Part shown: piece after piece, positions 1-64,000 of the stretch | Numbering within the stretch: position 1 is the first letter of the stretch | Layout of the letters: every line of letters starts with the position of its first letter | NCBI GenBank assembly: GCA_026390775.1 | Contig: JAPLFF010000007.1 | Coordinates: 1,426,001 to 1,490,000 of the forward strand | Length of the DNA: 64,000 bases | Direction: 5' to 3' | From: Ignavibacteriales bacterium | Lineage (GTDB): Bacteria > Bacteroidota > Ignavibacteria > Ignavibacteriales > Melioribacteraceae | Made by a program: the position numbers and the translations under genes | The notes under the pieces: model-generated | What the model saw: the letters and a program-made list of their open reading frames with translations, nothing else | What the model was told of the DNA's origin: nothing | Database searches by the model: none

Positions 1-308
1 GTGTTATTTAAAGTCTCGATAATTTTTTCTACTGAGGGAACTCCTCCGTAAAGTTTTAGTTTTCCATCCACAAAGACTAACGGTGCAACAGCAGTCCCAT
101 ACTTCTGTGCAAGAGGAAGTACTTGATTGATATACTTGTTGTCAAGTTGATTCGTTGCATACAGTTCAGCAGCCGATACGACTTTAATCTCAGCAGAGAC
201 ATTTGCTTGCTTTACCGCTTCCGTAATATTTTCAAGAAGACGATCGTCTATTTTCTTCATTGTTGGGGAACAACAAGCCAACGAGAGAACTACGATTTCA
301 GTTGCCAT
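1..308 (-). CDS. ArsD-like thioredoxin-fold metallochaperone, 3' end cut by window edge
   Basis: The frame opens at ATG 308-306 and stays open to the left edge, giving about 102 residues. A hydrophobic beta strand leads into a vicinal cysteine pair at residues 12-13 (ACCSP), and a later VDGK strand-turn is typical of thioredoxin-like folds. ArsD, the arsenic chaperone that hands As(III) to ArsA, carries cysteines at positions 12, 13 and 18; here 12 and 13 match but the third is absent. The ATG overlaps the stop of the upstream ArsA-type gene by 11 bases, so the two are probably translated together. The start codon is too close to the window edge side to judge the C terminus. A generic small redox protein is the alternative. 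Confidence 0.6.
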   Translation of the reverse strand, partial: MATEIVVLSLACCSPTMKKIDDRLLENITEAVKQANVSAEIKVVSAAELYATNQLDNKYINQVLPLAQKYGTAVAPLVFVDGKLKLYGGVPSVEKIIETLNN

Positions 309-1212
309 AAAGTGTTCTCCCAATATTTTTCAAACTCTCTATCCCAACAATATCCGTCTCAAATAACGGGACTTGCACAAGTGTTAGTCCATTAAAACGT
401 TCTTTAATTATCGTCAAGTAACGATCCTGTGTCTCACGCCGTCGTTTTAAGAACCAATTTCCTTGCAATACTTTATATGGAATAATTTCATTCACAATCA
501 TTGTAGAGACGTTGATACTTAGCGTGCCAAGGTTTTCGATTGCTCTGGAAGATTCTTCTATAGGTAATTTCTCGGCAAGTAAAACAACAATGAAAGAAGT
601 TTGGCGTTCGTCTTTGAGTGTGTTTAGTGCGGCATCGTAACGTGCCTTCTCCTGTTTTAAATCTTCGAGCATCCCTTCATCCACAGTTCCACCTAAAATG
701 GAAGAGAGTTCTTTTCTGTTTTTTATTTGATTGGTAAGAAAATTAGCCCAATCAAACGGCATAGCCAGTTCGCGAAGTGTGTGCCCAGTCGGCGCTGTAT
801 CAAAAACAACAATATCATGAGCATCATCATTCAGGAATCGAACGAACTGATCAAACGCTGCCATTTCTTCCATGCACGGTGTGTTGAGAGTTTCTTTTCC
901 AAAAAGGTTGGTGAATTGTGTAACCGTGTTGCTCAGTCTTTTTTGGAAAGGTCCGGCCGCCGATTTTGGATTTATATTCAGAGCATGAAGGTTTTGTATT
1001 CCATTAATTTCAGTCGGCTCGATTTCAGAAATTTCTTGTTGAAAAATTGCCGAAAGACTCACCGTGGGATCAGTGGAGACTATTAGTGTTTTATAACCAG
1101 CATTAGCAAAATGAATGGCAGAGGAAGCAGCCATAGTAGTTTTGCCTACTCCGCCTTTTCCGCCAAAGAAAAAATATTTTTGTTTTCCATTATTAATGAT
1201 ATTCTCTTTCAT
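298..1212 (-). CDS. ArsA/GET3-family ATPase, single-domain
   Basis: A P-loop ATPase of the SIMIBI class. The deviant Walker A GGKGGVGKTT lies near residues 17-26 and the switch segment DTAPTGHTLR near 140-150, both hallmarks of ArsA/TRC40. At about 304 residues it is one ATPase half, as in bacterial single-domain ArsA proteins, rather than the duplicated 583-residue plasmid ArsA. It would energise arsenite extrusion, or handle membrane or metal cargo, with the overlapping ArsD-like protein. The chosen ATG (1212) is 10 bases from an AGAGGA ribosome site; a GTG at 1218 is possible but only 4 bases away. No arsenite pump (ArsB/Acr3) is visible in this window, so the arsenic role is inferred from family and partner only. 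Confidence 0.85.
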   Translation of the reverse strand: MKENIINNGKQKYFFFGGKGGVGKTTMAASSAIHFANAGYKTLIVSTDPTVSLSAIFQQEISEIEPTEINGIQNLHALNINPKSAAGPFQKRLSNTVTQFTNLFGKETLNTPCMEEMAAFDQFVRFLNDDAHDIVVFDTAPTGHTLRELAMPFDWANFLTNQIKNRKELSSILGGTVDEGMLEDLKQEKARYDAALNTLKDERQTSFIVVLLAEKLPIEESSRAIENLGTLSINVSTMIVNEIIPYKVLQGNWFLKRRRETQDRYLTIIKERFNGLTLVQVPLFETDIVGIESLKNIGRTLYGN

Positions 1213-1275
1213 ATTCACTTTATCCTCTGTTATGATTGAATGTATTTCAGTATTTATTTAGCTTTGTAAAGCAAA

Positions 1276-1306
1276 CAAAAAGGGCAACACTTCTTTTGGG
1301 AAGTGT
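1276..1306 (-). terminator. Possible Rho-independent terminator ahead of the arsA-like gene
   Basis: Read on the minus strand, a 7-bp stem (1306-1300 with 1293-1287) with a 6-base loop is followed after a short spacer by a run of T (1281-1277). It would end transcripts coming from the PaaX-family gene before the ATPase gene. A second hairpin, 1345-1377 with a plus-strand T run, lies close by and has no obvious plus-strand gene to terminate. Confidence 0.4.
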
Positions 1307-1393
1307 ATGCATTGTCTTCTCAGGACACCAATTGTTTGCCAATGCCCGGGTAAAGTGTTCGTAGCACTAAACCCGGGTTTTTAATTCACGAAC

Positions 1394-2293
1394 TTATTTT
1401 TTCACAATTTCCGCACAGAGTTTAGATGGTGGTAGCATCAAACCTCGAATCTCATGAACTTGTACAAGATGCGCATACTCGTCAGAAAATTCCATTTTAT
1501 TTAACAGGCCAAAAACATAGTGAACCAAATCGTGGCAATGCAATCCGATCCAATCTTTTGGTAATAGTTCCCTAGGTAGTGCTGGTTCTTCAAGGTAAAT
1601 ATCCATAAGGTCAAGTTGCAGTTGGAGAACTTTTGGGAAAAGTTTTCTAGCTTCTAGTTTTTCCTTTTGTTTAATCTTTTTTTCAAGAAAACGCGCGAGA
1701 TTTTCCCATTGTTTAACAAACGTTTTATATAACTTTTCAAGTTTTTTAAGATTCCAAACTCTATAAATAATTTCTTTTACATCAATGCAACATTCGAGCT
1801 GTACTGTTTGACATTGAAATACAGCAACATATTTCTTGAGTCCAAGGGAAGTAATTAGTTTTCCAACCTCAGCAGATTTATTGTACGGAGAGATCCAAGT
1901 GCTGCCGAAAAGCATACCAAAACCTATCGTAATCAATTCATTCCGCAATGAATTCCGCTTCTTTCTTAAGGTTTCCGGAATACCAAAAACAACCACCGTC
2001 CAGGTCCCCTCCCACTTTTCTTCTGGAAATTTTCCCTCTATCAGAGAATCAATATGTAAATGTTTATCAATGGCAATTTGAATTTTACGTTCACCTTCCT
2101 TACTCAACTTGTAGAAAAGAGTGCCATTTTTTTTCTTTTTTGTAAGAGTACCTTCTTTTACCAATCTATTTACAGATGCGCGAATAGAATGCTCAGATTT
2201 TTTTACTCTACAACCGAGATCGATAAATTCATTAATTGAAACCTCGTCCTTCTGGAGAAGACATCTTTGAATAATATTTTGTGTTTTTATCAT
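1394..2293 (-). CDS. PaaX-family transcriptional repressor
   Basis: 299 residues, the usual length for PaaX. An N-terminal winged helix-turn-helix (about residues 10-75, with SIRASVNRLVKEG as the recognition helix area) is followed by the central PaaX domain with the family signature WEGTWTVVVFGIPE and GFGMLFGSTWISP, and a C-terminal PALPRELLPKDWIG segment. Known PaaX proteins repress phenylacetate catabolism and are released by phenylacetyl-CoA. No paa catabolic genes are visible here, so the effector and targets are unknown. The start is supported by its position 18 bases downstream of a perfect palindrome that could be its own operator. Confidence 0.88.
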   Translation of the reverse strand: MIKTQNIIQRCLLQKDEVSINEFIDLGCRVKKSEHSIRASVNRLVKEGTLTKKKKNGTLFYKLSKEGERKIQIAIDKHLHIDSLIEGKFPEEKWEGTWTVVVFGIPETLRKKRNSLRNELITIGFGMLFGSTWISPYNKSAEVGKLITSLGLKKYVAVFQCQTVQLECCIDVKEIIYRVWNLKKLEKLYKTFVKQWENLARFLEKKIKQKEKLEARKLFPKVLQLQLDLMDIYLEEPALPRELLPKDWIGLHCHDLVHYVFGLLNKMEFSDEYAHLVQVHEIRGLMLPPSKLCAEIVKK

Positions 2294-2311
2294 ATTGTTG
2301 TTTTATTATAT

Positions 2312-2331
2312 TGTCGTTATTGATAACGACA
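2312..2331. promoter_or_regulatory. Perfect palindrome, likely operator of the PaaX-family gene
   Basis: TGTCGTTAT and ATAACGACA (9-bp arms, 2-bp spacer TG) lie 18 bases upstream of the start codon at 2293. The place and the dyad symmetry fit a homodimeric winged-helix repressor site and suggest autoregulation. The site does not resemble the widely spaced TGATTC half-sites known for E. coli PaaX, so the assignment rests on position and symmetry. Confidence 0.55.
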
Positions 2332-2427
2332 GTTATTAACTATGATTAAATTAAAGAACATTTTTTATATTGTCAAGAACTTTTAGAATTCTTCCTATCT
2401 CTAAAGAATATGATGTTTTGTGTTTAA

Positions 2428-2712
2428 TTTTTAATTCATCAACCTGATAAAGTTGTATTTTATCGTATCAAAGGGAGAAAGCTCCACCAAGAAACAATTA
2501 GCAAACAATTCAAAGTCTCAATTCGTGCTGCCAAACTTGATAATAAAATTCACTTCCACACTTTGCGTCATTCTTTTGCTTCGTTGTTGGTCCAACGCGG
2601 AGTTTCTTTGTACGTGGTTAAAAAATTACTTGGACATGAGTCATTAACAACAACACAGATATATTCTCATTTACAACAACAGAATTTGCGTGATGCTGTT
2701 AATCTTCTATAG
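2428..2712 (+). pseudogene. Tyrosine recombinase C-terminal remnant
   Basis: Open frame with no plausible start that encodes the catalytic C-terminal part of a phage-type integrase. HFHTLRHSFAS carries the H-x-L-R box, LLGHESLTTTQIYSH carries the second histidine and the tyrosine nucleophile, and it ends LRDAVNLL before TAG at 2710. The N-terminal domain and first catalytic arginine are missing, and a stop sits immediately upstream at 2425. It resembles the C-terminus of the intact integrase at 12010-13104, pointing to an older integration event on the left side of the accessory region. Confidence 0.85.
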
Positions 2713-2732
2713 TACCTAGTAACTCAAACATG

Positions 2733-2752
2733 CCCGCCGTCCTTTTGGCGGG
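2733..2752. repeat. Short palindromic repeat (CCCGCC..GGCGGG)
   Basis: CCCGCC (2733-2738) and GGCGGG (2747-2752) form a G+C-rich hairpin in an otherwise A+T-rich stretch. The same kind of element recurs at 24594-24610. It lies exactly between the two recombinase tails. Confidence 0.6.
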
Positions 2753-2760
2753 TTTACGGT

Positions 2761-2805
2761 CACCTTCAGCAGCAGAATTTGAGGGATGCTGTTAATCTAT
2801 TGTAA
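2761..2805 (+). pseudogene. Second copy of a recombinase C-terminal tail
   Basis: Fifteen codons including the stop encode HLQQQNLRDAVNLL, the same peptide as the end of the remnant at 2428-2712. The codons differ at several synonymous positions (for example CTT for TTA, CAG for CAA, AGG for CGT). It is therefore the tail of a related but separate recombinase gene, not a recent duplication. The following 2806-3086 stretch is A+T-rich with no further recognisable gene. Confidence 0.7.
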
Positions 2806-3086
2806 AAATCGTTCACAATATTTAACTCTAGAAAGGTAGTTCACTTTTTTAGGTGAAATATACTAATAGATATAGACTGATAATTTTTATAGGTTTAATT
2901 GTAGGTTCAAAAGGAACTTGTTATTGAAACTAAAGGATACATTAAATGATAGATGGAAAAAAATAATGGTTATCAAATGTTGTTCGAGAAAAGCATAATT
3001 ATTGAATATTCACTAAATCTTAATTTGCCCAGAGGTTTATTAAAAATGAAGAATAAACAATTAAACTACTTTTTTGCGGAATTTTA

Positions 3087-4076
3087 ATGCTCAACCAAAT
3101 TGATCGAAAAACCATTATTGAAATAAGAAAATCTCTCGAATATCTTTATAAGAAGTTGCCAAATTATTATCTGCGTGTTTTTATAAAAGGGGAAAAAGTC
3201 CGATCAAGTAGCATTGATTTCCAACCCTTACTTGATACAGGGCTTATTGAGAAATCCAACAATTATTTTTTCAGTAAATACAGTATATATCCAATAAAGA
3301 ATTGTTTTATTCTTACAGATCAGTTCTCAAATAGAAATTTAGACCGTGTTTTCCCAATCTCAGATGATGAATCAGGCTTTCTTGCAAGAAAATTAATCGT
3401 AAAAGAAAATGAAATAGGAATAGACATTGGTACAGGTTCAGGAATTTATGCAGTTGTTGCCGCGCAAAAAGAAAAAAAAATATTTGCAATAGATATAAAT
3501 CTTAAAGTAATTGAGTATGTCAGATTTAATGCGTTATTAAATGGAGTAGAAGATAAAGTAGAGTTCATTCTTGGAGATACATATGATGACTTGACGAATG
3601 AAAAATTTGATTTTATTGTTTCTGATCCACCAGTCGTTCCAACTCCAAGGAATGCTAATTTTTGGTTGCATTCAAATGGAGGACCCGAAGGAACAAATGT
3701 CTTAGGAAAAATTTTTGATGGACTTGCTTCTCATATTAAAAAGGGGACAAGATTACAAATGGTTTCGCTTTCGCTTGAAAACGGGGCGTCACCTACTATA
3801 ATTAATTTTATAAACAAACATTTTAGAAAGTTGAAATACAAAATTGAATTAACTGAATTATATGGTGGACCTCTTAAAAATCTAGATCCGTTGTGCAAGA
3901 TCTTTGAAAGTGAAAGGTATTTTGAAGAATGGAAAGCGTTGTTTAAAAAAAAGGAATATAATCAACTACATTACTTTTACTTGTTCGCAAAACCATCAAA
4001 CAAGTATTCACTCCGATTTCATGTCGCTCAAATTGGAAACTGGAAATCACGCCTTAAACGACTTTCGCCAACTTAA
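3087..4076 (+). CDS. HemK-like class I SAM-dependent methyltransferase
   Basis: 329 residues. The SAM-binding glycine motif DIGTGSG is at 113-119, an acidic strand end (AIDIN) about 20 residues later binds the ribose, and SDPPVVPTP at 179-187 takes the place of the (N/D)PPY motif of N-methylating enzymes. This arrangement, followed by a GGPEGT segment, is typical of HemK/PrmC-like methyltransferases that modify glutamine or related amides, but the substrate cannot be read from sequence. The first ~100 residues are a separate N-terminal domain. It stands alone on the plus strand, convergent with the importer operon, between recombinase remnants and transport genes, so horizontal acquisition is possible. 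The ribosome site is weak. Confidence 0.75.
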   Translation: MLNQIDRKTIIEIRKSLEYLYKKLPNYYLRVFIKGEKVRSSSIDFQPLLDTGLIEKSNNYFFSKYSIYPIKNCFILTDQFSNRNLDRVFPISDDESGFLARKLIVKENEIGIDIGTGSGIYAVVAAQKEKKIFAIDINLKVIEYVRFNALLNGVEDKVEFILGDTYDDLTNEKFDFIVSDPPVVPTPRNANFWLHSNGGPEGTNVLGKIFDGLASHIKKGTRLQMVSLSLENGASPTIINFINKHFRKLKYKIELTELYGGPLKNLDPLCKIFESERYFEEWKALFKKKEYNQLHYFYLFAKPSNKYSLRFHVAQIGNWKSRLKRLSPT

Positions 4077-4146
4077 CATTACACTTTCGTGTTATTTGTC
4101 CTTTTACAATAATCAAACCAATTCCTTTGATCCCATAAAAAAGAAT

Positions 4147-6498
4147 TTAAGACTGTACGCTTGGAATTGCTTCTCGCAGGAAGATTAACAACTTCACGAA
4201 CGAAGATGGCTTTAATTTGTATTCCTCGACGTAATAACAGAGTCTTTCATCGGCTTTTGAATCTACTTTTGAAAGCCCAGACTTATCCGCAAACTTCCTC
4301 AGGTTCTCCTTATATGTCGACCACTTCTTTGTTGGATCAACGATCCATTCATACGTGGTATCTTTATCGTGGAGAATATTTTCGATATGTTTTCTGGTCA
4401 ATCCGGTAAAGTCCGAAAAGAGATAGGGATAACATAGCTCGGCTAATTTTTCGGAAGACAAAATACGGCACTGAAGGAGCACCTCCCGTAGACAACCCTC
4501 TAACCTTCTTAACAACTCTGTTTTTTCCCATGCTACTTCGTTTGCAACGAGCCACAATGTCCATTCATACTTTTCAGTCATATCCGCCGGCTTGACTTCC
4601 TGAAACATTTTAGCTTCTATGACAGGCATGTAGTGCGGCTCCCACAGCAACCATTGCTTAATCTGTGCCCTGTGAACAATGTTAACCATGTCCAGCATGC
4701 TGTTAGTCTCCTTCAGCCGTGACTGACTTTTTACCTTCTGTTTTGAAACTTCCGAAAAGTCTTTCATCAAGTGAAGAAGAAAGCCCTCATGAACTGTATC
4801 AGGTAGAATAAGTGTATCTTCTTTGGGATTGAACTTCGCAGAAGTTAGAGGTGTGTCAAAAGATTGAACTTGAGAGGAAGTCGATGTTACTGAAGAATTG
4901 GTGTCACCAACGCTTGAAGAGACAGCTGAAATATCATCAGTCATTATCTTGATTTTTCCCTTGACCTTAACTAGAGGTCTCAACGCCTTAAACTTTGACT
5001 GTTCGCCGTACTTATATAGGTAATGCACAATGGCAACATCTGTGGCTACAGCAAAGTACGGAACGTCATTAGGCATTTTCTGAAGCGCTTCTAATCCAGC
5101 GAACGTTGATTCGACATCCATTCGGAGAAAATGTTTCCTCCACAAATCCTTTGAACGAGCAAGGAAAATTGGAGCGCAGGCTACCATAAGGGGATGCCCC
5201 AAGCTTGCTTTCTTAGGAATCATGTGCAACACCCACAAAATAACCATGGTCAGAATGAAACCACCCAAGATTGCATCCCACACTCCCTTTCTTGGAGTCA
5301 CAAAAGAAATAATGGTAAAGAAAACAGAATTAAGCGTTTTGCGAAACCAACCCTGTCTGACAGCCTGTTCGGCTGATATGAGCAATTCTTGGTTAACGTG
5401 ATTTTTCATTTCAAACCATTTGGTCTTGAGATCTAACTCCTCCTTCGCGATGCGAACGTTTTCCTGAAAGATACTGATAAGCGTAGCATTTACACTCGCA
5501 TCGATTTGCTCAATAGTCTCTGCTTTCATGTTCGGTTCGCAGGCAGAAATCTCCTCGTACCATGAAAGAGTAAGATCAGAACGGTATTTTTCATTGTAAA
5601 GACTATCAGCTCTCCCCGGGTTTTTAATATACTCCCAATATGCTTCAAGATATGACTTCAAGAAATTACGGGCTTTATTCCAGGATTTCTCTATATAATC
5701 AGTTCTCATTAAGATGACCCCTGGAGTGATTGCAGAATCGATCACCCGTGCAACGCCGTTCCCCACACCGAACGTCACTGCTGGATCATATGTTGCCAAG
5801 CAATCAATGGTATCAAACGGATCCGATTGAGCGGACCATTTGCTTAAGATCTCCCAGTGTTTGCTTTGATCAACCTGCTTGACTTGAAAATCATTATGAC
5901 GATCCAAGTTAGCCTTAGTTGTGAGAATCCTCAAGGCTTCCCGGTGGGTTGAGGAACCCATCGCCGTATAAATTCTCTTTCCCTTAAGACCATGAACATC
6001 TTTAATTGTTGAATTCGGTCGGACAAGGAGTGCTGACTTGTACATTGGCAATCGAGCAACAATAACCCACCTGGGTTCGGCGGAAATCAGTTGAATGGCA
6101 GGTTGATCGCCAAGAAACAAAATATCTAAACTGTCGCGCAGTGCAGCCTCGATCATCGGTCTCCCATACGAAAATGGAATAAAGTCCCCCTTCAGGCCAT
6201 TATTCTCGAGGATATTAGAGGACATCAACGTAGCTGCAATCTGTCCCTGATTTGTCCATGGTGGTTGCCAGCCTACACGCACTGGTGGCAGAATCCTGTT
6301 TTCATTCTTCTTTGGCAAGATGATAAAAATGAGAATTGCCAGCAGAGCAAAGAGGATCAATTGAGCCGGAGAAAAGTACTTTCGGATAGTTTTCCCCTTT
6401 CGAGAGAGGTATTCTGAGATATTTATCTTCTTTTCCGCGGAGTGCTTTGAGATATTTACCGTCATTTCAGCCTGGTGTTTTGAGTTATTTAGCGTCAT
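4147..6498 (-). CDS. Membrane-anchored fused solute-binding protein (SsuA/TauA-like, two modules)
   Basis: 783 residues, more than twice the usual binding-protein length. Three 11-residue repeats occupy residues 1-33 (consensus TxNxSKHxAE), followed by a membrane segment at about 44-62. An NMT1/SsuA-like binding module (about 72-345) is closely related to the next gene: both start VGWQPPW and share NQGQIA, QPAI.LIS and GS(S/T)THRE. Further hydrophobic helices at about 390-430 lead to a second, weaker binding-like region with a low-complexity Ser/Thr-rich patch near 530-545. It is the last gene of the importer operon, 18 bases after its lipoprotein paralogue, with a good AGGGTGAT ribosome site. 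Substrate is unknown; sulfonate, nitrate or pyrimidine families are options. Confidence 0.7.
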   Translation of the reverse strand: MTLNNSKHQAEMTVNISKHSAEKKINISEYLSRKGKTIRKYFSPAQLILFALLAILIFIILPKKNENRILPPVRVGWQPPWTNQGQIAATLMSSNILENNGLKGDFIPFSYGRPMIEAALRDSLDILFLGDQPAIQLISAEPRWVIVARLPMYKSALLVRPNSTIKDVHGLKGKRIYTAMGSSTHREALRILTTKANLDRHNDFQVKQVDQSKHWEILSKWSAQSDPFDTIDCLATYDPAVTFGVGNGVARVIDSAITPGVILMRTDYIEKSWNKARNFLKSYLEAYWEYIKNPGRADSLYNEKYRSDLTLSWYEEISACEPNMKAETIEQIDASVNATLISIFQENVRIAKEELDLKTKWFEMKNHVNQELLISAEQAVRQGWFRKTLNSVFFTIISFVTPRKGVWDAILGGFILTMVILWVLHMIPKKASLGHPLMVACAPIFLARSKDLWRKHFLRMDVESTFAGLEALQKMPNDVPYFAVATDVAIVHYLYKYGEQSKFKALRPLVKVKGKIKIMTDDISAVSSSVGDTNSSVTSTSSQVQSFDTPLTSAKFNPKEDTLILPDTVHEGFLLHLMKDFSEVSKQKVKSQSRLKETNSMLDMVNIVHRAQIKQWLLWEPHYMPVIEAKMFQEVKPADMTEKYEWTLWLVANEVAWEKTELLRRLEGCLREVLLQCRILSSEKLAELCYPYLFSDFTGLTRKHIENILHDKDTTYEWIVDPTKKWSTYKENLRKFADKSGLSKVDSKADERLCYYVEEYKLKPSSFVKLLIFLREAIPSVQS

Positions 6499-6516
6499 TT
6501 ATCACCCTGCAAAATA

Positions 6517-7593
6517 TTACTTAGCTTGTTTTACGATCACGATCTTGTCAATCAAATCAACTGACTGGTCGCTCGCCTCTTGAATCAGAGTAGGATCTGA
6601 TTGACTCTTCATGTCAAGTGCGTTTTTTATCAGACCTAATTCCACGGCAAGATCAGCATCTTGTTGAATAACTTTTTGAAATGCTTCAGTCAACCTAACA
6701 TCTAATTCTTTTATCGACTTAGCATTCACGTTCGGCTCCACTGCCGAGATAGTTTTGTAAAGTGCTGGTTTAAGGTCTATTCGAGCTTCCGATGCATATA
6801 TACTATCAACTTGTTGTTGATGCTTTGCATAATAATAAAATGCTGAAATATATGACTTCAAAAATTTAATAGCATCTTCTCGTCGATGGGTAAGAAAATC
6901 CTCTCGCATTGCAACTACAGCGGGGGTCTCAAATTCTTTAACTATCCTTGCGAATCCTTTATCAACGACTAATGCTACCGTAGGATCGTACGTTGAAATC
7001 GCATCTATCTCTGCCCATTTACTATCTTTTGCTGAACCACGTTGAATTAAACCGGCGTGCTCTGCTTGATCAAGATTTTTTAGAAATACATCTTTATCTA
7101 ATACAAATCCTTCCTTCTTTAATATGCGAGCAGTTTCTCTGTGAGTTGTAGATCCAAAAGCAGTTGCAATATTTTTGCCTTTCAAATCTTTCATTGTTTG
7201 AATCGGCGAAGACAGAGGAACTACAATAGCAGATCTATAGTTTGCCATCCGTGCAACAATTTTCCATCGCTTATCTTTCGAGATTAGATTGATCGCCGGT
7301 TGCGAGCCTGCAAACATTATATCAATTTCGCCTGCTAACGCAGCTTCCGACATCGGACCGCCATAAGTGAAAGGCTTAAACTCTCCATGTAACCCGTTTA
7401 ACTCAAGTATATTCGAGTTTTTTAAAACAACTGCTATCTGTCCCTGGTTTGCCCAAGGCGGTTGCCATCCAATTCTTATTCCAGCTAATTTTTCCGGTTC
7501 TTTCTTACTACAACTTAATTGAAAGAAACAGAAAACAAGTATAATTATTATTGGACTCAGTATGAGTATTCTGTTTTTGTTATTAATTTTCAT
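6517..7593 (-). CDS. ABC transporter substrate-binding lipoprotein, SsuA/TauA/NMT1 family
   Basis: 358 residues with a classical lipoprotein signal: a hydrophobic stretch at 9-26 and lipobox FQLSC with the acylated cysteine at 28. The mature part has the type II binding-protein layout, with IGWQPPWANQGQ near the start, an SQPAINLIS loop, and a DAISTYDPTVAL hinge segment. Proteins of this family bind alkanesulfonates, taurine, nitrate or thiamine precursors and dock onto a SsuC-type permease. It sits between the ATPase gene (18-base gap) and the double binding protein, with an AAGGATAA ribosome site. The ligand cannot be decided from sequence. Confidence 0.88.
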   Translation of the reverse strand: MKINNKNRILILSPIIIILVFCFFQLSCSKKEPEKLAGIRIGWQPPWANQGQIAVVLKNSNILELNGLHGEFKPFTYGGPMSEAALAGEIDIMFAGSQPAINLISKDKRWKIVARMANYRSAIVVPLSSPIQTMKDLKGKNIATAFGSTTHRETARILKKEGFVLDKDVFLKNLDQAEHAGLIQRGSAKDSKWAEIDAISTYDPTVALVVDKGFARIVKEFETPAVVAMREDFLTHRREDAIKFLKSYISAFYYYAKHQQQVDSIYASEARIDLKPALYKTISAVEPNVNAKSIKELDVRLTEAFQKVIQQDADLAVELGLIKNALDMKSQSDPTLIQEASDQSVDLIDKIVIVKQAK

Positions 7594-7611
7594 TGTATTA
7601 TCCTTATCATA

Positions 7612-8388
7612 TTAATTGCTCTGCGAAGATTTACTGCTGAATTTATTCCAAATGGTTGCTTCGATTTCAAGGAATTCTTTTGTGGAACGGATAGAATAAT
7701 CACGAGGTCGAGGTAGATGTATATCAATAATTTCTTTTACAAATCCAGGCCGATGAGATAACAATGCAATTCTGTCAGCTAAGAATATTGCTTCACCAAT
7801 GTTGTGTGTTACCATAATAATTGTTTTTTTCTTACGCTCCCATATTTTTATAAGCTTTTCTTCTAATGATTTTCTCGTATCAATATCTAATTGCCCGAAT
7901 GGTTCATCCATAAGAATAATTTTGGGATCAACTGCAAAAGCACGTGCAATGGCTGCCCGTTGACGCATTCCCCCTGAAAGTTCATGCGGGTAATGATTTT
8001 CAAATCCTTCTAAATCTACTAAATCAAAATAATATTTTATTATCTCTGTTCTTTTATGTTTATCGAGCTTTTTGGCTTTGAGCCCTATTTCAATGTTTTG
8101 CCAAACTGTTTTCCAGTGGAATAACTGATAATCCTGAAAAATAACAGTTCTATCAGAACTTGGACCATTGATTTTATTATCATTTATTTTTATTGATCCA
8201 TCCGTAGGTTCCAATAATCCGGCGATGAGATTTATTAAGGTTGTTTTGCCGCATCCGCTGGGACCCAGTATACAAATAAATTCATTCTCATGCACTTGAA
8301 GAGAAAAATTCGATAGTGCAGTGATCGGTTCTATAGAATTAATTTTATTAAATGTTTTTGTTACTTTATCTATGTCGATTGTGATCAT
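7612..8388 (-). CDS. ABC transporter ATP-binding protein, SsuB/TauB-like
   Basis: 258 residues, normal for the family. Walker A GPSGCGKTT is at 42-50, the Q-loop at VIFQDYQLF, the ABC signature LSGGMRQR at 137-144 and Walker B IILMDEPFG at 157-165, followed by a D-loop and the H-loop histidine in VTHN. It would hydrolyse ATP to power the importer formed with the permease encoded just upstream (17-base gap) and the binding protein just downstream. The sequence resembles nitrate/sulfonate/taurine importers (SsuB, TauB, NrtD). Confidence 0.92.
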   Translation of the reverse strand: MITIDIDKVTKTFNKINSIEPITALSNFSLQVHENEFICILGPSGCGKTTLINLIAGLLEPTDGSIKINDNKINGPSSDRTVIFQDYQLFHWKTVWQNIEIGLKAKKLDKHKRTEIIKYYFDLVDLEGFENHYPHELSGGMRQRAAIARAFAVDPKIILMDEPFGQLDIDTRKSLEEKLIKIWERKKKTIIMVTHNIGEAIFLADRIALLSHRPGFVKEIIDIHLPRPRDYSIRSTKEFLEIEATIWNKFSSKSSQSN

Positions 8389-8405
8389 CTTGATACTTGT
8401 AATAA

Positions 8406-9194
8406 TTATTTAGGTTCGATTTCTCTATCGCTTCTTCTCCATGGGATACAAAATCTTTCTACGCTTGACATTAAGCCGTTTAAACAAAAGCCAATAATTC
8501 CGATCGTAACCATACCCGCTAATACATTTTCCATTTGAAGCTGTGCTCGACTTAATTGAATCATATATCCGAGACCCGATTGTGACCCGACAAGTTCGGC
8601 AGTAATAACACATATCCAACCGACACCCATTCCAATTTTTAAACCCGTAAATATTGATGGAAGTGCGGCTGGAATGATTACATCTTTAAAAAGAAGATTA
8701 CCCTTCACTCCAAGCGTATATGCTGCATTTAGGTAAGACTTTTCAATTGATCTAACACCAAAGAATGAATTTGTAACAATAGGAAAGAATGATCCAAGAA
8801 ACACTATAAAATATGCCGGTGGATCACCAAAACCAAACCACAACAAAGAAATTGGTATCCATGCTATTGCTGGAATAGGTCTGAGTATTTCGATAACTGG
8901 TCTAACAATAGTTGTGAGTTTCCTGGAAATGCTCATTGTTACTCCAAGAGATATTCCAACCAATGTGGCAATGGAGAAACCAACAAATACTCTTTTCAGG
9001 CTTGCGAGTGCGTCATTAAATAATACACCCTGATTAGCGAGATTGAATAGCGCTGTAAATATTTTCGTAGGCGGGGGAATGACTAATGCTTCAAAGGAAA
9101 ACAAATATGTACTTAATTCCCAAACAGTAAAAAATAAAAATAGAACGAAAAAGTTTTTAATTAATGTATTCAGAAAACGAATATTAATTTTCAT
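8406..9194 (-). CDS. ABC transporter permease, SsuC/TauC-like
   Basis: 262 residues with about six hydrophobic segments. The first membrane helix starts near residue 12. The cytoplasmic EAA loop, which contacts the ATPase, is recognisable around AAYTLGVKGNLLFKDVIIPAALPSIFTGLKIG. This is the usual BPD_transp_1 arrangement of sulfonate/nitrate importers. It is the first gene of a four-gene minus-strand operon (permease, ATPase, binding lipoprotein, double binding protein) with gaps of only 17-18 bases. Confidence 0.9.
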   Translation of the reverse strand: MKINIRFLNTLIKNFFVLFLFFTVWELSTYLFSFEALVIPPPTKIFTALFNLANQGVLFNDALASLKRVFVGFSIATLVGISLGVTMSISRKLTTIVRPVIEILRPIPAIAWIPISLLWFGFGDPPAYFIVFLGSFFPIVTNSFFGVRSIEKSYLNAAYTLGVKGNLLFKDVIIPAALPSIFTGLKIGMGVGWICVITAELVGSQSGLGYMIQLSRAQLQMENVLAGMVTIGIIGFCLNGLMSSVERFCIPWRRSDREIEPK

Positions 9195-9608
9195 GGTTCT
9201 CTTACTTGGTAAAGAAGTGGCAACACGTTATTTTTCAGTTACATATAAGTCAGAACAAATATGTTAATTAACACTTTATTAATATAATAATAGTTTCGAA
9301 AACTAGCTTGTCAGTTCCGTTATAGAAAGGGTGTGATAACTGATGGTTTTTTTGAGGAGAACCTGCCCGATGAAATCCAGCAAAGCTAGAGGACACAGCC
9401 AATTCATCTTAATAAAAACCTTCTGTATCTTCAAAAAAAAATAACTTGAAGGAAACGGCGAGTTTGCTTTGAGTGCTTTGCACACTATAGACACAGTTTT
9501 CTAAGAACCTAGTCAAATTGATTTTTATCTGGGGGTGAGTCCAAATAAGTTTACAATGTGTCGAAATATATATTCGAATAGTGTCCGTATCTTCAAGATC
9601 TTACATAT

Positions 9609-9625
9609 TTGTCCAACTTGGACAA
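9609..9625. promoter_or_regulatory. 17-bp perfect palindrome, possible operator
   Basis: TTGTCCAA and TTGGACAA flank a single central C. Dyads of this size usually bind a helix-turn-helix dimer. The nearest genes are the importer permease (its start is 415 bases away) and the 3' end of the primase gene, so the regulated gene is unclear. Confidence 0.3.
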
Positions 9626-9686
9626 CTTCATTTACACTTCGCATTATGGATCGAAAAAATTTGCGTCCATCTCGTCCTTTAAAATT

Positions 9687-9711
9687 CCCTCTCCTTTTTT
9701 TAAGGAGAGGG
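9687..9711. repeat. Palindromic repeat CCCTCTCC..GGAGAGGG
   Basis: 8-bp perfect arms (9687-9694 and 9704-9711) extended by TT/AA, followed by GGTAGGGCTTGCCC. The C-terminal codons of the primase-helicase gene end about 20 bases further on, suggesting that the repeat landed at the 3' edge of that gene. It may also act as a transcription terminator. Confidence 0.6.
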
Positions 9712-9730
9712 GTAGGGCTTGCCCGGCATA

Positions 9731-12013
9731 TTATGGACGGGGTGAAGTCGATAACTTGATATACCTTTCAATCCCGGATTTTCTCTCAGTTACCTTAATA
9801 CCCTTAATCTTTGCGGCTTCTTTTAGCCACCGGGTAAACCTTACCAACTGCATTTCAGAATATTCTTCATACTCATTTTTGAAACTCTCAAAGAGTTCTT
9901 TCTTCTGGAATTCTTTCCCAAGTTCCAATGCTTCAAAATATTCTGCAAATTCCTCACTCGTAGAATCAATCAGTTTTTTCTTTTCAAGATTAATGTGTGA
10001 GCACTGAATCAATCCTTTACACAAATACAGCTGAAGGCAACCAATCATATAATTGAGAAAGTAATTCCATTCCTCATTACTCCATTCATCATAAAATCTG
10101 TGTCCAAATTCATCAATCGGTCTATGTGCTTTGTTGTAGTGATCCGAAAACTCAATTATGAACTGCCTGTCTAACGTTGAATCATCAGATCCTTCAATAG
10201 TGTAATTTGTCGAAATGATAATCTTAGGCGATTGATGAAATGGAATGATTATTTCATTCTGGTTTTTCTTCTCGACAGTTATATCATCCGTGATGATGGA
10301 GAACAGTTTATCAAAGTTGAATTTCTTGGTTACATCATTAAATTCAATAATCGCAGTATCAAGTGTGACAGATTGAAAACTAAAGCTTTTCGAGAAATTA
10401 AAATTCCTTCCATCCAAACGAATAGTTTTCCGCAGCTTTCCAATTGCTTGTGCAACTAATCCTTTGCCGCTTCTTCCATAAGCGCCGTCACTTAACTTTT
10501 CATCAAGAAAGATCACGGCTTTTGCATTCGTTGAATCTTTGTAATTATGAAGTAGATAACCTATTGCACTCCGCAGTGATAAAATCCTATGTTCTTCATT
10601 CTTGCAGATGCTGCAAACAAATTTTTCGAATTCGGACTCTCGTTTATCTAGAATCAGCCGTTTATTTATCACTTGTCTATCCCAAATAAAACCTTCCAGC
10701 TCTTCATATCGCTTCAAGAAAATTTTATCTGCTGTTATCTCAACAAAACAATTCGAGAAAAAGAGAAATCCTTTCTCTTTGGTATCACGCAAAAAATCTA
10801 ATGCTCTTGTTTCCAAGAATTCAAGAAATGTCTGAACAAAATGTTGAGGAGCTCCCTTGATAACAGCATCAATAACTTTTATTCGTGGAGTTTCATGAAA
10901 ATGCTCTTCATCTAATCGCTTCAGATAGTCAATCACAAAATCCTTGATGTTGAATATCTCTACTTCGCGAACGATGTTCTTGCTTACCTTCAGCAGAATA
11001 TAACCACGTTCCAGCTGCAGCTTGCAGAAACCATTTTCTTCAAGAAATCTTTTGAAGTTCTGTTTTGAAATCTTAGTCTTGTCATTCTCGATATACCAGA
11101 ACTTCACAAACGGTTTCTGCCAGCCAAACTTTTCTGCAATGTGGTAAACCGTTCCAAGTGTGATTTTCCCATCATAATCTTTCTGTAGTGAATCGAATTT
11201 TTTATTTATCTCAAATTCTGAATCATGATAATGCTGGTTTCCCAAACTCATTTTCAAAAAATATTTTCTTCCTTCTTCACCAATTGTTACCAAACCGAAT
11301 CCGATCCGATACCATTCCTCATAACAATTAACCGGCAGATTGTTTTCCAAAAATTCAATCGCACTTTCTAATTTCTCTTTGTCAAAACTTGCCGGTTCAA
11401 ATGTTCGTTTACCAATTTCAAGAATTTCTTTTTCTTTCTGTAAATCACAAAACTCTTCCAAACATTCCAACAGCACATCAGCATCAATTTCTTTCGGTGG
11501 TTCTTTGGGTTCATCATACAGAAAAGAATATCTGTTTCCGCTATCATGGTTAGAACAGGGAAGCACTGTCTGCGATTGACCCCACCTCAATTCAATATGA
11601 TCACATAATCCATCATCTTTCAAATACAATCTGTAAACACTTTTAGGACCATTCAATCTCTCCTTCATCTTTTCACTCTCACGTACCTTAATCCAAATAT
11701 GATAACCAACGCCGCTTCCGCTTTTTACAGTCCATAAATATTTTTCACCAAGTCCTAATCGTTTACATATCATCTCAATGATTTCAAAGTTTGTCACTTT
11801 ATCGAAATCAATATTTCGTAAATCATTTATTCCGCATATTCCACCGATTCCGGTTACGCCTGCATTCCAGCCAAACTCGACTACATCTTTTTCAGTTTGT
11901 TCAATCAACTGCCAATTTTCCCAAGCAATAGTTGGCCGTTTACCTTGGATAGGCAGAACATTAAATCCGAAAACATTTTTATAAATCTTTGCCATTTCAA
12001 GAAATTGTATCAT
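9731..12013 (-). CDS. Mobile-element primase-helicase (prim-pol + PriCT-2 + SF3-type helicase)
   Basis: 760 residues. The N-terminal ~190 residues resemble the bifunctional primase/polymerase domain (FNVLPIQGKRPTIAWENW, the acidic NIDFD pair, SGSGVGYHIWIK). A PriCT-2-like helical linker follows around AIEFLENNLPVNCYEEWYRIGF. The C-terminal third is an SF3/DUF5906-like helicase with Walker A in DGAYGRSGKG at about 509-518, an acidic Walker B region (IIEFNDV) and sensor-1 asparagine in ISTNY near 601-604. Such proteins initiate replication of plasmids, satellites and integrative elements. Its start overlaps the integrase stop by 4 bases (ATGA), so both are co-translated. The last residues STSPRP run into a palindromic repeat. 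Confidence 0.85.
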   Translation of the reverse strand: MIQFLEMAKIYKNVFGFNVLPIQGKRPTIAWENWQLIEQTEKDVVEFGWNAGVTGIGGICGINDLRNIDFDKVTNFEIIEMICKRLGLGEKYLWTVKSGSGVGYHIWIKVRESEKMKERLNGPKSVYRLYLKDDGLCDHIELRWGQSQTVLPCSNHDSGNRYSFLYDEPKEPPKEIDADVLLECLEEFCDLQKEKEILEIGKRTFEPASFDKEKLESAIEFLENNLPVNCYEEWYRIGFGLVTIGEEGRKYFLKMSLGNQHYHDSEFEINKKFDSLQKDYDGKITLGTVYHIAEKFGWQKPFVKFWYIENDKTKISKQNFKRFLEENGFCKLQLERGYILLKVSKNIVREVEIFNIKDFVIDYLKRLDEEHFHETPRIKVIDAVIKGAPQHFVQTFLEFLETRALDFLRDTKEKGFLFFSNCFVEITADKIFLKRYEELEGFIWDRQVINKRLILDKRESEFEKFVCSICKNEEHRILSLRSAIGYLLHNYKDSTNAKAVIFLDEKLSDGAYGRSGKGLVAQAIGKLRKTIRLDGRNFNFSKSFSFQSVTLDTAIIEFNDVTKKFNFDKLFSIITDDITVEKKNQNEIIIPFHQSPKIIISTNYTIEGSDDSTLDRQFIIEFSDHYNKAHRPIDEFGHRFYDEWSNEEWNYFLNYMIGCLQLYLCKGLIQCSHINLEKKKLIDSTSEEFAEYFEALELGKEFQKKELFESFKNEYEEYSEMQLVRFTRWLKEAAKIKGIKVTERKSGIERYIKLSTSPRP

Positions 12014-13104
12014 CTTTTTTCTCCGGAATTAATTCTAAATATTTTCACTTCATTTTTGATAGTATTGTTTTGTTCTTTTACTTCGTCCTTCGGAATTCGT
12101 CCATCTAACTTCCCAATCGCTTCCCTCAACGAATCCATATTCAAATGGGAATAAATTTCTGTAGTTGAAATTGAAGCATGACCAAGAAGCTCTTTAATTG
12201 TGTAAAGTGGAACACCCTTCTGTACAAGACTAGAAGCAAACGAATGTCTTAACGAATGGAAGTGAATTGATTTTTCTATTCCTGCATTTCTGCAAGCTTT
12301 TTTGAACCTTCGGGAAAAATAATCTCCGGTAAATTTCTCGCCATCACTTTTACAAAACACATAATCAAAAAGCTTCTCCCCCTTGATAAGGGGGAGAATA
12401 CAAGAGGGGGTCTCTTTCACCTTTGACTTTTCACGTCTCACGAGAATTTCAAACGCCTCTTCACTCATCGGAATAAATCTTTGTGTTCTTCCTTTCGTTG
12501 TAAAATTCTCATCACCAACTGTAATAACTCGATTCTGCAAATCAACATTTTTCCATCTTAGATTAACAATTTCATCTAAACGCATTCCTGTATAAAACGC
12601 TATCATTACAAAATCTTTTACTGTTTCGCTTTTTATCTGATCACTGATAACCGACAACTGATCACTATTAATAAACACCGGTGCAATCTTCTGTCTCTTT
12701 GGTAATTTTACTTTAATAAAAAAGTTTTCAGAAACATATCCCCATTCTCTCGCTTTATTGAATGCTGCTTTAAGATTGCGATAATAAACAACATACCCTT
12801 TCTTTACCTTTTGCTGTAGGTAAATAATAAAGTTTTCAACGTCTTTTAACTCAATTGAATCAATTGGTTTTTGTAATCCTGGTTTACCTTCTTTAATTGA
12901 GAAATATTCAATCAAATAGTTTAGCGCAATTTTTACACTCCGCAGATAAGAAGCTGATTTATTATGTTGAATAAGATTTATATACTCTTCAGTAAACACC
13001 CTCAGCGTTACAACTTCCTTTTGTCTACTACCTGGAATGATTGAAAGCAACAATTTTAGTCTTTCTATATCATCAGCAGAAATATTTTTTAATATCTCAT
13101 CCAT
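12010..13104 (-). CDS. Tyrosine-type integrase of the mobile element
   Basis: 364 residues: an N-terminal SAM-like core-binding domain (about 35-130) and a catalytic domain with R175 (TGMRLDEI), K204, H283-x-x-R286 (HSLRH), H309 (LLGHAS) and nucleophile Y318 (TTEIYSH). All catalytic residues are present, so it is probably active. Two segments look inserted relative to ordinary integrases: DQLSVISDQ at about 148-156 and roughly 223-243, the latter encoded by a short degenerate repeat plus a perfect 11-bp-arm palindrome (12374-12398). It overlaps the primase-helicase gene and lies 45 bases downstream of the excisionase-like gene. Confidence 0.93.
   Translation of the reverse strand: MDEILKNISADDIERLKLLLSIIPGSRQKEVVTLRVFTEEYINLIQHNKSASYLRSVKIALNYLIEYFSIKEGKPGLQKPIDSIELKDVENFIIYLQQKVKKGYVVYYRNLKAAFNKAREWGYVSENFFIKVKLPKRQKIAPVFINSDQLSVISDQIKSETVKDFVMIAFYTGMRLDEIVNLRWKNVDLQNRVITVGDENFTTKGRTQRFIPMSEEAFEILVRREKSKVKETPSCILPLIKGEKLFDYVFCKSDGEKFTGDYFSRRFKKACRNAGIEKSIHFHSLRHSFASSLVQKGVPLYTIKELLGHASISTTEIYSHLNMDSLREAIGKLDGRIPKDEVKEQNNTIKNEVKIFRINSGEKR
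12374..12398. repeat. Perfect palindromic repeat inside the integrase gene
   Basis: Arms TTCTCCCCCTT and AAGGGGGAGAA with a 3-base loop. It is translated in frame on the minus strand as part of LPLIKGEK, in a surface loop region just before the YVFCKSDGEKF segment. The same family of C-run/G-run palindromes occurs at 44227-44250. Confidence 0.75.
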
Positions 13105-13149
13105 TATTAACTCCGCTTCTTCTAACAGCTAATAGCTAATTGCTTACCG

Positions 13150-13542
13150 CTATCTTTTCTTCTTTCTTGGAAACTCAACAACAACTTCATCTTTCAATTC
13201 CATCTCAATCTGATTAGAATCCTTTATAAGAGTTTCCTCTTTTTTTGTATCATTGGTTTCATTCTGTCTACTGATTTCTGAATTCTGATTTCTGCTCTTA
13301 AACACCCATTCATCTAGTTCAGCTTTCGAAAAGAAAATCATTTTGCCTGTTGGTTTGTAATGCGGTATTACTTTTCGGTAGGTTAATTTGTAAAGATAAC
13401 TTGGCGCGTAACCGAGATAAGCGCACGCCTCTTTGAAAGTCAGCGGCTTATCATTTTTCTTCTTGAGTAAATCTTCAAGTGTGTTGAGTTTCTGAAGGAT
13501 TTCTTTTTGTTCGGTATCTACTGGGGGAATTTCCTTTTTCAT
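13150..13542 (-). CDS. Excisionase/AlpA-like helix-turn-helix protein
   Basis: 130 residues. The centre (about 36-85) is a MerR/Xis-type winged helix: LTFKEACAYLGYAPSYLYKL, then a wing with GKMIFF and KAELDEWV. Proteins like this bind att sites as excisionases or control integrase genes. The C-terminal third is charged and contains NQNSEISRQNE, encoded by a degenerate CAGAAATCAGAATTCAG-type repeat, followed by a basic tail EFPRKKKR. It is the first gene of the minus-strand element operon (Xis-like, integrase, primase-helicase). Confidence 0.8.
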   Translation of the reverse strand: MKKEIPPVDTEQKEILQKLNTLEDLLKKKNDKPLTFKEACAYLGYAPSYLYKLTYRKVIPHYKPTGKMIFFSKAELDEWVFKSRNQNSEISRQNETNDTKKEETLIKDSNQIEMELKDEVVVEFPRKKKR

Positions 13543-13644
13543 TTCATACCTCTTGTTGATGATTGATTGTCCTACAAGAGCAAATATGAAAATGAAAAAC
13601 CAGAAAAAGAATTTATCGCACTTTATGCGACTTTATCCCAAATC

Positions 13645-13729
13645 GATAAAATATGATAAAATTTCCATGTCCTATTTTCAAAACTTTATGGCATTTTACC
13701 ATAGCTAGATAAAGTATGATAAAGTTTCC
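13645..13729. repeat. Iteron-like direct repeats near the element operon
   Basis: Two 22-bp units, 13645-13666 and 13708-13729, are identical except for two A/G changes; each contains two GATAAA boxes. Further ACTTTAT/TTTATC boxes lie between and before them (13619-13636, 13683-13700). The second unit overlaps the end of the neighbouring gene. Clustered A+T-rich repeats beside a replication primase are typical of origins or of excisionase binding sites, but which of the two cannot be told here. Confidence 0.5.
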
Positions 13730-14586
13730 GTTATTCCCTCAAACATGGAATCGTTCAAAAAAGGAAGGGTACAAAATAAAATTATGATTGATATGCTAAT
13801 TGAATCAAGAATTCTTCCGATCAAATTTCCTGTCTGAGTATAATTCTTCGTATAGTTTTTTTTCTGTGCTAAGTCTTTGAATGGTTTTCCTTTCTTATTT
13901 AAGAAGTGCTTTGCAAAAATCTTAAACTTATTCTCATCATCAATTACACCTCTCTTTGCCAATTCATCAACAAAGATTGAAAATTTGTTATCACTGTCGT
14001 GCCACAGAAATTTTTTGAAATAATTGAATCCTCTGCAGAATGGGTTTTGTTTATCGTCGGAAAAATGAATAAGAATTTCTTCCTTCGAATACTTTGGCAG
14101 AATCTCATTCTTATTAAGACTGTCGAACATTTCTAACAGCTTATCTTTTCCACTATACCAAATTATACGTTCAATCGAACCGGAGTCATTCACAATAGCG
14201 TTTTCGGTTTTGGAATAGTCTGTCCAAGTAGCTCTCATCTCAAGTTTTGTCTTGTAATGCTCACGTAGAAATTCAGCTCTTTCTAAAAATTCATTGTATT
14301 CTTCACAAACTGTCTTTCCGCATATTTGTATTGCTTCCATTTTGACGGCTTGTTTAATCTTTTCATTGCAATTCACTAAATCAATTAATGAATTTTCTTG
14401 ATTGGTAGTTTTCAGAGATATCTTTATTTCGTTTGGCTCAATATTTCTTACACCATTGCGTACATCAAGGATTGCATCTTTACATCTTAAGATTTCATCT
14501 GCGATGAATTCAATTTTCTCAACATCAAGTTCAATTTCCTCTAATTGTTTTTTGAGAACGGTAAACGAAAATCTTTCAATGCGCAT
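13705..14586 (-). CDS. Hypothetical protein, RteC-like C-terminal pattern
   Basis: 293 residues, no confident family. The middle contains IIWYSGKDKLLEMFDSL and, further on, FAKHFLNKKGKPFKDLAQKK, which faintly recalls the C-terminus of RteC-type regulators from Bacteroidota conjugative elements (tryptophan-containing strand, D/K-L helix, then an arginine/lysine-rich end). The last ~30 residues are hydrophobic (SISISIIILFCTLPF) and may anchor the protein in a membrane. Transcribed in the same direction as the Xis-like gene, with the iteron-like repeats between them. Function unknown. Confidence 0.55.
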   Translation of the reverse strand: MRIERFSFTVLKKQLEEIELDVEKIEFIADEILRCKDAILDVRNGVRNIEPNEIKISLKTTNQENSLIDLVNCNEKIKQAVKMEAIQICGKTVCEEYNEFLERAEFLREHYKTKLEMRATWTDYSKTENAIVNDSGSIERIIWYSGKDKLLEMFDSLNKNEILPKYSKEEILIHFSDDKQNPFCRGFNYFKKFLWHDSDNKFSIFVDELAKRGVIDDENKFKIFAKHFLNKKGKPFKDLAQKKNYTKNYTQTGNLIGRILDSISISIIILFCTLPFLNDSMFEGITETLSYFI

Positions 14587-15137
14587 ATTCCACCCCAGTT
14601 AATAGAGAGATAATTAATTAATACACACAATTTTTTACGCCGGCGGCCCTTAAGATTTGAATCCCGACTATGTCATGGGATTTAAGCGGTTGAAAGGTTC
14701 GTTAAGAATGATTCCTTAAATGAGAAATAAACTGTATCTGAAATTATCAAATCTCCTCTTTTATAATAAGAATATTTTGTCAAAGATTCACTACTATATT
14801 TGCCGGGCAATCAAAAAAAGAAATTGTGCTCTTCATTTCCAACCAGTTGCTAATGCAAAAAGTCTATTACTGTGTTCAATTCTTTGTCCCAATATTTACA
14901 GATTTTCGCCATATTTATCTTTATTTTATAATAACACTTCATTTCAAATTGAGGGATTGTTGATACCATACCACGTAAAATATTACATTAACAAATTAAC
15001 TAAAAACAGCCCTTGGGATATTACACCACAATCAATTACCTGTTTGATGGTTGGTCAAAATTATAAAAAAAATACTGTTGAATATAATAAACTAAGATTG
15101 CATCAGAGAATTGAAACAAAGAACTATTTACAATTAG
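14587..15137. other. Intergenic stretch between the mobile element core and the DUF3800 gene
   Basis: A plus-strand open frame (14720-15148) is present, but its composition is erratic, it has no ribosome site and it overlaps the DUF3800 start, so I do not call it. A small dyad AATCCC..GGGATT lies at about 14660-14682. A 19-base motif TTAATACACACAATTTTTT (14618-14636) recurs with two changes at 16317-16335. Confidence 0.45.
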
Positions 15138-15941
15138 ATGGCAGTTGATTTGACAAAAGAAAATTTCTTCATTGATGAGAGCGGCGATCCCAACTTCTAT
15201 GGCAACCGTCATAAGTTATTAGTCGGTACACCAGGTTATCAGCCGTTGCTGTTAATTGGTATGATTGTAGCCGAAGATAGAAAACATTTGCGAAATGCCG
15301 TCCTAGATATAAAGAGTCAAATTGAAAACGACCCTTTATATAAATCATTGCATTCTGTAAAACCCGGCTGGTATCTTCATGCAATCGAAGATCATCCTGA
15401 TATTAGAACAAAGTTCATCAATTCTCTAAGAGACTTGGAAGGATTCAAAACATTTATTGTTATCGGTAGGAAGGATGTAAATAGGTTTCATAAATTGCAT
15501 CATAATAAACCAACGGAATTTTATTACGATTTATTGTATCATCTGTTAAAAGACAGAATGAACAAAGAGGATTATATTTATCAATTATTCTTAGCTCAAC
15601 GCCAAAGGACAAAAATGGATAATTTTTCTTTTGCTGTTGCAAAAGCAATTGAAAGAGATAATTCCAAACGTAAAAAGCCAATTGTTGTAAATTATCAATG
15701 CGATATTGTTTTAAGCAGCCAATATCCGGAATTAAGTATTATTGACTATCTGTTATGGGCTTTACAACGTTATATTATTTTGAAAGAAGATCGTTTTTAC
15801 AATGCATTAATTAATAAGTATAATTTGATTATTGATTTGTATGATTCGGAAAACTACACTACTAAAAGAAAAGGAACCAGTAATTACTATCCGAAAAAAA
15901 ATCCTTTTGATTTGAAAAAGACATCTGATTTTGAGGTGTGA
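15138..15941 (+). CDS. DUF3800 domain protein
   Basis: 267 residues starting with the family signature FFIDESGD (residues 10-17). Further conserved acidic/polar positions include the HAIEDHPDIR stretch and SIIDYLLWALQRY near 205-217. DUF3800 proteins adopt an RNase H-like fold with a DES motif and are frequent in mobile and defence islands, but no activity has been established for most. It is a single gene on the plus strand, with no partner immediately adjacent apart from the 57-aa gene 150 bases downstream. Confidence 0.85.
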   Translation: MAVDLTKENFFIDESGDPNFYGNRHKLLVGTPGYQPLLLIGMIVAEDRKHLRNAVLDIKSQIENDPLYKSLHSVKPGWYLHAIEDHPDIRTKFINSLRDLEGFKTFIVIGRKDVNRFHKLHHNKPTEFYYDLLYHLLKDRMNKEDYIYQLFLAQRQRTKMDNFSFAVAKAIERDNSKRKKPIVVNYQCDIVLSSQYPELSIIDYLLWALQRYIILKEDRFYNALINKYNLIIDLYDSENYTTKRKGTSNYYPKKNPFDLKKTSDFEV

Positions 15942-16053
15942 TATAAAAAGAAAACTCCAAAAATTCTCTTAAACCCGTGTCCCGAAAGACAACCTCCGCC
16001 AAAGGGCGAGTTATGATTTTAAGACAACTTTTGAAGTTCCGCTGTAAATATAG

Positions 16054-16070
16054 TGTTTACAGTGTAAACA
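16054..16070. promoter_or_regulatory. Perfect 17-bp palindrome, operator-like
   Basis: TGTTTAC and GTAAACA (7-bp arms, AGT centre) end 20 bases before the ATG of the 57-aa gene at 16091. The spacing is right for a repressor site in the promoter or leader of that gene, as for small phage-type or toxin-antitoxin regulators. Confidence 0.5.
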
Positions 16071-16090
16071 ACAAATATAATTTTTAATAT

Positions 16091-16264
16091 ATGTCCTCAT
16101 CAAAAGACTTAGCATTTAAAGATTGGCAAAAAAAAATAAAAGATGAACTCGGAAAAACTGAGTGGATCACAGTTTATGCCCAAGACAATGAAATAAAGGA
16201 TGTTGATCAATTGTGGAAACATTTTGAAAGATATAAAAGCTGGGTTGATGAACTACTGAAATGA
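16091..16264 (+). CDS. Small hypothetical protein, 57 aa
   Basis: Fifty-seven codons from ATG 16091 to TGA 16262-16264. The protein is highly charged and helix-prone (KDWQKKIKDEL near the start, DQLWKHFERYKSWVDELL at the end), with three or four tryptophans, which argues against a random frame. No clear Shine-Dalgarno sequence is seen. The upstream palindrome suggests dedicated control. It could be a small antitoxin-like or regulatory protein; no family recognised. Confidence 0.5.
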   Translation: MSSSKDLAFKDWQKKIKDELGKTEWITVYAQDNEIKDVDQLWKHFERYKSWVDELLK

Positions 16265-16448
16265 CTTTCAAATATGATATACAGTTATATATTAGTTCAA
16301 TAATAATACATTTATATTAATACACTTAATTTTTTCTATCTTGACGAAAAGTCGATTACCATGTTTGCAGAATTTTAATACTATGGTGTGTATTACACTA
16401 TCTTTGCAAAATTCTCCCATCCATTTATATCACTTTAATTTCGTTTAA

Positions 16449-17216
16449 TCACATCTCCCAAACGAAACTTAAAACTGCATTGTACGAAGGGAAAGAAATA
16501 TTCTGCTCAAATAATTTACGTTGAGATTTGAATCTGAAATCTTTTGTAAACCAAGCATCAGATATTATTTCTTGAGGACCATACGGCAATTCTTTTTTAT
16601 TATAGTAATCAAATGCAAATGAGTATGAATTAACCGGTATTCTTAAATCAACAAATTGGAATGGAAAATCTTTATGGCATCGATACCATTTGATTTGTTT
16701 ATTTTGAGAAAATATAACGGCAATTGGAATGTTACCAACATCAGCATATCTTAAGGCCGTAGCCGATAAGCTGCATGAGAAAAGATTTGCTAAATCAAGA
16801 ATTAATTCTTTGGAGAATTTTACTCCTTTACAAAATTCTAGAAAAAGACTTCTAGGAAATAATATTTCAGAAGCAAAAATATTAGCATCGTTTTCCTGTG
16901 GTCCGTTCTTATTCCAATTTATAAACGAACTCTCTTCACAAATACTAATATTGTCTTTTCCCTTTTGCAATTCAAAATGCCCAATTTCGTGAGCTATAAT
17001 AAATCGTTTTTTACCTTTTTCCTTGATGCTTTTGTTAATGATGATTAGTCCATAATTCTTATTATTAATTAACCTTCCTTCGCAACCAAAGAGTTCTTTT
17101 TCCTGAATAAGTAGACCTCTATCAAAAGCAATTAACTCTAATTCAATTTCATCTGGTGATGAAATACCATATTCCTGTAGGATAATATTTGCTTTAGCAA
17201 TCGCTACAACTGACAT
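16449..17216 (-). CDS. ImmA/IrrE-family zinc metallopeptidase
   Basis: 255 residues. The zinc-binding helix is HEIGH at 76-80 (RFIIAHEIGHFEL) and the third ligand is probably E108 in QENDANIFASEILFPR, the normal ImmA/IrrE arrangement. These enzymes switch on stress or mobile-element genes by cutting a repressor. The C-terminal ~100 residues may be the sensor region. It is the last gene of a three-gene operon: its ATG shares one base with the stop of the 140-aa gene (TAATG). No XRE-type DdrO/ImmR repressor is fused or adjacent; the plausible substrate is one of the two co-transcribed proteins. Confidence 0.9.
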   Translation of the reverse strand: MSVVAIAKANIILQEYGISSPDEIELELIAFDRGLLIQEKELFGCEGRLINNKNYGLIIINKSIKEKGKKRFIIAHEIGHFELQKGKDNISICEESSFINWNKNGPQENDANIFASEILFPRSLFLEFCKGVKFSKELILDLANLFSCSLSATALRYADVGNIPIAVIFSQNKQIKWYRCHKDFPFQFVDLRIPVNSYSFAFDYYNKKELPYGPQEIISDAWFTKDFRFKSQRKLFEQNISFPSYNAVLSFVWEM

Positions 17217-17638
17217 TATTTTCCTTCATTCATAATTTTTGAAAAGAATTCCAGTAATTGACTTTCGTTCAAAATATCCAAAGCTTCTTTATCACTAAGA
17301 TTATCGATGTTTCTGAAACTAGCTTGGAAGGCTTCACTATTCCTATCACCTAAAAGATTAAAAAGAAATTCCTTTGCGTTCGTACCGGTCACTTCTTTAC
17401 TAGTTGCCAAGAAAGAGTTTAGTTTCTCTTTCATTTGGAACAGTTTGATTTTGGTTAATTCTCTCTGTCTCTTTCCGATAAACTTTTTTATTAGTTCTTC
17501 TCCTTCTCTAACTAATAAATCTGGTTGGATACCTGCCAACGATAATTCTTCTTTTACATGATTAATATCTTTTGAATCATCTTCAGAGAGAAATTCAAAA
17601 AGATTTTTTAATTCACTATTATTTTTTATTGGATTCAT
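17216..17638 (-). CDS. Hypothetical 140-aa helical protein between sigma-like and IrrE genes
   Basis: 140 residues, almost entirely charged and predicted helical, with no signal or membrane segment and no recognised family. It contains EGEELIKKFIGKRQRELTKIKLFQMKEKL in the middle and an acidic N terminus. Start codon overlaps the sigma-like gene stop by 4 bases (ATGA) and its stop overlaps the IrrE start, so the three are translationally coupled. Position suggests an anti-sigma or adaptor protein and a possible protease target, but this is inference only. Confidence 0.75.
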   Translation of the reverse strand: MNPIKNNSELKNLFEFLSEDDSKDINHVKEELSLAGIQPDLLVREGEELIKKFIGKRQRELTKIKLFQMKEKLNSFLATSKEVTGTNAKEFLFNLLGDRNSEAFQASFRNIDNLSDKEALDILNESQLLEFFSKIMNEGK

Positions 17639-18228
17639 TTTGGAATCCCTACCTTTCTAACATTTAATTCATTATTTAATTTTCGTCTAAGACGCTTTTT
17701 CATGTTATCTATTTCTTTAATAGATTTGTTCATCTTTTGGGCAATTTCAGTTCTGTCATAATCATCAATTACATATAGTAATAGATCGGTTAACTCTGTT
17801 TCATCTTCAACTATTTTTAGACATTCATCGAGGATCTCTTTATACTCTATTAATTCTTTTGGTGAAGAATCGCTCAAAATATTATCCCAGAATGAATCGG
17901 ATTCTATTTCATTATCTGTTTCATTGATAATCGTTCTTTTTTTATTTTCAAAAGAATGAAGATGTTCATAAAGAAGGCTATTTATGGTGCTAATTAAATG
18001 TTGAAATAATTCCGGATGTACTTTTTTATTCCACTTCCTTTCGCCGACAAAAAGCAATTCGATTGCTTTAAAAACAATTTCTTTTGCTTCCGTACCTCTT
18101 GCAAATTGTTTGCTTCCCTTAACCAGACTGGTAGCTTGAAGCTTTTTCTGTACATAGTTGGCCGCCTTCAAGATCATTGTTTTCCAATCTTGATTCTTTA
18201 ATTCTTCTAATAGGTCGTTCTCATCCAT
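17635..18228 (-). CDS. Sigma-70-like factor (ECF-type architecture, tentative)
   Basis: 197 residues. The C-terminal part has a region-4-like helix-turn-helix (ELTDLLLYVIDDYDRTEIAQKMNKSIKEIDNMKKRLRRKL), the pattern seen in ECF-like factors, where a conserved DYDRxEIA segment precedes the recognition helix. The N-terminal half could match a diverged region 2 (AKEIVFKAIELLFVGERKWN). It heads the sigma-140aa-IrrE operon, and its promoter region (18229-18433) is shared divergently with the MBL/E2-E1-JAB operon, so it may drive one or both directions. Confidence 0.7.
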   Translation of the reverse strand: MDENDLLEELKNQDWKTMILKAANYVQKKLQATSLVKGSKQFARGTEAKEIVFKAIELLFVGERKWNKKVHPELFQHLISTINSLLYEHLHSFENKKRTIINETDNEIESDSFWDNILSDSSPKELIEYKEILDECLKIVEDETELTDLLLYVIDDYDRTEIAQKMNKSIKEIDNMKKRLRRKLNNELNVRKVGIPK

Positions 18229-18433
18229 AATTACCTTCTATACTATATAAGCTATTCACTGTAAAAAAATATCCAAGATAGTAATGGCAAATTTTATTTC
18301 TTCATTAGCTTATAATATAAGGACAAAGAAAGGATATGACAATTATTAAATAATCAGTTGTATCTTTGAATAAAAAGGTAAATAGTAATCTTTTTGAAAA
18401 ATAAATTTAATTGAATATATAAAGGAGTTCGAA

Positions 18434-19594
18434 ATGTCATCAATTTCATTACCTGAACAAGGAATTGTGTTTTGGCCAATAGGTACTGGTGATAGTACAA
18501 CTATTTGTATTGATACTTCTACTGTTATACAAATCGACTTACGCCATTTGAAAAAAAGTGATGATAAAGAAGATCCTCATATTCCTATCATTGATGAATT
18601 AATTAAGATATTACCTAAAAAAGATAAGAATCCATTCCTTGCATTATTTGTTCTAACCCATCCGGATAAAGACCATTGCCAAGGATTTCAAGAATTATTA
18701 AATAAAATAAAAATTGGTGAAATTTGGTTTACCCCACGCATCTTTAGAGAGTATCATATTGATCTATGTGATGATGCAAGTGCATTTAAAAAAGAAGCTG
18801 AAAGACGCGTTAAAGAAATGATACGTCTGAATGGTAATGTTAAAGAATGTGATAGAGTCAGAATTATTGGGTATGATGAATTATTAAAAGACGATGAATT
18901 CAAAAACTTTCCAAAAGAGTATCTTTCGGTACCCGGTCACGAAATAACTTCAATCAACCAATCCAGTTTTAAAAATCAGTTTCGTGCATTTGTTCATTCT
19001 CCATTTAAAGACGATTTAGAAGGTGATAGAAATGAGACTTGTCTTGGTCTCCAAATTACTTTGAAAAATTCAAATAAAGAATTGAGTTCACTTTTATTGG
19101 GTGATATTCATTATGAAATACTTACAAGAATTTTTGATAAATCGGAAAAAACAGACCTTCATTGGAACATATTCTTAGCACCACATCATTGCTCAAAAAG
19201 TGTTATGTACTGGAAATCTGAAGATGACAAAGAAGAAAAACTTAAAGAGGATATTCTTGAAAAAATCAAAAAGAATGCAGATGAATACGGATACATTATT
19301 TCAAGTTCTGAACCAGTTCCATCAAAAAATAAAGATGGTGATAATCCCCCTCATGCACTTGCAAAAGATAGATATGAAGAGATAGTCCCAAAGGATTTTA
19401 TATGTACAATGGAATATCCAAATGAAAAAACACCTCGTCCAATTATCTTCTCATTAGACGATAAAGGTATAAATATAAATGATGAAGGTAAATCTGGAAA
19501 ATCTGGAGAAACATTAAGCGCTTCCATCACAGCTGCTAGAGGAATAAATGATCCTCCTTCAACCAGAACTGGTTTTGGTTCATACAATGAATGA
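18434..19594 (+). CDS. ComEC/Rec2-like metallo-beta-lactamase-fold hydrolase
   Basis: 386 residues. The strand GTGDSTTICID (17-27) opens the fold; the metal site is THPDKDH at 75-81, the HxDxDH variant typical of the ComEC-type branch. A later LLGDIH (222-226) supplies the bridging aspartate, and APHHCSKSV at 249-257 corresponds to the HHGSxxS segment of that branch. It lacks membrane segments, so it is soluble, unlike ComEC. Strong AAAGGAG ribosome site 7-8 bases upstream. Its stop overlaps the start of the E2-E1-JAB gene by 8 bases. Such enzymes occur beside bacterial ubiquitin-like conjugation genes; substrate (nucleic acid, nucleotide or thioester) is unknown. Confidence 0.88.
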   Translation: MSSISLPEQGIVFWPIGTGDSTTICIDTSTVIQIDLRHLKKSDDKEDPHIPIIDELIKILPKKDKNPFLALFVLTHPDKDHCQGFQELLNKIKIGEIWFTPRIFREYHIDLCDDASAFKKEAERRVKEMIRLNGNVKECDRVRIIGYDELLKDDEFKNFPKEYLSVPGHEITSINQSSFKNQFRAFVHSPFKDDLEGDRNETCLGLQITLKNSNKELSSLLLGDIHYEILTRIFDKSEKTDLHWNIFLAPHHCSKSVMYWKSEDDKEEKLKEDILEKIKKNADEYGYIISSSEPVPSKNKDGDNPPHALAKDRYEEIVPKDFICTMEYPNEKTPRPIIFSLDDKGININDEGKSGKSGETLSASITAARGINDPPSTRTGFGSYNE

Positions 19595-21839
19595 AAATCA
19601 AAAGCTTGCTCTAGAACAATTAAAAGCTATTGAAATTGAGGATCGTGGTAATTTTAAGATCATAGACTACTATCAACATGGAAGCAATGACGATTATCTT
19701 TGTGTTAATATTTCTATCCTCACTAGATTATATAATAAATCGATCGTTGGTTTTAATTTTCGTCCACGTGAACGTTTTAAATTGTTAATTCCAAAAGATT
19801 TCCCGTACGAAATCCCTAATATTCTATTTTCTGACTTTCGATATTATGGCAAACCTCATGTACAATGGGGCTCATTTCTTTGCTTGTACCAAGCTCCTGA
19901 TGTTGAATGGGATCCTGCAGAAGGAATGTTTGGGTATATATCACGTCTCGATCTTTATCTTAAAAGAGCTGCTATTAATCAATTAGATCCGAACGACGCA
20001 CCACTCCATCCACCTGTTGCCTATACCAGCTCTAATATTTCTTATAAAATAATTCCAAATAAAAATTCCCCTAGCTTTAATGATGATTACTGGTTGGGTG
20101 CGGCAAAATTAGAAAGACTTAATGATGATTGTCTTTTCATTTCTGATTGGTATGGAACAGATTTATTAAATAGCAAAAGCCGCTATGCCGCGGTTATTCT
20201 TCTTAAAAAAGACATGCCTTTTGAATACCCGTATTTTCTTTTTACTTTAATACATCTCTTAAAGGATCGAGGCATAGATTTAGTTCGTTTTGTTAAACAT
20301 CTTCAAAAAGTAATGGCATTCAATAAATCTGGTACTCCGCTTTTTATTATTATAGGAACACCTATGCGGGGGGATAGTGATAACCGTAAGCAACACTTAC
20401 TTTGTTGGTATCTCGAAACTAAAATTGCGGGTAATCTGCGTGGTTTTGACTCGAATAAATTCAGACAAAACCCAAGTAAAGCCGAAAATCATCTAAACCA
20501 GTTTATAAAATACGCTGAAAAGTCTAAACTTCTTTGGTGCAGTATTCTTGAGAACAGACCCGAAATAATTATCCCGCGTGACCGAGATGCATATACTTCT
20601 TTCTTTACTAATAAAACTATCGAAATATGGGGCTGTGGTGCAGTCGGAAGTCATATAGCAGAAATAATTATTAGAGCCAAACCGAAAAGGCTTTTACTAT
20701 TTGACAATAATATTGTAAAACCTGGTTTATTATCACGCCAGCTTTTTTATGAAGATGATATAGGATTGAATAAAGCAGAGGCAATGAAAAATAGAATAGG
20801 TAAGATTCATTCATTGCTCAATGATGTAAAGGTCGAGTCATTTAATGAGAATATTTTAAAGCGAATGGATAAAAATCATTGGTCAGAGAATAGTGATATT
20901 ATTATTGATACTACTGCATCAAAAAAAGTTCTGCGCAAATTAGATGGTTTGTTAATAAAAGAGAATATTCAAAAAGAGATAATTTCTTTTGTTGTTGATA
21001 GTATCGCAAAAAAAGGAATGGTCGTTTATAGATCTAAGAAGTCATATTGTGGCATTGTTGATTTGATTAGAAAATCAAAACTACATCTTTGTGATAGTGA
21101 TGATAATAATTGGTTGCCATATTTTTATCCTGATAATGGGAGTATTCCTCAAAAACTATTTCAACCTGAACCTGGATGTTCAGACCCGACTTTTTCTGGT
21201 TCAGAAGCAGATATCAGTACTATTTCTGGCCTAATGATGAATTCCATCTCAAGACATTTAGTTGTAACAAATTCTGCGAGTAAATGTATTTTCCTTTCTC
21301 AGAACATTTATAATTATGACGAAGAAAAGTATCACGAGATAACATTTGATAATTATTCAGATGATTTATTACTTAAAGATCCGGTGAACAATTACAAAGT
21401 TATACTCAATAAGCAAGCCATAGAAAACATAAATAAGATAATTAAAAAAGAAAATTCTAGCAGAAATACGCACTTTGAAACTGGCGGATTAATTTTCGGA
21501 GAATGGGATGATTTGAATAAGGTGGTTTATATTGATGATATTTCCGAACCCCCAAAAGATAGTATCGCCGCAGCAAATGATTTTGTATGTGGTATTTTAG
21601 GAACCAAAGAATTAAATGATGAAAGAAAAAAGAAATATAGTGGTTCCTCTTATTTTGTCGGTTTATGGCATTCCCATCCGTTTGGCTCACCAAATTACAG
21701 CGGGAAAGATAAGCATAGTATGGAGTTAGTCGTTACTGAGCTATGCCCACCAAAATCTTTATTGTTGATAATTGCTTATACTAAAAAAGAACAAAACATT
21801 ATGGGATTCGTTTTTGATAAAACTCAATTCGCAAAATAA
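19587..21839 (+). CDS. E2-E1-JAB triple-fusion, bacterial ubiquitin-like conjugation enzyme
   Basis: 750 residues from ATG 19587. Residues about 1-145 resemble a bacterial E2, with the likely catalytic cysteine C99 in WGSFLCLYQ followed by EWDPAEG and ISRLDLYLKRAA, as in E2 folds. Residues about 150-335 form a linking domain that could be an inactive adenylation-like module. The E1/ThiF domain runs from about 345 to 600: GCGAVGSH at 349-356 binds ATP, D373 ends the next strand, and PGCSDPTF gives a candidate catalytic cysteine C531. The C-terminal JAB/JAMM peptidase has E631 (ETGG) and H695-S-H697...S705-x-x-D708, a complete zinc motif. The layout equals CBASS Cap2 plus Cap3 in one chain, but no cyclase or ubiquitin-like gene is seen nearby. 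Confidence 0.9.
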   Translation: MNENQKLALEQLKAIEIEDRGNFKIIDYYQHGSNDDYLCVNISILTRLYNKSIVGFNFRPRERFKLLIPKDFPYEIPNILFSDFRYYGKPHVQWGSFLCLYQAPDVEWDPAEGMFGYISRLDLYLKRAAINQLDPNDAPLHPPVAYTSSNISYKIIPNKNSPSFNDDYWLGAAKLERLNDDCLFISDWYGTDLLNSKSRYAAVILLKKDMPFEYPYFLFTLIHLLKDRGIDLVRFVKHLQKVMAFNKSGTPLFIIIGTPMRGDSDNRKQHLLCWYLETKIAGNLRGFDSNKFRQNPSKAENHLNQFIKYAEKSKLLWCSILENRPEIIIPRDRDAYTSFFTNKTIEIWGCGAVGSHIAEIIIRAKPKRLLLFDNNIVKPGLLSRQLFYEDDIGLNKAEAMKNRIGKIHSLLNDVKVESFNENILKRMDKNHWSENSDIIIDTTASKKVLRKLDGLLIKENIQKEIISFVVDSIAKKGMVVYRSKKSYCGIVDLIRKSKLHLCDSDDNNWLPYFYPDNGSIPQKLFQPEPGCSDPTFSGSEADISTISGLMMNSISRHLVVTNSASKCIFLSQNIYNYDEEKYHEITFDNYSDDLLLKDPVNNYKVILNKQAIENINKIIKKENSSRNTHFETGGLIFGEWDDLNKVVYIDDISEPPKDSIAAANDFVCGILGTKELNDERKKKYSGSSYFVGLWHSHPFGSPNYSGKDKHSMELVVTELCPPKSLLLIIAYTKKEQNIMGFVFDKTQFAK

Positions 21840-21905
21840 ATTTGTGTAAAACATGGAACTATTATTTAGAAGGACTTTATAAACTTTTAACCCAATATTT
21901 AGGGC

Positions 21906-23180
21906 TTATTCGGTTATAGGCATTGGGCAATAAAGCTTTACCTGTATTTCCGTTAACGCTTCAGAATGTCTGCTTAATAAATCTATTTCTTTCTCGGTAA
22001 GTGCTTTCAAACTAGTACTTATCTTTTTTACGAAATTAATTTCTTCATTTGAAAGTCCGTTCTGTATTATTTTTTCATATCCGATCGATTTTTTTAAATG
22101 CTCAGTCATCAACTTCTTATTTTTCTTCATCTCATCAGTAATATTATGATATTCTAGTAAATGTGGTCGAATCTTATCTTTGCTTGCAGCAGTGTAGAAA
22201 CCCGCAAGACAATTTTCATAATTCCAATCAAGCGAATAATATCCGATCTCCCATAGTTTATCTTCTTTTTCTTCATAAATGCTTTGAAGAAATTGTACGC
22301 TCTTTATCCTTTTCATCATCACACTCATTATCCTTCCCAAAACCGGCAACGGATTTATACCGTAAAACTTTTTAACAAAAGGTGCGGATGCATCGCTTAC
22401 TATTACTATATCGGTTTTATACTTTGGATCGTTACCCGCTACCCTGTAAATCCCTTGATTATCATATACGCCACCGTCAACTAATTTTGGTCTTATTAAT
22501 TTCCCATTACTTTTAAATCTAAGAACTGTTGGAGAAAAAGCATAAGGAACCGCTGTTGAACATGCAACAGCAACAGCAATTGAAAAATCCTTGGTATCAA
22601 AATTTGGATCTATGTTATATGGTGGATATTTATAGGAAGAATCAAACGAGTATTCTTTTGTAAACGAAAATAGTGTACCTGTATCAAGATTCGTAGAATT
22701 AATAATTAACTGTGGTTTTTCCGGCAAATCTTTTAATTCTTTTTCTTTATAAATCAATGAATCATATTGTTTCCGAATTAAATAAGTTGTCGGAAATATT
22801 TTGTAGAAAAAACATCCGATAAATATTAATAGAAGAAGCAGATAAACCACTGTCCAACTACAGCTATTGGTTAAATAATAGAATACAAATACTGTTGCTG
22901 TTAGAATAAGTGCGCGAATAACAAAACCTGATGATAAACAAGCACGAAGAATTAAATTCTTTTTCAGTATCTCTTGAAAGTTTTTCCAAAAGAAATCGAA
23001 ATTATCTTTATTGAAAACATAGTAAGCACCAACTATAGAACCTCCGGAAATTGTAGAAATCACATCGATATTTTTAAGAATTCCAAGCTCATTCAATTTC
23101 TTCAATGTACCCAAATGAAATGCTGCTGCTCTAAAACCGCCTCCGGATAATGCCAATCCAATTTTCTTATTTTTATGCAT
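21906..23180 (-). CDS. Patatin-like phospholipase with membrane segments
   Basis: 424 residues from ATG 23180, chosen for its AAGGTGA ribosome site; an upstream start adds nine residues. The oxyanion loop is SGGGFRAAAFH (12-22), the nucleophile is probably S45 in TISGGS, and the catalytic aspartate lies in LVDGGVYDN. Between them (about 95-145) two hydrophobic helices indicate membrane attachment. The enzyme would hydrolyse membrane phospholipids. Patatins are common effectors of cyclic-nucleotide defence systems (CapV). Here it is convergent with the E2-E1-JAB gene (67 bases between the ends), so a shared function is suggested by neighbourhood only. Confidence 0.88.
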   Translation of the reverse strand: MHKNKKIGLALSGGGFRAAAFHLGTLKKLNELGILKNIDVISTISGGSIVGAYYVFNKDNFDFFWKNFQEILKKNLILRACLSSGFVIRALILTATVFVFYYLTNSCSWTVVYLLLLLIFIGCFFYKIFPTTYLIRKQYDSLIYKEKELKDLPEKPQLIINSTNLDTGTLFSFTKEYSFDSSYKYPPYNIDPNFDTKDFSIAVAVACSTAVPYAFSPTVLRFKSNGKLIRPKLVDGGVYDNQGIYRVAGNDPKYKTDIVIVSDASAPFVKKFYGINPLPVLGRIMSVMMKRIKSVQFLQSIYEEKEDKLWEIGYYSLDWNYENCLAGFYTAASKDKIRPHLLEYHNITDEMKKNKKLMTEHLKKSIGYEKIIQNGLSNEEINFVKKISTSLKALTEKEIDLLSRHSEALTEIQVKLYCPMPITE

Positions 23181-23263
23181 ACATTCACCTTCATTACAAA
23201 ATAACAATACATCTCAGATCAAAAATGCATATAAAATTTCAAATATTCCTTCATGCACAAAAA

Positions 23264-23653
23264 TTACTTTCTGATTTTTTCCACAATCTTTTCACCTGTT
23301 CGACCGACAACATAACCACCTAAACCAATTTGCAAAAGCAACCACGCTTCATTACTCAATCTAAATGCAAGCAAACCAAAACTATCACACACAACAAGAA
23401 CCAAAAATGTAAGCATTGTAATTGGTCTCCAATTTCTTTGAAGCCAGCTTTGTCCTTTCGCTTCCGCTTCAACAATTCTGCTTTGTGAATCAATAAGCTT
23501 TGCTTCATACTCCAATGCCTTACCCAAAAACTCATTCTCAATTTTCGTCAATTCATTTTGCAACTTTCCACGCTCTTCATCAGTGGTTGTAAGGTTATCA
23601 ATCAAATCAGTAATCGGTTTTACAATTCCACTTAAAAAATCTAACACTCCCAT
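23264..23653 (-). CDS. Phage-type holin (3-TM holin family)
   Basis: 130 residues from ATG 23653, which follows an AAGGAGG site; the longer frame upstream is built from repeat sequence. An amphipathic N-terminal helix (VLDFLSGIVKPITDLIDNL), a coiled coil rich in E/K, then SWLQRNWRPITMLTF and two hydrophobic segments with a GGYVVGRTGEKI end. The QRNWRPITM motif is characteristic of the holin-of-3-TMs family that makes the hole for endolysin release. It is the last gene of the three-gene lysis cassette. Confidence 0.85.
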   Translation of the reverse strand: MGVLDFLSGIVKPITDLIDNLTTTDEERGKLQNELTKIENEFLGKALEYEAKLIDSQSRIVEAEAKGQSWLQRNWRPITMLTFLVLVVCDSFGLLAFRLSNEAWLLLQIGLGGYVVGRTGEKIVEKIRK

Positions 23654-23654
23654 T

Positions 23655-23915
23655 TTAACCTCCTTCTTTTTCTGAATGCTGATGACTGATTGCTGAAAGC
23701 TTAATATTGTAAATCTCTCGAATAATATTTTTCTCAACGTCACTCAATTTATTATGAAGCTCTTCAAACCGAGATAAATAATTTTTCTCAATCGAAAATG
23801 ATTTCTTTTTCGTTTCATCAACATCTTTTTCAATCCTTTTAATCCTTGACCAAAACAAGAAGTTCACCAAGCTTAAAAGTCCTCCAATAATCCAGATATT
23901 AATGTTCTCACTCAT
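23655..23915 (-). CDS. Small membrane-anchored coiled-coil protein of the lysis cassette
   Basis: 86 residues. One N-terminal membrane helix (IWIIGGLLSLVNFLFW) is followed by a charged coiled coil (about 22-70). This is the layout of XhlA-like or spanin-like accessory lysis proteins. Its start overlaps the endolysin stop by one base and it ends one base before the holin start, so the three are a tight operon. The C-terminal KLSAISHQHSEKEGG is encoded by a degenerate ATCAGTCATCAGCATTCAG-type repeat, so the natural end may have been altered. Confidence 0.7.
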   Translation of the reverse strand: MSENINIWIIGGLLSLVNFLFWSRIKRIEKDVDETKKKSFSIEKNYLSRFEELHNKLSDVEKNIIREIYNIKLSAISHQHSEKEGG

Positions 23916-24403
23916 TAAATACTTCTCACGTCTAGCGTTTCACCTTTCACGTTCTCATAAACCGTTTTCCCATAAAACTTTTTCGAAATCATCACATCTT
24001 TTCGATTCAATTCACCATTCCAAGAAACATGAATCCACTTCCCGAATTCATAAATCAATTGATCAAAAGAAAGTCGTTGCAGAACAATATTGAACACATC
24101 AACCAAATTCATAGAAGGAACAACAAAGTCCGTAGCTTTTCCTTCAAGGTGTTGAGAATTAAATCTTCCACCTACTGCAGCATTTACATCGAATGAACGA
24201 AAACCGGAATTAATAAAAATCGGAACATTGATAATTTCTCTCAATGGTTGAAGTATATTCACGCATAAGTAACTCAGATTCTTAATCTGAGTATCATTCG
24301 GATCATTTCTATAACCATGTCTTTCCGCAACTTGAGAAATTGTAAACTCATCAAGACTAAAACTTGCACTGAGCATAGTCGAAGTGTTATCAGAGAGCTT
24401 CAT
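23915..24403 (-). CDS. M15-family peptidoglycan peptidase (endolysin)
   Basis: 162 residues. The zinc site is H85 (SQHLEGKATD), D92 and H125 (KWIHVSW), the normal M15A/peptidase M15_3 spacing, with SGFRS just before. Enzymes of this type cut the peptide cross-links of peptidoglycan and serve as phage endolysins. The first ~16 residues (LSDNTSTMLSASFS) derive from a CACTTCGAC..GCTCAGTGC-type repeat also present near 25233-25258. It is the first gene of the lysis operon. Confidence 0.88.
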   Translation of the reverse strand: MKLSDNTSTMLSASFSLDEFTISQVAERHGYRNDPNDTQIKNLSYLCVNILQPLREIINVPIFINSGFRSFDVNAAVGGRFNSQHLEGKATDFVVPSMNLVDVFNIVLQRLSFDQLIYEFGKWIHVSWNGELNRKDVMISKKFYGKTVYENVKGETLDVRSI

Positions 24404-24941
24404 ATTATGATTCCTTTTCTTCCCACGTCTAACTTTTCACTTCTCACGGAAAGAACCACTGTATTTCACTTTACATCAAATAAGAGATTTTATTGATCGT
24501 CAAACTTTTATGTGGAGGTCTCAGCTCATCTGGGTAGGGGACAGCCAGTTTTACATAAGTAACTTTATGTTCAAGTTGAATCAGTCCCAACTCGCCCGCC
24601 TTTGGCGGGCTTTCACTTTGTAGTTCTATCTATCTTACATAAAGTTGTCTTATATAAACTCGGCACAAAAAAATACTAATCACCTCATCATACATTTACG
24701 AACTGTCATTCGGTCATTTCATTTTTCTTTCTAACCTAATATAAATTCCAGTCGTGGGCGGCTCGTGCTCTCGACACGCCCACTCCTTAATCGTATCATA
24801 AAATTATCAGTTATGCAATTTTTTCAAACTCGCTTAGTATTTGATCATTCCTGATAACAAAAGAAAACAAATCACAAACATCGAGCGTTGAAAAACTATC
24901 GTATAAGAAATAGTTTTAATCCAAAGATCTGTTGTTTTACT
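24404..24941. other. Intergenic region upstream of lysis cassette
   Basis: No convincing gene. It contains degenerate CACGTCTAACTTTTCACTTCTCACGG repeat text near 24424-24449 (broken here into the recognisable boxes), an imperfect dyad ACATAAG..CTTTATGT at about 24553-24570 repeated in part near 24637, and a CCCGCC/GGCGGG hairpin. The lysis promoter should lie near its left end. Confidence 0.4.
24594..24610 (+). terminator. Terminator-like palindromic repeat
   Basis: GCCCGCC (24594-24600), a 3-base TTT loop and GGCGGGC (24604-24610) are followed by TTTCACTTT. Same family as the hairpin at 2733-2752. It would stop plus-strand transcription, but no gene directly upstream needs it, so it may simply be a repeat. 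Confidence 0.4.
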
Positions 24942-25220
24942 ATGCACAAAAACTTATTAGATATCACTCGAATTAGATCTGATTCTAAATTCCGGTTATA
25001 CAAAGAACATGGTCTGATCAACGAATTGGTGCTTCGGAATCTGCAAATCAAATCAGAATACCTGGAGTTAAGAATGACTCACAACCAGATCGAATCAATT
25101 TTCCATCTCTCAGAAAAATATAATTTATGTTACGATTCCGTAAACACAATCCTATTCCGTAAACGACAAATCAAGCCGGTTTCTTTTCCCTCATCAATCA
25201 AGCCCCTAACAAGCCAGTAA
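24942..25220 (+). CDS. Hypothetical protein, possible helix-turn-helix
   Basis: 92 residues from ATG 24942 (the frame continues upstream to a TTG). Basic, with MTHNQIESIFHLSEKYNLCYDSVNTIL resembling a helix-turn-helix or recombinase-like helix pair. No ribosome site and no recognised family. It may belong to the phage-derived segment with the DUF6266-like gene 160 bases downstream. Confidence 0.35.
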   Translation: MHKNLLDITRIRSDSKFRLYKEHGLINELVLRNLQIKSEYLELRMTHNQIESIFHLSEKYNLCYDSVNTILFRKRQIKPVSFPSSIKPLTSQ

Positions 25221-25382
25221 CCAGCCACATCCAAGCCTGCACTGAGCTTGTCGAAGTGCCACATTAATTTTCTTTTACTTTCCCTTTATTACAGTGAACA
25301 CCACAACCAAAGATGCTAAGATTACCTCCGAGAAAAATTCTCAATTCTCAATTTGCAATTATCAATTAATCATGGAGGTATT

Positions 25383-26066
25383 ATGGCAATCGTAAATGGA
25401 AATGTCCTCGGTAACTTATCCGGAAAGCTTGGCAACCTTTCCGCGAGAACAGTTGATGGTCGAACAATTCTAGCAGCTCGTCCATCCAGTTTCAACGCTA
25501 GTCAAGAACCGGCAGTTTTGGAAGTTCGACAGAAATTCTCTGTCACTGCAAAGTTTGCAAGTGCAATTCTGGCTCTCGCTTCACTAGTTTCAATTTGGAA
25601 GAAAGTAAGAAATGTAGCCAGCTCAGTTTTCAATGAAGTCTTTCAGAGTAACTTTGCTTACTCTTCCACAGAGAAGCCGACAGAGCAAAACATTATTGTC
25701 CCGGAAGGGTTTCCTTTGCAGATCACAACTGCTGCAGTAGAAGCTGATAAAATTACAGCTTCACTTCCGGCGCTCAATACTGCATCTGTCTTCGGCGCTG
25801 ATGAAGTTAATCTTTCTGCAAATGCTTTAGTCTGTTATTATGACCCAACGAATGAGAATGATGATCCATTCAAGATCATCCCGCTATCAAAAGAAGTCGC
25901 TAATTTCAACTTCGCTCAGACTTACGATCTAGAAATGGATTTCAACGTTTTACAAAAAGCTACTGCGGCGAAGTATCAACACAGTATTCTCTATGTGTGT
26001 GTAGTAACGAAAACCGCTGAGGGTAAAGTAATCCAGAACTCCGGGACATTCACAAAACTTAGCTAA
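25383..26066 (+). CDS. DUF6266-like protein
   Basis: 227 residues from ATG 25383, which follows a clear GGAGG; upstream codons come from a degenerate ATTCTCAATTCTC repeat. The N-terminus GNVLGNLSGKLGNLSARTVDGR matches the start of DUF6266 proteins, which are common as several copies in Bacteroidota and Ignavibacteria, often in phage-like surroundings. The rest is beta-rich with regular Ala/Thr content. Function unknown; a structural or surface role in the phage-like segment is possible. Confidence 0.7.
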   Translation: MAIVNGNVLGNLSGKLGNLSARTVDGRTILAARPSSFNASQEPAVLEVRQKFSVTAKFASAILALASLVSIWKKVRNVASSVFNEVFQSNFAYSSTEKPTEQNIIVPEGFPLQITTAAVEADKITASLPALNTASVFGADEVNLSANALVCYYDPTNENDDPFKIIPLSKEVANFNFAQTYDLEMDFNVLQKATAAKYQHSILYVCVVTKTAEGKVIQNSGTFTKLS

Positions 26067-26115
26067 TCCTTAATTTTGGGCGGCTCACGTCGCCCATATC
26101 TATTCATTCAATATA

Positions 26116-26775
26116 TCATTTACTTTTTATAAATTTTATAGAAGTAACCGGATGAATTTCCCAGCATGTATATGACTTCATTCCTTTTTTACCCCTTGGA
26201 TTTCCTTTTAAATGAGATGCATCAAAAAATAATTGACCGGTTATTTCCACATACATTTTATGTTCCATTATATTACCTGCACCTGGTTCTTTTCCTTTTA
26301 AGAATTCCTCTTTAATAAAATCTCTCACAACTTTACATTTTTCACGCAACTTACTATCTGAAACAAATCGCGCATCCGGATTTGGAACTTCTACTATTAG
26401 ACAACTATCCTTCCATTCTGCTGTATTCCTAATCTGTACATGATAATCGCCATCCCTATGATATTTGGAATCATTTTCTAATGCTACCAAGTGCAAATAT
26501 CCTCTCGTAGTTACAATATCTCCTTCTTTCAAACCTTTCTGAACCGGGTTAGGAATTCTCTTAGCTCCATATTCTTTAGCTGAATAAGATTCAATTGGAT
26601 TGTTGAGTGCTAATAATTCAGTTAATGGAATTGTCATCTTAGTAGACTTTTTCGGAAGACTTGTTTTAATACTCCATCTCTCAACACCGGGATTTAATTC
26701 TGTGGTTTGCCCATTGCTGACGCTCAACGAAAAGAGGTAAATAAGTAAGATGAATGAGTAATTCATTCTTCTCAT
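26116..26775 (-). CDS. Secreted protein of unknown function, OB-fold-like
   Basis: 219 residues with a Sec signal (about 1-23, cleavage after SNGQ region). The mature part has EGDIVTTRGYLHLVALE, GDYHVQI, CLIVEVPNPD, the VEITGQLFFDASH strand and a terminal CWEIHPVTSIKF. I recall this conserved pattern from a family of hypothetical secreted proteins whose strands suggest an OB or nuclease-like fold. No activity known. It stands alone, convergent with the DUF6266-like gene. Confidence 0.6.
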   Translation of the reverse strand: MRRMNYSFILLIYLFSLSVSNGQTTELNPGVERWSIKTSLPKKSTKMTIPLTELLALNNPIESYSAKEYGAKRIPNPVQKGLKEGDIVTTRGYLHLVALENDSKYHRDGDYHVQIRNTAEWKDSCLIVEVPNPDARFVSDSKLREKCKVVRDFIKEEFLKGKEPGAGNIMEHKMYVEITGQLFFDASHLKGNPRGKKGMKSYTCWEIHPVTSIKFIKSK

Positions 26776-26883
26776 ATAAACTCCATTGTTAAATTAGGGT
26801 TGCAATTAACATAACTGAATTATCAATTAAAATAAATCAATAACATCATCATGAATCTTTTCCCGATGAAAAGAGAGACCTAT

Positions 26884-27291
26884 TTTCAGTTCGGTCAATA
26901 ATTTTTCATCAAAGACATTCAAAAATAAAAGCACTCATGCATACGAATTTCGAGTATTTCGATTTAATATTTCTATTGCTTTTTTACCAACAGCTTTTTA
27001 GATTTCATGTGGTACTTGTGTCTAATGTTCCCCCCACGTTAGATGCAAAAAAGCCGCCAATAGGCGGCTTTACTTTTTAAAATAATATTCCATTTCGCAA
27101 AATAATATTGTCTTTCGTTTCCTCTCTCCAAAAATATTTTGCTCACAAACCCTTTAACGCCATTTGTCTATACTCACTCACTGCGCTCATACTTCGCTGA
27201 TGTTCGTTCGCATAGTCCAAAAGGCTAAAATCTACTTTCAATTAAACTTTCAGTTCGGTCAATAATTTTTCATCAAGAGCATTCAAAAATA
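26884..27291. repeat. Degenerate direct repeats of 44 bp
   Basis: 26884-26927 and 27248-27291 are 44-bp direct repeats differing at three adjacent positions (TTTCAGTTCGGTCAATAATT start). Further fragments sharing AAAAATATTT and CTTTAACGC occur near 27130-27165 and 27285-27320. The 26776-27710 interval thus looks like a pile of decayed repeats without a recognisable gene. Confidence 0.6.
27047..27078. terminator. Bidirectional Rho-independent terminator
   Basis: AAAGCCGCC (27050-27058), loop AATA, GGCGGCTTT (27063-27071), followed on the plus strand by ACTTTTT and preceded by AAAAAA, giving a T run in the minus direction. The gene it serves is not obvious. Confidence 0.65.
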
Positions 27292-27477
27292 TTTCCCTCA
27301 TAAAACCTTAACGCAAATTATTCGTTTGTCTCTTGCTCACACTTTTTGAATCAAAAAGCTGTGCCAATTTCCAAACTCATAAATTGCTAAAAACAACAAC
27401 GATTCCTTTTCTTTCAGAACCTCAAAGCTTTGTTTCTCCAAATTGTTTGATTCACTCCGTTCATTCTAAGGCATCAT

Positions 27478-27681
27478 AATTTTGCCCGCTGGTAAACAAG
27501 CTTAGTGTTATTCGAATCTTAGTAACCAATCGAGGCAAGGGTATATGAAACTTACCCTCTAATTAATATCAATAAATTTTAATCAATCGGGTTTCGCCCT
27601 TGCCTTGAATTATCATCTTTTCTTACACCATCATGGTAACAAATCATTTTTTCGCAAGAGCGTGACTAAGCGGGCAAAATT
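27478..27681. other. Nested inverted-repeat element, possible structured RNA or MITE-like relic
   Basis: Perfect 13-bp terminal inverted repeats (27478-27490 AATTTTGCCCGCT and 27669-27681) close a ~204-bp segment. Inside, AGGCAAGGG (27533-27541) pairs with CCCTTGCCT (27597-27605), and small hairpins sit at 27539-27557 and near 27629-27640. No gene is encoded in it. The long closing stem with an inner stem resembles a rod-like noncoding RNA, or the ends of a non-autonomous transposon; both readings are open. Confidence 0.45.
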
Positions 27682-27710
27682 TGTTTTTTAACGTCGTAAA
27701 AGGTTAAGTC

Positions 27711-27899
27711 GTGGCATCGGTAATAGTTCACTACTCAAAAAGGCACAAAGGTTTTCTTGTTCGGTTAATTCAATTAAAAGAAAAATTCTTTGTAAATGTA
27801 TTTACTCCATCAGGCTCACTTCATTCACAATCATTCAAAACATATTCATCTGCAAATACTTTCTTAAATGCTTTTATCAAATCACTTAAAAAATCTTAA
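27711..27899 (+). CDS. Small basic hypothetical protein, 62 aa
   Basis: GTG start at 27711 preceded by AAAAGGT (about 8 bases). Sixty-two residues, basic and beta-rich (VIVHYSKRHKGFLVRLIQLKEKFFVNVF), ending in a short helix. No family recognised. A second small frame with a strong ribosome site starts 12 bases downstream, suggesting a two-gene unit. Confidence 0.45.
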   Translation: MASVIVHYSKRHKGFLVRLIQLKEKFFVNVFTPSGSLHSQSFKTYSSANTFLNAFIKSLKKS

Positions 27900-27911
27900 A
27901 GGAGTTTAGAA

Positions 27912-28019
27912 ATGTTATCAGAAGAACAAAAACAGCAATTGAGACAAAAGAAAAAAGAAAAGATAACCAAATTCGGAAGTTGCATAACTTCCGGTTCTTT
28001 CTCTTATTTGACTATTTAA
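27912..28019 (+). CDS. Leader-like 35-aa peptide
   Basis: ATG 27912 with a strong AAAGGAG site 8 bases upstream; 35 codons rich in Lys/Glu/Gln (EEQKQQLRQKKKEKI), then FGSCITSGSF. A perfect 8-bp hairpin lies inside the 3' third of the frame. Could be a small protein in its own right or a leader peptide. Confidence 0.4.
   Translation: MLSEEQKQQLRQKKKEKITKFGSCITSGSFSYLTI
27974..27993 (+). promoter_or_regulatory. Hairpin within the 35-aa frame
   Basis: CGGAAGTT (27974-27981), loop GCAT, AACTTCCG (27986-27993), followed by GGTTCTTTCTC. Stem is perfect; the T content after it is modest. Translation of the small frame would disrupt it, as in attenuators. The 28020-28225 stretch after it shows no gene. 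Confidence 0.35.
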
Positions 28020-28225
28020 CTATATTTAAAAGGTAAAAAGTTCGAAGCCGGTAAAAGAAATTTATTGTTCTAAAATATCAGAAAGGATTATTGGTACGGC
28101 AAACCAGAACTTTCCTGGAGATATTTTATAAAATATTGTTCGGAAAGAAGAAGAAAACTGGAAAGTCCCTACCCAGTCCCTACTTTAGGGCTAAAGATAA
28201 TCGGGATTTTTGGAAAGCCGGAAAA

Positions 28226-28254
28226 GAAAAAAGTCCGATTCTGATTTAGAATCG
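28226..28254 (-). terminator. Rho-independent terminator of the tRNA-Thr gene
   Basis: On the minus strand: CGATTCT (28254-28248), 5-base loop, AGAATCG (28242-28236), then GGACTTTTTT. It lies 12 bases after the tRNA 3' end. Confidence 0.75.
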
Positions 28255-28266
28255 AGCTTATTAAGA

Positions 28267-28338
28267 GCTGGCTATGGGACTCGAACCCGCGACCTGCTGA
28301 TTACAAATCAGCTGCTCTACCAACTGAGCTAAGCCAGC
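28267..28338 (-). tRNA. tRNA-Thr(TGT)
   Basis: 72 bases folding into a full cloverleaf. Acceptor stem GCTGGCT/AGCCAGC, D arm with AGTTGGTAGAGC, anticodon arm GCTGA-TTTGTAA-TCAGC giving anticodon TGT (reads ACA, threonine), and T arm with GGTTCGAGTCC. The CCA end is not encoded. A terminator follows. Its 3' end faces the accessory block at 9.7-27.7 kb, a common integration target position. Confidence 0.97.
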
Positions 28339-28435
28339 GTTTTTTCGTGGGCAAATCTAACATAAAATTCACATTCAGCGCAATTATTCCAACCGATTTA
28401 TTCTCACTTCTTAATCGGCATATTCCAAAAAACTC

Positions 28436-28443
28436 TATATTTG
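28436..28443 (+). promoter_or_regulatory. Possible -7 element (TAnnTTTG)
   Basis: TATATTTG, 22 bases before the ATG of the SpoU gene, matches the TAnnTTTG type of Bacteroidota -7 box. No clear -33 TTG at the usual distance, so weak. Confidence 0.3.
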
Positions 28444-28464
28444 AAATGGAAATAAAAGAAATTC

Positions 28465-29226
28465 ATGTTGACGAAAAATCAAATTAAATATTATTCATCA
28501 CTTCTGAACAAAAAATTTAGACATCAAGAGAAGAAATTTCTTGTTGAAGGAATTAAACTGATCTCAGAAGCATTGGACTCCGGTTACTCGTGCGAAATTA
28601 TTTTAGCTCTCAAAGAATCTGCCGCAGAAAATCAAAATCTCATAAAACAATTAAACAGAAAAAAGATCAACACAGAAATTGTAAAATCTACCGACTTTGA
28701 AAAATTATGCGACACAAAGAATCCTCAAGGTACTATAGGAGTATTTCATTTTAGACAGCAATTCTCCTCAGACTTTGAACACGAAAAACTAATTGTTGCA
28801 TTGGAAAACATTTCAGATCCGGGTAATGTTGGAACGATCATTCGCAACTGTGATTGGTTTGGTGTAAAAAATATTTTGTTAAATCTAGATTGTGCTGAAG
28901 TATATAACCCGAAAGTAATTCGTGCATCGGCAGGTTCGGTATTTCATCTGAATATTTTTGAAGAGAAAGATTTTTATAATGCGCTGAAGGAACAAAAGAA
29001 AAATGGATTTGTCGTCCTATGTGCTGATTTGACTGGAGAAAATCTTTATGATTATGCGTTTAACAAAAAGACAATTCTTGTGTTGGCTAATGAAGCAAAC
29101 GGACCGACAAATAATCTTTTAGAAATTTGCGATTCTAAAATTACAATCCCCAGAATAGGAAAAGCAGAATCGCTTAATGTTGCCAGCGCTTCTGCCGTTA
29201 TACTTTCCGCGTTAAGTAAGTTTTGA
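28465..29226 (+). CDS. SpoU/TrmH-family RNA 2'-O-methyltransferase
   Basis: 253 residues. An N-terminal substrate-binding domain (about 1-95, with KKFLVEGIKLISEAL) precedes the SPOUT knot domain with the three family motifs: NISDPGNVGTIIRNCDWFG, LANEANGPTN and IPRIGKAESLNVASASAVIL. The enzyme transfers a methyl group from SAM to a ribose 2'-OH of tRNA or 23S rRNA; which nucleotide is not decidable. It begins the right flank of core genes after the tRNA. Confidence 0.93.
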   Translation: MLTKNQIKYYSSLLNKKFRHQEKKFLVEGIKLISEALDSGYSCEIILALKESAAENQNLIKQLNRKKINTEIVKSTDFEKLCDTKNPQGTIGVFHFRQQFSSDFEHEKLIVALENISDPGNVGTIIRNCDWFGVKNILLNLDCAEVYNPKVIRASAGSVFHLNIFEEKDFYNALKEQKKNGFVVLCADLTGENLYDYAFNKKTILVLANEANGPTNNLLEICDSKITIPRIGKAESLNVASASAVILSALSKF

Positions 29227-29237
29227 ATTTTATTTCA

Positions 29238-32153
29238 CTACTTGAGAAAGATCATCTTTTTCGTTTCAACAAAATCTCCTGCTGAAATTCTATAAAAATA
29301 AACTCCTGAAGATAATTGAGAATTGAGAATTGAGAATTGCGAGGTATAATTTCCCGGCTGCTTAAATTCATTTACTAATGTTGCAACTTCTCTTCCAAGT
29401 AAATCATAAACTTTTAATGAAACATGTCCGGCAATAGAAATTTGGTAGCTGATGATAGTTGACGGATTAAACGGATTGGGATAATTTTGCGCAAGACTAA
29501 ATTCTTTTGGAATTGTTTGCCCATTTGTATTCTGAACATCGGTGATTACATCTAACTTCGGCACTTTCTTGGACGTGTAAAGACGATATTCTCCAGGTTG
29601 AAAATTTATTGGTGCATTAACATCAGTTACACTTAAGCTGTCTCCGGTAAAGAACTCGTACCACATTCCGGTGCCTTGAAATGCAGGTGTGATGTTCACG
29701 GGAATCACATCGAAGTTGCCGATAATTGTTACATTCATTGAAGAAGGACCCATTGTAAGATCATTTATGTGGATGCTCTTTGCAGATTGTGAAGCCGAAA
29801 TAGAAAATGATGTGCTGGAAAATACCGGATACGCTTTCTTTAATCGGATCAATCCGGCAAAGACATTGAACAAACTTTTTCTATCAGTGTTAGAAAAATA
29901 ATTCCATGCAAATGGTTTTTCTCCCAATCTACCATTTGTATTAATTGAAACATCGTATCCTAACTCACCGCCCATCCAGATCATTTTTGGACCGGGAACT
30001 GTAATAAAAAAAGTTGCAGCTAATTTTATTCTGTTGAGGGCTGTGACGAGATCTTTTACATTATAACTGCCGGAAGAATTTCCATAAAAAAGATTCTTGA
30101 ACATCAATCTTTCTTCATCGTGGCTTTCCATATATCCGTCAACGCCGGGCAAATTCCATCCTCTGTTTGAATAGGAAATCCAGGAAAAATCCCACGATGG
30201 ATTTGTTGCATAACCCATTGTTGCTTGATTGTAAGCAGAATTAAAATTTCCCCACAGCATCGCACCAAAATTTGCAAGTTCTTTTTCTTCATCATTATCT
30301 GCAAAATGTTCTAGTATCACATAAGCGTTTGGAGAAACATTCCAAATTTTGCTGGCAATTCTTTCTAAGATTGCAATTCTTGAAGGATCCCTGGTTGATC
30401 CGCAACTGTTATTAGTGTTGCTCGATGGTGTGTTTGTAAAACCTTTTGTAAAATCAAAACGAAAACCATCCATTTTGTACTCGGTCAGCCAGAATGATGT
30501 AACGCGGTCAACAAAATATTTTGTAGCAGAACTTTCGTGGTTGAAATCATTTCCCCAAAAATAACATTGGTGCGGTGCGACAGTATTGAACCATGGATTA
30601 TTTGCCGAAGGTCTGCTGTTTGCCGAATCCCAATACATCTGTGCCATAGAATTTGAATTGTACGCATGATTGAGCACGATATCCATTATCACTGCAATAC
30701 CGTTTTGATGACATGCATCTATAAATGTTTTTAGATCGGTTTTCGTTCCGTAATATTTATCCGGTGCAAAATATGTCATCGGATTATAACCCCAGCTATT
30801 ATTTCCTTCAAACTCAGATATCGGCATTAACTCAATTGCATTCACACCAAGTTTTCTGAAATAGCTCAGTGTATCAATTAATGTTTTATAAGAATGTGTG
30901 CTTACAAAATCGCGTATCAGCAATTCATAAATAACTAACTTTTCTTTTGAAGGACGATTGAAGGATGGAACTTGCCAGCTGTAACTTGGTTGCCCTGTTT
31001 GAAGAATGCCAACGACATTATCAGTTTTATTTAATGGATATGATTTTAAATTCGGATAAACACCTGATGCAATAACTCCACTGTCATTTGAAGGATCAAG
31101 AATTTTATCTGTGTAAGGATCATAGATGCGCAAACTGCCGTCAATTAAAAATTGGTAAGCATATTCCTGTCCTGATGTTAGATTCGAAATAGTAGTCCAC
31201 CAAATCACGCTATCAGGTTTAGCGGAATTAGGTATAAATTTATTCATAAAATAAGTTGTGTCAACTTTCCAATCGCTGTTTCCGAATTCACCTATCACAT
31301 AAACGAAACTTTTCTGTGGTGCATAAAGTGCAAGTGTAACTTTAGTTGGATCACTTCCATAATTTATTCCCTGAATTGTTCCTTGAGGAGGTGCAAGATT
31401 TTTTATTGTCGGATTTCTCATTATCACAAACTTTGATGAGTCTTTCACGTTGGCAGTATCAGAAGCAATAATTTTTATTTCGTTCTTAGATGTCAGATTT
31501 TCATTTGCAACGAATGAATAGTTTAAGGAATTGGATAAGCTTTGTGCCTTCTGAATATTGTTAATAAATAATGTTATTGATTTTGTTTTCGTTCCGAGTT
31601 CTGAAGTTGAAACCGAGATCGAAACAGTTCCGCCTGGCAAAACAAAAACCGGTGAGCGAGATGGATCACCGAAACTTGTGTTTACTATTGGAGAATTGAG
31701 CACAACAGAAATTCCGGGCGAATAAAGAGGAACAAATATATCTTCGGTTTGTTTGGTACCGTCTGAACTTCTTAGAACGAAGCAGAGCTCAGTAATTTTA
31801 ATATTAGAGTTATTTTGATCAGCTATAGATAAATAATAAGCTCTCGGATTACTAATAACAATTTTATAATGATTATAACTATCATATGTTAGTTGTGGTT
31901 GTACACCATTATCTCCCCAATTTCCTTTTACTTTTTGCCAACGTTGGGGAGCGCCATTATTTGTTACAATTGTAACGCCAGTATGTGCATAAACGTTACC
32001 GATATAACCGGCAATTCTGGTTGCATTTGTAATATCAAATAAAATTGTAATCTGATCGGTTTGAGTTGGGTAAGTAGGTGTAGTTACAAAGGTCGTTTGT
32101 GCGAAAACAGATGCAGAAAAGAATGTTAACAAAGCTATCAGTTTAATTTTCAT
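29238..32153 (-). CDS. Secreted alpha-amylase family (GH13) enzyme with T9SS sorting domain
   Basis: 971 residues from ATG 32153 (Sec signal MKIKLIALLTFFSASVFAQ); a TTG lies six codons upstream. Beta-rich N-terminal domains (about 20-260), a CBM48-like starch-binding module (about 265-380) and a GH13 barrel: DIVLNHAY (region I), GFRFDFTKGF with the nucleophile Asp (II), VILEHFAD with the acid/base Glu (III) and MESHDEERL with the stabilising Asp (IV). The C-terminal ~80 residues are a type IX sorting domain (AQNYPNPFNPSTIISYQI, KVYDLLGREVATLV, SSGVYFYRI). It hydrolyses alpha-glucans at the cell surface or outside. A degenerate ATTCTCAATTCTC repeat encodes SQFSILNSQL inside the sorting domain. 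Confidence 0.93.
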   Translation of the reverse strand: MKIKLIALLTFFSASVFAQTTFVTTPTYPTQTDQITILFDITNATRIAGYIGNVYAHTGVTIVTNNGAPQRWQKVKGNWGDNGVQPQLTYDSYNHYKIVISNPRAYYLSIADQNNSNIKITELCFVLRSSDGTKQTEDIFVPLYSPGISVVLNSPIVNTSFGDPSRSPVFVLPGGTVSISVSTSELGTKTKSITLFINNIQKAQSLSNSLNYSFVANENLTSKNEIKIIASDTANVKDSSKFVIMRNPTIKNLAPPQGTIQGINYGSDPTKVTLALYAPQKSFVYVIGEFGNSDWKVDTTYFMNKFIPNSAKPDSVIWWTTISNLTSGQEYAYQFLIDGSLRIYDPYTDKILDPSNDSGVIASGVYPNLKSYPLNKTDNVVGILQTGQPSYSWQVPSFNRPSKEKLVIYELLIRDFVSTHSYKTLIDTLSYFRKLGVNAIELMPISEFEGNNSWGYNPMTYFAPDKYYGTKTDLKTFIDACHQNGIAVIMDIVLNHAYNSNSMAQMYWDSANSRPSANNPWFNTVAPHQCYFWGNDFNHESSATKYFVDRVTSFWLTEYKMDGFRFDFTKGFTNTPSSNTNNSCGSTRDPSRIAILERIASKIWNVSPNAYVILEHFADNDEEKELANFGAMLWGNFNSAYNQATMGYATNPSWDFSWISYSNRGWNLPGVDGYMESHDEERLMFKNLFYGNSSGSYNVKDLVTALNRIKLAATFFITVPGPKMIWMGGELGYDVSINTNGRLGEKPFAWNYFSNTDRKSLFNVFAGLIRLKKAYPVFSSTSFSISASQSAKSIHINDLTMGPSSMNVTIIGNFDVIPVNITPAFQGTGMWYEFFTGDSLSVTDVNAPINFQPGEYRLYTSKKVPKLDVITDVQNTNGQTIPKEFSLAQNYPNPFNPSTIISYQISIAGHVSLKVYDLLGREVATLVNEFKQPGNYTSQFSILNSQLSSGVYFYRISAGDFVETKKMIFLK

Positions 32154-32217
32154 AATAAGTTCGGTCTTCAATTATATTTTCAAAAATTGATGTGTCAATT
32201 TAGGTATGGCAGTGGTG

Positions 32218-34296
32218 CTAATCAAGAAATTCCCAAACCAATCCGAAACGAATACCGCGAGCTTGCTTGGGATAATAAGGAACAATGAAATATTTCGCAT
32301 TAAAAAGATTTTCAAACACGAAATAAACTGTTGCCAAGTTCTGAATTTTTCCGGCAAGGAAGAAATCTATTTGGAATGAAGTGGAAATAGGCGAAGATGA
32401 AATTAATGAAACATTCTGTGTTGCCGGATCATACAAAAAATTTGTAGAAATATTTTTTTCAAAATCTATTGAAGTAAAATCCCGTTCTCCAATTGAGAAA
32501 TAATTAAATCCGGATTTCAGATGTAAATTTTTGTTGAAGAGAGTATCTACATAATAAATACCGCCATATAAAGAGAATTGGGGCAAGTTGTAATTATGTC
32601 TGTCATCAGAAGAAAAATAGTAGCTCATATTTGTACTGATTAGAATTTTCCAAATACTTAAATCTAGTTTTAGATTTATTCCTTGAAGTCTCAAATCATT
32701 TACTGCAGCATAAACAACCTTATCATTTTGTACTGCATCTTCTTTTAACAAAGCTGGAAGCAGAGAATTAACCGTTGATTTATTGAAGTAGCCGATAGAT
32801 GCATTAACAAATGTATTCTTAAAGTTTGCTGAGAGTTCGAAAGAAGTAATTTTTTGTTTACCGGATTGAATACCTGGCAAGATAAAACGTTCTTCCCATA
32901 TCGTTCGAGGTTTTTCGAACGAAGAAAATCCTAAATAAAAGTTAAATAATTGATCCGGAGAGAAATGCGCATCGGCTCCAAAACCGAGAAAACTGTTGTC
33001 GGAATAATTTAAATATTTTACGAACAGAGAAGGGGTTAATGTTTTATTTATCAAGTTGAAACTTGCTATTGCTGCTGTTGAGAAGAGTGTTTTATTTATT
33101 TCTTGCGATAAGAGAGGCGTAATGAATTTAGATCTTTCAAAATTTGTGACTGATGTGAGTTTGATAAAATCAACATTAAAATCTTGGCGTAAACTTGAAC
33201 CTATTGTTCTACTTTCATTATCATCAAAAATTGCTGAAGCATTATTCTGAAAAATAAAATTACTCTCATTTTGTCTGAACTCGGTAAAATTAGTTTGGTA
33301 ATAAAACGAAATATCAGTCGGAGAGTGTTCAATAAAATTCCCAAGCATACGCAAACTAAAATTATGTCCCGAAACTTTTTGGTATCGGTTTGTAAACCTC
33401 ACGGGTGCACTAAATATGTCATAAAGAATTTGATTGAACTGGGAAGGGAAATACGCGCGACTAATCGAATCTGCATCAACTCCGCCGAACAATTGCGTGA
33501 TAGTTTGGATGTACTTGTAACTAGCAATAATGTTTATATTATTTGAGAGAAAGTAATGGAGCCGAGCATAGCCCATCCAATTGCTGTGATCGGTATTAAC
33601 AAAAGATGGATTTGTGTTTTGGTTTGTAATTTCAAAAAACGCATTAATTCTCTTAAAAGGATTTAAGCTAAAGATTCCGTCCATCAATCCTTCGCTGTTT
33701 GGGGCTTGATAATACTTGATGCGCGAATACGGCTTACGTAATTCCGGTTGTCGGGAAATAAAATTTACCGAGACTGGATTATTCATTCCACCGTACAGAA
33801 ATCCGCGAGAAAGCGGAAGCACTTCGATCGAATCAGTACTTTCAGATTGGAATAAGTTAAGATCAAATGCATTCGATAATCTATTGTTGATTGATAGACC
33901 ATCCGAGAGAAAAGAAACATTTCCAAATCCTTGTCCGTTGATCAATACTTCGTTCGATTGCCCAATGGAACCAAGATCTCTTACAAATCCGAAAGGAACG
34001 TTTGTAAAGAAATCGGCAGTAGTTCTGTAGTCGGTTGTTTCTAAAGCTTTTTTACTGATGATTGAAGTTTTAAAATTATCATTAAGCAGAGAAGTAATTC
34101 TTAAAGGAATGCGGGCAGGAATTCGTTTTACCGCAGAAGTTGAATCTTTAGGAACAGTAGTCTTAATTATTAAAGAGTCTGCGGAAATTTTTTCATTCTT
34201 AACTTGGAAATCATCAAGAGCAAAAAGTTGATATGAAAAAAAAAGAAGTATTAATAAAATTTTTTTTCGAGAAAATATTTTCAGTAGGTTGTTCAT
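32218..34296 (-). CDS. TonB-dependent-receptor-like outer-membrane protein
   Basis: 692 residues from ATG 34296 (signal KKILLILLFFSYQLFA); the longer frame starts with an unlikely TTG. After ~80 residues comes a plug-like domain (SNEVLINGQGFGNVSFLSDGLSINNR, DSIEVLPLSRGFLYGG), then a barrel of alternating aromatic strands ending in FGLVWEFLD with a C-terminal aromatic residue near the end. The plug keeps the TonB-receptor style but no clear TonB box is seen. It lies 64 bases downstream of nothing transcribed with it except the amylase gene that follows, which suggests a role in sugar uptake. Confidence 0.8.
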   Translation of the reverse strand: MNNLLKIFSRKKILLILLFFSYQLFALDDFQVKNEKISADSLIIKTTVPKDSTSAVKRIPARIPLRITSLLNDNFKTSIISKKALETTDYRTTADFFTNVPFGFVRDLGSIGQSNEVLINGQGFGNVSFLSDGLSINNRLSNAFDLNLFQSESTDSIEVLPLSRGFLYGGMNNPVSVNFISRQPELRKPYSRIKYYQAPNSEGLMDGIFSLNPFKRINAFFEITNQNTNPSFVNTDHSNWMGYARLHYFLSNNINIIASYKYIQTITQLFGGVDADSISRAYFPSQFNQILYDIFSAPVRFTNRYQKVSGHNFSLRMLGNFIEHSPTDISFYYQTNFTEFRQNESNFIFQNNASAIFDDNESRTIGSSLRQDFNVDFIKLTSVTNFERSKFITPLLSQEINKTLFSTAAIASFNLINKTLTPSLFVKYLNYSDNSFLGFGADAHFSPDQLFNFYLGFSSFEKPRTIWEERFILPGIQSGKQKITSFELSANFKNTFVNASIGYFNKSTVNSLLPALLKEDAVQNDKVVYAAVNDLRLQGINLKLDLSIWKILISTNMSYYFSSDDRHNYNLPQFSLYGGIYYVDTLFNKNLHLKSGFNYFSIGERDFTSIDFEKNISTNFLYDPATQNVSLISSSPISTSFQIDFFLAGKIQNLATVYFVFENLFNAKYFIVPYYPKQARGIRFGLVWEFLD

Positions 34297-34496
34297 AAAT
34301 TCATTCACAAAATAATCTTTATAATTTTTCAAACAAAAGAAGATTTCCAGCAGGATTTTACCCGCACATCTATTGCCTGATATCAACGTCCGGCTCTAAA
34401 TCAAAATGTTTAGAAATGACAAAAAGTGTTTGTTTTCAATTAAAAAAATACTAAATTTCAAGCGAAATTAATCCACAAATAATAAGAGGCAACAAT

Positions 34497-34781
34497 ATGT
34501 CAATGACAAAAGGCCAACTGTTAACTTACATGGCAAAAAAATCCGGATTAAGTAAAAAAGCAACCGGAGAATTCATTCAGGAATTAGTTGTTCTCGCTTA
34601 TCACGAAGCAAAAAAATCTTTTGTTATTCCCGGATTGGGCAAATTAGTTCTTGTTGATAGAAAAGCAAGAATGGGAAGAAACCCAAAAACCGGTGAAGCA
34701 ATTGCAATACCGGCAAAAAAAGTTGTTAAATTCAGAATTGCTAAACAAGCAAAAGATGCCATTCTTATTTATAAAAAATAA
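34497..34781 (+). CDS. HU/IHF-family DNA-binding protein
   Basis: 94 residues, the normal HU size. N-terminal helices TKGQLLTYMAKKSGLSKKATGEFIQELV and the DNA-embracing arm VLVDRKARMGRNPKTGEAIAIPAKKVVKFRIAK (given here as successive elements, the proline at the tip of the arm included). It bends and packs DNA. GAGGCAACA ribosome site lies 9 bases upstream and a strong terminator follows. Confidence 0.93.
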   Translation: MSMTKGQLLTYMAKKSGLSKKATGEFIQELVVLAYHEAKKSFVIPGLGKLVLVDRKARMGRNPKTGEAIAIPAKKVVKFRIAKQAKDAILIYKK

Positions 34782-34793
34782 TTATTCAAAATA

Positions 34794-34824
34794 GAAAGCC
34801 CATCAAAAGATGGGCTTTCTTTTA
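34794..34824. terminator. Bidirectional terminator between HU and membrane protein genes
   Basis: GAAAGCCCATC (34794-34804), loop AAAA, GATGGGCTTTC (34809-34819), then TTTTA. The convergent gene ends at 34829, so the hairpin serves both strands. Confidence 0.88.
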
Positions 34825-34828
34825 ACAA

Positions 34829-35320
34829 TCATTTCTTTTTTCTCAATTCATTAATTTTTCCTACAAGATCTTTATATAAGTCTTCTTTAACATTTTGCAA
34901 AATGATTTTAAGCAGTTCAGGAAACTTTCCGACATTTGCATATAAGCCGATTGTAATATTTTGTCTTGAATCATGTATGTATACCGGCCGTGTCGGGTAG
35001 CCCGAAAATATTCCACCGGTTAATTTGTCTATATCTTCAATCCGAAGCTCAATCTTTCTTTTGCTAAATAGGAAATTTGTACAGATAATCTTTTCATTGT
35101 CGGCGGAAATTTCAAACGGAAACTGTCTATAGGTTTTGGTATAGTATTTATTGAGTAAAAACAGCAGAGATAAATTAATTAATGTAAAAAAAATATAATA
35201 CCAGTAAGAAAATAATCCGATGATTGATATGGCGAGATAGATCAACAGTAGAATTGTAACAGGTATATTTCCATATCTGTAAATCAATTTTGAAAAAAAT
35301 GAATATTTATAAGTTTTCAT
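34829..35320 (-). CDS. Membrane protein of unknown function
   Basis: 163 residues. Two membrane helices (about 18-35 and 38-58) are followed by a soluble, beta-rich domain (CTNFLFSKRKIELRIEDIDKLTGGIFSG, IHDSRQNITIGLY), the usual shape of bacterial PH-domain membrane proteins. Function unknown. Standalone gene, convergent with HU. Confidence 0.7.
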   Translation of the reverse strand: MKTYKYSFFSKLIYRYGNIPVTILLLIYLAISIIGLFSYWYYIFFTLINLSLLFLLNKYYTKTYRQFPFEISADNEKIICTNFLFSKRKIELRIEDIDKLTGGIFSGYPTRPVYIHDSRQNITIGLYANVGKFPELLKIILQNVKEDLYKDLVGKINELRKKK

Positions 35321-35472
35321 TTCTCACTTAAAATTTGCCCTAAACTTACGAAAAGTGATTTTCAAAAGTTTAAGAGTTAATCACCAAGTGATAACTTTTT
35401 CTCTCATAGTTTTTTGTTAGATTTCGAACAAATAAAATTATTTCATTTTCAGAAAATCTTAAAGGTGGATAG

Positions 35473-36456
35473 ATGTACGATTTGTTAGTTATCGGTGCAG
35501 GTCCAGCAGGAATAAGCATGGCAGCAGAAGCACGCCATGCCGGAGTAGATCCTTCAAAAATTCTTTTAATTGAAAAAACAGAGGAACATTCCTTTTCGAT
35601 TAAAAAGTATTATCCTGATTCCAAACTTGTTTCAGCAAACTATAAAGGATTCGAAGCAAAGTGTACGGGAGTAATGTGCATTCTTGATATGACAAAGCAT
35701 GAAACTATTTCTTACTTAGACAAAGCAATATTAGATAATCAGCTTATAGTTCATTACAGCGAGACTGTTTGGAAACTCCATCAGAATGATGACAAATCAT
35801 TTATTGTCTACACCGACAAATGTGAATACCGTTGTAAAATTGTTACTATCGCAATCGGAATACTTGGCAAACCAAACAAACCGGAATATAAAATTCCACT
35901 TGTTCTAAAAGAGAAAGCATTATTTAATGTTACCTCTGTTAAGATTGCCAACTCAAAAGTTTTGATTATTGGCGGCGGCGATTCTGCATCCGAATATTGC
36001 CAATATTTAGTTCAGAACGGGAATGAAGTTTCTCTAAGCTACCGCAAAAATGAATTTACCAGAATGAACGAAATTAACCGCGAAAGTTTGCTTGAACTTG
36101 AAAAAGAAGAAAAGGTTAAAATCCTTTTAGGATCAGGGATTGTTGCAGTCGAAGATAGAGACGGAAAACCTTGTGTAAAATTTCAAGAGGAAAAATTAGG
36201 TGAACAAATTTTTGATTTTGTTGTTTATGCTTTGGGCGGTACCACACCAAATAATTTTCTAAAGATGATTGGAATTGAATTCGATGGAGCTGAACCGATT
36301 CTAAGAGAATATTACGAAACGTCTGTTCAAGGATTGTTCTTGCTTGGTGATTTAACTGCCGGCACAAAAGGCGGTTCTATTATTTGGGCTTTCAATTCGT
36401 CCAATACAGCTATGAAAAAGATTTGTACTGATTATCTCAATCTTAATATTAACTAA
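35473..36456 (+). CDS. NAD(P)-binding FAD oxidoreductase (YpdA/thioredoxin-reductase-like fold)
   Basis: 327 residues. The FAD site GAGPAG is at 8-13, a second Rossmann motif IIGGGDSASEY at about 164-174 binds NAD(P)H, and the C-terminal GLFLLGDLTAG..GGSIIWAFNSS closes the FAD site. No redox-active CxxC is present, so it is not an ordinary thioredoxin reductase; YpdA-like disulfide reductases and some ferredoxin-NADP reductases share this layout. AAAGGTGG ribosome site. Two thioredoxin-fold genes follow 148 bases downstream. Confidence 0.85.
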   Translation: MYDLLVIGAGPAGISMAAEARHAGVDPSKILLIEKTEEHSFSIKKYYPDSKLVSANYKGFEAKCTGVMCILDMTKHETISYLDKAILDNQLIVHYSETVWKLHQNDDKSFIVYTDKCEYRCKIVTIAIGILGKPNKPEYKIPLVLKEKALFNVTSVKIANSKVLIIGGGDSASEYCQYLVQNGNEVSLSYRKNEFTRMNEINRESLLELEKEEKVKILLGSGIVAVEDRDGKPCVKFQEEKLGEQIFDFVVYALGGTTPNNFLKMIGIEFDGAEPILREYYETSVQGLFLLGDLTAGTKGGSIIWAFNSSNTAMKKICTDYLNLNIN

Positions 36457-36604
36457 GATGTTACCGTTATTTGAGATTGTATTGTCCGAAGTTAATCGTT
36501 GATGTAAAAATTTATCTTTAACATTTCTTAACTGAATTTAAGTTGACCCATATAGTGTGACTGAATATATTTACCGCCGAATCAATAATTGGAAAGGATA
36601 ATTT

Positions 36605-37186
36605 ATGAAACAAAAAATATATTCAACACTTTCATTATTACTACTTTTAACAATATCACTAACAGCTTTTTTGTACGGTAGTGAACCCAGGAAAGCAGAA
36701 AATTTTAAGCTGAAAGATTACAACGGTAAAGAATATCAGCTTAATGATTTCAAAAACTCTAAAGCTGTAGTTGTAATGTTTATTGCAACCCAATGCCCGG
36801 TATCAAATGCTTACAATTCCCGTATGGCACAACTCTATCAAGATTATAAAGGAAAGGGTGTTACATTTTTAGGAATTAATTCCAATAAGCAAGAAAGTGT
36901 TGATGAAATAAAAGACCATGCTAAATCCAACAAGCTTGATTTTATTATTCTGAAAGATCTCAATAATGTTGTCGCCGATAAATTTAATGCTTCGTTCACC
37001 CCTGAGATTTATGTATTAAATAGCAACTCGGAAATATTATATCATGGAAGAATAGATGACGGCCGCCGCGAATCAGATGTGAAGACCAAAGATTTACGTG
37101 CAGCATTAGACGAAATTCTATCCGGGAAGAAAGTCTCTGTGTCGGAAACAAAAGCATTTGGCTGTTCAATTAAGAGAGTGAACTAA
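36605..37186 (+). CDS. Exported thioredoxin-fold (AhpC/TSA-type redoxin) protein
   Basis: 193 residues with a signal peptide (about 1-23). The redoxin core has FKLKDYNGKEYQLNDFKN and the active segment ATQCPVSNAYNSRM, in which a single cysteine replaces the CxxC of thioredoxins, as in peroxiredoxin-like TlpA relatives. A late cysteine (KAFGCSIKR) could be a resolving residue. It acts in the periplasm. The next gene, a TlpA-type protein, starts 4 bases after the stop. Confidence 0.87.
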   Translation: MKQKIYSTLSLLLLLTISLTAFLYGSEPRKAENFKLKDYNGKEYQLNDFKNSKAVVVMFIATQCPVSNAYNSRMAQLYQDYKGKGVTFLGINSNKQESVDEIKDHAKSNKLDFIILKDLNNVVADKFNASFTPEIYVLNSNSEILYHGRIDDGRRESDVKTKDLRAALDEILSGKKVSVSETKAFGCSIKRVN

Positions 37187-37189
37187 TTC

Positions 37190-37687
37190 ATGATAAGGTT
37201 TATATCACTCTTAATGATCATTTTACTTTTTAATTCTGCTAACGTATATCCGCAGCGGTCTGAAAAGATAACAGTTGAAACAATTGACAAAACAAAACTC
37301 ACAAAACTCATAAAAGATAGAAAAGGGAAAATTCTTTTTCTAAACCTTTGGGCTACGTGGTGCGTTCCGTGCAGAGAGGAATTTCCTTCTATAGTTAAAC
37401 TAGCAGATGAAATGAAAGATGTTGAATTTGTTGGTATAAGTATTGACTTTCCCGATGAAGTTGATTCCAAGATTATTCCATTTTTAAAATCGAACAAAGT
37501 CAACTTTACTAATTATGTTAACGGGTTTTCCGGTGACGAAGAATTAATTAATGCTCTTGATAAAAAATGGAACGGAGCTTTACCCGCAACTTTTATTTTT
37601 GATACAAAAGGGAATAAGAAAGTTTTTCTTTCCGGCAGTAAATCTTATGAAGAGTTTAAAAAAGTAATTGGAACAATTAAAAAATAG
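37190..37687 (+). CDS. TlpA-family thiol-disulfide oxidoreductase
   Basis: 165 residues with a signal peptide (about 1-21, VYPQRS). Thioredoxin core with the WATWCVPCREEFPS active site (CxxC), the following VEFVGISIDFPDE strand and a cis-proline segment LPATFIF. It reduces or isomerises periplasmic disulfides, for example during cytochrome c maturation. Cotranscribed with the redoxin gene (3-base gap). Confidence 0.92.
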   Translation: MIRFISLLMIILLFNSANVYPQRSEKITVETIDKTKLTKLIKDRKGKILFLNLWATWCVPCREEFPSIVKLADEMKDVEFVGISIDFPDEVDSKIIPFLKSNKVNFTNYVNGFSGDEELINALDKKWNGALPATFIFDTKGNKKVFLSGSKSYEEFKKVIGTIKK

Positions 37688-37697
37688 GAACATTCTT

Positions 37698-37724
37698 AAA
37701 GCCTTTTCCGTAAGGAAAGGCTTT
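37698..37724 (+). terminator. Terminator-like hairpin after the tlpA-type gene
   Basis: AAAGCCTTTTCC (37698-37709) pairs with GGAAAGGCTTT (37714-37724) with one bulged T. The T run is short. It overlaps the last bases of the EVE remnant on the other strand. Confidence 0.4.
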
Positions 37725-37861
37725 AGGGACTTGCCATTTTTTCAATCTCTTCGAATTTCTCTTTAGTTACAGGCATTACAGATAAGCGGTTGCGCTTTTG
37801 CAAGATCATCTATTGAGAAAATTTCCGGTTCGGATTTTATAAGCCAGTATTTAGCAGTCAT
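37723..37861 (-). pseudogene. EVE-domain protein with large internal deletion
   Basis: The ATG at 37861 begins MTAKYWLIKSEPEIFSIDDL, the textbook start of EVE-domain (PUA-like) proteins. Within 25 codons a different frame takes over and encodes RLSVMPVTKEKFEEIEKMA, the textbook end of the same family, to TAA at 37725-37723. The middle ~100 codons are missing and the halves are out of frame, near 37790-37800. The gene is therefore dead. EVE proteins bind modified nucleobases or RNA and are linked to defence; the intact neighbours do not suggest a role. Confidence 0.8.
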
Positions 37862-37871
37862 AATTTCTCTT

Positions 37872-38303
37872 TTAGTTACTTTCAACAATTTTTTTAAGTT
37901 GATCCAGCACCTTTCCCCAATTTGCTTCGGAATGTTCCTTTGCCTCTTTATTAGGAACATTTTCCTGGGTTAAGGTAAGAATTGTTTTTTCATTTTGTTT
38001 CATAAGATCGAATGTGATTTGCTGATAATTTTCCGGTACATCTTCCAATTTGGAAAACGAACTCCAGTAATCATACTTCAATTTTTGTTCAGGAATAAAT
38101 TCCAGGATTGTACCTTTATCCTTATATACTGCGCCTTCCCATACACCTTGAAAAACAATAGGGTATCCAACTTTCCAGTCGGAGATTGTTTCTGTTCCAA
38201 ATAAGTAGAGTTTTATTTTTTCCGGATTAACTAAAGCATCCCACACTTTTGCTTTATCTGCATTTATCTTTATGGATTTTCTTACCATTAATTCATTTGC
38301 CAT
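37872..38303 (-). CDS. SRPBCC/AHSA1-like domain protein
   Basis: 143 residues forming a START/AHSA1-like fold: the N-terminal strand SIKINADKAKVWDALVNPEKIKLYLFG, the strand GKGTILEF region, and a C-terminal helix HSEANWGKVLDQLKKIVE. These proteins bind hydrophobic ligands or activate Hsp90-like partners; the ligand is unknown. It lies 10 bases from the EVE remnant and 12 bases after uvrA, on the same strand. Confidence 0.85.
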   Translation of the reverse strand: MANELMVRKSIKINADKAKVWDALVNPEKIKLYLFGTETISDWKVGYPIVFQGVWEGAVYKDKGTILEFIPEQKLKYDYWSSFSKLEDVPENYQQITFDLMKQNEKTILTLTQENVPNKEAKEHSEANWGKVLDQLKKIVESN

Positions 38304-38315
38304 GATTTTGCCCTT

Positions 38316-41090
38316 TCATAAATATTGTTTTAAAAATTTACCTGTGTGTGATCTTTCATTTGCGGCAATCTCTTCAGGTGTACCAACTGCAACAACTTCT
38401 CCGCCTTTTTCTCCCGCTTCAGGTCCAAGATCGATCACATGATCCGCACATTTAATTACATCAAGATTGTGCTCGATGATAACAACAGAATTATTGTTCT
38501 GTATCAGCATCTGAAAACATTTTAATAATTTACCGATGTCGTCAAAATGTAAGCCGGTTGTAGGTTCATCGAAAATAAAAAGTGTATGCTGATTTTTTTT
38601 CTGCTGAGAAAGATGAAGCGCTAGTTTAACCCGCTGTGCCTCGCCGCCGGAAAGAGTTGTTGACGGTTGACCGAGTTTGATATAACCCAAGCCAACATCC
38701 GAAAGAACTTGAAGTAAGGAAACAATTTTATTGTTGTTCTCAAAAAAATCAATTGCTTCGTCAACGGTCATATTTAAAACATCAACAATATTTTTTCCGC
38801 GGTAGGTAATTTCTCTCGTCTCTTTTTTGAAACGTGTCCCTTTACAGTCATCACACTCAAGATGAAGATCGGCAAGGAACTGCATTTCAATTGTTATAAC
38901 ACCTTCACCCTGGCAAGTCTCGCATCTTCCGCCCGTTACATTGAAAGAAAAATAACCGGGTTTATATCCGCGTGATCGGGCTTGTGGCGTATTTGCAAAA
39001 AGCTCTCGAATCAATTCATAACCTTTTACATAGCTGATAGGATTTGAACGAGGAGATTTTCCAATCGGAGACTGATCAACGATTTCAATTTCATCTATGT
39101 AACGCGAACCTTCGATCGAATCATACTTGCCGAGTTTTGACGGATTGCCGCCGTTCATTTTAACAATTCCGCCGTAAAGAATATCATGCACCAAAGTTGA
39201 TTTACCCGAACCGCTGACTCCTGTTACAACAACAAATTTCTTAAGAGGAAATTCAACATTTATGTTCTTCAAATTATTTTCTCTGGCACCATTAATCTTA
39301 ATTACTTCAGTTTCTTTTGTATTACGTTTTGCCGGAATTGGAATACTTACTTTTCCGGAAAGATATTTCCCAGTAAGCGATTTTTCGTTTTGAATTATTT
39401 CATCGTAAGTGCCGAATGCAACAATTTCTCCGCCGTTTATTCCCGCACGCGGACCCATATCAAAGATTAGATCTGATTCCTTCATCATCTCCGGATCGTG
39501 TTCTACAACTAAGACGGTATTGCCAAGATCTCGAAGCGATTTTAAAATGTTGATCAGCTTAGCATTATCACGCGGATGCAAACCGATTGAAGGTTCATCT
39601 AAAACGTAAAGTGTCCCCATTAAAGCTGAGCCAAGTGAAGTTGCAAGATTTATTCTCTGGGTTTCGCCGCCGGAAAGCGTACTGCTTAAACGATCGAGAG
39701 TGAGGTAACCTAATCCAACATCATTTAAGAAGGTAAGACGTTTTACAATCTCATCATAAATTCTTTGCCCGATAGATTTTTCATAATCAGAAAGTGAAAG
39801 TAATTTGAAAAATATTAAAGCACGTTCGATTGACATCAGCACAATATCGTGAATTGATTTTTCGTCAATTTGAACTTGAAGTGCTTCGCGTCGTAAACGT
39901 GAACCGCGGCATGCTGCGCAAATTGTGTAGCCGCGATACTTACTTAGCAGAATTCGGATTCCCATCTTGTAAGTTTTTGTTTCAAGATGTTTGAAGAAAC
40001 CGTTTATGCCTTCAAATCCTTTGAAACCTTCTTTGATAAATGAAATTTGTTCCGATGATAAATCTTTGAAGGGAACATTAAGAAGAATTCTGTTATTATT
40101 ATTACGGATAAGATCTCGCATATATTTACTGTGCTTAACCGTCCGCCATGGCGCAATTGCTCCTTCCATCAGAGTTAGATTAGGATTCGGAACGATGAGA
40201 TCCATTTCATAGCCCATAGTTTTTCCGAATCCTTGACAAACGGGGCAAGCGCCGAACGGATTGTTGAAAGAAAAAAATCTCGGTTCGGGTTCTTCATAAC
40301 GAATTCCGCAGCATTCATAAAATTTTGTAAACTTCTTAATTGAATTGGTGTCTGTATTAATGATTGCAAGCCGTCCTTCGCCTTCTTTGAAAGCTGATTC
40401 GATTGACTCAGCGAAAGATTCTCTTACTTTCCCTTTTTTAATTTTAAATCTGTCCAAAACAATTATTATTTCTTGTTTTGATTTCGGGAGTGTTTTTGTT
40501 TCGTTCAGATCAATAAGTTTATCTTTAACAAAAATTCTGAAGAATCCTTTCTTGCGCAGAAGATCCATTTCTTCTTTTACAGTTCTTCCTTCATGAGAAT
40601 GAATCGGGAAGCCGAGATAAAATTTATCTTCTTCATTTTGTTCTTCAAGCCATTCCGAAACAGTAGCAACAGTATCTTTTTTGACAACTTTACCGCAGCT
40701 AAAGCAAATTGTTTTTCCAATACGTGCATAGAACAAACGTAGATAATCATAAATCTCTGTACTTGTTCCAACAGTTGAGCGGGGATTTCTAGCGCCGGTC
40801 TTCTGTTCAATTGCAACGGCAGGAGAGATTCCGAAAATAAAATCTACTTCTGGCTTGTTCATCCTCTCAAGAAATTGACGCGCATAAGAGGAAAGGCTTT
40901 CAACATAGCGGCGCTGTCCTTCGGCATAAATCGTATCGAACACGAGAGAAGATTTTCCGCTGCCGCTTACTCCCGTGAACACAACTAATTTGTTGCGGGG
41001 AATTTCCAGCGATATATTTTTTAGATTATGCTGGCGTGCACCCTTAACAATTATTTTGTCTTTAGGATTTGTATTGGATTTTTTTGACAT
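38316..41090 (-). CDS. uvrA: Excinuclease ABC subunit A
   Basis: 924 residues, close to the usual ~940. Two ABC ATPase halves are seen: GVSGSGKSSLVFDTIYAEGQRR near the start and GVSGSGKSTLVHDI near 640, each with an ABC signature (LSGGETQR and LSGGEAQR). Zinc sites: CFSCGK near 120, CCGIRYEE/CPVCQGFG near 260-280, CAACRGSR near 400 and CETCQGEG..CDDCKGTR near 730-760. It finds DNA lesions with UvrB in nucleotide excision repair. Single gene; start ATG 41090. Confidence 0.97.
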   Translation of the reverse strand: MSKKSNTNPKDKIIVKGARQHNLKNISLEIPRNKLVVFTGVSGSGKSSLVFDTIYAEGQRRYVESLSSYARQFLERMNKPEVDFIFGISPAVAIEQKTGARNPRSTVGTSTEIYDYLRLFYARIGKTICFSCGKVVKKDTVATVSEWLEEQNEEDKFYLGFPIHSHEGRTVKEEMDLLRKKGFFRIFVKDKLIDLNETKTLPKSKQEIIIVLDRFKIKKGKVRESFAESIESAFKEGEGRLAIINTDTNSIKKFTKFYECCGIRYEEPEPRFFSFNNPFGACPVCQGFGKTMGYEMDLIVPNPNLTLMEGAIAPWRTVKHSKYMRDLIRNNNNRILLNVPFKDLSSEQISFIKEGFKGFEGINGFFKHLETKTYKMGIRILLSKYRGYTICAACRGSRLRREALQVQIDEKSIHDIVLMSIERALIFFKLLSLSDYEKSIGQRIYDEIVKRLTFLNDVGLGYLTLDRLSSTLSGGETQRINLATSLGSALMGTLYVLDEPSIGLHPRDNAKLINILKSLRDLGNTVLVVEHDPEMMKESDLIFDMGPRAGINGGEIVAFGTYDEIIQNEKSLTGKYLSGKVSIPIPAKRNTKETEVIKINGARENNLKNINVEFPLKKFVVVTGVSGSGKSTLVHDILYGGIVKMNGGNPSKLGKYDSIEGSRYIDEIEIVDQSPIGKSPRSNPISYVKGYELIRELFANTPQARSRGYKPGYFSFNVTGGRCETCQGEGVITIEMQFLADLHLECDDCKGTRFKKETREITYRGKNIVDVLNMTVDEAIDFFENNNKIVSLLQVLSDVGLGYIKLGQPSTTLSGGEAQRVKLALHLSQQKKNQHTLFIFDEPTTGLHFDDIGKLLKCFQMLIQNNNSVVIIEHNLDVIKCADHVIDLGPEAGEKGGEVVAVGTPEEIAANERSHTGKFLKQYL

Positions 41091-41167
41091 GAATTATTTA
41101 TGATTTTCGAATTAAAATGAAACATGAAAAGAATCGTAAATCAAAAATCGTAATTCGTAAACAGAAT

Positions 41168-42202
41168 TTATTTTTTCTGCAAACGTAATTCAAATTCTTT
41201 CAGTTCCTTCATTTTCTGATCTACAATTTCTTGCTGTTTTTTCAATTCACCTAATTGAAGATCAATCGCTTTTTCATATTCAGATTGGCTCCAATATCCA
41301 CGCTCTTCAAAATAACTCTTGAACAGCCAGTTATGTTTGAGCGCTTCCATATTCTCTGCTAAACTTGAAGTGGCTATACGTGTTTGATCTGATATCTTAA
41401 CTAAATTTCGGACAACAGAACTTACAGAATCAGCCATTTTTTTATCGGAGATTAATTTTCCAAGAACACCTTCTCCATTTTTAATGTTTGATAGAAGGCT
41501 TCTAAGATCGATAATTGCAGCATCAACATTGCCCACAATTGATTTTAAACTTCCGCTTGTGTTAACTATAATATCCGAGATCTCATCCAATCGTTTGGTA
41601 ATTGTGGTCATGCTTTTATCAGCAGATTGTGTAACACTAACTGCTGATTTGTATAACTGTTCGTCATTCACAAGTTTACCGATCGAACCTTTGCCTTGAT
41701 TAACTTTAGCAAAAATTTCAGAAAAATCTTTTGTGAGATCTTTCATATATCCCATTACAGATTCCGTCTCTTCAATTATTTTAGCAATGTTCATTGGTGT
41801 TTTTGATTTTATGACTCCGCCGCTTGCAACTTCAGCAGCATCTGTAGAGCCGGGGGTAATTGCGACAATTTTTTTGCCTACCAGTCCTTCCGTCTCGATA
41901 GATGCTTCGCTGTCAATTCTGATCAAATGTTTAAGATCATTTACTATCCTCATCTTTACTTCAACTTTAGCCGATGCGTCGTTTGCAAAAGAAACGGAAC
42001 TAACGCTTCCAATATCGTAACCACTTAGGCGGACGGGCGCTCCGCTTTTTAATCCTTCTATCTGATCGAAGTATGCTTTGATCTCGATTGTATTCGTAAA
42101 TAATTTTTCCTTACTGCCAAGAAGAAAAATCGCGAGTATCAATAATATAGTTCCAAGGAAAATGAAAATTCCAAGACGAGCGCCTTCAAGTTGTTTTAAC
42201 AT
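41168..42202 (-). CDS. mlaD: MCE/MlaD-family lipid-binding protein
   Basis: 344 residues: one N-terminal membrane helix (about 10-30), then a MCE domain (IEIKAYFDQIEGLKSGAPVRLSGYDIGSVSSV, KVEVKMRI, GLVGKKIVAITPG) and a long helical C-terminus typical of MlaD/Ttg2C paralogues. It forms the hexameric periplasmic ring of the Mla-type phospholipid transporter. Third gene of the operon with mlaE and mlaF (10-base gap). The C terminus is unusually long and coiled-coil-like. Confidence 0.9.
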   Translation of the reverse strand: MLKQLEGARLGIFIFLGTILLILAIFLLGSKEKLFTNTIEIKAYFDQIEGLKSGAPVRLSGYDIGSVSSVSFANDASAKVEVKMRIVNDLKHLIRIDSEASIETEGLVGKKIVAITPGSTDAAEVASGGVIKSKTPMNIAKIIEETESVMGYMKDLTKDFSEIFAKVNQGKGSIGKLVNDEQLYKSAVSVTQSADKSMTTITKRLDEISDIIVNTSGSLKSIVGNVDAAIIDLRSLLSNIKNGEGVLGKLISDKKMADSVSSVVRNLVKISDQTRIATSSLAENMEALKHNWLFKSYFEERGYWSQSEYEKAIDLQLGELKKQQEIVDQKMKELKEFELRLQKK

Positions 42203-42212
42203 TTCTTCTCCA

Positions 42213-42965
42213 TTAAACTTTTATTAATTCATGACTGAAAAAGTTTTTCAAGAAAGGATCGTTTGAACTTGTCAATTCTTTTATCTCTCCTTCAAAAGCA
42301 ATTTTAGAATCACGCAGAAAGATTGCGCGATCTGCTATAATTTCCGCACAGATAAGGTCATGAGTAACTACAATAGATGTCATATTCAGTTTTTTCTGTA
42401 AGTTTAAAATAAGTACGCTTATTTCTTTTGAAGTGATCGGATCGAGTCCCGTAGTCGGTTCGTCATAAAGCATCAGCGCAGGATCTGTAATAATTGATCG
42501 AGCAAGTCCGATCCTTTTTTTCATTCCGCCGGAAAGCTCCGACGGCATTTTATCAATTGCTTCTTCAAGAGAAACATTATCTAGTGCAATTTTTATTTTT
42601 TCATCTATCTGATCCATTGTCATCTCAGGAAAATGTCTCTTAAGCGGAAACGAAAGATTTTCTCTAACGGTCATTGAATCATATAAAGCCGAACCTTGAA
42701 ATAAGAAACCGATATTCTTACGGATATTGTTCAACTCTTTAATTGACAGCTCGAAAATATTCTGTCTGTTGATATAGATCTTTCCTCCGTCCGGCGCCAT
42801 CAATCCTATTATACATTTAAGCAAAACACTTTTTCCCGTTCCGCTCTTTCCGAAAACAACAAGATTCTCGCCGAGTGTTACGCTTAGAGAAATGTTGTCA
42901 AGTACGACAAGATCATCAAAGCGTTTACTTAGATTTAATATTTCTACTACCCGAGTGTCGGCCAT
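42213..42965 (-). CDS. mlaF: ABC ATPase of the Mla lipid transporter
   Basis: 250 residues from ATG 42965 (an ATG two codons upstream is also possible). Walker A FGKSGTGKSVLL, Q-loop GFLFQGSALYD, signature ELSGGMKKRIGLARS, Walker B LMLYDEPTTGLDPI and H-loop VVTHD. The GMKKR variant is characteristic of the Mla/Ttg2A group. Overlaps the mlaE stop by 19-25 bases. It powers retrograde or anterograde phospholipid movement with MlaE and MlaD. Confidence 0.94.
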   Translation of the reverse strand: MADTRVVEILNLSKRFDDLVVLDNISLSVTLGENLVVFGKSGTGKSVLLKCIIGLMAPDGGKIYINRQNIFELSIKELNNIRKNIGFLFQGSALYDSMTVRENLSFPLKRHFPEMTMDQIDEKIKIALDNVSLEEAIDKMPSELSGGMKKRIGLARSIITDPALMLYDEPTTGLDPITSKEISVLILNLQKKLNMTSIVVTHDLICAEIIADRAIFLRDSKIAFEGEIKELTSSNDPFLKNFFSHELIKV

Positions 42966-43756
42966 AACCATAAACTAATTTTTACAAGTATCATATCAAA
43001 AATTAAAATGAGTAAGGATGAAAGCACCACAGAAGTTGTAGATGCACGTCCAACTCCCTCAGTTCCGCCTTCGGTTGTAAATCCCTTGTATGAACCAACA
43101 AGCCCGACTAAATAACCGAAGACAAATGTTTTTGCAACTCCCGGAATAAAATCCCCGAACTCGATAGATTGAATCACCGAAGATTTGTAATATTCAAAGC
43201 TCATCGGTTCGGTAATAATTATTGCAAGATATCCGCCGATGATTGCAATAAATATAACATAGACTGTAAGAATGGGAAGTATCATAGTTGTTGCGATAAC
43301 CCGTGTAACAACAAGATATTTAAAAGGATTGATCGCAGAAACTTCCATTGCATCAATCTGTTCTGTCACTCTCATCGAACCAAGTTCCGCACCGATACCC
43401 GAACTTACACGTCCGGCAAAAATCAAAGCAGTAATAACCGGACCTAATTCTCGCACAACAGAAAGTGAAACCATTCCGGGAAGAAAATCACTTGCACCGA
43501 ATCTCTGCATAACAGGCTGGCTCTGCATTGCAAGAACGAGTCCTATAATGAATCCCGTGACGCTTACAATTCCAAAAGTTTTTACGCCAAGCTCATCCAT
43601 ATGTTTTCTAACTTCACTAATTTCATATGGAGGAACAAAAGCCTGCTTGAAAAATTCCCAGTTGAATATTGTTAAACCGGTAATCGTAGCGAAGAAATTG
43701 TAGATATAGTCCGAGTAGTTTAATCTTCTTCCGTATCTGATGCGAGGTAAATTCAT
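42947..43756 (-). CDS. mlaE: MlaE-family permease
   Basis: 269 residues with about five membrane helices and the family hallmark region FAGRVSSGIGAELGSMRVTEQIDAMEVSAINPFKYLV (EAA-like cytoplasmic helix), plus GTEGVGRASTTSVVLSS near the end. It is the inner-membrane part of the Mla phospholipid transporter. First gene of the mlaEFD operon. Confidence 0.93.
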   Translation of the reverse strand: MNLPRIRYGRRLNYSDYIYNFFATITGLTIFNWEFFKQAFVPPYEISEVRKHMDELGVKTFGIVSVTGFIIGLVLAMQSQPVMQRFGASDFLPGMVSLSVVRELGPVITALIFAGRVSSGIGAELGSMRVTEQIDAMEVSAINPFKYLVVTRVIATTMILPILTVYVIFIAIIGGYLAIIITEPMSFEYYKSSVIQSIEFGDFIPGVAKTFVFGYLVGLVGSYKGFTTEGGTEGVGRASTTSVVLSSLLILIFDMILVKISLWLWPTLG

Positions 43757-43840
43757 TTAGATAAGTATTAATTTTTTTAGTCAGATCAAAATAGCAAAAG
43801 TATAGAATAGATTAAAACACAGATTCGTAGCCATAATGAT

Positions 43841-44200
43841 TTAGAAAGCATTAAGGATATGATTTATCTGCGGTTTTGAATCTTTGAGATGCAAGATTGC
43901 TATAACATCAATTCTGCAAGTTTGCTCACTGATTCTATTCTTATATAGATAAGCTTCTGCGGTTTTTCTTATCTGTTTTTGCTTTGAGCTGGAAATAGCC
44001 AATTCCGGTGGACCATATTCCAAATTTTGTCGGTATTTAACTTCCACAAAGACAAGTGTTTCTTTATCCTTTGCGATGATATCAATTTCACCATGCCCGA
44101 ACTGATAATTTTGTTCGACGATCTCATAATCAAGATTTTTTAAGAACCTGCATGCAAGCTCTTCGCCGTAGTTTCCTGTTGTACGTTTGTTCTGTTCCAT
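43841..44200 (-). CDS. YraN-family (UPF0102) endonuclease-fold protein
   Basis: 119 residues from ATG 44200. The core is typical: NYGEELACRFL, YEIVEQNYQFGHGEIDIIAKD, LVFVEVKYRQN, the acidic/lysine residues forming a restriction-endonuclease-like site. A longer frame begins at 44266, but its 22 extra residues (SPSLTKEGELKGVV) are encoded by an interspersed palindromic repeat and are absent from the family, so I reject them. It follows rnhB on the same strand, a common pairing. Confidence 0.85.
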   Translation of the reverse strand: MEQNKRTTGNYGEELACRFLKNLDYEIVEQNYQFGHGEIDIIAKDKETLVFVEVKYRQNLEYGPPELAISSSKQKQIRKTAEAYLYKNRISEQTCRIDVIAILHLKDSKPQINHILNAF

Positions 44201-44210
44201 AATTTTAGCA

Positions 44211-44262
44211 ACCACCCCCTTTAATTCCCCCTCCTTAGTTAAGGAGGGGGATATGGGGGAGG
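44211..44262. repeat. Palindromic repeat between rnhB and yraN-like genes
   Basis: Core 44227-44250: CCCCCTCCTTA, 2-base loop, TAAGGAGGGGG, flanked by ACCCCC and GGGGGAGG runs. It is related to the palindromes at 9687-9711 and 12374-12398. It fills the whole gap between the two genes. Confidence 0.7.
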
Positions 44263-44886
44263 TCAAAAAAGTTTTTCTTGTTCTTCTTTTAGAATATTTC
44301 TTAAAAAACTTTTACGATGAAAAGGAGAAGCGCCAAATTTTTTAACGGCAATTCTATGTTCTAAAGTTGCATAACCTTTGTTGTGGTTCCAAGAGTACAT
44401 CGGAAATTTTTCATGCGCTTCTTTCATAATCTTATCACGTGTTACTTTCGCAATTATAGAAGCAGCGGCAATAGAAAATGATTTTGCATCGCCTTTAACA
44501 ATTGTTTTTGTTTGGATCGAAGAATGGAAAGATTTATTCCCGTCAATTAAAATCAGATTTGGTTTGATAGAAAGCTGTTCAACTGCAATCCTCATCGCTT
44601 TTAGCGATGCTTGTAAAATATTTATTTCTTCAATCTCCAGATGATCAACAATACCAACTCCGTAGCATAAACAGTTTTTTGTAATCCAATCTAATAATTC
44701 TTCACGTTTCTTCTCTGGAATTTGTTTTGAATCATTGATCTCTCTATGAAAAGTTTTTTTATTGAATATAACCGCCGCCGCTACAACTGGTCCGGCTATC
44801 GGTCCTCGTCCCGCTTCATCAACTCCGGAGAGGAGTTTTATTTTGCGGGAAAGGAATTTGTTATCGAATGTTTTTAGTGTGTTCAT
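44263..44886 (-). CDS. rnhB: Ribonuclease HII
   Basis: 207 residues. The catalytic core begins GVDEAGRGPIAGPVVAAAV (DEAGRG motif with the first acidic pair), followed by LILIDGNK and SIAAASIIAKVTRDKIM, and the C-terminal HKGYATLEHRIAVKKFGASPFHRKSF. It removes ribonucleotides embedded in DNA. Its start overlaps the stop of the BamA-like gene by one base. Confidence 0.95.
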   Translation of the reverse strand: MNTLKTFDNKFLSRKIKLLSGVDEAGRGPIAGPVVAAAVIFNKKTFHREINDSKQIPEKKREELLDWITKNCLCYGVGIVDHLEIEEINILQASLKAMRIAVEQLSIKPNLILIDGNKSFHSSIQTKTIVKGDAKSFSIAAASIIAKVTRDKIMKEAHEKFPMYSWNHNKGYATLEHRIAVKKFGASPFHRKSFLRNILKEEQEKLF

Positions 44887-46628
44887 CAGAACTCATTAAT
44901 AATTCCGAAATGAATTTTTCCTTCGCCGAAAGAATCACCTTTTGCAAGAGCGAAGCTTACACTGAGAACACCGAGTCCGGTTTCAATGTTCAAACCGAAT
45001 CCGTAACCGATCTTAAAAGATGAATTCTCCGGTATACTTTTTTGCTTGTCCTCATTACGTAAAAAATATCCGCTGTCAAAAAATAAAAATGCAAAAGAAC
45101 GGCGCGTAAGAAGTAATCTGTATTCAAGATTAGACCACAAAATTCTATTCCCTTGAAATTGTTTTTCTCTGTAGCCGCGCAGAGAATTTGTTCCGCCGAG
45201 AAAATAGAGATCGCTTAATTCAACATCATCGCCGCGTAATTCTCTGCCGTGAACTCCGAGTGCTGCAACTTGTCTGCTGAAGAACTGTTTGAAAAATACA
45301 AAATCAAATTCGAGCCGCTGTAAAGTAACTTTAGTGGTTGTTGTAGGAGTGATGAAATCAACCGGACCGTTTATTTTTTTAGAGGTGTATGAATAAGTGT
45401 TGTTGAAAAATATTCCTTCGGTCGGCGAATAGAAATCGTCCCGTGAATCAATTCTCAAATTTACTCCGCTTGTAAAGGCGGAAGAATTAAATACGGTAAA
45501 TGTATTTGCATTTTGTTGTGTTGGAATTGTTGATTGGACGGCAACCAATACCGATGCTGATATTTCGCTTGTTGCAAGAAACTCCAAACGTCCATCAAAA
45601 TTCCTTTGAACATAAGTTGAGTCTTGTTTTCGTTGGAACAATCCGCCTTCTAAATTGAATGGAAATCCAAAAAGCCATGGCTCAAGATAACGCAGTTCCA
45701 ACTCCTGTGAGAAGCGGTTTTCCTGCTGCCATCGGAAAGAAGCAGCGCGTCCCGTTCCGAAAAGATTACGCATGTTCACATTTACAAATCCGGTTAAATA
45801 ACCGCTCTCTTTATCATTCGTCGCTGGGACATATCCGGCAATGCCGTCAAAGAAATTTGTTTGTTTTTCTTTGATGGAAATTTTTAACACACCTTCTTTT
45901 TTAGAGCTGAAATAAAAAGCCGGCGATTCAACTGGTTCAAAGAAACGGAGACGATTTAATTTTTCGGGAACCGCATCAATATTTTTTTGAGAATATTCTT
46001 CTCCTATGCGAATCTGAGCGGCACGTGTTATTACATAATCTTTTGTTTTATCATTGCCGGCAATTTCTATTTTATCAATTGTGCTTTTTGTTCCTACATC
46101 CATACTTAAATAAAAATTTACAAAATGATTATCGCTTGTCGAATCGCGGATAAATTCTACAGATTCAATTTTGACAGATGCAAAAGGGAATCCTTTGTTT
46201 TCGTAGTGATCAATAATTTCTGAGAAAACAGATTCTATGTTTGTTCTAGTAAAAATTTCTTTTTCTAGCTGCGAGAGAATATTATTTACGATGACAGAAT
46301 CTTTAGCAGAACTGCTGATGTGAATCTTATTTATAAGAGTTGGCGTCCCTTCGGTTATGTTTATTCTTAATAGTGTTTTTAGTGAATCAATTTTTTCTGT
46401 GGAAATATTGTTGAAGGAAAAACTATAATATCCGCGCTTATTCAACGCCGAAGCTATTCTTATCCTTACAGAATCTTCTATTCCCTTAAAATATTTTTGT
46501 CCGGGAGGAATATTTATCCAACTCAGATAATTATTTTCTGAAAAGATTTTTGCACCGCTGATTTCGATTTTGGATATTGTTTGTGTGTAAAGAAAGGAAT
46601 TAATTAATGAAAGTAAAAGTAATGTCAC
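44886..46628 (-). CDS. BamA/TamA-like outer-membrane protein (POTRA + beta-barrel)
   Basis: About 580 residues. A signal-like segment TLLLLSLINSFLYTQ is followed by POTRA repeats (SKIEISGAKIFSENNYLSW, then KIHISSS, then KIEIAGNDKTKDYVITRAAQIRIGEEYS) and an Omp85 barrel that ends SVSFALAKGD and FGIINEF. Family members insert or assemble outer-membrane proteins. No ATG is available at the 5' end: the first in-frame starts are GTG 46628 and TTG 46688, and the intervening codons (SEAKNLI, LRLFTTFRVT) match a well-known interspersed repeat text. I choose GTG 46628 for the clean signal peptide; the true start is uncertain. Confidence 0.85.
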   Translation of the reverse strand: MTLLLLSLINSFLYTQTISKIEISGAKIFSENNYLSWINIPPGQKYFKGIEDSVRIRIASALNKRGYYSFSFNNISTEKIDSLKTLLRINITEGTPTLINKIHISSSAKDSVIVNNILSQLEKEIFTRTNIESVFSEIIDHYENKGFPFASVKIESVEFIRDSTSDNHFVNFYLSMDVGTKSTIDKIEIAGNDKTKDYVITRAAQIRIGEEYSQKNIDAVPEKLNRLRFFEPVESPAFYFSSKKEGVLKISIKEKQTNFFDGIAGYVPATNDKESGYLTGFVNVNMRNLFGTGRAASFRWQQENRFSQELELRYLEPWLFGFPFNLEGGLFQRKQDSTYVQRNFDGRLEFLATSEISASVLVAVQSTIPTQQNANTFTVFNSSAFTSGVNLRIDSRDDFYSPTEGIFFNNTYSYTSKKINGPVDFITPTTTTKVTLQRLEFDFVFFKQFFSRQVAALGVHGRELRGDDVELSDLYFLGGTNSLRGYREKQFQGNRILWSNLEYRLLLTRRSFAFLFFDSGYFLRNEDKQKSIPENSSFKIGYGFGLNIETGLGVLSVSFALAKGDSFGEGKIHFGIINEF

Positions 46629-46720
46629 TCTGAACGTAGTGAAGAGTCTCAATGTAAAATTAAGTATGAGATTTTTCGCTTCGCTCAAAATGACAATACC
46701 TCTTAAGTTATAAAAGTTGT

Positions 46721-47689
46721 TTAATAATTCGGGGAGTCATCTATTATCTTCATCTTTTTACCGATCGCAGAAACTTTAATATGTTCAATGTATCTGTTCA
46801 TTTCATCAAAAGATACTTCGCAAGTTGATAGTTTAGCGGAATTAGCAGTTCCTAACGAGATTCCAATTTTCAAAAACTCATCGAACACGAGAGAGTTTTC
46901 CAAACCGTAAGCGACCCCAGCAACAAAAGCATCGCCGCTTCCGGTTGCATCAATTACATTTACTTTCGGCGGATCAACTTTATAATTGAAATCAAATTTT
47001 TCTGCATAAAGAGAATTTGCACCGTCACTCAAAAACATCAACTTAATATTCTTTGCATAAAGCTGATGTAAACACTCAAGTTTTTCTTTTTCATCACGGA
47101 GGGCAATACCGAGTGATCTCTCAACTTCATCAACATTGTTGTGGATTACAGTCGGGCTCGCATTTATGCAATTCATTAAATGAGAACCATAAGTATCAAG
47201 TATAGAAATTTTATCGTACCGGTTTGCAAGTTCAATTCCATATGGGAAAATATCATCAGTCGTAGTACATGGTGAACTTCCCGCGAAAACTACGATCGAA
47301 CAGTTCTGTATCATTTTATCAAGTTTATGTTTGAAGTCCGCGGCTTCTTCGACAGTGACATTGCTATTCAAGCCGAAGTAAGCGGTAACACGATTATTTT
47401 TTTCTTCAATTATTAAATCAGCAGAACGCGTTTCGGATTTTGTAGAGACAATAGTAAAATCAATTTTATCTTGTGTGAGGCAGTGGCGCAAAATCTTTCC
47501 GTTTTTTCCGCCAAGAAATGTTAGTGCGGAATTCTTTTCGCCAAGGATATTTAATTGTCTGTTTACATTGATTCCTTTGCCGCCGGAAGTGAAAAATTCT
47601 TTTTCGGAACGGTTTGATTTTCCAAGTTCGATGGAATCAAAAAATAATCTTCGTTCCAACAAAGGATTTAATGTTACAGTGAGAATCAT
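46721..47689 (-). CDS. PfkB-family sugar kinase (1-phosphofructokinase-like)
   Basis: 322 residues. The PfkB signatures are GGKGINVNRQLNILG near the N-terminus and DATGSGDAFVAGVAYGLE (catalytic Asp and anion hole) near 245-262. The start MILTVTLNPLLER and the spacing match 1-phosphofructokinase/tagatose-6-phosphate kinase proteins. Substrate could be fructose-1-phosphate, tagatose-6-phosphate or another hexose phosphate. A degenerate CAGTGATC/CAGTTATCAG repeat lies just before the start (47695-47730). Confidence 0.9.
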   Translation of the reverse strand: MILTVTLNPLLERRLFFDSIELGKSNRSEKEFFTSGGKGINVNRQLNILGEKNSALTFLGGKNGKILRHCLTQDKIDFTIVSTKSETRSADLIIEEKNNRVTAYFGLNSNVTVEEAADFKHKLDKMIQNCSIVVFAGSSPCTTTDDIFPYGIELANRYDKISILDTYGSHLMNCINASPTVIHNNVDEVERSLGIALRDEKEKLECLHQLYAKNIKLMFLSDGANSLYAEKFDFNYKVDPPKVNVIDATGSGDAFVAGVAYGLENSLVFDEFLKIGISLGTANSAKLSTCEVSFDEMNRYIEHIKVSAIGKKMKIIDDSPNY

Positions 47690-47782
47690 TTCAGTGATCT
47701 GTTATCGGTTGTCAGTTATCAGTAATCTATAATAATAGGCAGTTACAATAAGATTTTAGTTATACTAAAAATTCATAATTTT

Positions 47783-49054
47783 TTACGGTCTATAACCTGG
47801 CCATCTGCTGTAATCGGGATCCACTAATCGGTAATCACCAAATCCTGTTTGATCCGAAAAGACAAAACTTCTATTCAGTTCATAATAATCCCAAATCTCA
47901 TATGGTTTTGAATCAGAGTCTAGCGGGTGTCTTTCAACACTGCTTGGCGGACCTAATGTAATGAAGATCATTCCCATATCGGAACGCCATCCTTCTACCA
48001 ATCCTTTAAAATGTTTATTTGCATAATCAACACGGCTGAAATATTCATATAGAATTGGGTTATCATCTATTTTGGAATTTGGCTTTTTCTTGTCCCAAAA
48101 ACTTAAAAACCGTTCCAGTTTTTCATCGTAGTTTTTTCCTTCCTTTATGAAATCTAATTCCTCGGGAGAAGCTATGTAAACTATTTGTTCAACTGCTTTA
48201 TTAAGATCTGTAATCACTAATGGAACGCCGTGAATTTTTGAAAATATTTTTTTCTCTACTGAAGTAATTATTTTCCAATCATTGTCTTTTATTACCGCAT
48301 TAAGAAGATATCCTCCGACGGAAAAACTTACATTGTTAATTGTATGTTTTACCAAATTTGTTCCGGGCTTTACCGTCAAATGTTCCATCTGTTTGAATGA
48401 TGTACTATTTTTAAGATCATCCAACGAGTATTCAATATTGATCTCGCGTGTTTTGTTGGAATAAATTTCAAAATAGAGAGGTACTGAAGTACTTCTATTA
48501 GTTACGGATGCTGTAACGTTTGGAACAATTTTTTCGCCTGCTGAATCCTTGACAAATTCTGAAACTAATATTAAATCGCTTACGCCCAGTGAATCAGATA
48601 TTTGTTTTACTACTAAAGGGATTTCTTTTGATGAAGCAGATCTTGAATCAGAATCTTCAACAATGCATTTAACAAAATATTTTCCCGGATTGAGATCATA
48701 AGTCTTATAGCTAAGATTAAAATTTTCCACGGAAAGTGTTTGTTCGAAATCGGTTGTTTTTACCCTTTCTTTCCAATTCCGTTCAAAAATAATATTTGTT
48801 TTACTTTCATCGGCAAAAGACAATGTAATATTATAGTTAGCATAAAAGCCGCTGTCTTTCTTAACGAATTGAATGCTTGAATAAGGAACTTGAACAAAGA
48901 AATCCATTCGTGTTTTATTTGAAACGGAACTTTTAAATCCGCCGACATCTACAGAAAAACTCATTGATTTTGCATTCCCCAAGTTAGAAGAATATTCAAC
49001 TTGTGCTGAAGCGATAGAAGCCAGAAGAATCACTATTAAAAAGATTTTTTTCAC
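47783..49054 (-). CDS. GWxTD-domain secreted protein
   Basis: 423 residues with a signal peptide (about 1-17, ILLASIASAQ). The C-terminal GWxTD-like domain is clear: a long helical lead, then GLVEGWRSDMGMIFITLGPPSSVERHPLDSDSKPYEIWDYYEL (here GWRSD replaces GWxTD), followed by DYRLVDPDYS. The N-terminal ~280 residues are beta-sandwich-like. This domain is widespread in Bacteroidota, Chlorobi and Ignavibacteria; function not established. Confidence 0.88.
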   Translation of the reverse strand: MKKIFLIVILLASIASAQVEYSSNLGNAKSMSFSVDVGGFKSSVSNKTRMDFFVQVPYSSIQFVKKDSGFYANYNITLSFADESKTNIIFERNWKERVKTTDFEQTLSVENFNLSYKTYDLNPGKYFVKCIVEDSDSRSASSKEIPLVVKQISDSLGVSDLILVSEFVKDSAGEKIVPNVTASVTNRSTSVPLYFEIYSNKTREINIEYSLDDLKNSTSFKQMEHLTVKPGTNLVKHTINNVSFSVGGYLLNAVIKDNDWKIITSVEKKIFSKIHGVPLVITDLNKAVEQIVYIASPEELDFIKEGKNYDEKLERFLSFWDKKKPNSKIDDNPILYEYFSRVDYANKHFKGLVEGWRSDMGMIFITLGPPSSVERHPLDSDSKPYEIWDYYELNRSFVFSDQTGFGDYRLVDPDYSRWPGYRP

Positions 49055-49073
49055 TTATTCAACTCCTTTATTC

Positions 49074-50381
49074 TCAATTAAACCTGCCTATTACAGGTAA
49101 ATTACCAAATAAATCATACTCATTGCAATCGTAAATATCAATGTGATAAAATTCTCCGATCTTTAGTGTATTACTTTTTGCATCAATTAAAATTTCACCA
49201 TCTACTTCGGGCGCATCGCGTTCGGAACGTCCCACATAGTAATCATTATCCAACGAATCAATAAGAACTTTCATTCTCTTTCCAATAAAAAATCGATTCT
49301 TTTCTTCAGAAATTTCTTTTTGAATCTCCATCAATACTGCTTTCCGCTCCTCTTTGATTTCTTGAGAAACCGGATCGCCAAGAATAAAACTTGGAGTATT
49401 CTCTTCGATCGAATAAGTAAAAACACCCAAACGGTCAAACCTTATATCACGGATAAAATCGCAAAGTTCCTCAAACTCTTTTTCGGTTTCGTTAGGATAA
49501 CCGACTATGAAAGTTGTTCGCAAAGAGAGATCTGTAATTCTTTCTTTAAGGTTGTATAAAAGTTCTTTTGTTCTGCGTTGCGTTATACCGCGCCTCATAG
49601 ATTTTAAGACCGTATCGGAAATATGCTGGAGTGGAATATCAATGTATTTGCAGATCTTAGAATTGTTTACAATTTCATTCATAAGATCATCGGGGAAGTG
49701 AGACGGATAAACATAAAGTAAACGGATCCATTCTATGCCGTTAATTTCTGAAAGTTTATTCATTAACTCGGCAAGATTTCTTTTTCCGTAAAGATCAATT
49801 CCGTAATCTGTTGTATCCTGACCAATGAGAATCAACTCTTTAACGCCTTGACGAGTGAGAGATTCTGCTTCTGGGATTAACTGATCCATTGGTTTTGTTT
49901 TATGAAGTCCGCGCATTAAAGGGATTGCACAGAATGAACACGGATTATCGCATCCCTCGGAGATTTTCAGATAAGCAAAATGTTTCGGAGTCGTAATTAT
50001 TCTCTCGCCGAGAAGTTCATATTTTAAGTTGCCGCCGAACTCGCGTACAATTCCTTCGTATGCTTCAGTGCCGAAGAAAGAATCCACTTCAGGAATTTCT
50101 TTTCTTAGATCATCCATATATCGTTCGGAAAGACATCCTGCAACAATAACTTTTTTTAACTTTCCTTGTTTCTTTAGTTCGATTGCAGAGAGAATTGTAT
50201 TTACGGATTCTTCTTTAGCCGCATCTATAAATCCGCATGTGTTTATTACAACAGAATCCGCTTGATTAGGATCATCGGTCAAATCAAATTTATTAAGCTT
50301 AAGCTGGCTCATTAAACGTTCGGAATCAACGGTATTTTTGGAACAGCCGAGTGTGATAATTGAGATTTTTTGTTTTTTCAT
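49074..50381 (-). CDS. rimO: Ribosomal protein S12 methylthiotransferase
   Basis: 435 residues. N-terminal MTTase domain with the first cluster cysteines in LGCSKN, NTCGFID and AGCLSER; radical-SAM centre CDNPCSFCAIP (CxxxCxxC) near 145-155; C-terminal TRAM domain. The N-terminal CGFIDAAKEES pattern separates RimO from MiaB. It adds a methylthio group to aspartate 88-type residue of ribosomal protein S12. Confidence 0.95.
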   Translation of the reverse strand: MKKQKISIITLGCSKNTVDSERLMSQLKLNKFDLTDDPNQADSVVINTCGFIDAAKEESVNTILSAIELKKQGKLKKVIVAGCLSERYMDDLRKEIPEVDSFFGTEAYEGIVREFGGNLKYELLGERIITTPKHFAYLKISEGCDNPCSFCAIPLMRGLHKTKPMDQLIPEAESLTRQGVKELILIGQDTTDYGIDLYGKRNLAELMNKLSEINGIEWIRLLYVYPSHFPDDLMNEIVNNSKICKYIDIPLQHISDTVLKSMRRGITQRRTKELLYNLKERITDLSLRTTFIVGYPNETEKEFEELCDFIRDIRFDRLGVFTYSIEENTPSFILGDPVSQEIKEERKAVLMEIQKEISEEKNRFFIGKRMKVLIDSLDNDYYVGRSERDAPEVDGEILIDAKSNTLKIGEFYHIDIYDCNEYDLFGNLPVIGRFN

Positions 50382-50395
50382 AATAAAAATTTTTT

Positions 50396-50453
50396 CTTGT
50401 TCATGATCTTAATTATGATCTTAAGTGAGAGTAAGATTAAGATCATGAGCAAG
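50396..50453. repeat. Long inverted repeat of the GATCATGAACAAG family
   Basis: Arms 50396-50413 and 50436-50453 are 18 bp with one mismatch (CTTGTTCATGATCTTAAT type) around a 22-base loop, between rimO and cdsA. Related degenerate text occurs at 53407-53500, 59791-59812 and 61134-61170. Confidence 0.65.
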
Positions 50454-50474
50454 AACAAGAAATAATAAACCTTT

Positions 50475-51302
50475 CTAGCGAATTAATGTGAGGTAAAGAT
50501 AAACTACCGGTGCAGTGAAAAGTAATGAATCAAACCGATCGAGAATCCCGCCGTGTCCGGGAATTATTGACGATGAATCTTTTACGTGAGAATCACGCTT
50601 GATTAAACTTTCTATCAGATCGCCGATCTGCCCAAATAGACCAACAATAAATCCAATAACGATTACATCTTTTAATTCCATGAAATCAATAATGAATTCA
50701 TGTGCGGCTATCATTCCCGCAATCGCAAAAACAAAACCGGCAATAGCACCTTCCCAGCTTTTATTAGGACTAACACGAGGTAATAATTTATGCTTACCGT
50801 AAGCCGATCCGATAAAATATGCGGCTGAATCGCAAATCCAGATTGATGCAAGGATTGAGATGATCAAATATCCTCCTTGAGGATATGTAAAAACGGAATC
50901 TCTGTAAAACTCTCGCAAGTCAATTATTGCAGCTGAAAAAAATCCAATATAAAAAATTCCCAAAAGTGTTGATCCGATATTTGAAACAGCCGAGTCTTTA
51001 TTCCTGAACAATTCAAAAAGCAAAAGTAAAGCTATGATCAATAATAATAGTATATGATAATCAATAATGGGTTTGTACTCGTTTACAATTATCACAGCAA
51101 CGGAAAGATAACCGATCAGTTTGTTTGTGTAACTGTGTTTGTTACGCATCATCCGGGTAAATTCAAAATAAGAGACCAAACCGATTGCAAGCACAAGAAT
51201 TAAAAACGGAATTTTTCCGATGAGACTTAAAATTACAAGTAACGGAATTCCGATAAGACCAACAATAACACGCGTAGATAAATTACCTAATTTTTTTGCC
51301 AT
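50475..51302 (-). CDS. cdsA: Phosphatidate cytidylyltransferase
   Basis: 275 residues with about seven to eight membrane helices. The C-terminal CDP-diglyceride synthase signature is complete: PNKSWEGAIAGFVFA, then KRDSHVKDSSSIIPGHGGILDRFDSL, with the conserved D-H-G-G-I-L-D-R-x-D-S run. It makes CDP-diacylglycerol for phospholipid synthesis. It overlaps neither neighbour but abuts the DUF2007-type gene (0-base gap). Confidence 0.95.
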   Translation of the reverse strand: MAKKLGNLSTRVIVGLIGIPLLVILSLIGKIPFLILVLAIGLVSYFEFTRMMRNKHSYTNKLIGYLSVAVIIVNEYKPIIDYHILLLLIIALLLLFELFRNKDSAVSNIGSTLLGIFYIGFFSAAIIDLREFYRDSVFTYPQGGYLIISILASIWICDSAAYFIGSAYGKHKLLPRVSPNKSWEGAIAGFVFAIAGMIAAHEFIIDFMELKDVIVIGFIVGLFGQIGDLIESLIKRDSHVKDSSSIIPGHGGILDRFDSLLFTAPVVYLYLTLIR

Positions 51303-51644
51303 CTATTCCTCATCATCGGCTTTGCTTTCAAAAATATCATTTATTATTTGTAAAGCTTCATTGGCATCTTTTCTTTTAACAAGTAATTTTATGGGGGAGA
51401 CTTCACCTAAATATATATAGCTCCGGTCTTTTTGCGAAAGAATAATAGAATCTATTTCCGCACCGTTTAAATTTGCTTTCAGCATTTCGGTTTCTATAAG
51501 ATCATTACCGGTGTAAACAATAACCCAATCTTTAGGGTGACTAAGATTTCCTTCAAATTCATCAACAGGAATAAGATCAATTCCGCAGTCCGAACAAACC
51601 TTTATCCCGTCAACATATTCGCATTCACATTTTGGACAAATCAT
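51303..51644 (-). CDS. DUF2007-like protein with N-terminal zinc ribbon
   Basis: 113 residues. The N-terminus MICPKCECEYVDGIKVCSDCG contains two CxxC pairs (zinc ribbon); the rest WVIVYTGNDLIETEMLKANLNGAEIDSII..LLVKRKDANEALQII has the DUF2007 pattern, a ferredoxin-like fold suspected to act in signalling. Adjacent to cdsA and overlaps the CPBP gene stop by 4 bases. Confidence 0.75.
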   Translation of the reverse strand: MICPKCECEYVDGIKVCSDCGIDLIPVDEFEGNLSHPKDWVIVYTGNDLIETEMLKANLNGAEIDSIILSQKDRSYIYLGEVSPIKLLVKRKDANEALQIINDIFESKADDEE

Positions 51645-52603
51645 AACTCCTCCGAATGCTTAGGTAATAATTTATGATAGTTTATTTTCACATAAGTAAT
51701 ATAAGAGAAGAAGAGGATTGAAAAAATTAATAAACTGATAAGCTGCGGGAAAACGTTATCATTTTTTGTTGCCGAGGTGTTTATTATTTCTTCTTTGCCT
51801 AGAATTATAAATGCTAAGACTGCCATAAAATTATTAAAGAAGTGAAGTATCATTGGGACGAAAATAGAATTGCTTGCATAAGCCGCATAACCGAAATAAA
51901 CTCCAAGTGCAATTAGAGCTATCAATCCATATGGATTGAAGTGGTAAAGACCAAAAAATATTGCTGTAATGAAAATACTCCAAAACGGTTTTAATTTTTG
52001 TTCAAAACTTTTTTGAACAAATCCGCGGAAAAGAGTTTCTTCACAAAGTGCCGGAATGACCGCTACGACAAAAATTATAAAGGACGATTCAAACACAGAG
52101 TGGGAAGTAAGCAGACTGCCGTATGTTTTTTCAATTAAAGTGTCTAATTGGTCAAGTGAATTCATTATGTTCTTTACGAACGGACTGAATGCCGCAAGTT
52201 TTTGCAGCAAGAAATTTTGAATGTAAAGAAAATTTTGAAGTAGGGGCGTTAGAAGAATTAATCCAAGAACAAAAGCGCCTATCTCTTTGAATGACGGGAA
52301 CCGCATTCTTAGAATTATAGAAATATTATCCCGGTAAACATATTTTGCCAGAATTAAAGTAGGAAGAAGCATTAAAAGAATTTGTCCGCCCATTGTAAGC
52401 AGACGGATCGCATTAACATCTGCTTTTTCAAAATTAAATCCGAAGATCAAAAGTGTAAGTAACGCTCCGCCAAATTGGTAAAGCAGAAAGATTCCGATCA
52501 ATGCAATAAAAGCAGCAGAGATCGGTGACATGGTTGAAAACGGTTTTATCTCCTCGTGCTTTTCGTCTATGGGTTTTTGCTGATTTTGATATTCTTCGTT
52601 CAT
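51641..52603 (-). CDS. CPBP-family intramembrane metalloprotease
   Basis: 320 residues with about eight membrane helices. The CPBP motifs are CEETLFRGFVQKS (EExxxR), FGLYHFNPYG (second motif with His) and ILHFFNN (third motif). Family members are CAAX-prenyl-protease-like or bacteriocin-immunity-type enzymes; the target is unknown. Overlaps the DUF2007 gene by 4 bases. Confidence 0.9.
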   Translation of the reverse strand: MNEEYQNQQKPIDEKHEEIKPFSTMSPISAAFIALIGIFLLYQFGGALLTLLIFGFNFEKADVNAIRLLTMGGQILLMLLPTLILAKYVYRDNISIILRMRFPSFKEIGAFVLGLILLTPLLQNFLYIQNFLLQKLAAFSPFVKNIMNSLDQLDTLIEKTYGSLLTSHSVFESSFIIFVVAVIPALCEETLFRGFVQKSFEQKLKPFWSIFITAIFFGLYHFNPYGLIALIALGVYFGYAAYASNSIFVPMILHFFNNFMAVLAFIILGKEEIINTSATKNDNVFPQLISLLIFSILFFSYITYVKINYHKLLPKHSEEL

Positions 52604-52677
52604 GATGATTCCAAATTATAAAAAAGGGGAGATACTTGCTAAAAATATCTCCCCGATCACTTTTAATATTTTGGGAT

Positions 52678-53517
52678 TTACTTTCTCTTTGCTTTCAATT
52701 CTCCCGCAAGTCCTGCGTAATCGCTTAATTCCGCATCAATGGAGCCGATTAAAATTTTTGTTTTAACTTTAACCGGAATTTTTAAATCATCATTGGTTAA
52801 CCAAACCACAATTTTTCCTTCGCTTTTAAAAAGTCCGCCTTCTTGAACAAGCGGTTCTAATATTATGCAGTCAAACTTTCCGGCTTTAACGGAAACTGTT
52901 TCTCTTCCTTTGAAAAGAATATCAAGCGGATAGGTTTTATCCTTATAAAAATTCTCAAGGTGAACTTTATCACCGTCTTTTAATTTTGTGTAATCAAAAA
53001 TACGAGCAAAGTATAATGCGGAGACTATATCATGAACATACTTCGGTATATCATAAGAACCTTCAGAAGTTTTTGCTTTTCCCTTGCGTTGATCGAAAAA
53101 AGCCGAGAAGTCATTTGAGTATCCGCCTTCTCTAATGTGCTGTTCAAAACGCCACGGGAAAATTCCTTCAACATCAATGTAAGTTTCATAATGATCGTGC
53201 ACTTTAAAGAAAGGATTGAATGCTGAAAGAGAACTGACATTGAACACAACATTATAAACATCGCGTCCTGCAAGTTTAACAATCTTTGGAATTGAATATT
53301 CCGCAATACCCGCTGTAACAAAACCGTAATTCACATCGAAGGTTAATTTTTCGCCAAGCTTAAAAGCTTTGTTCTCAATTTTGCGGAATTCAGATTTGGT
53401 TTGAGCGTTGTAATTAGAAGTGAGCAAGATCAAGAATGAGATCATGATCAAGACTTTAAAAAAAATCCCTCCACTCATGATCTTGCTTTTGTCCTTGCTC
53501 TTCTCGATAGGTTTCAT
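52678..53517 (-). CDS. DUF3108 domain periplasmic protein
   Basis: 279 residues. Signal peptide in the stretch KVLIMISFLILLTSN; mature part begins near residue 40 and contains KLGEKLTFDVNYGFVTAGIAEY, YETYIDVEGIFPWRF, ALYFARIFDYTKLKDGD and GRETVSVKAGKFDCIILEP, the DUF3108 pattern of beta-strand-rich proteins of unknown function. The DNA for the first ~30 codons is built from the GATCATGAACAAG-type repeat family, so the natural start may be later. Overlaps the glycosyltransferase stop by 4 bases. Confidence 0.85.
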   Translation of the reverse strand: MKPIEKSKDKSKIMSGGIFFKVLIMISFLILLTSNYNAQTKSEFRKIENKAFKLGEKLTFDVNYGFVTAGIAEYSIPKIVKLAGRDVYNVVFNVSSLSAFNPFFKVHDHYETYIDVEGIFPWRFEQHIREGGYSNDFSAFFDQRKGKAKTSEGSYDIPKYVHDIVSALYFARIFDYTKLKDGDKVHLENFYKDKTYPLDILFKGRETVSVKAGKFDCIILEPLVQEGGLFKSEGKIVVWLTNDDLKIPVKVKTKILIGSIDAELSDYAGLAGELKAKRK

Positions 53518-54554
53518 TTTTTCTCCGAAGCAATTTTATCAAGAATGCTTTTAACCGTTTGAGCAACTTTATTAGATCGAATACTATCCATGCAATTTAG
53601 TTCCTCGCATTGTTTACGTGTACAGTTTGTACAATCAATATCCGGCGTAAAAATATTTTTTTTATTTGAATATGGTCCCCATCGTTTTGCTGATGCAGCT
53701 GTAAATTTCGGATAGAAGCCCACAACATTTTTCCCGAGAGCTGCCGCAATATGAATAGGTCCGGTAGAATTTGCTATCATCACATTACATTGGTTAATCA
53801 AAGCGATCAATTCACTCAAATTATATCTTCCCGCAAGATTAATTATTGATTTATTAACAACCAGCGATTGACAAAGTTCCTTCTCGGCAGTTGTGCCAGT
53901 GATTAATATCTCAACTCTTTCATTAGAAAGATTATTAACAATCTCTTTCATTTTTGAAATTGGAAGATCAACTGCACTTCCGCCGCTTCCGGGATGGACA
54001 ATAATAATCGGTTTTGAAAAATTTATTTTCAACTCATTTAAATCTTTCTTTACTTTCTCTTCCTCTTGAATTGATGGTGTAATTCCATACGAGACATTCT
54101 CTTCAGTTACGTTCTCATCAATCCCTAACTGCCGAAGTAAATGAACATTATATTCAAGTTCGTGGTACTCGCCGTATTTTCTATGCTCGTAATTTTTTTT
54201 ATTAAAAAGAAAAGAATACCAGCGGTAACTGGTTCCAACGCGTGTTTTAATATTTGATAGAAAAAGAATCAGAGCGATAGGATAAGTCGGATAAGCCACG
54301 ATGCAAATATCAAATTTATTTTTTAAGAGTTCAATGTTTTCTCTAATGGAAGATTTCCATTCAACCTCTCTAAGAATTATTACTTCATCTATGTTCGGAT
54401 TATTAACAGCGAGAGGTTTTGTGTATTCGCGCAAAAGAAAAGTTACTTTACAATCCGGAAAATGTTTTTTAATGATTGCAGCTAACGGAAGAGACAGAAC
54501 AACATCGCCGATCCGGTCTGTGCGAACAATTAAAATATTTTTTGGCTGATTCAT
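53514..54554 (-). CDS. Glycosyltransferase family 9 (heptosyltransferase-like)
   Basis: 346 residues. N-terminal RTDRIGDVVLSLPLAAIIKKHFPDCKVTFL and C-terminal nucleotide-sugar site NSTGPIHIAAALGKNVVGFYP, as in the WaaC/WaaF/RfaQ group that adds heptose to lipopolysaccharide core. A cysteine-rich end (DIDCTNCTRKQCEELNC) is notable: four closely spaced Cys. Co-translated with the DUF3108 gene and, by 4-base overlap, with the glycosylase gene. Confidence 0.92.
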   Translation of the reverse strand: MNQPKNILIVRTDRIGDVVLSLPLAAIIKKHFPDCKVTFLLREYTKPLAVNNPNIDEVIILREVEWKSSIRENIELLKNKFDICIVAYPTYPIALILFLSNIKTRVGTSYRWYSFLFNKKNYEHRKYGEYHELEYNVHLLRQLGIDENVTEENVSYGITPSIQEEEKVKKDLNELKINFSKPIIIVHPGSGGSAVDLPISKMKEIVNNLSNERVEILITGTTAEKELCQSLVVNKSIINLAGRYNLSELIALINQCNVMIANSTGPIHIAAALGKNVVGFYPKFTAASAKRWGPYSNKKNIFTPDIDCTNCTRKQCEELNCMDSIRSNKVAQTVKSILDKIASEKK

Positions 54555-55156
54555 TTATGCGATAAGAAAGAATTATTCTTGATATAATACCTCCACGGCA
54601 AATCTACAGATTTTTTAATGCCGATTCTTGTAGAAGCTGCAATTTTATTCTTGCTTAGTTTTGGCGAATCGAGTATAAAGATTTCTTTCCCTGTAAGATC
54701 CATTCCGTTCTCACTTCGCACTATACCAAAAGCTTGGCAAATTTTTGCCGGTCCATTTGTAAGGTTTTTCAACTCCACAGCAGAGACATTTTTTTTCCCG
54801 AAACGATTAACCGCCATTTTATCTAAACCGTTAACAGGTTCAACAGCGCGGAGTAAAACAGCTTTGCCTTCATTTAATTTTCCCACAACAACATTAGAAC
54901 AGAAGTGCATTCCGTATGTGAAATAAACATAAAGAAATCCGCCACCGTTAAACATTACTTCATTCCGTTTTGTCTGCCCTATGTAAGTATGAGCAGCTTC
55001 ATCAACCGAACCATCGTAAGCTTCAACTTCTACAATTCTACCAACAAGATTTTTTCGCCCGATCTTTCTAACCAAGAATTTACCGAGCAGTTCTTTTGCA
55101 ACGATGTGAACATCACGTGTGTAAAATTTTCTCGGAAGTTTTTTTTGCGGTTTCAT
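54551..55156 (-). CDS. 3-methyladenine DNA glycosylase (AAG/MPG family)
   Basis: 201 residues. The family motifs RKFYTRDVHIVAKELLGKFLVR, VEAYDGSVDEAAHTYIG and YVYFTYGMHFCSNVV are present, and RVEPVN-type LLRAVEPVNG. It excises alkylated purines. The start overlaps the glycosyltransferase stop by 4 bases; the stop is 30 bases before the TPR gene. Confidence 0.93.
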   Translation of the reverse strand: MKPQKKLPRKFYTRDVHIVAKELLGKFLVRKIGRKNLVGRIVEVEAYDGSVDEAAHTYIGQTKRNEVMFNGGGFLYVYFTYGMHFCSNVVVGKLNEGKAVLLRAVEPVNGLDKMAVNRFGKKNVSAVELKNLTNGPAKICQAFGIVRSENGMDLTGKEIFILDSPKLSKNKIAASTRIGIKKSVDLPWRYYIKNNSFLSHK

Positions 55157-55185
55157 TTATTAAACGGAATAAAACAATAACAAAA

Positions 55186-55848
55186 TTATTCTAGAAGAGA
55201 TTTAAGATCGGCAATTTTTTGAAGATAGAAATCAGCTTTATCCGGTTTTAACTCGAGCAGTTCTTCGTATATGGAAATTGCTTCCTGGTAATTCTTTTGG
55301 GAGAGAAAAATTTCTGCCATAGTATCGGAAACGATCCGTTTTATTTTTACTTCAGGCTGAGAAATTTCCGGCATTGTTTCGCCCATTCCTTTAAGGACAA
55401 TTTTAGCTTTGCTTAATCTTTCTGCAAGGAGATCAAGTTTGTCTTCTAGGTTTTCAAATTCGTCTTCAACTTTTTCTTCTTTCGCTTCTGTAAGAAATGT
55501 TGGACGTTTTGCATCGCTCAACGAATTTCTTTCGGCAATAATGTCTGAAATTTTTTTCAGATAGAATTCAAGCGTATCGGATGAACCGAGAAGTTCACTT
55601 CCCATTATTGCATTGCTTCTTGCTTCATCTTCTCTTCCGGCATAAGCATTGGCAAGAGCAAGTAGTAAATAGGGAGTAGGATAATGTGAATGCATTTCCA
55701 AACCGGTTTCAAGGATTTTGATTGCATCCAAAATGTTAGCACTTTCCATTTCAGAAGCAGCAACGCGGGCAAAAAGAGGAGAACTATTATTGAATTCGAA
55801 GATCAACTTGATCTTATCTGTAGTTAGATCTCTTTCTGTTCCATTCAC
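55186..55848 (-). CDS. TPR-containing protein
   Basis: 220 residues from a GTG at 55848 that shares one base with the stop of the glycosyltransferase upstream (TAGTG). Helical repeats of TPR type are visible at about 30-110 (ILDAIKILETGLEMHSHYPTPYLLLALANAYAGREDEARSN) and again at 180-220 (QEAISIYEELLELKPDKADFYLQKI). A scaffold or assembly role is likely; no specific function. Confidence 0.8.
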   Translation of the reverse strand: MNGTERDLTTDKIKLIFEFNNSSPLFARVAASEMESANILDAIKILETGLEMHSHYPTPYLLLALANAYAGREDEARSNAIMGSELLGSSDTLEFYLKKISDIIAERNSLSDAKRPTFLTEAKEEKVEDEFENLEDKLDLLAERLSKAKIVLKGMGETMPEISQPEVKIKRIVSDTMAEIFLSQKNYQEAISIYEELLELKPDKADFYLQKIADLKSLLE

Positions 55849-57320
55849 TATACTAACCTATGTTTTTTGGTAAAGCTTTGTTTTAAAGACATTATAGAAA
55901 CTGTAGCGAATCCGATAAAGAACATCAACTGAAAAGGTAATGCTGCAATTTCCATAAAATATATTGCTGCACCAACACCGATTAAGCAATAACATGCAAG
56001 CAATAGCTCAATATATGTGGACGCTTGAATTTTTGTCTTAACTAAATATTTATTTTTTATTGTTGATTGATCTGTCTTCTTTTCGACATTGAATTTAGGA
56101 GTACGGACGAATTCGCTTTTTCTGCTCATTAATCCTTCGATAACCGCGCGTGTATTGTTAAGTGCAAAGCCCATACTTCCTGCCATGAAAAGAGGAAAGA
56201 GAGCAATCTTTTTTCTCCAATCAGCATGAACATCTTTCTGGGAGAACAAGTAAAACAAAAATGTACTTATGAACGCTACAACAAATATTGCCATGAAATT
56301 GAAGAAGTTCCAATACGGTCCCGCGTTCTTAATAAAGATAAGCGGAACATTTAATATCCCGGCAAGAAGAGTAAATGGAAAAACCAAATTGTTAGTTAAA
56401 TTAAATGTTGCCTGCAGTTTTACGCGAAGCGGAATTTTTCCTTTCCAAACCATTGGAAGTAATTTCATTCCTGTTTCAATTGCACCTTTAGTCCACCGGA
56501 ATTGTTGAGCTTTAAGTGCATTCATTTCTACAGGAAGTTCTGCCGGAGTTGTAAAATCGCGGAGGTAAATAAATTTCCATCCTTTTAGTTGAGCGCGGTA
56601 GCTTAGATCTAAATCTTCCGTTAATGTATCTGCGTGCCAATTGCCGGCATCTTCAATACATTCTTTAAGCCAAACACCGCCGGTGCCGTTAAACTGAATA
56701 AAGAATCCGGCTTTGTTGCGGACAGTTTGTTCAATTACAAAATGTCCGTCAAGTGCGAGTGCTTGTATCTTTGTTAGAATCGAATAGTCTTGGTTAAGAT
56801 GTTCCCATCGAGTTTGCACTAATCCAATCTTATCATTAGTAAAATATTTTAAAGTCTTTCGTAAGAAATCAACCTTAGGAATAAAATCTGCATCGAAGAT
56901 TGCAACATATTTTCCTTTGGCGAATTTCAATCCTTCTTTAAGCGCACCTGCTTTGAAGCCGAGACGATTAGCCCGTCGTACGTGCTGAATATCAAAACCT
57001 TCATCTTGTTTTTGTTTTACTACTTTTGAAACAATATCAACTGTTTCGTCAGTTGAATCATCAAGAACTTGAATTTCCAATTTATCTTTTGGGTAATCTA
57101 TTTCACAGATGGCGTTGATTAATCTTTCTGCAACATACATTTCATTGTACATCGGCAGTTGGATAGTAACCAAGTCTTCATCGTTGGTTTCTTTTTGTAG
57201 ATGGATGTTCTTTCTGTATTTATAATGATAGAATATCATTACGAATCCATGACTTCCGAAAATCAATATTATACATAGAGAGAAGATGTAAGTAAAAAGA
57301 ATTATTTCATCAAATATCAT
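55848..57320 (-). CDS. Glycosyltransferase family 2, membrane-bound (cellulose-synthase-like)
   Basis: 490 residues with one N-terminal helix and several C-terminal membrane helices. The catalytic region shows ETNDEDLVTIQLPMYNE, the nucleotide Asp motif QVLDDSTDET, the DAD metal motif (FDADFIPK), and the processive signature QQFRWTKGAIETG. It probably synthesises or exports a polysaccharide or lipid-linked sugar. Codirectional with the TPR gene (1-base overlap). Confidence 0.92.
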   Translation of the reverse strand: MIFDEIILFTYIFSLCIILIFGSHGFVMIFYHYKYRKNIHLQKETNDEDLVTIQLPMYNEMYVAERLINAICEIDYPKDKLEIQVLDDSTDETVDIVSKVVKQKQDEGFDIQHVRRANRLGFKAGALKEGLKFAKGKYVAIFDADFIPKVDFLRKTLKYFTNDKIGLVQTRWEHLNQDYSILTKIQALALDGHFVIEQTVRNKAGFFIQFNGTGGVWLKECIEDAGNWHADTLTEDLDLSYRAQLKGWKFIYLRDFTTPAELPVEMNALKAQQFRWTKGAIETGMKLLPMVWKGKIPLRVKLQATFNLTNNLVFPFTLLAGILNVPLIFIKNAGPYWNFFNFMAIFVVAFISTFLFYLFSQKDVHADWRKKIALFPLFMAGSMGFALNNTRAVIEGLMSRKSEFVRTPKFNVEKKTDQSTIKNKYLVKTKIQASTYIELLLACYCLIGVGAAIYFMEIAALPFQLMFFIGFATVSIMSLKQSFTKKHRLV

Positions 57321-57338
57321 TCAATAGCCTGTAATTAA

Positions 57339-57860
57339 TTACCAATTTGAAACTACTCCTAGCAAAATATCTTCTGCGATCTTTTCAATAGCTATATCTA
57401 TTGCTTGTTTGCGAACCGCTGTAATATCTCCGCCGACGGTATAATCGCCATAATTAGAAAAATTTCTATCGAAGATTTGCTGCTTCTTTACTAAATCTTT
57501 ATAAACTACACGAACGCTAATTGTGATTCTTCTTGTTGTAATTTTTTCTCCTCCGGAAATGATAGCCGGTGCATCGCTAAGAGCCGTAATTGTACATTCT
57601 AAGAGAGCATTTGAATTCAGCCGGTCACTTACAAGCAAAGTATTATCATCAATAAATTTTTGAATTAACTGCTTGGTTAATTTTTGATTTAAGTCGAACT
57701 CACCTGATCCGCTTTTATCGGAAAAAATCGGAATCGCAATTGTTTTTAAATGAGAAGGAACAGATGCACCCGAAAATGAATAACTGCACGCAGTTAATCC
57801 TAACAGAAAAATTCCTACAAGAAACAAAATAATGTAACGCAAAAATTTAATCGAGACCAT
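57339..57860 (-). CDS. lptE: LptE-like LPS-assembly lipoprotein
   Basis: 173 residues. Lipoprotein signal with LGLTAC lipobox (Cys near 27), then SYSFSGASVPSHLKTIAIPIF and ALLECTITALSDAPAIISGGEKITTRRITISVRVVYKDL, the LptE fold. LptE plugs the LptD barrel in outer-membrane LPS insertion; no LptD in this window. Starts 14 bases before the end of the sigma-54 activator (overlapping genes). Confidence 0.8.
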   Translation of the reverse strand: MVSIKFLRYIILFLVGIFLLGLTACSYSFSGASVPSHLKTIAIPIFSDKSGSGEFDLNQKLTKQLIQKFIDDNTLLVSDRLNSNALLECTITALSDAPAIISGGEKITTRRITISVRVVYKDLVKKQQIFDRNFSNYGDYTVGGDITAVRKQAIDIAIEKIAEDILLGVVSNW

Positions 57861-58953
57861 AATCCTTCAGTTTTCTATATAAGGTTCGTTCGCTAATTCC
57901 AAGCAGCTTAGCAGCTTTTCTTTTGTTGTGTTTTGTAAAATTAACAGCATTGATGATAGCTTGTTTTTCTATTGCATCGAGTGCTACAACTTCGTTTGGA
58001 TTAATATTAATCGGAGTGCCAGTTTCTTCATTTTGATTTTTGGCTGCGATCTGTTTTAAATCTATCAAATCTTTTTTGATCTCAATTAAAGCCCGATAGA
58101 TCATTTCTCTATCAAGTGATTCTGCGGAACGATTGAGGTGAACAGGTAAGTATCTGAAATCATCTTCTGATCGGGTTTCATTTAATAAAGGAGTAAAGGT
58201 TTCAGCATCTAAAATACCGTTTCTACTAAGAGCAATTGCAGTTTCGACTACATTTTTTAGTTCGCGGATGTTACCCGGCCAATTGTAGTTAACAAGAAGT
58301 TGTTCGGCTTCCTTTGTTATTTTCGGCTCCGTCCTTCTATTATTATAAGAATAGTTTTTCAAAAAATGACCAACCAATTCGAGAATATCTCCACGCCTGC
58401 TTCGAAGCGGCGGAATATTTAATGAAACTGCTTTTAATCTGAAATAAAGATCGTTACGGAATTTTTTTGTATCAACCTCACGCTGAAGGTCTTTATTTGT
58501 CGCAGTTATTATTCTAACATCAACTTTAGTAACCGTCTCGCTTCCAATACGCATAAATTCTTTTGTTTCAAGAACACGTAATAATTTCACTTGAGTTGTT
58601 AACGGCATTTCTGCAATCTCATCAAGAAACAGCGTGCCTTCATCAGCTATTTCGAAATATCCCTTTCTGTGATCAATAGCTCCTGTGAACGAACCTTTTT
58701 TGTGACCGAACAATTCGCTTTCCAAAATTCCTTCCGGAATTGCACCGCAATTTACACTAACCAATTCTTTACCGGAGCGGTTGCTGTAACCATGGATTGC
58801 ACGTGCAAAAATTTCTTTACCTACGCCGCTTTCACCGGTTATAAGAATTGAAATATCAGATTGTGCAACTTGCATAGTAATATCAACAAGATCGCGAATC
58901 TCCTGTGACTTACCGATGATACCGAATTTTTTCTGGAATTCTTCTACTTTCAT
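57847..58953 (-). CDS. Sigma-54-dependent transcriptional activator (no receiver domain)
   Basis: 368 residues. The AAA+ domain fills most of the protein: GESGVGKEIFARAIH (Walker A), the GAFTGA loop in the variant KGSFTGA, LFLDEIAEMP (Walker B) and RNDLYFRL (arginine finger). The C-terminal Fis-type helix-turn-helix is NKRKAAKLLGISERTLYRKLKDYG. Only ~20 residues precede the ATPase, so there is no receiver or GAF domain, as in PspF-type activators. Overlap with lptE suggests it controls envelope genes. Confidence 0.9.
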   Translation of the reverse strand: MKVEEFQKKFGIIGKSQEIRDLVDITMQVAQSDISILITGESGVGKEIFARAIHGYSNRSGKELVSVNCGAIPEGILESELFGHKKGSFTGAIDHRKGYFEIADEGTLFLDEIAEMPLTTQVKLLRVLETKEFMRIGSETVTKVDVRIITATNKDLQREVDTKKFRNDLYFRLKAVSLNIPPLRSRRGDILELVGHFLKNYSYNNRRTEPKITKEAEQLLVNYNWPGNIRELKNVVETAIALSRNGILDAETFTPLLNETRSEDDFRYLPVHLNRSAESLDREMIYRALIEIKKDLIDLKQIAAKNQNEETGTPININPNEVVALDAIEKQAIINAVNFTKHNKRKAAKLLGISERTLYRKLKDYGLD

Positions 58954-59048
58954 TATCTATTATATAGTAAGAATAATTGCGCCCTAAAAATAAGTGTTTT
59001 TGGAACAACTTAAATGAATTTGTCTTGTTCTAATTAGTCAATAATGAG

Positions 59049-59753
59049 CTATTTGTGAATAGGGACGGTTCTTCCTTTGAGGTTGAATTTTTTTTCAAGA
59101 AGAACTAGAACAGATTTAGATTCATCTTCTGTAGTAAAGCGGCCGACATTTACAACATTAAGAATACTGCCGCCGATATCTTTTGTTGTAATCTCGGTAA
59201 AATAATTTTCGCGATTTAATTGTTCGCTCAATTTTTTTGCATTCTCAACATTCAAAAAGGCGCCGGCTTGTATTGTAAAATTATAGATCTTGGTTTCCTT
59301 CTTTTCGGTTTGAATAGATTGAGAAGAAGTGATAACCGGCGGAGATGGTTGTTCCTCGATATCGGGAATTTTTCTATCCGCAGTTTTAATGTAAGGTGAT
59401 TCAGGGAAATCTTTTTTTAATCTATCTAAATATGTTTCCGCTTTTCTATAATAACCGAGCGAATAATAATAAGAGAAGATCCTGTAAATGACCGCATCTG
59501 CATATTTGCATTCAGGATATTTTTCTAATACGGTAGAATATTTTTTAAGTGCTTCATCGCCGTCTTTTGTAAGAACCGCATCAAGAAAAATTACGGAAGG
59601 ATCATTTGCGTTTTTTGTTTTTAGATCGCGAAGAATTGTTTCTGCCGATTTAATATTTCCATTTTCAATTTGTTGAAGCGCCGGTACAATATCTACTTCT
59701 TGAGCAACAAGGGCAGAGTAAAAAAATAATGATATAACAAAAATTTTTTTCAT
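59049..59753 (-). CDS. SPOR-domain periplasmic protein with TPR-like repeats
   Basis: 234 residues with a signal (about 1-18). The middle has TPR-like helices (NGNIKSAETILRDLKTKNANDPSVIFLDAV, then YRKAETYLDRLKKDFPESPYIKTA). The C-terminal SPOR domain (YNFTIQAGAFLNVENAKKLSEQLNRENYFTEI, VNVGRFTTEDE) binds denuded peptidoglycan, typically at division sites. A 22-base CATGATC repeat lies right after the gene (59791-59812). Confidence 0.88.
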   Translation of the reverse strand: MKKIFVISLFFYSALVAQEVDIVPALQQIENGNIKSAETILRDLKTKNANDPSVIFLDAVLTKDGDEALKKYSTVLEKYPECKYADAVIYRIFSYYYSLGYYRKAETYLDRLKKDFPESPYIKTADRKIPDIEEQPSPPVITSSQSIQTEKKETKIYNFTIQAGAFLNVENAKKLSEQLNRENYFTEITTKDIGGSILNVVNVGRFTTEDESKSVLVLLEKKFNLKGRTVPIHK

Positions 59754-59790
59754 AAAGTCGCAGAAAAACTTGAAGTTATTTATTTTATTT

Positions 59791-59812
59791 CATGATCATG
59801 TTCATGATCATG
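59791..59812. repeat. Tandem CATGATC repeat
   Basis: CATGATCATG followed by TTCATGATCATG fills the gap between the SPOR gene and miaB. Same degenerate family as 50396-50453. Confidence 0.6.
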
Positions 59813-59816
59813 ATAA

Positions 59817-61151
59817 TTAGTTAACCATGATTTCCTTTTCAACCACGTCAGCGAACAAAGTTGCAGATGTAGCGCGATTTATTCTCACTTCTACATAATC
59901 GCCTTTAACTAATTCATCATTCTTCGGTAACACGACAATTTTATTCGTATCTGTTCTTCCGGCAAGGAAATCATCCGATTTTTTACTACTGCCTTCAACA
60001 AGAATAATTTTTTCAGTCCCAATTTCCAACTGATTTATTTCGAAAGAAATTTTATGCTGAAGATCAATAATATCGTTGAGCCGTTTGGCTTTTACTTCTT
60101 CGGGAACATCATCAATCATATCAAATGCTTTTGTCCCTTCACGAGGAGAATACTTAAACATAAACGCTCCATCGTAACGAACTTTTTGAATGATGTCAAG
60201 TGTCATCAAATGATCTTCAATTGTTTCACCCGGGAAACCGGCAATGATATCAGTTGAAAAACTTACACCCGGAATTATTGTGCGCGCTTTTTCAATTAAG
60301 TTAAGATAATGTTCTATCGTATAAGTTCTGTTCATCAATTCAAGTATTCTGTTAGAGCCGGATTGAACAGGCAGATGAATATAGTTGCAAATATTTTGAT
60401 GTTCGGCAATTGTGTAAAGAAGTTTGTCTGATAAATCCTGCGGATGAGAAGTAGTGAATCGAATGCGAATTGAATTATCTACTTTTGCCGAAGCTGCGAG
60501 AAGATCGGCGAAATCGTTTTTGTTATCAGAATAAGAATTTACATTTTGTCCAAGAAGAGTTACTTCGCGGAATCCTCTTGCTGAAAGTTGTTTTATTTCT
60601 TCAATAATTGATTCTAACGAGCGGCTTCGCTCTCGCCCTCGGGTGAATGGAACAACGCAGAATGTGCAAAATTTATCACAGCCGCGCATAACGGAAATCC
60701 ATGCATTCAATCCGTCTTCACGATACGGAATAATATCATCATAAGTTTCTGTGCGGGAAAGTTTAACTCCAATTCCTTTTTCTCCGCCAAAAGCAGAATC
60801 TATAAATTCAGGCAACCGTCTATATTCATCCGGACCAACAACAAGATCAACAATTTTTTTCTCTTCGATCAAATTTTTTCGCAGGCGTTCTGCCATACAT
60901 CCTAATATACCTATAACTGTTCCAGGTTTTCTTCTTTTGATACCGCGCAGATGTTCAAGTCGGGAATAAATTTTCTGCTCGGCATTATCGCGAATGCTGC
61001 ATGTGTTAAGAAGAATTACATTAGCATCCTCAATTTCTTTTGCTAATTCATATCCTTGATTTTTCAAAATGCCCATTACCAATTCAGTATCAGCAAAATT
61101 CATTTGGCAGCCGTAAGTTTCGATGTATATATTATTTTTGCTCTTGTTCAT
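59817..61151 (-). CDS. miaB: tRNA-2-methylthio-N6-dimethylallyladenosine synthase
   Basis: 444 residues from ATG 61151; the upstream frame to 61187 is repeat-derived. MTTase N-domain cysteines (YGCQMN, NTCSIRDNAEQK, LGCMAERL), radical-SAM CDKFCTFCVVPFTRG, and a C-terminal TRAM domain. It methylthiolates i6A37 in tRNAs reading UNN codons. The DNA around the start contains GAACAAGTATAAAGACCATGAACAAG repeat text (boxes of at most 20 bases), so the 5' end has been remodelled. Confidence 0.95.
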   Translation of the reverse strand: MNKSKNNIYIETYGCQMNFADTELVMGILKNQGYELAKEIEDANVILLNTCSIRDNAEQKIYSRLEHLRGIKRRKPGTVIGILGCMAERLRKNLIEEKKIVDLVVGPDEYRRLPEFIDSAFGGEKGIGVKLSRTETYDDIIPYREDGLNAWISVMRGCDKFCTFCVVPFTRGRERSRSLESIIEEIKQLSARGFREVTLLGQNVNSYSDNKNDFADLLAASAKVDNSIRIRFTTSHPQDLSDKLLYTIAEHQNICNYIHLPVQSGSNRILELMNRTYTIEHYLNLIEKARTIIPGVSFSTDIIAGFPGETIEDHLMTLDIIQKVRYDGAFMFKYSPREGTKAFDMIDDVPEEVKAKRLNDIIDLQHKISFEINQLEIGTEKIILVEGSSKKSDDFLAGRTDTNKIVVLPKNDELVKGDYVEVRINRATSATLFADVVEKEIMVN

Positions 61152-61322
61152 GGTCTTTATACTTGTTCGTGATAGAAACACTATCAATAAAACGGGGGTG
61201 AAAAGTTATAAAGATTGGGTTAGATTTACAATATTATTCCCCTTTATGAATACATACGGCACTATCAGTATTCTGTTAATTTGTTATCTTTATATAAATG
61301 ATTTAGTACTGAGAAAAAATTT

Positions 61323-62120
61323 ATGGATATAAATCAGCTTAAAAAACTTGCCGCAGAAAAAGCTGTAGAAGAAATTTCATCGGGGATGGTAATTGGTCTC
61401 GGATCAGGCAGTACAGTTCAATTTGCCTTAGAAAAAATTTCTGAAAGAATAAAAAATGGCGAACTTAAAAATATTGTTGGTATTCCGAGTTCTTCAAAAA
61501 CTGAAAAGGAAGCAATTCGTCTCGGAATTCCGCTTACGACTCTTAATGAATTGATAACCTTGCCTACCGGCAGGCAGGTTGAGAATGGAGAATGGAGAAT
61601 TAAAAGTAAAAGATCATCCTCAATTCTCAACCTTGCCTGCCGACAGGCAGGTTCGCAATTCTCAATTGGTTTAACCATTGACGGCGCAGATGAATTTGAT
61701 GATGAACTTAATCTTATAAAAGGCGGCGGAGGTGCGCTATTACGCGAAAAAATATTAGCACAAGCAAGTAAAAGATTGATCATCATTACAGACGAATCAA
61801 AACATTCCAAACATCTTGGAACAAAGTGGCCGGTGCCTATTGAGGTGTTGAAATTCTCTGTCGGTACAGAAAAAAAATTTTTAGAATCTCTCAATGCTAA
61901 AGTTGAACTAAGAAAAAATTCTGATGGATCTAATTACATAACGGACGAAAACAATTTTATACTTGATGCAAACTTTGGCAAAATAAGAAAGGTGAAAGAG
62001 CTTTCGGATATTTTAAATGATCGTGCTGGAATAGTGGGACATGGTTTGTTTATTGGATTAGCTGATCAAATTATTTGTGCTAAAGAATCCGGGATAGAGA
62101 TTTTTACGGGAAATTCTTAA
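61323..62120 (+). CDS. rpiA: Ribose-5-phosphate isomerase A with in-frame repeat insertion
   Basis: 265 residues, about 35 longer than usual. The active-site segments are GLGSGSTVQFALEKISER, GIPSSSKTEKEA, the GLTIDGADEFD loop, KGGGGALLREKI and FSVGTEKKF. Residues 80-115 interrupt the protein between NELI and IGLTIDG with a stretch encoded by two oppositely oriented palindromic repeats and an ATTCTCAATTCTC-type text. The frame is kept, so the enzyme may still fold with a loop at that place. It interconverts ribose-5-P and ribulose-5-P. Plus-strand single gene. Confidence 0.95.
   Translation: MDINQLKKLAAEKAVEEISSGMVIGLGSGSTVQFALEKISERIKNGELKNIVGIPSSSKTEKEAIRLGIPLTTLNELITLPTGRQVENGEWRIKSKRSSSILNLACRQAGSQFSIGLTIDGADEFDDELNLIKGGGGALLREKILAQASKRLIIITDESKHSKHLGTKWPVPIEVLKFSVGTEKKFLESLNAKVELRKNSDGSNYITDENNFILDANFGKIRKVKELSDILNDRAGIVGHGLFIGLADQIICAKESGIEIFTGNS
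61560..61667. repeat. Palindromic repeat insertion inside rpiA
   Basis: Two TGCCTGCCGGCAGGCA-like palindromes (61561-61576 and 61634-61649) lie in inverted orientation, each next to a GAGAATGGAGAA/ATTCTCAATTCTC text, and together form a large imperfect inverted repeat of 108 bases. Its translation includes PTGRQ and ACRQAG. Length is a multiple of three. Confidence 0.8.
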
Positions 62121-62184
62121 AAAATTGGTGTCCTCCTGTCTCTGTGATATACCTCCTAAAAAGATTTTTTCTTTAAAAATTATG

Positions 62185-62213
62185 TTGACAAGTAATATTT
62201 GAATTCATATTTT
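62185..62213 (+). promoter_or_regulatory. Likely promoter of the large secreted protein gene
   Basis: TTGACA at 62185-62190, a 17-base spacer and TATTTT at 62208-62213, giving a transcription start near 62220 and a ~315-base leader. The TATTTTG sequence also fits a Bacteroidota -7 box. Confidence 0.45.
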
Positions 62214-62217
62214 GTTG

Positions 62218-62236
62218 TTGTCCTTGGTAAGGACAA
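62218..62236 (+). promoter_or_regulatory. 5'-terminal hairpin of the long leader
   Basis: TTGTCCTT (62218-62225), loop GGT, AAGGACAA (62229-62236), perfect 8-bp stem right at the predicted transcript start. Such stems protect mRNA ends. The remaining leader up to 62534 is A+T-rich and contains a tiny ORF with a strong ribosome site but no other recognisable element. Confidence 0.4.
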
Positions 62237-62441
62237 AGAAAAAATATAGTGAATATGCTCAAATTATCGTTGTTGTGTGTGATGAAAATAGATGAAGATC
62301 TATATTCATTTTATTTTTTTAAAGTAAAGTTGTAGATCAATTAACATAAGCATATAAAATAAATGAAGTTAAGTTTTTATCTCGACGGAGAGTGTGTGAA
62401 ATTAAATAACAAAGTAATAACAAAAACAAAGGAGGATATAC

Positions 62442-62465
62442 ATGCAAGAACTCTTACCAACTTAA
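62442..62465 (+). CDS. Seven-codon leader ORF
   Basis: ATG CAA GAA CTC TTA CCA ACT TAA preceded by AAAGGAGGATATAC, one of the best ribosome sites in the window. It lies 70 bases before the large gene. Too short to be a protein; may be a leader or a decoy site. Confidence 0.3.
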   Translation: MQELLPT

Positions 62466-62534
62466 GGACGTTAGAGTTTTTAATGTGTGTGTGTAAAACT
62501 GAATTTGAATATTTAATTAATTAAGGAGTAACAA

Positions 62535-64000
62535 ATGAATTTCAAAAACCTCTTAAAATTTAGTACGCTCGCCTTTCTTTTTACGATCGTACTAAGTTCA
62601 TTATCATTCGCTCAGGTTCGATATTTGAACTCGACTGATGGTGATGACAGCTATACGGGAGTGAATGAGACTAATAGCCCTCTCGGTACTGGTCCCAAAA
62701 AGACCATTGAGGGTGCATATTCCGCATTCCCTACTAATAGTACTGTTTATATGAAGGCTGGCGAATATCATTACAATCAAATAACCGCAGTAGATGCCAA
62801 TGGTGCTTCTGGTGGTAATGATGATAATGGTGTTCAGTTTGACAGTCCTGCTAAAAACATGACTTTTATAATCCAAACTTATAATAGTTCTAGCGTAGTT
62901 TATTTGAATGGAACTGTTGCGGGTGCTTTTGTAGTTAATGCCCCTGGTAAAACAATTAAATTCCAAGGCGCAGATCCGGCCACACAATCAGTAAGCATTA
63001 ACAATGGCCCATTCTTTAATACAGCAACAAATGCTATTACTCTAACAGCAGGTACATTAGATGTTAGCGGTCTTCTTAGCTTTAATGTTGGTGGTTCTGT
63101 TACTACTATGACAAGAACGGGCGGTACCCTTGTTGGTTCATTTACTTATAGCGCAGCTGCTAGAACTATGTTATATAATAGTGCTGCAGCCGATGCACAA
63201 ACATCAGGCGGTGAATTACAGACAGCATTGAGTGGCGCAAGTGATTTAAATATTGCAAAAACTGGCGGTTCATTAAGTATTACACAAAATCTTACAATGA
63301 CAACCGGCGGTACATTAAGAAATACAGGTACAGGTTCTGCAACAATTTCCGGTACAGTTACAATTGCCGGTGCCGCTGCAGCTCCAAGTACAATCTCCTT
63401 AACAGGCACAGGTGCTTTAACTTTATCAAATACAGTTACAATCAGTTCACGGAATGAAACATGGGGAACTTTCATTAATAAAAACGGCGCAGGTACTTTA
63501 ACTATAAGCGGCGCTCTTAATATTAACCATGGCGGTACTACCGGATCAGATTTAGATGACGGAGCCGCTTACGGTGCATGGGCTGGCGGTACAAATATTG
63601 TAAAGAATAATAATACTACTGGTAAACTATCTTTATCAGGTTTAATTACATTTGGTAAATATACTGACGGTGTACCAGCCGATTGGTATGTTTACGTTAC
63701 ATTATCAAACATTGCCGGTGCTACAACTGAAATTGGTAACACAACATCAGTTTGGTATGGCAAAATAGAAAATGATGGTGCGGCTGGTAAGATCAACTTG
63801 GTTGGCAATCTTACAATGAAATCAAATGCAGGCGCTTTAGTTGGTCCTCTTTCTAATAATTCTGCTAGTGGCATAATTGCACTTGGCGGAAATACACTAA
63901 AGATTGCAACGGCTGCTGCCGGCGCAATTAGAAATGCCGGTTCTATTACAAGTACAGCTGCTGGTTTGCTTGATTTTAACAACCCCAGTACTAGTGGTAC
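62535..64000 (+). CDS. Large secreted repetitive beta-helix-like protein, partial
   Basis: Open from ATG 62535 (AAGGAG site 6-11 bases upstream) to the right edge, 488 codons. Signal peptide: positively charged start, hydrophobic core LAFLFTIVLSSLSFA, cleavage after SFA-Q. The mature N-terminus RYLNSTDGDDSYTG resembles the start of right-handed parallel beta-helix proteins, followed by endless Gly/Thr/Ser/Ala/Asn-rich repeats (GGTLRNTGTGSATISGT type). Likely a surface or secreted protein with a T9SS domain beyond the edge. High codon regularity on this strand also creates long antisense frames, which are not genes. Confidence 0.85.
   Translation, partial: MNFKNLLKFSTLAFLFTIVLSSLSFAQVRYLNSTDGDDSYTGVNETNSPLGTGPKKTIEGAYSAFPTNSTVYMKAGEYHYNQITAVDANGASGGNDDNGVQFDSPAKNMTFIIQTYNSSSVVYLNGTVAGAFVVNAPGKTIKFQGADPATQSVSINNGPFFNTATNAITLTAGTLDVSGLLSFNVGGSVTTMTRTGGTLVGSFTYSAAARTMLYNSAAADAQTSGGELQTALSGASDLNIAKTGGSLSITQNLTMTTGGTLRNTGTGSATISGTVTIAGAAAAPSTISLTGTGALTLSNTVTISSRNETWGTFINKNGAGTLTISGALNINHGGTTGSDLDDGAAYGAWAGGTNIVKNNNTTGKLSLSGLITFGKYTDGVPADWYVYVTLSNIAGATTEIGNTTSVWYGKIENDGAAGKINLVGNLTMKSNAGALVGPLSNNSASGIIALGGNTLKIATAAAGAIRNAGSITSTAAGLLDFNNPSTSG

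Follow-up and report, generated by a model that had tools for sequence, protein, structure and literature searches.

A covarying RNA structure at the tRNA-proximal end of putative satellite-like elements in Ignavibacteriales, a candidate leader of small-gene operons

The DNA considered here, which we call the window, is a stretch of 64,000 nucleotides from an Ignavibacteriales bacterium (assembly GCA_026390775.1, contig JAPLFF010000007.1). It contains most of what we read as an integrated element and, close to a tRNA gene, a segment closed by an inverted repeat that is the subject of this study. The features that matter are the following, with helices named P1 to P3 and A6 being the alignment presented below.

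9731-12013, minus strand: primase-polymerase of the element (Prim-Pol and PriCT_2)
12010-13104, minus strand: second tyrosine integrase of the element (Phage_integrase, E 4e-40)
23264-24403, minus strand: holin (23264-23743) and M15 endolysin (23915-24403), from family matches
25383-26066, plus strand: gene of a 227-aa protein, which precedes the RNA in almost every locus
27478-27490, plus strand: 5' arm of the closing stem P1, exact reverse complement of 27669-27681
27498-27510, plus strand: internal-loop motif AAGCTTAGTGTTA, whose AAGCTT is invariant (31/31 rows of A6)
27533-27541, plus strand: 5' arm of P2, AGGCAAGGG (exact pair, also paired in the alignment)
27542-27596, plus strand: apical part P3, which forms a helix of unconstrained sequence in most copies and a weak one in the window
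27597-27605, plus strand: 3' arm of P2, CCCTTGCCT (exact pair, also paired in the alignment)
27669-27681, plus strand: 3' arm of P1 (exact repeat, paired in the alignment)
27684-27689, plus strand: T-tract directly 3' of P1, five T being invariant (31/31 rows of A6)
27711-27899, plus strand: 62-aa ORF, first gene 3' of the RNA, with only a sub-threshold match to Pfam KR
27912-28019, plus strand: ArdC-N-like second gene, a 35-aa remnant (relatives have ~134 aa)
28265-28338, minus strand: tRNA-Thr(TGT) gene, 3' end towards the RNA
28265-28308, no strand assigned: right copy of the attachment repeat, in the 3' part of tRNA-Thr, an exact copy of L125:5529-5572

A sequence-only reading had drawn attention to a 204-bp segment closed by perfect 13-bp inverted repeats, and these are indeed exact reverse complements (AATTTTGCCCGCT at 27478-27490 and AGCGGGCAAAATT at 27669-27681). 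The inner 9-bp pair that it reported is present as well (AGGCAAGGG from 27533 and CCCTTGCCT from 27597), and the segment is gene-free as described, the ORFs that lie mostly inside it all being of 28 aa or less. By itself, the 13-bp repeat is ordinary for such an AT-rich window, because when the window is shuffled with its dinucleotides kept, at least one perfect repeat of this length and comparable spacing turns up in 56 of 100 cases. What is beyond chance is the fold, together with conservation that includes covariation, not the size of the repeat. The plus strand folds at -55.2 kcal/mol vs -35.2 +/- 4.2 for shuffles (z -4.78, equalled by 0 of 200), and the minus strand of the segment folds well too (z -3.99). 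The conserved unit is slightly longer than the 204 bp first delimited, since it reaches the T-tract. Judged from the alignment, it encodes a structured RNA of ~211 nt, which consists of P1, two large internal loops of conserved sequence, P2, a variable apical P3 and the T-tract. Further 5', a direct repeat (TTCAGTTCGGTCAATAATTTTTCATCAA...) occurs twice, at ~26883-26928 and 27248-27290 of the window.

The RNA is found once in its own 3.0-Mb genome, both by BLAST and by a covariance model (R1, built from 16 copies). Apart from this copy, the model matches only its minus strand there and three places at E 0.17-0.18. A BLAST search with 281 bases gives matches in 12 of 57 genomes, own genome included, one of which (33 bases in genome G023, locus L012) was rejected as not being this RNA. 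Within the order Ignavibacteriales, R1 detects the RNA at E 0.01 in 25 of the 164 genomes searched, genome G073 having seven strong places, a weak one and an antisense repeat of a strong one. In a sample of the phylum it is detected in 11 of 395 genomes, every one in the window's family, by a search whose stricter filters lost some matches and missed known copies in G020 and G030. Matches come from Melioribacter (which belongs to Ignavibacteriales), Ignavibacteriaceae, Stygiobacter and other Ignavibacteria, and all but one are metagenome-assembled relatives of that group; only a weak match of the protein, in an assembly of Prevotella, falls outside it.

Searching with the 227-aa protein yielded 52 loci (51 genome contigs and one viral contig). 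The model matches the plus strand in 37 of them, strongly in 34 and weakly in three (L086, L106 and L107), and these matches represent 34 distinct RNA sequences. Among the 15 unmatched loci, five stop short or break off (L079, L082, L094, L102, L114), inspection by eye shows a rod that has diverged or is of another kind in five (L090, L097, L101, L103, L117), and five have no visible rod (L104, L112, L113, L116, L119). The protein is thus not always accompanied by an RNA that can be recognised. The IMG/VR contig found by the protein search (L120) carries both protein and RNA, the latter identical to that of L109; 27 viral contigs picked by core motif gave no match to the model at E 0.1, phage and plasmid collections had no match, and no end overlaps were seen in 14 short loci. 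A common foreign stretch, probably an insertion sequence, is present near 11990 in L087, whose RNA loses its 3' half, and near 8940 in L113.

When the covariation check that the sequence-only reading had proposed is run on these homologues, the paired columns of P1 and P2 covary. Alignment A6 has 31 rows, i.e. the window and 30 of the 37 plus-strand model matches; left out were L071, L115 and L120 (RNA identical to a retained row), L087 (foreign DNA replaces the 3' half) and the diverged L086, L106 and L107. On these 31 distinct rows, 99.2% of the cells of P1 (11 pairs) and P2 (nine pairs) are paired (99.1% for P1 alone, 99.3% for P2 alone), two-sided changes are seen in 6 of the 20 pairs, and not one of the five measures computed is equalled by any of 500 shuffles. 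Because this shuffle control ignores the relatedness of the rows, two other observations also matter, namely the spread over genera and a control in which the partner is slid by 1-3 columns, whereupon pairing falls to 33-60%. All 38 copies fold with z < -2 (mononucleotide shuffles), and in other genera two further small hairpins, with compensating changes by eye, lie just 5' of the RNA. The sequence of P3 differs in nearly every copy, z being < -1 in 24 of 33 distinct apical parts (L093 was clipped by a script pattern, and L106 and L107 were passed over in this test), and the window's own P3 folds weakly (z -0.23). As for the strand, there are eight G-U cells vs one C-A cell on the plus strand once pair 58/223, usually G-U, is excluded, an excess that favours the plus strand as the RNA; by folding energy, the minus strand comes out lower in 21 of 38 copies. 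The comparative evidence for an RNA structure is strong.

The RNA had also been placed close to a tRNA at the edge of an island, which agrees with what we find: tRNA-Thr lies at 28265-28338 on the minus strand, and the RNA sits at the tRNA end of an integrated element bounded by 44-bp repeats. The exact left copy of the repeat (L125:5529-5572, i.e. contig C7:1417529-1417572) lies left of the window, 101 nt from an integrase gene (L125:5674-6711), which gives an element of ~36.8 kb that starts 8.5 kb left of the window. Integrative elements at tRNA genes are recognised by such direct repeats of the tRNA 3' end on either side of a stretch that includes an integrase gene. A third copy of the repeat, with two changes, is found 3 kb further left (L125:2461-2504, contig C7:1414461-1414504) and hints at a second, tandem element or a remnant. 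The element also encodes an excisionase-like protein, and the 16 of its ~37 listed ORFs that were scanned with PHROGs include no head, tail or terminase family. A phage satellite would be expected to have replication genes, to lack a capsid and terminase set of its own and to be mobilised by a helper phage. In our best reading, the carriers of the RNA would be an unnamed family of integrative, satellite-like elements. Defence-type cargo occupies 15138-23207 of the window: a DUF3800 protein, a patatin-like phospholipase, a CapP-like M78 peptidase (16449-17216, E 4e-56) and an E1-E2-JAB fusion (19548-21839, E 1e-70) beside an MBL-like protein.

To compare gene settings, we used a table of 44 loci, a few of them redundant, which comprises the 37 model matches (including all seven omitted from A6), L153, the window itself and five variants that were located by eye and given ends set by hand (L090, L117, L097, L101, L103), of which L097, L101 and L103 are only candidate homologues of this RNA. 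An opposite-strand tRNA gene with its 3' end facing the RNA follows in 26 of the 44 loci, at 297-1192 nt in 25 of them and at 3253 nt in L153, and the tRNAs concerned vary widely in specificity (Thr, Gln, Arg, Lys, Val, Met, Asp). Six of the 18 loci with no following tRNA have an integrase gene next (L080, L081, L095, L099, L108, L097), and in four of these six a tRNA-end-like stretch lies between RNA and integrase, an order that a tandem arrangement or a circle would give.

The most regular neighbours are small genes downstream. Matches to five families (the 62-aa ORF, ArdC-N-like, a 53-aa ORF, a 65-aa zinc-finger-like ORF and SymE-like) occur within 1.5 kb 3' of the RNA in 41 of the 44 loci. 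The first match is 21-100 nt away in 37 loci and at 222-298 nt in L106, L107, L090 and L117. No small gene is found in L118 and L087, where 376 and 239 nt of contig remain, nor in L105, which has enough downstream sequence yet no known small gene. The ArdC-N-like match is above the Pfam cut-off (33.3 vs 22.6 bits) and the SymE-like matches are under it (26.1 and 23.2 vs 29 bits); since the window's own ArdC-N-like gene is shortened to 35 aa, this copy may be decaying. Cis-acting leaders of the attenuator or riboswitch type are arranged in this way, with a gene following the conserved fold closely and at a steady spacing.

The sequence-only reading had offered two possibilities, a structured noncoding RNA, which is upheld by the covarying homologues and the tRNA edge of an integrated element, and the relic of a non-autonomous transposon (MITE), which is not, there being one copy, no duplicated bases and one gene setting. 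Terminal inverted repeats would suit a MITE, as would the upstream flanks of L073 and L080, which diverge from other loci right up to P1. However, the search for a second copy and a target-site duplication found a single genome copy and no duplicated bases outside the arms (the flanks CTAAGGCATCAT and TGTTTTTTAACG have no common direct repeat), other genomes have several copies that are always at element ends, identical small-gene families lie downstream throughout, and the inner helix P2 covaries. A MITE, already largely refuted, is thus extremely improbable. It is quite unlikely that the segment is a DNA-level site forming a single-stranded hairpin by which the circular element would be replicated, recombined or packaged. 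In favour of such a site are its place near the attachment end and the minus strand, which folds at least equally well in 21 of 38 copies. One-sided changes favour plus-strand G-U, although DNA also has G-T pairs, and the position of the RNA is tied to the genes that follow and not to the att repeat (297-3253 nt to the tRNA).

Upstream, the picture is looser. The 227-aa gene lies within 3.5 kb in 42 of the 44 loci, with a gap of 254-3100 nt, a presence that is circular inasmuch as nearly all these loci were found through the protein. An unbiased set is given by the 30 loci that were retrieved with the RNA model (L035-L064), and in 27 of these the gene is in the fetched flank. It lies 1.76 kb upstream in L058, i.e. 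beyond the fetched flank, the contig of L050/L154 starts 342 bases from the RNA, and L059/L153, which has no 227-aa gene within 9 kb, keeps the RNA and the small genes. The tight neighbour is thus the downstream side, and L153 also led us to abandon the idea that the RNA has an obligate partner in this protein. The same locus argues against a plain transcription terminator of an upstream 227-aa operon, which a stem and T-tract 3' of that gene in most loci might suggest; as such a terminator could do without P2, P3 and internal loops of conserved sequence, we hold this to be very unlikely.

The 227-aa family travels with these elements. The window's protein, which we presumed to resemble DUF6266, cannot be assigned to it, PF19781 having no match in its own genome, and it matches nothing in Pfam (E 0.1), PHROGs and NCBIfam (E 0.01) or PDB sequences (E 1); one relative has a sub-threshold match to YscW (E 0.078). 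An AlphaFold model (mean pLDDT 82.5) predicts an Ig/FnIII-like part at residues ~105-227, with a best structural match of Z 8.1 (rmsd 3.1 over 96 residues) in comparisons that concerned mainly this part, a predicted fold that is too common to tell a function. L046 was removed from the protein alignment owing to an internal stop. Between the 227-aa gene and the RNA, the window has a minus-strand ORF for a probably secreted protein (26116-26775), also seen in L020.

The reading that we prefer, with a probability of roughly 0.55, is that the RNA would be an attenuator leader of the tRNA-proximal small-gene operon, in which P1 and the T-tract would form a conditional stop. It is suggested by the covariation of P1 and P2, the invariance of the T-tract and AAGCTT, the tight spacing of the first gene, the eightfold excess of G-U over C-A cells on the plus strand, and the fact that L153 retains RNA and small genes without the upstream gene. 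Structure and setting can be read off the alignment and the loci; transcription and regulation we infer. Transcription would enter from upstream on the plus strand, and a closed P1 beside the T-tract would keep RNA polymerase from reaching the first small gene. Binding of a partner (protein, RNA or ligand) to the conserved loops, including the AAGCUUAGU loop, would open P1, so that the small-gene operon would be read and, in a circular element, possibly also the integrase gene beyond attP. A full Bacteroidota-type promoter consensus is absent from 37 of 38 copies, L105 having two, and P1 with its T-tract was not among the matches of a short-loop terminator scan. P1 is unlike a usual terminator because its arms are ~180 nt apart and its G+C block is ~5 bp from the T-tract. 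Against a leader stand the lower energy of the minus strand in those 21 copies and L105 without a small gene.

A tentative alternative, suggested by analogy, is a discrete trans-acting small RNA that would end at P1 and the T-tract and control expression or immunity, as proposed for the PLE satellites of Vibrio cholerae. This would suit a unit whose two ends pair with each other next to a T-tract and whose P3 differs between copies; in PLE, according to PMC7567579, the inter-inverted-repeat (IIR) transcript is the most abundant and has antisense homology to leaders. Such an RNA would not require tight spacing to a downstream gene, and in the window's element the longest complementary run is 16 (G-U allowed) vs 14-20 in five shuffles, which makes this rather doubtful. 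A more ambitious and unlikely reading is that the RNA is an immunity or compatibility determinant of an undescribed tRNA-targeting satellite family, whose variable apical helix would set specificity among elements that reside in one cell (one genome has seven strong copies) and which would keep the tRNA-proximal operon and the circularised integrase silent until induced.

The segment has no match at gathering score among 4227 Rfam 15 families (6S, GOLLD and ROOL included), and permissive thresholds brought none near its gathering score. A retron msr-msd RNA was rejected, as the whole own genome has no RVT_1 match at E 0.01. Run on the window and seven homologous loci, Rfam found only tRNA and one DUF3800-VIII RNA (RF03075, L022:7222-7285, above gathering score), which lies upstream in one related element. 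A literature search, mostly outside subscription journals, brought up no description of the RNA or the element among the matches listed. The RNA thus has no Rfam 15 match and is of a kind already known (leader or satellite control RNAs), its function being a proposal. With it, a little-studied order gains a family of structured RNAs whose covariation is clear, and integrating elements with defence-type genes gain a marker of their tRNA-proximal end.

Among known systems, riboswitch and attenuator leaders have a conserved fold, a T-tract and then the first gene. The same order is seen here, with the first gene 21-100 nt away; unlike in those leaders, the T-tract stem spans the whole RNA, and the genes are those of a mobile element. 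The CI RNA of P4 and the C4 RNAs of P1/P7 are short antisense RNAs of ~70-80 nt. Like them, the present RNA would be leader-encoded and act in the leader of a downstream operon; unlike them, it has no antisense partner above shuffled controls in the window's element. Both are named in PMC7567579. GOLLD and ROOL have in common with our RNA that they are structured RNAs of mobile elements close to tRNA genes, from which it differs by being shorter and having no such Rfam match. Both are several times longer than its ~211 nt. They are described, in PMC12286853 and PMC7567579, as structured noncoding RNAs of phage-type elements that are often near tRNA genes, and the latter mentions a comparable ICP1 RNA of ~800 nt. 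The PLE IIR is, like our segment, a noncoding stretch closed by inverted repeats within an integrated satellite-like element; unlike the IIR, which is transcribed and antisense to its own leaders, the present RNA is known from sequence and likened to it by description. Since PLE and P4 suggest that satellites may be controlled by inverted-repeat or leader RNAs, the 34 distinct sequences found here, together with the window, offer an independent set on which this can be tested.
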